Shown piece after piece: positions 1 to 23,955 of a stretch of 23,955 nucleotides of DNA; within the stretch, counting starts at the first letter, position 1, and every line of letters starts with the position of its first letter. Origin of the DNA: Sergeia podlipaevii. Taxonomy: Eukaryota; Euglenozoa; Kinetoplastea; Trypanosomatida; Trypanosomatidae. A program made the position numbers and the translations under genes. Location of the stretch: positions 1 to 23,955 of the forward strand of contig JASANZ010001909.1 of assembly GCA_030849805.1 (NCBI GenBank). Reading direction: 5' to 3'. The notes beneath the pieces were generated by a model. That model did not search any database. It was not told where the DNA came from and saw only the letters and a program-made list of their open reading frames with translations.

Positions 1-389
1 CCACCCCCCAATCTCCCACGTACGGATTAATTCGCACTGGACCGCACCACGCAACCTCCCATGCGCATTAAGACTTTTTTTTAGTACCCCTCATACCCAC
101 ATGAACCACCAAATATATATATATATGCATACAGCATACCTCAAGAATAACGCTCTCTCTCTCACACACACAATATTCCACCTTGCGTACCCTCCCCGCA
201 CACACACACACACACACACACACATACAAAAACAAAACAAAACAAAACAAATAATAATAACGCCTCAGCTGCACAACGAAATGTACACAAGCAAAGCGAC
301 TTACAAAGTAAAAAAGGAAAGGGAATTGCGAGAGTCGGGTATCTCAAATGTATGTGTCGTGTATCGATGTGCCTTGTTAATCCCTCCTT
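1..389. other. Spacer downstream of uL22m: 3' UTR and microsatellites
   Basis: No credible gene. It holds an AT run (about 113-126), a CT/CA-rich stretch, a (CA)n microsatellite at 199-224 and a short tandem AAAAC repeat (about 228-250). Because the adjacent gene is on the minus strand, this is most likely its 3' UTR and the following intergenic DNA. The open frames here are just translations of the CA and TA repeats. Confidence 0.7.
199..224. repeat. (CA)n microsatellite
   Basis: About 13 uninterrupted CA units, followed within a few bases by a short AAAAC repeat. This is a simple-sequence tract in noncoding DNA. Confidence 0.95.
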
Positions 390-1229
390 TTAAATGCCCT
401 CCGCAGTGATGGCCGGCACGTCGAGCACCGTCGGCTCCTCCATGAGCCCCGCGCGCTTCATCGACATCAAAGAGCCGTAGGGAATCGCTGTGCGATCAGG
501 CAGAACCATGTCGGGATCCTCCGCAAGCGTCAACAGCACGTGCGATGAACGTTTCGTCTTCCATGAATAGTAACCACGACTGCGAATATCCACCTGCTTA
601 TCCGTCGGACCCGGCATGCACGTGATGTGTGCGATGCGGAGCCGCTCCTTGTCCAGACCCTTTGCCTCCGCTCCTTGCTGGGCCAGCTCTAACGCGCGAA
701 ACACGGCCATGTGTCCTTTTCTAATCGAGAGCTTGCACTGCGCCATGGCTTCTCTCACGGAAAGCCCACGCAGGACGCTGATCTCAATGTCAAGCTTCTT
801 CCACGCCGATGGCACCGCCTTCATCATGAAGGAATACTGTGGCAGCTGGTCTTGCGCCGCTTGCAGCTCGGTTTCTAAACGCTCGCAGTACAACTTCCAG
901 TTGATCTGATAGGTGATGCCATCCTCCTCCACCTGGGCCCAGCGATCCTCGGTCACGCGTTGACTATTCACCACACGCTCCCATCGATTGATGTCTGGTA
1001 TGTTGATCTTCGATGCCCATAAACTGTGCCACAGCGTACGATCCAACAGAATGCGTGGAGTGCCCCCCATATGCTTGCTCACCGCAAAAGGCTTAGGAGA
1101 AAAGTATTGACGACGGTACCACACTTCACGACTAAAGTGTCTCTGTGTGTGCAGGAACTGTCCGCCTACATTACTACGCTTTGGGGTGGGCAGGAGCCCA
1201 ATTGAGTAACGCGGTGCTGGTTTGGGCAT
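390..1229 (-). CDS. uL22m: Mitochondrial large-subunit ribosomal protein uL22m
   Basis: A 279-aa protein. Residues about 142-238 match the uL22 (bacterial L22 / eukaryotic L17) fold. They include a helix-rich segment with GLSVREAMAQCKLS (155-168) and the C-terminal hairpin with PGPTDKQ...RSRGYYSWKTKRSSHVLLTLAE (206-237), the family's GP...R.RGR...KRTSH region. The 140 residues before the domain and about 40 after it are not part of the bacterial protein. Such extensions are usual in kinetoplastid mitoribosomal proteins, and the N-terminus is basic, fitting a mitochondrial import signal. The domain lines the peptide exit tunnel of the large subunit. The start is the first in-frame ATG downstream of a T13 tract and AG (1289-1310). 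It is the last minus-strand gene of the left cluster in this window. Family assignment comes from motif reading only; mitochondrial location is inferred. Confidence 0.88.
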   Translation of the reverse strand: MPKPAPRYSIGLLPTPKRSNVGGQFLHTQRHFSREVWYRRQYFSPKPFAVSKHMGGTPRILLDRTLWHSLWASKINIPDINRWERVVNSQRVTEDRWAQVEEDGITYQINWKLYCERLETELQAAQDQLPQYSFMMKAVPSAWKKLDIEISVLRGLSVREAMAQCKLSIRKGHMAVFRALELAQQGAEAKGLDKERLRIAHITCMPGPTDKQVDIRSRGYYSWKTKRSSHVLLTLAEDPDMVLPDRTAIPYGSLMSMKRAGLMEEPTVLDVPAITAEGI

Positions 1230-1288
1230 TCACCTCCAACAATGTTTTTACTTGATGTTAATCTGTGATTGATGTGGTATCAACAACA

Positions 1289-1310
1289 CTAGATAGCAAA
1301 AAAAAAAAAA
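1289..1310 (-). promoter_or_regulatory. Candidate spliced-leader acceptor for uL22m
   Basis: On the minus strand a T13 tract (1298-1310) is followed by the AG at 1290-1289, giving a 59-nt 5' UTR. There is no minus-strand ATG between the AG and the start codon at 1229. This is the expected polypyrimidine-AG arrangement for trans-splicing; the exact site is inferred. Confidence 0.6.
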
Positions 1311-2514
1311 TGGCCAAAAAGAAAAGAAGGAAGATCACTAGAACGCAGCGCACTATGTGCCCTGTTGCTGCTGTTGCTATACACTCTATAAACAACAACA
1401 ACTACTACTACTAGTATCACTAACATAAAGCAAGTGTCAGAAGACGGAAAGGAAATTGGAGAAATAAAGAGGCGAAATAAGAAAAGAAAGAGGGGAGGAA
1501 GAGAGTAAAAAAAGGAAAAAAAAAAAGGAATGGCATTGTGAAACGGAGGCAAAAAAAAGAAAAAAAAAACGCAACTAACAGAGAAACAGACAGTAGGGCA
1601 TGTATGCGGCACGCCAAGGATACTCATGTCCTTCCTTTCAGCAGTGGTAAAATATTGTCCAGAAACACACACACATACATACATACATGTATATGTGTAG
1701 ACCCATACATACGTAGCAAATAGTGATCAGCGTAAAAAAAAAAAAAATGTCATCATGGTCATACATTTACCAGCTTGCTTGAGTTGCTTGTTTTCATGAC
1801 AACGGCATCCCTTTATTCCACGCAAGCATTTCGTCACTCACTCCCTCTAACTCTCTCGCTCTGTGTGTGTGTGTGTGGAAGGTTTTCTTTTTAGATTGTG
1901 CTATTGTTTTTCGCCTCATGGAAAGAATAAGAGAAATGGCGACAATAACGACAAGAACGACCAAAAAAGAAAAAAAAAACCGTTTAGTATACTCTTCAGT
2001 CTTTCGCTAATTATGAGTAAAAAGCGCAAAAAAAAATATATTTTTTTACACATGTCACAGCACACAACAGGAGGAAAAAAAAAAAAGAACGCCAAAAAAA
2101 TAGCAACAAACAACCAGACAACGACAGCAGCCGGGCCAGTTTCTTCTCATATGTTTTCTCTTCCCTTCGTATCAAAAATAAAAATAAAAATGGAACTTCA
2201 AAGGCAATCACGTCAGCAGACTTTAACGTGTACAACTGAAGTAGGTCATTTTTAATGTGTATATTCTTCCATTTAATCCCTTTTTTTTTCTCCACCCATG
2301 CCTTTCCGTTCCTTTCTCTCTCTCTCTCTCTCCCTCGACCTCGCCTGGATAAATGCACACCATTTGACGCAAAATAGCACCTCTAGACAGTACAAGTGTG
2401 TGGCATCACAATCCACACACACACACATCAAACCTTTTAAAAATTTTGTTTGATCAGGGAGCACTGTTCTGGTTCATGGCAATCCGTGGACTGAACTGCG
2501 GACTCCCGCTTCGT

Positions 2515-2532
2515 TGTACGCGTAAGCGTACA
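2515..2532. other. Perfect 7-bp inverted repeat with a 4-nt loop
   Basis: The arms TGTACGC and GCGTACA flank the loop GTAA (a GNRA-type tetraloop if read from the plus strand, TTAC if read from the minus strand). With a one-base bulge at T2514 the stem extends by two GC pairs. It lies in the kinase 3' UTR/intergenic region. No function is known to me. Confidence 0.6.
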
Positions 2533-2849
2533 CGCACAAAGACACGCACAAGCACACATGTATTTGTAGAGAGAACGAAGAAGAGAAAAGAGAAAATAGG
2601 CAGCAGATAAAGGACATGAAGAACTAAAATTAAAATATAGAACGAAAACATATATATATGCTCACTCCTCAAAAAGAACAGAAAAAAAATGGCGCATCGA
2701 TGAGGAGAACAAATAAAGCAAAACTAAAGAAAGTAAAAAGAAAGAAATATATACACAGTGAAGTCAGGGGATACACCCACAGCACCCACAACCGACAAGT
2801 CATCATTGACATAAGCAAAAAAAAAAAGCAGTATACGTGGGTAGCACAC

Positions 2850-2938
2850 AACACACACACACACACACACACACTCATGAAAAATAGGGAAAGGAAGGAA
2901 ACCAGGCGTGGCAGAAGCAAAACGCAAAAAAAAAAACC

Positions 2939-2982
<44 letters not shown>
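2850..2982. repeat. AC microsatellite and compound TA/TG microsatellite
   Basis: (AC)n spans 2850-2874. A second tract runs (TA)n at 2945-2969 directly into (TG)n at 2969-2982. Both lie in noncoding DNA between the kinase and uL22m. Confidence 0.95.
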
Positions 2983-2983
<1 letters not shown>

Positions 2984-3072
2984 TACATACAGTGCCGTTC
3001 TGGTCGTCTAGCAAAAACAAACAAACAAACAACAAAAGAACAATATCACTTGGCTATGTGTCAAGACATACA

Positions 3073-4194
3073 TTATCGCACGAACGGCCGGATGCGCTGC
3101 CGCTCACCTATCACAGGGGCAGCAACGTGAGTGTTTTGGCCATCCCCTTCCACGCTAGCAGCAGCGGCTGGTTCGGTTCTCTCGCTGCGTTCTGTGAAAT
3201 TGTCTACTAAGCCACTGTTACACACCTTGCTACCACGTTCCCCTGTTGTATCTCGAGCGCTGGCGGAGGTCAATTCACCAGATGGCACCGGAGCCTCATC
3301 CTGCACAGCAGAGCTAAACTCATCGGCATTGGCGCCATCGATGATGACTGGGCGCTTCGAGTACGACAAAGAAAAGTAGTCGGGGGGTAAGTTCTTTACG
3401 AAGAATGCGTGCTGGGCAACCTCGTCCAGAGTTGGGCGATCCTCTGGCCGAGTAGAGAGCAGCCACATGCACAGGTCTATGGCTTCAGGGCTAACGTGGG
3501 CTGGCATAGGCGACACCTCCCCATGGCGGATTCGTTTGATGAGCACGTTGGTGTCTGTTGACGATCCAAAGGGGAAGTTGCGTGTGAGGAGTGTGTAAGC
3601 AATACAGCCCATCGACCATATATCTGCGCGAAACGCATCGTAGTTGCCCAAGAACACCTCTGGTGCTAGGTAAGCAAGGGTGCCCGTGAGAGTGTGTGCG
3701 TACTCGTTCGCACGAGCTTGGAAGTTGCTCTCACGGTGTAGTCGACTAAGGCCAAAATCAGAGATCTTAAGAACGCCATTTGTGGTCAAAAGCAGGTTCT
3801 CAGGCTTTAGGTCCCTATGCGCCACGCCATTCCGATGGCACGTACGTACACCAGCAACAAGCTGAATAAACAGCGCTGCAACGTCTTGCTCAGCAAGAGG
3901 CTGCTGGCGTGATGTAATGAGCTCGCAAAGGTCCCCGCCCATAACTGGTTCTAAGATAATGTAGTAGTTGTTACTGCTTTCCAGGATTTCAATAAGTTGT
4001 GTGATGTTTCGGTGTTTCAGGCGGCGCAAGATGGAGATCTCCACTCGAACATCGTTCGCAACCCTTTCGTTTGACTTTGGAATAATCTTCGCTACAAACA
4101 TCTTCCCAGTAGGAATGTGGCGCACGCTCTTGACCTTGCTATAAGCACCTTCGCCCAGCGTGTTTAGTATCTCATATTCACCAACACGGCCCAT
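3073..4194 (-). CDS. Serine/threonine protein kinase, CAMK-like
   Basis: A 373-aa protein with a complete kinase domain at residues about 7-266: glycine loop GEGAYSKV (14-21), ATP-binding Lys36 (VAK), helix-C Glu52, catalytic loop HRDLKPEN (126-133), DFG (146-148), a Thr/Ser activation segment containing T168, T170 and T172, and APE (177-179). All catalytic residues are present, so it should be active. The KISDFGLS, GTLAYLAPEVF and DIWSMGCIAYTLL blocks look most like CAMK/CAMKL (SNF1/CHK1-type) kinases; subfamily and substrate are unknown. The C-terminal 105 residues are acidic, Ser/Ala-rich and probably disordered, with no recognised domain. The first in-frame ATG is at 4194; the frame continues upstream without a stop through the splice-signal T-run but has no earlier ATG. 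Confidence 0.92.
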   Translation of the reverse strand: MGRVGEYEILNTLGEGAYSKVKSVRHIPTGKMFVAKIIPKSNERVANDVRVEISILRRLKHRNITQLIEILESSNNYYIILEPVMGGDLCELITSRQQPLAEQDVAALFIQLVAGVRTCHRNGVAHRDLKPENLLLTTNGVLKISDFGLSRLHRESNFQARANEYAHTLTGTLAYLAPEVFLGNYDAFRADIWSMGCIAYTLLTRNFPFGSSTDTNVLIKRIRHGEVSPMPAHVSPEAIDLCMWLLSTRPEDRPTLDEVAQHAFFVKNLPPDYFSLSYSKRPVIIDGANADEFSSAVQDEAPVPSGELTSASARDTTGERGSKVCNSGLVDNFTERSERTEPAAAASVEGDGQNTHVAAPVIGERQRIRPFVR

Positions 4195-4276
4195 TATTTT
4201 CCTTTTCTTGCAGAAGGAATTCTTCTGCTCGACCTCGTTGAGCAAACTAGGCAACAGCAACAACAAAATCCTACTC

Positions 4277-4298
4277 CTCGAAAAAAAAAAAAAAAAAA
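4277..4298 (-). promoter_or_regulatory. Proximal candidate spliced-leader acceptor for the kinase
   Basis: A minus-strand T18 tract (4298-4281) is followed at once by AG at 4278-4277, with two more AGs at 4275-4274 and 4272-4271. The 5' UTR would be about 76-82 nt and contain no ATG. Confidence 0.55.
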
Positions 4299-4394
4299 CG
4301 TAAAAGAAAATCAACGCAAGTAACAATATGAAACCAACAAGATGAACACCTGCTCTAAGCTATCTGCAACACTGGCAGATATTCAACCTGATCC

Positions 4395-4541
4395 CTGCAA
4401 CCCACGGAGGTAAAAAGAAAAACGAAGAAGGAAGCATTTAGAGGAGCAGCGCGGAAGCATGCACATGCATGCGCAGCGAACGTGCAAAAGGAGAGAAAGA
4501 AAAGATGAAAAGAAAGAGAAAGGAAAAAGAAGAAGATTCAA
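4395..4541 (-). promoter_or_regulatory. Distal candidate spliced-leader acceptor for the kinase
   Basis: The longest pyrimidine tract of the region (4541-4489 on the minus strand) is followed by about 92 nt lacking any AG; the first AG is at 4396-4395. That stretch contains several ATGs, but none occurs between 4395 and the kinase start. This is consistent with the AG being an alternative trans-splice site giving a 200-nt leader. Confidence 0.4.
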
Positions 4542-4959
4542 CTTGAGCATTGCTGGTGCACATAGAGACATGTATATCAATGACAAACGCAGCTGCTCTT
4601 ATTGAGCAGCCAAAACAAAGGAGAGAAAGAGCGTCTTGAAATTTCACGGAGTGTCGCTGAAAACTGCTTAACTTTTTGCTCGCACTTGTCAACAAGTTCA
4701 GTAGCGTAAACACCATTGCCTACTAACACCGGAAAAAAAAAGCATCATAGAAAGAAAAACAATCACAATAACAATCGTAAACAAAGAAGAGGGCATATGC
4801 TTCAGACAAAAAAATAAAAAGATATAGCCCAGTGTCTATAAATGTTCGTTCAATGTTTGCGCCGAAACGCTTGCACTACCACCATTTAGAAGGCTTCACA
4901 ACTAAACGATAATGAAAAGCAAGGAGAAAGATAGGACGGAAACAGTCATACCAAACGCT

Positions 4960-5556
4960 CTAAGCAAGAGAGGTTTCGTTTATAGTTTTGCAACCACCAC
5001 ATTCAAATTGCACCAGTTTCGCATTCACGCTAACTTCCACAGCATTCACAGCCATGCACTGGCCACAGCGCACCTGCACGGTGCGTGTCCTTTCGGTAGG
5101 CGCCTGATCAGCTGGATGTGGAGCAGTGCCGAGTTGCTGAAAGCAAGCACCGCAAAGCAAAGCATCTCCCTTTTTGTCAGGAACAACGTTTTCTGCGTGA
5201 CACACTTTGCATTCAATTCTTCTTCGCTCCATGGACTTCGATGGCCCAACGTTTACAGGAAGAGGAGTACGGCACTGAACGCACCCATAGCGCTTTCCGG
5301 GAAGGGGGTTCTTGATCTCGTTAATAAACGTGCACGCGGGACACGCAACACTTATGGCACCAGCCGCGGGCGATGAGCCTTCAGTAGGAAATGATGGGGT
5401 AGTCGCTTGCTGAGAACCGCGCTGCTGCTGGTGCTGAGCTTGTTCTGCTACACGCTGAGCTTCTTCTTGCGCGGCAAACTCCTCTTGAAGTCGACGGGCC
5501 ATAGCAGCATCCTCTGCTTCCTGCCTTAGTTCTTCTTCGTTCTTCTGCCTTTGCAT
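4960..5556 (-). CDS. Triple zinc-ribbon protein with UIM-like helix (LSD1-type finger-like)
   Basis: A 198-aa protein. An acidic helix opens it (residues about 6-40), with AEDAAMARRLQEEFAAQEE (14-32) resembling a ubiquitin-interacting or coiled-coil segment, then a Q/S/T-rich linker. The rest is three similar four-cysteine modules: C72xxC75/C92xxC95, C116xxC119/C135xxC138 and C164xxC167/C186xxC189. In each, the first CxxC is followed a few residues on by an Asn and hydrophobic residues, as in LSD1-type and related small zinc ribbons. All twelve cysteines are intact. Such modules bind zinc and usually mediate protein or nucleic-acid contacts; the partner here is unknown. A ubiquitin link is inference from the N-terminal helix alone. 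It lies between the membrane protein and the kinase in the minus-strand cluster. Confidence 0.75.
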   Translation of the reverse strand: MQRQKNEEELRQEAEDAAMARRLQEEFAAQEEAQRVAEQAQHQQQRGSQQATTPSFPTEGSSPAAGAISVACPACTFINEIKNPLPGKRYGCVQCRTPLPVNVGPSKSMERRRIECKVCHAENVVPDKKGDALLCGACFQQLGTAPHPADQAPTERTRTVQVRCGQCMAVNAVEVSVNAKLVQFECGGCKTINETSLA

Positions 5557-5858
5557 TTTCTCGTTGTTTGCGCAAAACAGTGGCTTTGGACCTAAAATAT
5601 GAAAAAAATTTTCACTTATATTCGCACAACAACAAGAAGAAAGGAGGGAAACCTAAGAAAAGTAGTATAATCGGTCGGAAAGAAAAACACTGTACACTGG
5701 AAGCGCCGAATGCTAGCAGTAACAACAATAAAAGAAAAAAAAACATTTCACAAAAAATAAAAAAGGGATCGCGTTGTTCTTGCATAGCAGGGGGCGGTGC
5801 CAGCTCATTAAGAAACAATTCGCTAAATGCATGGAACACAATGTAAGCATATATACCT
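5557..5858. other. Spacer between membrane-protein gene and zinc-ribbon gene
   Basis: A 302-nt A-rich (plus strand) spacer carrying the 3' end of the upstream minus-strand transcript and the acceptor of the zinc-ribbon gene. No gene or unusual structure is seen. Confidence 0.7.
5592..5608 (-). promoter_or_regulatory. Candidate spliced-leader acceptor for the zinc-ribbon gene
   Basis: Minus-strand T7 (5608-5602), a short AT-rich stretch ending in TTTT, then AG at 5593-5592. The predicted 5' UTR is 35 nt with no ATG. Confidence 0.55.
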
Positions 5859-7160
5859 CTATAAAACATTAGGCAACAGATACTGCATAGTCACCAATGT
5901 TAAGTCTGGATTCTGGGACGACCAAGGCTCTCCAAAAAAGTTTTGCAACCTCGACGGGAACTTTGGAGAAATAATTGTTAGCCCATGCAAGGCGTCTCGT
6001 AAGACAATGCCACTCTTTTCCTTTAGTTTATACAGCGGTAAGATGAGGAGCTGTGCTCCGTTGTCTGCAGACTTCTTCGCTAGAAACTTTTGGTACTTGC
6101 GAGCAAAGGTAGATTTGTATTGATTGCTCAAAGTACAGCCACGATTTTCTTTACTCAAAATCCTTGAATTCCAGCAGTATGTAAGTTTATGCGTATTGTG
6201 GTCTAAAAGTACCACCGTCTGTGCCCTCTTTCCAATAAGCAGGCGGTCCTCAAGCTCTCGACTGTAAGTTTCAAACTCTCTTTTGAACCTATATGTGGAC
6301 GCGGATTCAAAATTACCCAAACATGATGTCACTACCACATCACTGCTCTCATACAAGTTGATTGATCCCAGTGCGTCAGTCATGCTCATGGGGTCTTTGC
6401 AAGTTCTGTAATAGTCTACAAACAGTAGCCGCTCACCACCAGTGATCCTCTCAGCGTGCTCAAGGACACTATCGGCAGAGTACTGGTCTTTGCCATCCGA
6501 GAAAAAGAAAAAATCGCCAGTAGTAGTAACAACGTAGGATATGCGATGGTGTGATCCTCGGTCAATAATAGACGGGGTTCCACGTAGCAGATGCACGAGC
6601 ATCGCTTGAATACTTCTAACAATGGAATCACCACTAAAGACGAGCATTGTCACGTTATAGCGATTTCGGACAAGTTTTAGGCGTGCACGTTCAAGAAGCG
6701 CGGTCCGTAGATCCTGGGCGGAAAGCGAACATTTAGAGCTAACCAAACCCTTGCCGCGCTCATATACAAAGTTAGTTAGGTTGAGCTTATCACTAACGCG
6801 GCATTTCCGTATACGTGCCGTTGCGTCCGCTGTGAGTAGAGTAGAAGTGCTCTCAGGTTGAATGACTGTCTTCCAGCGACCTGCAATGTAAACAAGGCAT
6901 TCGTTTTGCCCAACCAAGGATGTGGTGTCGCATAATGTCGGCTCCCACACATCACTGTTGTACAAAGCACTTTCGCTGTGATTAAAAGCGCTAGTTACAT
7001 ATTCTGTGTAATTTGCATGAAGACTTGCATCGCAGTTGATGCAGAACGGATCATCAGATTGTGGCGGAATGAAGTTCTGAGACGCCAGCAGATTAAAAAA
7101 GATGCCTAGTGCAACTATCGCAATTAGCGAAACAAAGTGTCCAACAAAACTGTGATTCAT
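5859..7160 (-). CDS. Type II membrane protein with SGNH/PC-esterase-like domain
   Basis: A 433-aa protein with a six-residue cytosolic tail, one membrane segment (residues about 7-26), and a luminal or extracellular region with five N-glycosylation sequons (2, 50, 60, 127, 169; the first lies before the membrane). The luminal part shows the signature order of SGNH hydrolases: GDS at 177-179 within LVFSGDSIVR (Ser179 the putative nucleophile), a Gly-Asn pair at 282-283 (SCLGNFES) and D389xxH392 near the C-terminus. A GDS block followed by a late DxxH is typical of the PC-esterase (TBL/Cas1p N-terminal) acyl-esterase families, some of which O-acetylate glycans in the secretory pathway. The overall sequence is not one I recognise, so substrate and activity are unproven. 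It is the first gene of the leftward transcription unit, directly at the strand-switch region. Confidence 0.7.
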   Translation of the reverse strand: MNHSFVGHFVSLIAIVALGIFFNLLASQNFIPPQSDDPFCINCDASLHANYTEYVTSAFNHSESALYNSDVWEPTLCDTTSLVGQNECLVYIAGRWKTVIQPESTSTLLTADATARIRKCRVSDKLNLTNFVYERGKGLVSSKCSLSAQDLRTALLERARLKLVRNRYNVTMLVFSGDSIVRSIQAMLVHLLRGTPSIIDRGSHHRISYVVTTTGDFFFFSDGKDQYSADSVLEHAERITGGERLLFVDYYRTCKDPMSMTDALGSINLYESSDVVVTSCLGNFESASTYRFKREFETYSRELEDRLLIGKRAQTVVLLDHNTHKLTYCWNSRILSKENRGCTLSNQYKSTFARKYQKFLAKKSADNGAQLLILPLYKLKEKSGIVLRDALHGLTIISPKFPSRLQNFFGEPWSSQNPDLTLVTMQYLLPNVL

Positions 7161-7164
7161 CTTC

Positions 7165-7205
7165 CTAAAATGTTCATAAGTTCAAAGAAAAGAGATAGAA
7201 AAAGA
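7165..7205 (-). promoter_or_regulatory. Candidate spliced-leader acceptor for the membrane protein
   Basis: The minus-strand pyrimidine tract 7205-7183 is followed by a TTTTAG at 7170-7165, leaving only 4 nt before the ATG. An out-of-frame minus-strand ATG lies at 7177-7175, just before this AG, so splicing at 7165 would remove it. Confidence 0.5.
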
Positions 7206-7393
7206 TACACCGAGGAACAGCGCAAAGGCAACAATAACAACAACAAAAATGTTTATACAGTCCAAGATTACAGTATTTTCGCTATTAAGAAAAGCAGTGA
7301 GTCCAACAAACAAGTTTGTATTTGCTTGTCCTCAAAGCGCAACAGCTAGTATGATTATGTTTGGTCCCTTGGCGGCGCCATGTTTGTACCAAG

Positions 7394-7416
7394 CCCCCTC
7401 CCCCCAAAGCCCGCCC
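7394..7416 (-). promoter_or_regulatory. G-quadruplex-type motif in the strand-switch region
   Basis: Read on the minus strand: G3-C-G3-CTTT-G6-A-G5, which satisfies the usual four-tract G-quadruplex pattern with short loops. It is on the sense strand of the leftward unit. Confidence 0.75.
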
Positions 7417-7487
7417 AACGCACACGGCTAAGGGAAAATGGTTGTTTTCTACGGAGTACCAGGGTTTACAATTGCTCTTCTGAAGGC

Positions 7488-7500
7488 GGGGGGGGGGGGG
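7488..7500 (+). repeat. G13 homopolymer in the strand-switch region
   Basis: Thirteen consecutive G on the plus strand, flanked by GGC and CGG and preceded by GGG at 7462-7464. It is the longest G run in the window and lies on the sense strand of the rightward unit. Confidence 0.95.
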
Positions 7501-7671
7501 CGGATGCACAAACCTACAGTGTGTGTAACTGGAATGGTTATGCAGTACCATGTTGCTCTTCGCATATGCATTGCTGTGAACTACGTTAATTGAGGTGTCC
7601 TGGTAATGTAGTTATTATTTTTCGTGTTTCTTTATATTTTGTGTTTTTTTTCTTCTTACTTAAATTTTTCA

Positions 7672-7702
7672 TTTTTTTTTCCCCCGTTAATGAAGTATCT
7701 AG
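7672..7702 (+). promoter_or_regulatory. Candidate spliced-leader acceptor for the LRR gene
   Basis: T9 then C5 (7672-7685), followed by AG at 7694-7695 and 7701-7702. An out-of-frame ATG at 7690-7692 lies just before the first AG and would be removed. The predicted 5' UTR is 7-14 nt. Confidence 0.55.
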
Positions 7703-7709
7703 AACAATA

Positions 7710-8693
7710 ATGGAGAAAGTTGAAATATCATGCTACGACAAAGCAATCGATGCTATTGCGTGCGTTGTCGTGGCACCCGATCCAGATGCACCGAGTCTTC
7801 ATCAATATCGTCTTCGTCCATCTGAAGAAGCACTTATATTACAACAGAAGCTGCAAAACCCACCAGCTCCATGGGGACTGAAGATAAACTTATCAAAATC
7901 ATTTATAGGTCTCACAAGATGTACGAATATTGCTTACAAACTTATTTGTAACAAGACCGTTTCATTCTTGGATATTTCCATGTGCGATCTGCAACAGGAC
8001 GCAGCAGTGATATTTTTCAATTGCCTTCAGAAAAACACAACACTGCGCCATTTAAATGTTAATGGCAACAATATTGGCGACGTAGGTGCCATTGCCGCTG
8101 CAACGGCGATCAGGAGACTGGAGACTCTTCATATGTCTTCCAATAATATATCGGATGAGGCATGCACTGCAATCGCAGAGGCCGTTAAAGGATCTGACAC
8201 TATTAAAACACTCAATTTGCGAAATAATAGGATTACTTCATATGGTGTGTATAAAATTATGAACGTTTTGGAGAATACGTGGGATTTGTTGGATGATGAT
8301 ACGAAAACTCTTCTCATGACAGATAGAAGATTTAAACCTCCTGTACCTGGTAAAAGCAGCGGTGTTGATGATGAGAGTAAAACAACTCAGTCAATCAAAG
8401 AGACACCTGAGACAACGAAAGCTGTCAGCGCTCGCGGGAATGAAGGTTCGCCTAAAACAAATCAAAATACGACAGGTAGCGCAGACGGTTCTGAAAAAGT
8501 GCGTACCCCTGAAACGGAACAAAAGAAGGAAACCTTCAATACAACTTTGCATACTCTTTGGGTAGATGTCAACGTTGACATCCCTCCAGCTATGATGAAC
8601 ACTCTCGCGATTATTTTGGCAAAGCGATTTCCACAACTACCAAAGTCGGCAACGAAAAAGAAGAAAAAAAGGAAGGCCACTTCGAAAAAATGA
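7710..8693 (+). CDS. Leucine-rich-repeat protein (ribonuclease-inhibitor type)
   Basis: A 327-aa protein. Residues about 84-190 hold four RI-type leucine-rich repeats with LxxLxL...NxI spacing: around SFLDISMCDL, LRHLNVNGNNI, LETLHMSSNNI and IKTLNLRNNRI, each followed by an Ala-rich or amphipathic helix. Such repeats form a protein-binding arc. An N-terminal region of about 80 residues precedes them. After residue 208 comes a Ser/Thr/Glu-rich, probably disordered linker, then a conserved-looking segment (281-310) and a very basic Lys-rich tail (315-327) that could act as a nuclear/nucleolar signal or RNA contact. The start is the first in-frame ATG, just after the splice signals. The coding sequence is more AT-rich than the downstream reductase genes. 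It is the first gene of the rightward unit. The specific function is not recognised. Confidence 0.85.
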   Translation: MEKVEISCYDKAIDAIACVVVAPDPDAPSLHQYRLRPSEEALILQQKLQNPPAPWGLKINLSKSFIGLTRCTNIAYKLICNKTVSFLDISMCDLQQDAAVIFFNCLQKNTTLRHLNVNGNNIGDVGAIAAATAIRRLETLHMSSNNISDEACTAIAEAVKGSDTIKTLNLRNNRITSYGVYKIMNVLENTWDLLDDDTKTLLMTDRRFKPPVPGKSSGVDDESKTTQSIKETPETTKAVSARGNEGSPKTNQNTTGSADGSEKVRTPETEQKKETFNTTLHTLWVDVNVDIPPAMMNTLAIILAKRFPQLPKSATKKKKKRKATSKK

Positions 8694-9089
8694 TTATATG
8701 TATTGAATATACTTATGGAAAATTCTCATACCGGCGTTACCATGTACCAAAAAAAAAATGTTTTTTTTTCTATTAGTTGCTTTTTCTATTCACGCTGATA
8801 TACTATGTATACATTACTATTCTTATTATTATTTTTGTTATTATTGTGCTGCCGATTTCAGAGTTGCCATAAGATTTTGTCATTGCAAATTTAGAATCTA
8901 TTTCATAAAAAAAGTAATGTATTTTTAAAGTGAATTATGACAAATATCATTCTTTTTTCTTTATCTTTTTATCTTTTTTTTATCTTATATTTTTTTCTAC
9001 CTTGGCTTTTTTGTTTATAACTCATGTATAATAAAAGAGTTTTCTTTTCATATAAAAGAGCGAGTTTTTGACAATATTTTTTTGGCGGA
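8694..9089. other. Spacer LRR-eIF2D
   Basis: A 396-nt, very AT-rich spacer containing the LRR 3' UTR and the eIF2D acceptor. An A10-TG-T9 inverted repeat sits at 8749-8769. No gene. Confidence 0.7.
9041..9060 (+). promoter_or_regulatory. Candidate spliced-leader acceptor for eIF2D
   Basis: A short pyrimidine tract (TTTCTTTTC, 9041-9049) is followed by AGs at 9057-9058 and 9059-9060. The predicted 5' UTR is about 30 nt and free of ATG; the nearest upstream ATG is at 9024. Confidence 0.45.
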
Positions 9090-11189
9090 ATGCTGCATAA
9101 AAAATTTACAGTGAAAGAGGAACAGGCTCTTGGGAAAAGCATTAGCAAGAAACTCAAGGATGATGTGATGAGTACAGTCAGTGCCGAGTTCAGGTCAATT
9201 TATGATTCTATTTGGGAGAAGAAAGCTTCGGTGTCAAAGCGAAGGTGGCAGTTTGGATCTGATGCATCGGCAATAATCTATTTCCTTGATGAGGTTCCTT
9301 TTTTCATCCAGCTTAGTGGATTTCCCGAAGATGCAGAGCCTCTTTTGGGTGACAAGGTTCGCCGGCGGGTTTTAATTCCCACTCTTTTTTTCATTCTTAA
9401 GGTTTGGATGCATTTACAGAGCACTCCCGAGAAATTTTCTGCCTTTATGAGTGATATTGCGCTGCCAATTGTTTGCCGTGGCCCCACTTCACGATTCCTT
9501 ACATCAGGTGCTCATTTGATGATGCCAGGTATTGTGAGCGTGCAATCTGATGTTACCAAGATGGAGTGCTGCTCCAAAGCTGCTATCTTTTCAGTTGGGA
9601 CAGATGTTCCTTACGCCCTTGGCGTGACGACAAACAACCTTTGCGCTAAGGCAGAAAGTGGTGTAGGTGTGTTTATAATTCACTGCTACTGCGACAATCT
9701 ATGGACACAGTATAAAGATATATTTCTGGCTTCCTGTGGCCCATTAGTAAAGGAAGCAATTTGTATTCCTCTAGAGTTTGGTGTTGGAGAAGTGGAGGAA
9801 CATCTTTCACCATTGCAACAACAACAGGAAGATCAGCAACATAGTAATAGTACTGAAGAAGGGCGGCGAGAAACTATAGTAGAAAATGCCCCCGGTGCTG
9901 AGGCGGATGTTACTAAAGTAGTTGATGATGGCACAGAGCCTGCTGCCCATTTGGATTCACCAGTTGCGGAAGCTTCTGTTCCTCTTCCGGAATGCAACTT
10001 TGGGGATGAGGAAAATTTGCTGTGTTTCTGCCTTTGCGAGACTGTACGCGCGATCACACCGTCGATGCTCCCCATCCCACTCACGCAATTTACAAGTGCG
10101 GTTCTTCGGGCGTACCCTCGTGGCTCTCCCGAGACCTATTCTCAGTGCATAGATTTCAAGAACACCTCGTACAAGAAGGCGCTTCCCTTTTTCTTTAAAC
10201 ATCAGGACGTTATTGAAATTTTGGAACCAAGCAAGGGCGTGCATGTAATCACAAAGGTGTTCAAGAATTCACCCTTCGTTCGTGAGCATATTTCAACTTA
10301 CAAACGTTTCATAGAGGAAGTTCAGAAACCATTGTTGGAAGAAGAAGCACGTGAGGCGGAAAGAAAGCTGCTACAAGATACAAAAATTGTTTTTGAACAG
10401 AAGATTATATCTGCAGCCACGTGCTACAAGCCGAGAAAGCATCTTTCCGAAGAGCTTGCGCGTGTGTTGTTACTAGGGAGTACCACCGCTGGAATAAAGG
10501 TTCCTTCATATCCGACATTAGGTGAAATGGAGGCTGGTAATGTTTCAAAGCAAAGTGCGCTGGGCGAGGAAGAAGAGTTCATTAACGATGCTATTTTTTA
10601 TGAACTGTATGATCGAAAGACAATTACTGACAACGCCAGGGCGTACATCAAAGCAAATGATCTAATGATTGTCGATCCTTCCGCCCCGCGAGGGTTGCTA
10701 CCAAATGTAAAGATGAATGGCGCTTTGTCCGAACTGGTTGGTGGCAACAGCAGCGCACAGGTTCCTCTTCATGATGTGGAGGAACTGTGTCTTAAAGGGT
10801 TTGCGCTAATGCATGAGATTGTGATTCAAACAAGCGTGCTGGGGTCGGCGCTGACGAGTAGCACCATACCGCCAAAGCAGGTTCTGAAGGCGGGTGCCTT
10901 GCCACGTGTGACGATGTGGAGTGAGAAACGCAGTGGAAACAAAGATGTCACCATTATTAAGAACCTTGAGGCTTTTGGCCTTGACGGTAATTTATTGTGT
11001 CGTTCGTGGAAGCACCGTTTTTCTACCAGTTGCAGTGTTTATGATCCCGCGCAGGAGATGACGAGGCTCAAGAGTGGTACAAAAATTCCTCTTGAGATTC
11101 ATCTCCAAGGAAATATGGTCACGCGTATGGAAAGTGTGCTGAAGGATATTGGTATCCCGGCATATTTGATTTCGAAAGGAAAGGGTTAA
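9090..11189 (+). CDS. eIF2D: Translation initiation factor eIF2D (ligatin) homologue
   Basis: A 699-aa protein with the full eIF2D layout: N-terminal MCT-1/DUF1947-type domain (1-110, opening with KKFTVK...SKKLKDDV), PUA domain (about 125-215, with LMMPGIVS and YALGV), winged helix (about 305-400, with the family's NTSYKKALPFFF and SKGVHVITKV), SWIB/MDM2-like domain (about 440-580) and C-terminal SUI1/eIF1 domain (602-695, NKDVTIIKNLEAFGLD and PLEIHLQGNM). In other eukaryotes eIF2D binds the 40S subunit, delivers tRNA to the P site independently of GTP and helps recycle 40S after termination. The protein is about 115 residues longer than human eIF2D, partly through a Q/E-rich acidic linker (236-300). 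The start is the ATG after a short pyrimidine-AG signal, and the family N-terminus begins right there. Confidence 0.93.
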   Translation: MLHKKFTVKEEQALGKSISKKLKDDVMSTVSAEFRSIYDSIWEKKASVSKRRWQFGSDASAIIYFLDEVPFFIQLSGFPEDAEPLLGDKVRRRVLIPTLFFILKVWMHLQSTPEKFSAFMSDIALPIVCRGPTSRFLTSGAHLMMPGIVSVQSDVTKMECCSKAAIFSVGTDVPYALGVTTNNLCAKAESGVGVFIIHCYCDNLWTQYKDIFLASCGPLVKEAICIPLEFGVGEVEEHLSPLQQQQEDQQHSNSTEEGRRETIVENAPGAEADVTKVVDDGTEPAAHLDSPVAEASVPLPECNFGDEENLLCFCLCETVRAITPSMLPIPLTQFTSAVLRAYPRGSPETYSQCIDFKNTSYKKALPFFFKHQDVIEILEPSKGVHVITKVFKNSPFVREHISTYKRFIEEVQKPLLEEEAREAERKLLQDTKIVFEQKIISAATCYKPRKHLSEELARVLLLGSTTAGIKVPSYPTLGEMEAGNVSKQSALGEEEEFINDAIFYELYDRKTITDNARAYIKANDLMIVDPSAPRGLLPNVKMNGALSELVGGNSSAQVPLHDVEELCLKGFALMHEIVIQTSVLGSALTSSTIPPKQVLKAGALPRVTMWSEKRSGNKDVTIIKNLEAFGLDGNLLCRSWKHRFSTSCSVYDPAQEMTRLKSGTKIPLEIHLQGNMVTRMESVLKDIGIPAYLISKGKG

Positions 11190-11535
11190 GAGAAAGCGAT
11201 GTGCGCGTTGCATACATACTTCTTTTTTTTCACTTTCGTAAATGTTTTATACATTACATTTTTGGTGATACTCATTTCTTCCTTTTAAATCGCTTCATAG
11301 AACGTTGTCAAGCCCGTAAATATATGTATATATATATAGTACTTGTCTAAAATGCTGTCGTGTGTGCATTATTAACCATCACAGTTCCTTCTCTCCTCCC
11401 CCTCCTGCTTTCTTTTTGTGCAGTTAATTTTGATTGTTAGTAGTTTTTTTTTTTTAGTAGTAGTAGTAGGTTGTTTCTTCTCACTCTGTCACGCACGCAC
11501 ACACACACACACGCCATTTATATATAACAAAAAAG
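11190..11535. other. Spacer eIF2D - first b5 reductase
   Basis: A 346-nt spacer containing the eIF2D 3' UTR, a TATA microsatellite near 11321-11338, the acceptor region at 11444-11469, and a CA repeat (11498-11513) inside the predicted reductase 5' UTR. No gene. Confidence 0.7.
11444..11469 (+). promoter_or_regulatory. Spliced-leader acceptor region with five tandem TAGs
   Basis: T12 (11444-11455) is followed by AG at 11456-11457 and then TAG repeated so that AGs fall every 3 nt, the last at 11468-11469. All five could serve as acceptors; the 5' UTR would be 66-78 nt and contain no ATG. Confidence 0.65.
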
Positions 11536-12417
11536 ATGAAGGCGCTTCTTGCCACCGCTGTAGGTTTGACCGCCTCGAGCTGGTATAATAGTGTGTCTTC
11601 AACTAGTACATTGTGCGCTGGTGGGAGCAGCAGCAGCAGTCCCTTTTCCCAGTCTGAATTTCGCTCTTTTCCTCTCATTAACGTCTACGATGAGTCACAC
11701 AATACAAAGGTGTTTCGCTTTGCATTGCCTGGGGCCGATATGCCACTGAACTTAGAGGTTGCGTCCTGCATTTCCGTGCGGTACGTGTCCAAGGACGGCG
11801 GCGAGGTTATTCGCCCTTACACACCGATCAACCGCAGTGATCAACTGGGCTACTTTGATATTATGGTGAAGAAATACTCAGGGTCCAAGATGGGAACACA
11901 CCTGTTTTCACTGAAGAAAGGCGACACGATCGATGTCAAAGGCCCATGGGTGAAGCTGCCTATCAAGGCTAACCAGTATGCTCGGATTGGAATGATTGCG
12001 GGTGGCACCGGCATTAGCCCAATGTATCAAGTCGCTAGAAATGTTCTTCGAAGTGCGAAGAACACGACCGAGGTGAGTCTCCTTTACGCAAACCGCCGCA
12101 AGGAAGACGTGCTGCTTGGCAACGAGCTGAACGAGCTCATGGAGACGTACCCCAAGTTTTCTCCTTATTTTGTTCTCTCTCACGCCCCTTCTGATTGGAT
12201 GGGTGGTGTCGGCCACGTGAACAAAGAGATGATCCGCTCCCTCATGCCTGCCCCGAATCGTGCTAGTGATTCCATCATTCTTGTGTGCGGCCCTCCCCCT
12301 TTCATGGAGCTCATTTCTGGCGATAAGGACTTCAAGAGTAAGCCACCGACGCAAGGAGAGCTCCGCGGTTACTTGAAGGAACTGGGCTACATTCCTAAGA
12401 TGGTGTTTAAGCTTTAA
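11536..12417 (+). CDS. NADH-cytochrome b5 reductase, copy 1
   Basis: A 293-aa flavoenzyme of the ferredoxin-NADP reductase superfamily. After a short hydrophobic or presequence-like N-terminus and a Ser-rich linker (1-36) comes the FAD domain, with RPYT at 93-96 and the GSKMGTHLFSL block (116-126). The NADH domain follows, with GGTGISPM at 156-163 and CGPPPFM at 251-257, so the FAD- and pyridine-binding motifs are intact. The enzyme passes electrons from NADH to cytochrome b5 or a similar one-electron acceptor for lipid desaturation or other reductions. An N-terminal anchor suggests the mitochondrial outer membrane or ER; the choice is inference. It is followed 1.07 kb downstream by a paralogue in the same orientation, roughly half identical by eye, so the pair is a tandem duplication. 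Confidence 0.93.
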   Translation: MKALLATAVGLTASSWYNSVSSTSTLCAGGSSSSSPFSQSEFRSFPLINVYDESHNTKVFRFALPGADMPLNLEVASCISVRYVSKDGGEVIRPYTPINRSDQLGYFDIMVKKYSGSKMGTHLFSLKKGDTIDVKGPWVKLPIKANQYARIGMIAGGTGISPMYQVARNVLRSAKNTTEVSLLYANRRKEDVLLGNELNELMETYPKFSPYFVLSHAPSDWMGGVGHVNKEMIRSLMPAPNRASDSIILVCGPPPFMELISGDKDFKSKPPTQGELRGYLKELGYIPKMVFKL

Positions 12418-13200
12418 GAACATTTCCTGCTGTTTTTCTTCTCTATAGTTGAGAGGAAAAAAATAGAAAAGAAAGAAGTTTTGGATTTGGCAACTTGCTT
12501 TCTAAAAAAAATGAGGAAAATGAAAAGGGGATATATAACTTAACAGCAATGACTCTTGCTTCCATGATGGTACAGTGAATACGGTAGTACAGTTTGTTCC
12601 CAATACATATTCACATGTAGTTAGATTTTTATTTATTTATATAATTATACATGGACAGGAGAGAGTAACTAGCGTGAGGTGGAAAAGCGCTGATGAAGAG
12701 GGAAAAAAAGAGAAGGAGAAAACTTTTCGCTATGCTCTTTGCGGTTGTTCCTGAGTGGAAAACAACATCCCTGGGATGCGCCTGCATATACAGCTGTACT
12801 TCCTGGGCATTGCGGTATCACCATAGTATTGCCTTCCTGTGCATGTTTATACTATTCCAGGAACACAAACACACATATGAACTTCGCCTGGCCTCCCCCC
12901 TTTTTAAAGTTATTACTACTCCCATCTCTATTACTGTTTGTTTATTATTTGCGTCCAGTTGTAGGAATATAAAGTAGCCTTTGACCTTGTTATTGGGCCT
13001 CTGTAGGTTTACTATCATTATTAGTAGTATTTTGATCGTGTGTTTGTCAGCGGTGCCGCAAGTATATATATATATATAATTGATATCGTCATTTACCGTT
13101 GTGACCGCGCATTGTAGTGCTAAAGCAGTGATACATATATCTATATATATTTAAATCCTATGGCTTCTTTTACCTTCATACATATATATATTCTGTTCTA

Positions 13201-13267
13201 TGAGTGATACACTCAGGTCCTTTGGTGACACCATGTGTAGAATACGTGGTTGTAGTCACGTTACATG
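13201..13267 (+). other. Pair of predicted RNA hairpins in the inter-reductase spacer
   Basis: The first hairpin is TGAGTG (13201-13206), loop ATA, CACTCA (13210-13215). The second is ACGTG (13244-13248), an 8-nt loop, CACGT (13257-13261), extended across an internal loop by CATGT (13232-13236) pairing with ACATG (13263-13267). The island is unusually complex for this microsatellite-rich spacer. Confidence 0.4.
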
Positions 13268-13284
13268 TGCTTATCAAGGCGTGA

Positions 13285-13480
13285 TACCTCCTTCTTTTTT
13301 TTTTTCTCTTTGCCTACTCCTCACTCCCCGACTCTACGTCCTTCATTCTTTAAAAGTCGTCTCTCTTTTACGCAAAAGGATTATCAAACGTTTTCTGTTT
13401 TTTTTTTTTTATTAATACAAATTGCAATTTTGCGCATACACACAAATACATTCACACATATATATACCTCAAATTGTAAG
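13285..13480 (+). promoter_or_regulatory. Spliced-leader acceptor region for b5 reductase copy 2
   Basis: Two candidates are seen. One is a long pyrimidine tract followed by AG at 13355-13356 (135-nt leader). The other is T13 (13398-13410) followed by the first downstream AG at 13479-13480 (11-nt leader), with an unusually long 68-nt gap. No ATG occurs from 13268 to the start codon, so either is compatible. Confidence 0.5.
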
Positions 13481-13491
13481 CAAAAAAGAAA

Positions 13492-14367
13492 ATGAAAGCA
13501 CTTTTAGCTGCTACAGTCGGTATGGTTGGCGCAAGCTGGTACAACACTCGCTCCGACGCGCAGGCCTGGGGTGTCGCCTCGACCCCCGCCTTCTCTCAGA
13601 AGGAATTCCAGACTTACAATCTCGTGGAGGTGACCACGGAGAGTCACAACGTAAAGCGATTTCGTTTTGCCCTTCAGAACAAGAATGCTCCCCTTGCTAT
13701 GCCTGTTGCGTCTTGCATTACCCTCCGCTACACCGACGCCAAGGGGCAGGAAGTAACGCGTCCGTACACCCCCATCAACCATCCTGATGATAAGGGGCAC
13801 TTTGATCTTGTCGTCAAGTGCTACCCCAATTCAAAGATGGGTGCGCACCTGTTCAGCCTCAAGGCTGGAGATCACGTTGAGGCGAAGGGCCCCTGGACGA
13901 CGTTTGCCATTTCCCCCAGCAAGTATTATCGCATCGGCATGATCGCTGGTGGCACTGGTCTTACCCCAATGTTCCAGATCATCAACAGCGTGCTGCACCA
14001 GCCCAAGAATGAAACCCAGATCTCGCTCCTCTACGCCAACGTCACGAAGGATGACATCCTTCTTGGCAACGAGCTGGATGCTTACATGAAGGAGTTTGCT
14101 GGCAAGTTTGCCACTTACTTCTGCCTTGAGAAGCCACCAAGCAAGTGGACGGGGTACAGCGGTTACATCAATAAGGTAATGATTCGGGAAACGATGCCTG
14201 GCCCCGAGCACAAGGGCGACTCAGTGATCCTGGTCAGCGGCCCCCCGCCTTTTATGAAGGCCATCTGTGGTGAAAAGGACTTCTCTTCCATGCCTCCGAA
14301 GCAAGGTCCGCTCGGTGGTATCTTGAAGGAACTTGGCTACCAGGACGGGTACGTATACAAGTTCTAA
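13492..14367 (+). CDS. NADH-cytochrome b5 reductase, copy 2
   Basis: A 291-aa paralogue of the preceding gene, sharing the opening MKALLA...ASWYN and the whole two-domain fold. The FAD motif RPYT (90-93), the NSKMGAHLFSL block (113-123) and the NADH motif GGTGLTPM (153-160) are intact. The cysteine that normally opens the CGPPP motif is Ser249 here (codon AGC at 14236), giving SGPPPFM. In this superfamily that cysteine contacts the nicotinamide side and tunes hydride transfer; a serine would be expected to slow the enzyme rather than kill it (inference). Codons look more GC-rich at third positions than in copy 1. The two copies may differ in expression, acceptor or location. Confidence 0.92.
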   Translation: MKALLAATVGMVGASWYNTRSDAQAWGVASTPAFSQKEFQTYNLVEVTTESHNVKRFRFALQNKNAPLAMPVASCITLRYTDAKGQEVTRPYTPINHPDDKGHFDLVVKCYPNSKMGAHLFSLKAGDHVEAKGPWTTFAISPSKYYRIGMIAGGTGLTPMFQIINSVLHQPKNETQISLLYANVTKDDILLGNELDAYMKEFAGKFATYFCLEKPPSKWTGYSGYINKVMIRETMPGPEHKGDSVILVSGPPPFMKAICGEKDFSSMPPKQGPLGGILKELGYQDGYVYKF

Positions 14368-14990
14368 GGCGGTGCATTTTTTTTCCCCCTTTTCACATTT
14401 GCTGGGAGAATATATATATATGCGTTTGCTTTTCGTTGCGCGTACCGTGTGGAGCGTTTATCGTCAAGAAGCCTCTCTCTCTTGCTTTTTCCCCTTAAAA
14501 ATTATTATTATTTTTTTCTTTCTTTATGTTGAGATCGACTACTTTTTTTTTGTCATTTATCGCGTTTCACCTCCCTCTCTCTTGTCAGTAGTAGAGAGCA
14601 CCTGTGCACGCCTTTGATACTTTTGGTTTCCTCTCTCTCTGCTGCCACGTGTGTGCGAGTGTGCGTGTGTGAGCGATAGGGATATCGACCCAAGTGGGTA
14701 TATATTTCTTCTTCTTCGTGTAGGTTCTTTTTTTTTTTTTTTTNTTTTTTTTCTGTTCTGCACTCACATAGATATACGCGTGAGGACAGCGATGCTCAAT
14801 GCAAAGAAGGAAGCGTATATTTGTATGGGTAGCACGACGTAGAGTATGTTCTTTGCTTTTATGGGTATTGTAGTGATAATTTGACTGCCTATGGAGCCGG
14901 TCAAATCACAAGGGAATATGAGAACGGCTACACCAACAAACAAACAAACAAAAGCGAACATCTTACCGCTATCCTTGAGGGTCTTTCACT

Positions 14991-15008
14991 CTTTGTTTTC
15001 TTTTTTAG
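14991..15008 (+). promoter_or_regulatory. Distal candidate spliced-leader acceptor for the 120-aa gene
   Basis: A pyrimidine-rich run (14991-15006) ends in TTTTTTAG, with AG at 15007-15008. The resulting 242-nt leader would contain no ATG although CAT is frequent in it, which favours real leader sequence. Confidence 0.45.
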
Positions 15009-15217
15009 ATTATAACAGGCGAACACTAAGCGTTGAGGCATTGCTACCATTCCTTTTTTTCTTTTCTTTTCTCTTCTTCCCATTGTCATCATCTTCTGTT
15101 TTCTCTCCCCACTTGTTTCTTCTAAAAAACATATATTTTGAAACAATTGTCTAATCTCATTTAAGCGAGCGCGCTCTATCATTCACGCACACACACACAC
15201 ACATTTTGGGAAGCATA

Positions 15218-15244
15218 CTTTCATTGCTATTGTTTTCATTGTAG
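15218..15244 (+). promoter_or_regulatory. Proximal candidate spliced-leader acceptor for the 120-aa gene
   Basis: A T-rich stretch ends in TTGTAG with AG at 15243-15244, leaving a 6-nt leader. It is an alternative to the distal site at 15008. Confidence 0.45.
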
Positions 15245-15250
15245 AAAAAA

Positions 15251-15613
15251 ATGCTTCGCAGAACGCCCCTATACTGGTTGTTCTCTAAGCCCATCACACA
15301 GGGATACATTTCTCAGCTGCCAACTCCAATGGGCCCTTCCAACGGGAAAAAGTGGGGTCGCGCGATGGATGCTAACGCGGATGTGCGCGGGCTTTACACC
15401 CCAAGCGCGGAGCGGTACGATGAGTGGTACAAGGCCACCTATTGTATTGAGGACCTTAGTGATGGCAGTGCGGCTTCTGGCGCGAGCTCTAATAAGTCTC
15501 TGGATGACACGGCGAATATGAAGCAGGCTGCTGAGGAGTATGACTTGGAGGGAGTGATGGAAGAGATGGAATTTTGGTCGCAGGAATTTAATCACTCAAC
15601 GGTGGTGCGATGA
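15251..15613 (+). CDS. Small conserved-looking protein, probably mitochondrial
   Basis: A 120-aa protein I do not recognise. The N-terminus (MLRRTPLYWLFSKPITQGYI) is basic, hydroxylated and free of acidic residues, as in mitochondrial presequences. The centre is Gly/Pro-rich with Trp and Tyr (PMGPSNGKKWGRAMD, 26-40; RYDEWYKATY, 55-64). A Ser/Ala-rich linker (69-85) leads to an acidic helix (EEYDLEGVMEEMEFWSQEF, 95-113). There is no membrane segment and no known motif. The size, aromatic content and presequence fit an accessory subunit of a mitochondrial complex (respiratory chain or mitoribosome), but that is inference. Coding is supported by GC content and codon regularity clearly above the surrounding spacers, and by an ATG directly after an acceptor signal. 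Confidence 0.75.
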   Translation: MLRRTPLYWLFSKPITQGYISQLPTPMGPSNGKKWGRAMDANADVRGLYTPSAERYDEWYKATYCIEDLSDGSAASGASSNKSLDDTANMKQAAEEYDLEGVMEEMEFWSQEFNHSTVVR

Positions 15614-16119
15614 GGGGTTTCTCCAGGTCTTATCTTCCCCCCCCCTCTCTTCATCTTTTTTTGTATTGATTTAGTTGGGGTTATGGTGGTGGTCGGTCGG
15701 TCGCTGGATTTCTTTCCTTTTTTTTTTTTTGCATTTGTCCTTTGAGTTTCTTTCCTTTTTTTTTTGTTGTTGTTGGTTGTTTTCTCTGTTGTTTGTTCTT
15801 TTGCTATTGTTGATATTGTTCGTTACATGTTGCGTACGTAGCAGAGAGATCGCGACTCGTTCTTCATTGTTATTATTATTATCTAACAAATGAAGACACG
15901 CATACACATACACACACACAAACGAGAACTAAACAATGCTGCGACTTAAAAAAAAAAGCGTACGAGAAATGTCAAGGCGCCGAGTATTTGGATTTTCTTC
16001 TTTTCTTTCTACCTACTTTCCCTCTTGCGCTCATTGAAGTAGTGTGTTATTTCTGCCTTGCCCTTTCTTACCTTTTTCCCCCCTTTTCCATCATTCATTT
16101 CTTTTTTTTTTATATGAAG
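15614..16119. other. 3' UTR of the 120-aa gene and pyrimidine tract
   Basis: T-rich sequence with GTT/TTG runs, a CA repeat around 15900-15920, and a strong pyrimidine-rich stretch at about 16045-16111 that precedes the predicted acceptor of the next gene. No gene is seen. Confidence 0.65.
16045..16119 (+). promoter_or_regulatory. Candidate distal spliced-leader acceptor for the CCCH gene
   Basis: A pyrimidine-rich tract (16045-16111, ending in a T-run) is followed by the last ATG before the gene (16114-16116) and the first AG at 16118-16119. From here to 17528 the plus strand has no ATG, so this AG marks the 5' end of an upstream-AUG-free leader of about 1,409 nt. Confidence 0.5.
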
Positions 16120-17528
16120 TTTATCTCCGTACTGAATCTCTAAGGTTCACACTACAGATCTGTGTGGAGCTTCTTGTCATTTATCAACAACATAATTTTT
16201 TTTTTTAAAAAAGAAGAATATATAGAGAAACACACACACACATCAAGGAAGCGCTTCACATTGTTTGTTAAAAAAGTGTTTGTTAGCTTTTTGTTTTTAA
16301 AATTCACTACTTTGTAGAAAAACTTAATAGTATAAAGGTAAAAGAAGTGAAGAAGAAAAAAATAAAATATTGTGAGAAAGAGAACCAAGCAAGCAATCAA
16401 CCACAAACATTGTACGCTAAGAAACAAACGTGGAATCATTTTTTTATTTTCTTTTTTAAAATAGGCGTCCGATAAGCGTGAAGTCCGGAAAAGGAAAGGG
16501 GAAAAAAAAAAAGAAACACATCAATCATTTTTTTTTTTTCTTTTTCTTCTTCTGTTTATTTTTGCTCCTTTTACAGCGCCAAGGAACTACAGCGTATATC
16601 TCAAAAAAAAAAAAAAAATTGCACTTAATAGAAAGTGAAAAAGTGAGGGAATAGTTGGAATAGACATTTTTTTTTTTTTTTTTCTGCTAGTGTGTGTGTG
16701 TTTGTGCGTTTTTTTTTTTATCTTTTTTTTTTTTGGTGCTGTCGTGGTTGCTGCTTCAACAACGTCGCTTCTGGAGGACTTTTCAATACATTTGTTCTCC
16801 GTTATTATTATTTTTTTTGTTGTGCTTTATTTTCCAAGTGGTAGATACACAGCGCATCGCTTCAAGGCCAAAGAGACTTACACACTCACTCATACACACA
16901 CACACACGCACACAGAACTGAAACAGCTCAAATAGCTGAGCTTTCTCTTGTTTCTTTTTCTCTCTCTTCTGCTTCTATCAGCTTGAAATTTTTTTGTAGG
17001 TTTTTTTTTCGTTGGTGCTTCATTTTTTCCCCTTCACAGGTGACTATTTCACCATTTTTATTACTATATTGTTATCATCAATATCATCTTTAGCTCTAGA
17101 CACAGCTCCATCACATCTCCGCATTTTGGAGCTTCGTCGTCTGCATTTCAAAAGAGAAGGTGATTTTTTTTTTTTCGTAAAAATATAGTAGATCAATAGG
17201 AAGCTACACACAAGTCGAAAGGCGACAGAGAAAAATCAGCAACATCGGAAACGAAAATTCAGAAAGAAACGAAGGCGGAAAGAAAAGAAGAACAAATAGG
17301 TGAGTCAAGCGTTTCACATATACGTTTATCTCCCGTCCAGATATAGTTTAAAAGTCTTCTTTGTCTTTGGTATCCTCATCTTGCACCAGCATACATACAT
17401 TGCAAAGGAAGAAAACAAACCAGCAAAAAAATAAAGTCGAACCAAATCAAGCCGTCTCTCTCTCCCACCAAAAAAAAAATATCTACATCAACAGCCAAAC
17501 CGGTTTTTTTTTTTGGAAAAAAAAAAAG
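16120..17528 (+). promoter_or_regulatory. Predicted 1.4-kb ATG-free 5' leader of the CCCH protein mRNA
   Basis: No ATG occurs on the plus strand in this interval, while CAT (ATG on the other strand) occurs about 26 times. It includes an A16 tract (16603-16618), a T17 tract (16667-16683), a CA repeat (16893-16913), several other T-runs, further pyrimidine-AG sites (T12 at 17164-17175 with AG at 17187-17188; AG at 17339-17340), and a T11-GG-A11 palindrome at its end. One-strand loss of ATG over this length is best explained by selection against upstream start codons in a real leader. Shorter leaders from the internal acceptors are also possible. Confidence 0.55.
17504..17527 (+). promoter_or_regulatory. 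T11-GG-A11 palindrome abutting the start codon
   Basis: T at 17504-17514, GG, then A at 17517-17527, one base before the ATG at 17529. In RNA this can fold as a U-A hairpin at the start codon. The T-run plus AG at 17527-17528 could also act as a trans-splice site with no leader beyond the spliced leader itself. Confidence 0.6.
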
Positions 17529-20500
17529 ATGATTGGAAACACAAACTTCTCTATCCAACCACACGGAAACGCTATGCAATTTGCGGTGCCTGCCACTAGT
17601 GCTAACCAAGACGGTGGTGACAGCAGCAGCAAGACTAGCAACATTCACTTAATGCATAATAATATGCCCAGCTATCCAAGTATTCCTCACGATTACGCTG
17701 TAAACCCACAGCAGCATCAGCAAAGGATGGTGACGGCTGTGTCAGGCGCCAACGCCTCTGTCACACTTCTTCCCGTGAGTAACACGTCTCTCAACGTTCC
17801 AGGCGGAGGTGAGACTCGACCAACACGGTTTTCACATATCAGCCTGTTTGAGACTGGTACGACGGTGAAGCCTGATGAGACGACGATGGTCCCGATGATG
17901 ATGATGGTGCCGCAGGTATGCGGACCGGTCTCGCAGCAGGCGATGCTGTTCCCACAACAAGATCAGTCGCCTCAACAGCAGCAGCAACAGCTGCTGCCCC
18001 ACGATGCTTTGCTCAATAGTGGCGCCAACCACCACAACATCACCCGCAACAACAGTAACAGCAATGGCGCGGCGGTGGCGGCGGTTTCTAATGCTTTTCC
18101 CCAGTGCGTTTCGCCAATACCACTGCAGGACGCTGCCACTATGCAGACATGGCCTGTGACGACTGGCTCTCAACAACAGCAAAGTGCACTCCGCTCCTTC
18201 CCTACCACTGCAACGAGCATGCTGGCGGACGATGACGGCTGGAGCTACTGTGTAAGTAGCCTTACAGCAAGCACAGGACTAATGCGTGTGGTGGGCACCG
18301 GCAACGGCCCGGTTGGGACGGATGACGTCATCAGTAGTATGGACGTCGATCCTGATGATATGGATGAGGACGAAGCGGACGCGCGGGCGGCGATTGCTGC
18401 CGTAAACGAGATGGTTGGTGCAACCGGTGTTGGTGGTAGTGGCGGCGGCGGCGACGATAATTCTGCCTTCTTGGTAGAGCCTCACAACCTCGAGTACTTC
18501 TCCGGCATCACGCAGGATCTTCATGTGGATGACGAGAGTGATCAGTTCCAGGGCGATGAAAGTGAAAGCTCTCCGGCGGTGATGTGTCTCCCTACGTGTT
18601 CAACGGCGGCGGCGGCGTGTGACACTCCTTTTCCAGCTGCGCTTGCTTTTGTCAGCGGGGGTGATGCCGCGACGACCGTCGGAACTTCCCGTGCTGCGGA
18701 TGCGGGTAGGCGACGGGGTAGCAGGATGGCGACGACGACGACGACTAACCCGCTCGCGTCCTCCTCGCTGGACTCTTCTCTAGTGGCGGGGGAGTTGAGT
18801 GCGCATTCGTATCCACACAACAACATCAACATCAACATTAACGAGCTTGCTTCACTGAGTGGCACGAGCGTGAGCACGGCTGGTGGACAGCGAAACACGC
18901 ACATTCACCAAGATGCGCCACTGCAACTCTCAGGTGGACAGTCAAGACGGTTTTCTGGCGCATCATCCCTTAATCCTGTTCTGGAGTCCTTCCGCTCTAT
19001 GATTCGCCTTACCAACACAGAGGGAAGCAGCCAGTTGACGTCCAATACGAACGCCATTGCCTCTTTCAACAAGGATCTCATTGGTAATGGCACGAGGCTC
19101 AATGGTGGTGGTGGTGGCGGTGAATGCAGCATGCAACCCCTATTGCTGAGTCCGTCGAAGCTTGAGAAGTCAAGCGCGACCCAAAAGCTAAATTTAGCTC
19201 CCAACCTACCGGATCACTACTATTTGCCGGCGCAGCTGCAGCAGCAGCAGCAGCAGCAACAACAGACCGTGGCTCACCCTCAACAGGCCTTTGGAGTTAT
19301 TCCTTCTATCGGTGCTCTCCCGCAACACAGCTCCCTCAACGGCCCCCTTGGTGGTAATGCAAGTCCGATGACGGAGACGTTCGCCAGCACAGGAGGAAGC
19401 ACCCACACTCTTCATTCACCCGTCTTGCTGCGCTCGCTGACGCAGCTGGCCTCTTCACCGAACGGCACGAACGCCATGTCTACCCAAGAGCTTTCCTCAC
19501 AGCAGCAGCAGCAACTCACCTCTACCATGAGCGATGCCGCAGCCTCCCTTGCCTTCGTTCGTATGGGGCCGTTTGAAAGTACATTCACAGCCCTCTCACA
19601 CGTGGGCAGTGGTCCTGATGACACCTTTACCCTTCCCCGCGCCGCCGCCACTTACAACGGCGGTGAGGCACTCCAGCAGCGTCTGGACCGCGGCGGCTGT
19701 GTCGCTGTTGTGGACCCGCAGCGGCGCAAGCTGCGCGTGCCAAGCTTCGCCATTCAGCCCACCAAAGCCTTTAATGGCCGCCTGGCAACCCCTTCGCTGT
19801 GTCTGCTTTTCCAGAGCGGCAGATGCCGGCAGGGTGTGAACTGTTACCAGGTCCACGCCGACCCAGAGGTCGTTCGCGCGCTCCGCGTGCAGGCCGAGAG
19901 CCAACCCTGCTGCTGTGCGACACACGGCGATTGCAACGAAAGCATGTGGGACGTACGCGTCTATGAAGCGCAGGTGATATCGGTGCTGTCCTCTTCTGGC
20001 GCACCCACGGTTGCCCCTGCTGCTTCTGCTGTTGCTCCTGCTGCACTTCCTAATGGTGGCTGTGGTGGTGCCACTGTCTCTCCCACTACACAGAAGATGC
20101 CGGCACAACCCTCGCTTTTTATTCCCATGAACCGACTTGCGTACACTTTAGGATTACAGAAGGTACTTCAAGAGAGCAAGTTCACGGTTCCCGTGTCGAC
20201 GCTGTGCCGCCTTCATGGACAAACGGGTGGGTGCCGCTTTGGATCTGACTGTAAGTTTCTGCATGTGTGCCGTGAGATTCTACAGCAGGTGCACTGTGAA
20301 CCTAACGCAGGACCACCTTCATCCTCCTCTCCTGCCTCCACTATATCTCCATCGCAGCCGCCACACATTACCGGCCAGCGAAAGGGGACTCCTTCGGGGA
20401 TGACCACCACGATTGCTACCACGAGTACATCCGCGGTTCAACCTCCTGTGATGAACACCACAACGGCAGCTGCGATGTGTTCCTCCAACTGTGGCACCAT

Positions 20501-21182
20501 GAGTGGCAGTAGGTTCCTGTCCGAAAGCGGAAGCAACATCTCCACTTTGAATGCGTTTTCGCCAAACATGACCGGACTGACTCCCTTTTCAGTGTCTACC
20601 ACCACCTCATCCATACCTACGCAGATGCTTAACATGAGCGGAAGCTTTGGAGTCACATGCCAAAACCAATCTTCCTCTACCTTTGCCAATCATAGCGGTT
20701 CTCCAGCGTCGCTGAGCCTGGCTATGATTTCTGCCAGCAGCGGCCACAATAATAATAATAACAACAACGCAACCATCAACGGCGGCGGCGGCGGCAAGAA
20801 AGACGGTGGATATAGGCAACCACCACCACAACAACAACCTCATCAGCCGCACATGTTTTTTATGGCGACATCCCCAAACTCAAACGTACAGCAGCAGCAG
20901 CAGCAGCACACGTTTGCGCCATCCCCCTTGCCACCTTCTATTCAGACAGCTGCGAGCTCGCCACCACCGAAAGGTGGGATGTCTTACCCATTTCAACCTC
21001 ATGACATGAACGCAGGCCACGTAGCGAACGGACAGCATCAGCAGCAGCAACAGCAGCAGCAACAACAGTACGTACTCCAAAGGGTGAACGCCGACGGCTC
21101 TCTCACCCTAATGCCCGTTAGTATGCTGCCCCACCAGCAACAGCAGCAGCAGCAACAACGACCGATGATGAATCACTACTGA
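17529..21182 (+). CDS. Q/N-rich CCCH zinc-finger RNA-binding protein
   Basis: A 1217-aa protein, mostly low-complexity and rich in Gln, Ser, Asn, Thr and Ala. Two CCCH zinc fingers lie in the only compact part (residues about 735-920): C758-x7-C766-x5-C772-x3-H776 and C893-x8-C902-x5-C908-x3-H912, both complete. Between them is a Cys/His cluster (QPCCCATHGDC) that might bind another metal. CCCH fingers of this spacing bind single-stranded RNA, commonly AU-rich 3' UTR elements, and in trypanosomatids such proteins control mRNA decay and translation. Gln runs occur at 19239-19265 (9 Q), 21039-21068 (10 Q) and 21135-21158 (8 Q), a 7-Asn run at 20748-20768, and an acidic stretch near DPDDMDEDEADA. 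The layout suggests condensate-forming, prion-like arms (inference). The start is the first in-frame ATG; the frame stays open upstream to 17361 but has no ATG. I cannot assign a named ortholog. Confidence 0.88.
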   Translation: MIGNTNFSIQPHGNAMQFAVPATSANQDGGDSSSKTSNIHLMHNNMPSYPSIPHDYAVNPQQHQQRMVTAVSGANASVTLLPVSNTSLNVPGGGETRPTRFSHISLFETGTTVKPDETTMVPMMMMVPQVCGPVSQQAMLFPQQDQSPQQQQQQLLPHDALLNSGANHHNITRNNSNSNGAAVAAVSNAFPQCVSPIPLQDAATMQTWPVTTGSQQQQSALRSFPTTATSMLADDDGWSYCVSSLTASTGLMRVVGTGNGPVGTDDVISSMDVDPDDMDEDEADARAAIAAVNEMVGATGVGGSGGGGDDNSAFLVEPHNLEYFSGITQDLHVDDESDQFQGDESESSPAVMCLPTCSTAAAACDTPFPAALAFVSGGDAATTVGTSRAADAGRRRGSRMATTTTTNPLASSSLDSSLVAGELSAHSYPHNNINININELASLSGTSVSTAGGQRNTHIHQDAPLQLSGGQSRRFSGASSLNPVLESFRSMIRLTNTEGSSQLTSNTNAIASFNKDLIGNGTRLNGGGGGGECSMQPLLLSPSKLEKSSATQKLNLAPNLPDHYYLPAQLQQQQQQQQQTVAHPQQAFGVIPSIGALPQHSSLNGPLGGNASPMTETFASTGGSTHTLHSPVLLRSLTQLASSPNGTNAMSTQELSSQQQQQLTSTMSDAAASLAFVRMGPFESTFTALSHVGSGPDDTFTLPRAAATYNGGEALQQRLDRGGCVAVVDPQRRKLRVPSFAIQPTKAFNGRLATPSLCLLFQSGRCRQGVNCYQVHADPEVVRALRVQAESQPCCCATHGDCNESMWDVRVYEAQVISVLSSSGAPTVAPAASAVAPAALPNGGCGGATVSPTTQKMPAQPSLFIPMNRLAYTLGLQKVLQESKFTVPVSTLCRLHGQTGGCRFGSDCKFLHVCREILQQVHCEPNAGPPSSSSPASTISPSQPPHITGQRKGTPSGMTTTIATTSTSAVQPPVMNTTTAAAMCSSNCGTMSGSRFLSESGSNISTLNAFSPNMTGLTPFSVSTTTSSIPTQMLNMSGSFGVTCQNQSSSTFANHSGSPASLSLAMISASSGHNNNNNNNATINGGGGGKKDGGYRQPPPQQQPHQPHMFFMATSPNSNVQQQQQQHTFAPSPLPPSIQTAASSPPPKGGMSYPFQPHDMNAGHVANGQHQQQQQQQQQQYVLQRVNADGSLTLMPVSMLPHQQQQQQQQRPMMNHY
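21039..21158 (+). repeat. Poly-glutamine (mixed CAG/CAA) tracts at the C-terminus of the CCCH gene
   Basis: Ten Gln codons at 21039-21068 and eight at 21135-21158, with CAG interrupted by CAA. Similar tracts lie at 17973-17990 and 19239-19265. The mixed codons argue for selection on the amino acid rather than recent triplet slippage alone. Confidence 0.9.
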
Positions 21183-23955
21183 GGTGGTAGAATTGCACAG
21201 TATAGTGCGTACACACACACACACACTCACACAAACACACATATATTCGCGGGGAGGGGAGGGGGAAGGAAGGTGAATACGGAGTCGCCACTCTCTCTTG
21301 CTTAGCTAGTGTGCTCATAAAGGAGTGGCAATGGTGTAGTACTTGTGAGGAGGAGGATGAGTATATGTGTGCTAGTGGCGGAAGATGCTGAGAAGGGAGG
21401 GGGCACGTAATGCAACTGGTGTATATATATAAATATAATTTATTGCGAGAGAGAGAGATCACTATTCCTTTTTTATGTATTTGATCTGTGCTTTTTGGTA
21501 GAGCTGTAGTCTCTTTCACCACTTCAATTTTTTTTCTCTTCTTTCTATCTTCTTTATATATTTGTATAGATAGATGGCATCAACAGTGGCCATCACGAAG
21601 CACAATTGATTTCTTCTTTTTTTTGTTGTTGTTGTTTTGGTGAGAAAAATGCTTCTTTCCTCTTTGATTCCTTTCACATATATATATTTATTACACCTCC
21701 TCCTTACCCCGCGATTAACATGCTTTGCTACACGGTGTTTCTGAGCGATACGGAGGAGCTTCACGGTAGACTCTCCTGCTTTGAAAAGAAGAAAGGGGAA
21801 AAAGTAAACGATAATATATATATACAAAAAGGGTAAGATTAGTAAACGAAAAATAATACTTAAAACATGAGAAAAACAAACGAAGCTAAAACAAAAAAAG
21901 CGGTTTCGACTTTTATCTTCTTGATTTTTTTTTTTATTATTATTACTTTACACACAGCTCACCATAAGACGTGAGCAAGTGCGCCTTCTTGCATGTAGAC
22001 TTGAATTAAGACTTTGGAAGAACGAGAGAGAGGGAGAGAAAAGGGAAAAAGAGGGGAAATGCGTAGAAAAAGTTTTTTTTTTTTTTTAAATAGTGAATAC
22101 GAGAAACAACAAAAACGACAAGCGGGAAATGATATCGAGCAAAAAAAAGAAAGGGGTGTGAGGGCACCTCATTCATGCGTGCCAAGTGCGCGCGCTCTCT
22201 CTTTCTTTTGCTCCTTCCCGTCTCTTCGGTAACTAACATTTCTTTTTTTTTCTTTTGTTTTGCTTTGCCGTTTCTTTCTCGTTTGTTTTGCTCATCTTTA
22301 TGCTCAGTAGATCATCATATATGTATGGACAGCGTATTTATCATCATTACTATTAGCATTGTTATTGCTATTGTTGGTATTATGGGTATATTTACTGAAA
22401 GACTGCTTTTCCTTCCCACCCCACACCCCCCTTTTTTTTTGCCATGCTTTTTATTATTATTTATTTTGCCACTTTTGCTGTGTTACGTTATTGTGTGATT
22501 TTTGTTGTTGTTGTTGTTCACCGTACTCTAACTATGGGGTTGATTTTTTTTTTCTCTGTTGCCTTCTTTTTGTTCCACTTTTTTTTTAAAAGTGATATTG
22601 CTCTTCTTATTTTTTGATGTTTCAATTTTTGTTTTGTTTCTGTAGTTGTTTCACAATCGTGTTATGACCATACGAAATTTGCTGCTGCTACACTGAGTGG
22701 CATGACAGATGCAACAGTATTATTACTATTGCAATTATGTCTATGCGTGAGTGAATATGCCTGCGTGTCTTCCTTTTTTTTTTGTGTGTTTGTGTGTGCA
22801 CGCGCAACTTTTCGATATATGTATGCTGAACAATATTCAGTATTTTTTTTCTCCTATTATTGTTATTATCATTATCATTATTATTATTCCTTTTGAAGTT
22901 TATATCGTATATGCAAGTGTATATGTACATATTCATCTTCGTATAGCTGTGAGCTTTAAAGAAAAAAAAAAGAATATGTCTTGCTATAGTTGTGGGGGTG
23001 GCTTGTGGGTTACCGATTCCACAGTTCTCTTTTTTTACTTGCTTTTTTTTGTAGAACACTTTTTTTTTCTTATCTTGGCTGATTTTTTTTTCCTTTTTTT
23101 TCTTCTTCTGCGCAATTGAGCTCCATTCTCTCTTTTTTTTTTTTAAAAAAAGGAAGTTTCTTTTCCTTTACGAGAAAACTACATGCAGATCATTTTTTTT
23201 CCCTTTGTTTACCTTCTTCTCTCTCTCTCTCACACACACACACGTCTATGCGCGTGTGCCTATCCAGTAACGAGGAGAGAGAGAAATATATATATATGAA
23301 GGCGGTACGTAAATCCTTTTCCTTATGTCATTAATCCAATGCTTAATTAGCAATTAACGGAAAGATATATATATGGCGTGGAGGAGGAGGAGAAAGGAGG
23401 GAGAGACACATGAAATGTGTGTGTGTGTGAGAGAGAGAGAAGGACTGAGTGAACATTAATGCATGCGTGAGCGGATATTGTATCAATAGTTTTTCTTTCT
23501 TTTGACTCATGCTTGGGATGTGTCTTTATTTTTTTGCTGGTCCCACCTCTCTCTCCTCCCCTACCCTCTTCTGCTTCTCTTTCGCTTTGTTGATCTTTTC
23601 TGTTCTTTTTTTTTTCTTCATTATGATCTCTAATTTTTTTTTCTGTTAGCTTGTTTGTTTGGTAGTATACCGAGTTGGCGCGAGGGCATTCAGATCGAGA
23701 GGAGAGAGAGAGATAAAGAGAGAAAAAAAAAATGAATGCGAACGAGTGTGTGTGTGTGTGTGTGAATCTGCGCGTGTGTACCAAACTCACGTACTATACA
23801 AATAGCGTTGTGTGTGTGTGTGTGTGTATGTGTGTAAACTAGTGTCGGCATTGGAGGTTTTTTTTTTCTAACGGGGAAAAAATCTGGTATAGAGAGAAAG
23901 ATGTTTGCATCGGTTGACTAAAGCGAGATATTTTATTAGTAAGATCTTCTATATA
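21183..23955. other. Noncoding 2.77-kb tail: CCCH-gene 3' UTR and intergenic DNA
   Basis: No credible gene on either strand to the window edge. The plus strand is T-rich with many pyrimidine tracts, microsatellites (CA near 21211-21242; TG/GA at 23415-23440; TG at 23745-23764 and 23808-23834) and A-rich islands (21840-21900, 22014-22150). Open frames are translations of low-complexity DNA. Continued T-richness fits ongoing rightward transcription, with the next gene beyond the window. Very long 3' UTRs are common for trypanosomatid RNA-binding-protein genes. Confidence 0.65.
23415..23834. repeat. TG and GA microsatellite cluster
   Basis: TG runs directly into GA at 23415-23440; further TG tracts lie at 23745-23764 and 23808-23834, and a GA-rich stretch at about 23698-23722. 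They are noncoding. Confidence 0.9.

Follow-up and report, generated by a model that had tools for sequence, protein, structure and literature searches.

A putative kilobase 5' leader free of upstream AUGs before a CCCH zinc-finger gene of Sergeia podlipaevii, and comparable ATG-free runs before other RNA-binding-protein genes

The window, that is the whole stretch of DNA analysed here, is an entire contig (C210) of 23,955 nucleotides from the 23.4-Mb genome of the trypanosomatid Sergeia podlipaevii. Its six main open reading frames (ORFs) between 7590 and 21182 all lie on the plus strand and form a same-strand array. The protein at 390-1229 matches over its full length the uL22m chains 7aih, 7ane, 6hiv and 7aoi (484-553 bits), which we take to belong to kinetoplastid (Leishmania, Trypanosoma) mitoribosomes; a PDB search with the kinase at 3073-4194 returned many generic kinases. 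At 7160-7590 the ORFs change from the minus to the plus strand, perhaps in a divergent transcription start region. Two adjacent FAD/NAD-binding oxidoreductase genes (11536-12417 and 13492-14367) are alike in N-terminus and length, and are perhaps a tandem duplicate. The array ends with a CCCH zinc-finger gene, whose surroundings hold the following features:

15251-15613, plus strand: upstream ORF of 120 amino acids, from the ORF list, without a match in Pfam or a convincing one in PDB
16117-17528, plus strand: ATG-free stretch, taken here for the CCCH gene's 5' leader (5' UTR) on account of its zero ATG count, shuffles and the intergenic rate
17504-17527, plus strand: U11-GG-A11 tract (T11-GG-A11 in DNA), a predicted A-U hairpin directly before the start codon
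17529-21182, plus strand: coding sequence of 1217 amino acids, glutamine-rich (9% Q), with two CCCH zinc fingers (ORF; zf-CCCH match)
19800-19856, plus strand: first CCCH finger, CLLFQSGRCRQGVNCYQVH, amino acids 758-776, found by pattern
20205-20264, plus strand: second CCCH finger, CRLHGQTGGCRFGSDCKFLH, amino acids 893-912, found by zf-CCCH match and pattern

The finger pattern C-x7/8-C-x5-C-x3-H thus occurs twice in the 1217-residue protein, and to judge from this pattern the protein is likely to bind RNA. Its zf-CCCH match scores 26.9 bits in the genome search, above the cut-off, and 20.2 bits for the whole protein, just below the cut-off of 20.5. A protein-database search for orthologues with residues 770-960 returned none that scored, and the 120-residue upstream ORF found no match in a plasmid collection. 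Between the stop codon of that ORF (15613) and the start codon of the CCCH gene (17529) lies an intergenic gap of 1.9 kb.

An exact count over 16117-17528 gives no ATG on the sense strand, as the initial annotation of the window had stated, and 27 CAT, for which its figure of about 26 was right in substance and off by one. The flanking ATGs are found at 16114 and at the start codon itself (17529); their spacing of 1415 nt is the largest of the window, fourfold over the next (333 nt), and the maximal spacing of CAT is 345 nt. Upstream of the ATG-free zone, 15614-16116 contains 6 ATG in 503 nt (12 per kb), a lower density than the roughly 20 per kb of sampled far intergenic DNA. In another triplet, we note that no plus-strand GGG begins within 16648-18292 (spacing 1646 nt), an interval that spans part of the leader and extends into the coding sequence.

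Two null models were applied to the absence of ATG. The dinucleotides of 16117-17528 itself predict 11.6 ATG, an expectation that is lowered by the purge; in dinucleotide shuffles, the comparison that the initial annotation had suggested, none of 5000 was ATG-free and the lowest count was 3. Intergenic DNA sampled beyond 300 nt upstream of the other genes' starts has a G after 22.7% of its AT, so the 88 AT of the leader would give 20.0 ATG at that rate, with P(0)=1.4e-10; this second null is blind to local composition. The earlier estimate of about twenty ATGs by chance is therefore reproduced under the intergenic rate and is too high under the stretch's own dinucleotides. Taken together, the shuffles and the sampled intergenic rate disfavour chance or composition as an explanation.

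The loss is specific to one strand and to one triplet. CAT is in slight excess (27 against 20.6 expected; at least 27 in 280 of 5000 shuffles), and because it is not depleted, strand-neutral causes such as mutation bias or avoidance of a DNA motif are ruled out. Near-cognate start codons are not depleted either, with observed and expected counts of 11 and 10.2 for CTG, 23 and 9.4 for GTG, 28 and 30.9 for TTG, and 7 and 11.0 for ACG. The stretch thus has the composition of an AUG-purged leader; a leader regulated by upstream ORFs (uORFs) would carry at least one upstream AUG, and there is none.

We compared the stretch with 61 other co-directional upstream regions, which come from the window and from parts of contigs C576 (160 kb) and C575 (40 kb), in total about 1% of the genome. 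There, the observed/expected ratio of sense ATG is 0.21 at 0-50 nt upstream of the start, 0.36 at 50-100, 0.53 at 100-200 and 0.84 at 200-300, and approaches 1 beyond 300 nt, with CAT staying at 1.0-1.13 at all distances. This profile is the signature expected of 5' leaders that are usually 100-300 nt long. Moreover, the five largest plus-strand ATG gaps in the 160 kb of C576 (887, 633, 591, 564 and 459 nt) all end at a start codon. Together, the depletion near starts and the gaps ending at starts make an ATG-free run before a start codon a usable footprint of a leader in this genome.

As a background for such runs we used ORFs of at least 150 amino acids on the C576 and C575 samples and in the window, 71 genes after dropping two CCCH genes and the genes without a defined run; ORF calls were mechanical, and several of the CCCH and RRM ORFs described below run off the 3' end of the DNA retrieved. 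The median run is 184 nt and the maximum 887 nt, and no run of the 71 reaches 1 kb. Long intergenic DNA was rejected as the cause of long runs: where a background gene has 1200 nt or more of upstream DNA (16 cases), its ATG-free run measures between 34 and 887 nt.

The AGs of 15614-17528 were scored by their upstream pyrimidine tract, and among the sites with a score of 10 or more the following stand out as predicted trans-splice acceptors:

16050-16111, plus strand: pyrimidine tract of the predicted distal acceptor, with the top tract score (47.4)
16118-16119, plus strand: predicted distal acceptor AG, score 47.4, 1409 nt before the start codon
16575-16576, plus strand: predicted internal acceptor AG, score 34.6, leader of 952 nt
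16775-16776, plus strand: predicted internal acceptor AG, score 31.2, leader of 752 nt
16980-16981, plus strand: predicted internal acceptor AG, score 27.8, leader of 547 nt
17038-17039, plus strand: strongest predicted internal acceptor AG, score 36.8, leader of 489 nt

The AG at 16118-16119, preceded by the tract at 16050-16111 as in a trans-spliced 5' UTR, has the highest score of all, and the ATG-free zone does begin at an AG after a strong tract, where the initial annotation had placed it. The last upstream ATG (16114-16116) sits between tract and AG, and use of this AG would consequently leave it out of the mature mRNA. Only 2.2% of random leader positions have a strong acceptor as near as this zone edge has. 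Of the alternative acceptors proposed previously, 17188 scores 12.8 and 17528 scores 11.0, and 17340 is absent from the sites scoring 10 or more; the much stronger internal AGs at 16575, 16775, 16980 and 17038 had not been named.

The coincidence of zone edge and acceptor does not generalize. Across 14 long leaders, the mean rank of the zone edge relative to acceptors is 0.40 (0.5 by chance), with a rank of 0.022 or less in three, the CCCH gene at 17529 included; the edge of an ATG-free zone was thus rejected as a general acceptor marker, and with ranks so near chance, the neat edge at 16118-16119 may be partly luck. Likewise, taking the one acceptor with the top score in a region predicts its leader poorly. 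A metagene built on such acceptors over the 61 regions has a weak contrast (9.0 against 14.3 ATG per kb), with 33 of the 61 predicted leaders devoid of ATG; for the 3161-nt region before the CCCH gene, the choice falls on an AG that lies 2363 nt upstream, some 85 nt ahead of the 120-residue ORF, with 19 ATG downstream of this AG. Two short patterns from the spliced-leader exon had no match in the assembly; the SL gene may have escaped assembly or have a different sequence.

The initial annotation had proposed an uninterrupted AUG-free leader of about 1.4 kb. The purge, specific to strand and triplet and extending from the best acceptor to the start codon, agrees with this; a single form does not, as the four strong internal acceptors make it probable that nested shorter isoforms occur. 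A stronger version of this idea, to which we give somewhat less than an even chance, is that most mRNAs use internal acceptors, mainly 17038-17039, and that the form spliced at 16119 is minor or stage-specific; selection against AUG would then concern either a minor form or many acceptors taken together. The strength of the internal sites speaks for it, as does the limited reporter work in which the tract nearest to the AUG is usually preferred for trans-splicing (PMC6597758, in the part available to us). However, the distal tract has the top score, and 16120-17040 by itself is ATG-free in only 1 of 3000 shuffles: this disfavours a leader confined to the final 490 nt or so, and suggests that the upstream-spliced forms matter for fitness.

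Long runs recur before related genes. A genome search with the CCCH protein identified three paralogues, on C564, C254 and C505, with ATG-free runs of 1968, 864 and 368 nt, respectively; the dinucleotides of the first run predict 23.4 ATG. A further CCCH gene lies on C455 and is preceded by 2932 nt free of sense ATG (C455:48822-51753), where 34.0 are expected from its own dinucleotides. The ATG that bounds this run at -2932 is an immediate start-stop (ATGTGA), and beyond it a single further ATG (-3737) is found before -4350. The C455 run exceeds the 1.4-kb leader in length. CCCH genes on C403 and C227 have runs of 867 and 537 nt.

For a set of RNA-binding-protein genes we combined CCCH and RRM genes. 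The zf-CCCH search of the genome gave 16 matches in 15 genes as read (two C399 matches fall in one gene); 14 of these 15 (C455:40153 was left out) and the paralogues on C254 and C505 make up the 16 CCCH genes, a copy of the window being omitted. The ten RRM genes, a small set, were hand-picked from 91 matches as high-scoring, with open frames of up to 345 amino acids, and were chosen before their upstream DNA was looked at; their runs measure 279, 1603, 273, 714, 197, 391, 512, 217, 605 and 118 nt. The 1603-nt run belongs to a gene on C224 (minus-strand reading, start at 0-based 2962), at a locus whose next gap is 128 nt.

Runs of at least 500 nt precede 10 of the 26 RNA-binding-protein genes and 4 of the 71 others (Fisher p=2e-4; Mann-Whitney p=2.4e-4), and 9 of 25 when the CCCH gene at 17529 is set aside (p=5e-4); 13 of the 26 have runs below 300 nt. 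Counts in fixed windows, which are independent of the ATG-free run itself, point the same way. At 300-600 nt upstream, the RNA-binding set has 11.7 ATG per kb (12.2 without the CCCH gene at 17529) against 19.1 in the background, and at 600-900 nt 12.7 (13.4) against 20.2; in these windows the CCCH gene C576:156991 belongs to both sets, and the far windows cover part of the 26 genes. Among the genes sampled, long AUG-purged leaders are therefore enriched on genes of RNA-binding regulators, and not exclusive to them. Outside this class, an 887-nt run (C576:79711-80598) stands before a gene whose product has a C2CD3-like N-terminal domain, and the genes at C576:56570, 132044 and 115631, with runs of 633, 591 and 564 nt, have no Pfam match in the parts scanned.

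Such cases outside regulators would suit a passive history, in which proximal splice sites were lost or weakened, the leader lengthened and AUGs were then purged, its length serving no regulatory role. In a genome search that skipped simple repeats and common words, the leader DNA has one other match, of 46 nt at 84%, which is compatible with such an origin. We nevertheless think it less likely than not, given the enrichment of long runs on RNA-binding-protein genes; keeping a long leader free of AUG would also require constant purging, and a shorter leader would be spared this cost. Both this account and the predominant use of internal acceptors overlap with a long, purged leader, so that the likelihoods we assign to the three do not sum to one.

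Two further explanations fare much worse. That an ordinary short leader happens to adjoin upstream DNA free of ATG through luck is highly improbable: the stretch is indeed G-poor (224 of 1413), with few ATG predicted from its own dinucleotides, and both strands of a 23-Mb genome could yield a few such gaps, but this one lies on the sense strand and terminates precisely where a real gene has its start codon, its P ranges from about 1e-5 to 1e-10, and longer cases with higher expectations exist on C564 and C455. Just as improbable is a separate AUG-free non-coding transcript or snoRNA-type cluster between the genes, for which the gap of 15613-17529 is long enough and holds several acceptor-like sites, but which would give no reason for the loss of ATG on one strand up to the exact start codon; no Rfam family reached its gathering score in the window.

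We thus consider it likely that 16117-17528 bears the footprint of a 5' UTR that is very long, trans-spliced and purged of AUGs, and that belongs to a group of such leaders enriched in post-transcriptional regulators. The footprint, its specificity for strand and triplet, and its recurrence are observed; the transcript ends, scanning and regulation are what we infer from them. In some molecules at least, the polycistronic pre-mRNA would be trans-spliced at 16118-16119 or close by; in others, internal acceptors, for example 17038-17039, would be used. To reach the AUG at 17529, the small ribosomal subunit would then scan as much as 1.4 kb, and every AUG along the leader would be removed by selection, since each would open a repressive upstream ORF. 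The leader may in this way constitute an AUG-silent landing strip for RNA-binding proteins, with the choice of acceptor setting the share of it that each mRNA carries; the two together would render translation of the regulator tunable without uORFs. Less certainly, it is the tracts in which the leader is rich that may bind regulators.

These tracts are more frequent in 16117-17528 than in ordinary leaders, with 6.4 against 3.6 poly-T runs per kb and 6.4 against 2.2 A-rich purine tracts per kb. As the counts of poly-U, A-rich purine and UAUUUUUU elements vary among the other long leaders, no shared element is claimed. Pooled over 14 long leaders (14,650 nt), ATG is at 0 against 145 expected, by construction, and no other triplet is comparably low: the observed/expected ratios of 1.05 for CTG, 0.97 for TTG, 1.04 for ACG and 2.19 for GTG indicate that near-cognates are not avoided, and ATA (2.01) and ATC (1.34) are raised relative to the background (1.47 and 0.89). 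The initial annotation had suggested that such a leader could host control by protein or structure. Predicted folding gives mixed support between the halves of the leader, with a z of -1.1 for the 5' half (16120-16824; 4 of 20 shuffles as good) and -3.8 for the 3' half (16825-17528; 0 of 20), so that structure does not emerge as a clear part of its action. The A-U hairpin at 17504-17527 has a stability within that of shuffles (z -1.0; 33 of 200 as good), and no tandem repeat was detected in 15600-17600 at the tool's threshold.

How unusual the leader is depends on the yardstick. The initial annotation had called it far longer than typical, which holds against our median run of 184 nt and against 5' UTRs in Leishmania major, whose median is 233 nt when primary sites are taken and 547 nt with all sites, and less so against an L. 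major range that reaches 7252 nt (PMC4538839). In Trypanosoma congolense, the median 5' UTR is 127 nt and its length correlates with the number of uORFs (r=0.88); a depletion of AUG near the coding start has already been noted in trypanosomes (PMC6084854). In T. cruzi, the median 5' UTR with repressive uORFs is almost three times the average, no general correlation between 5' UTR length and translation efficiency is reported, and only AUG uORFs, not near-cognates, associate significantly with low translation efficiency (PMC7059621). Models for three trypanosomatids give a lower translation efficiency with an AUG in the 5' UTR (PMC12304876). In the parts of these sources available to us, the 5' UTRs of T. 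brucei, T. cruzi and T. congolense accordingly show the same direction of selection as here, against AUG and not against near-cognates (PMC7059621, PMC6084854, PMC12304876). AUG depletion close to the coding start is therefore not new; the departure lies in length. Whereas the longer leaders of T. congolense and T. cruzi normally gather more uORFs, the kilobase leaders described here carry none and break the trend.

Candida albicans also has long leaders, which are not known to be trans-spliced. They are 1.1-3.0 kb in EFG1, WOR1, UME6 and CZF1, master regulators as well, and an effect of the leader on translation is reported for EFG1, UME6 and WOR1; the accessible part of that source does not present AUG purging across a gene class (PMC6034079). 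Closer by, the T. brucei mRNAs of ZC3H20/21/22 resemble the present case in having long untranslated regions on mRNA regulators; there the very long part is the 3' UTR (excerpts of PMC6597758), whereas the long part inspected here is on the 5' side, and AUG-purged. The titles and abstract openings of open PMC papers that we searched do not describe AUG-free kilobase leaders for trypanosomatid RNA-binding-protein genes. We put forward, tentatively and with more doubt than confidence, that in this trypanosomatid a whole class of tandem-CCCH and RRM regulators carries kilobase AUG-purged leaders, up to about 2.9 kb long, which would act as a 5' layer of control where the acceptor chosen and the proteins bound along an AUG-silent scanning track set the output of the regulator. 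It would be a 5' counterpart to the known long 3' UTRs of such genes.

Gene control in trypanosomatids is almost wholly post-transcriptional, and to our knowledge little is established about how the regulators themselves are controlled. The published work that we found on them, as far as its accessible parts go, gives most of its attention to 3' UTRs. The recurrence of ATG-free runs before several RNA-binding-protein genes suggests that unusually long leaders are kept free of false starts. An AUG-free run ending at a start codon provides a footprint of the 5' UTR that needs sequence only, usable in genomes without RNA data, and can flag regulators whose 5' side merits dissection. Kilobase leaders without ATG would also permit a strict test of long-range scanning, the background genes having no run of this size. 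On the other side of the CCCH gene, the 2773 nt that follow its stop codon (21183-23955) contain no ORF longer than 147 amino acids, and are perhaps a long 3' UTR cut by the end of the contig.
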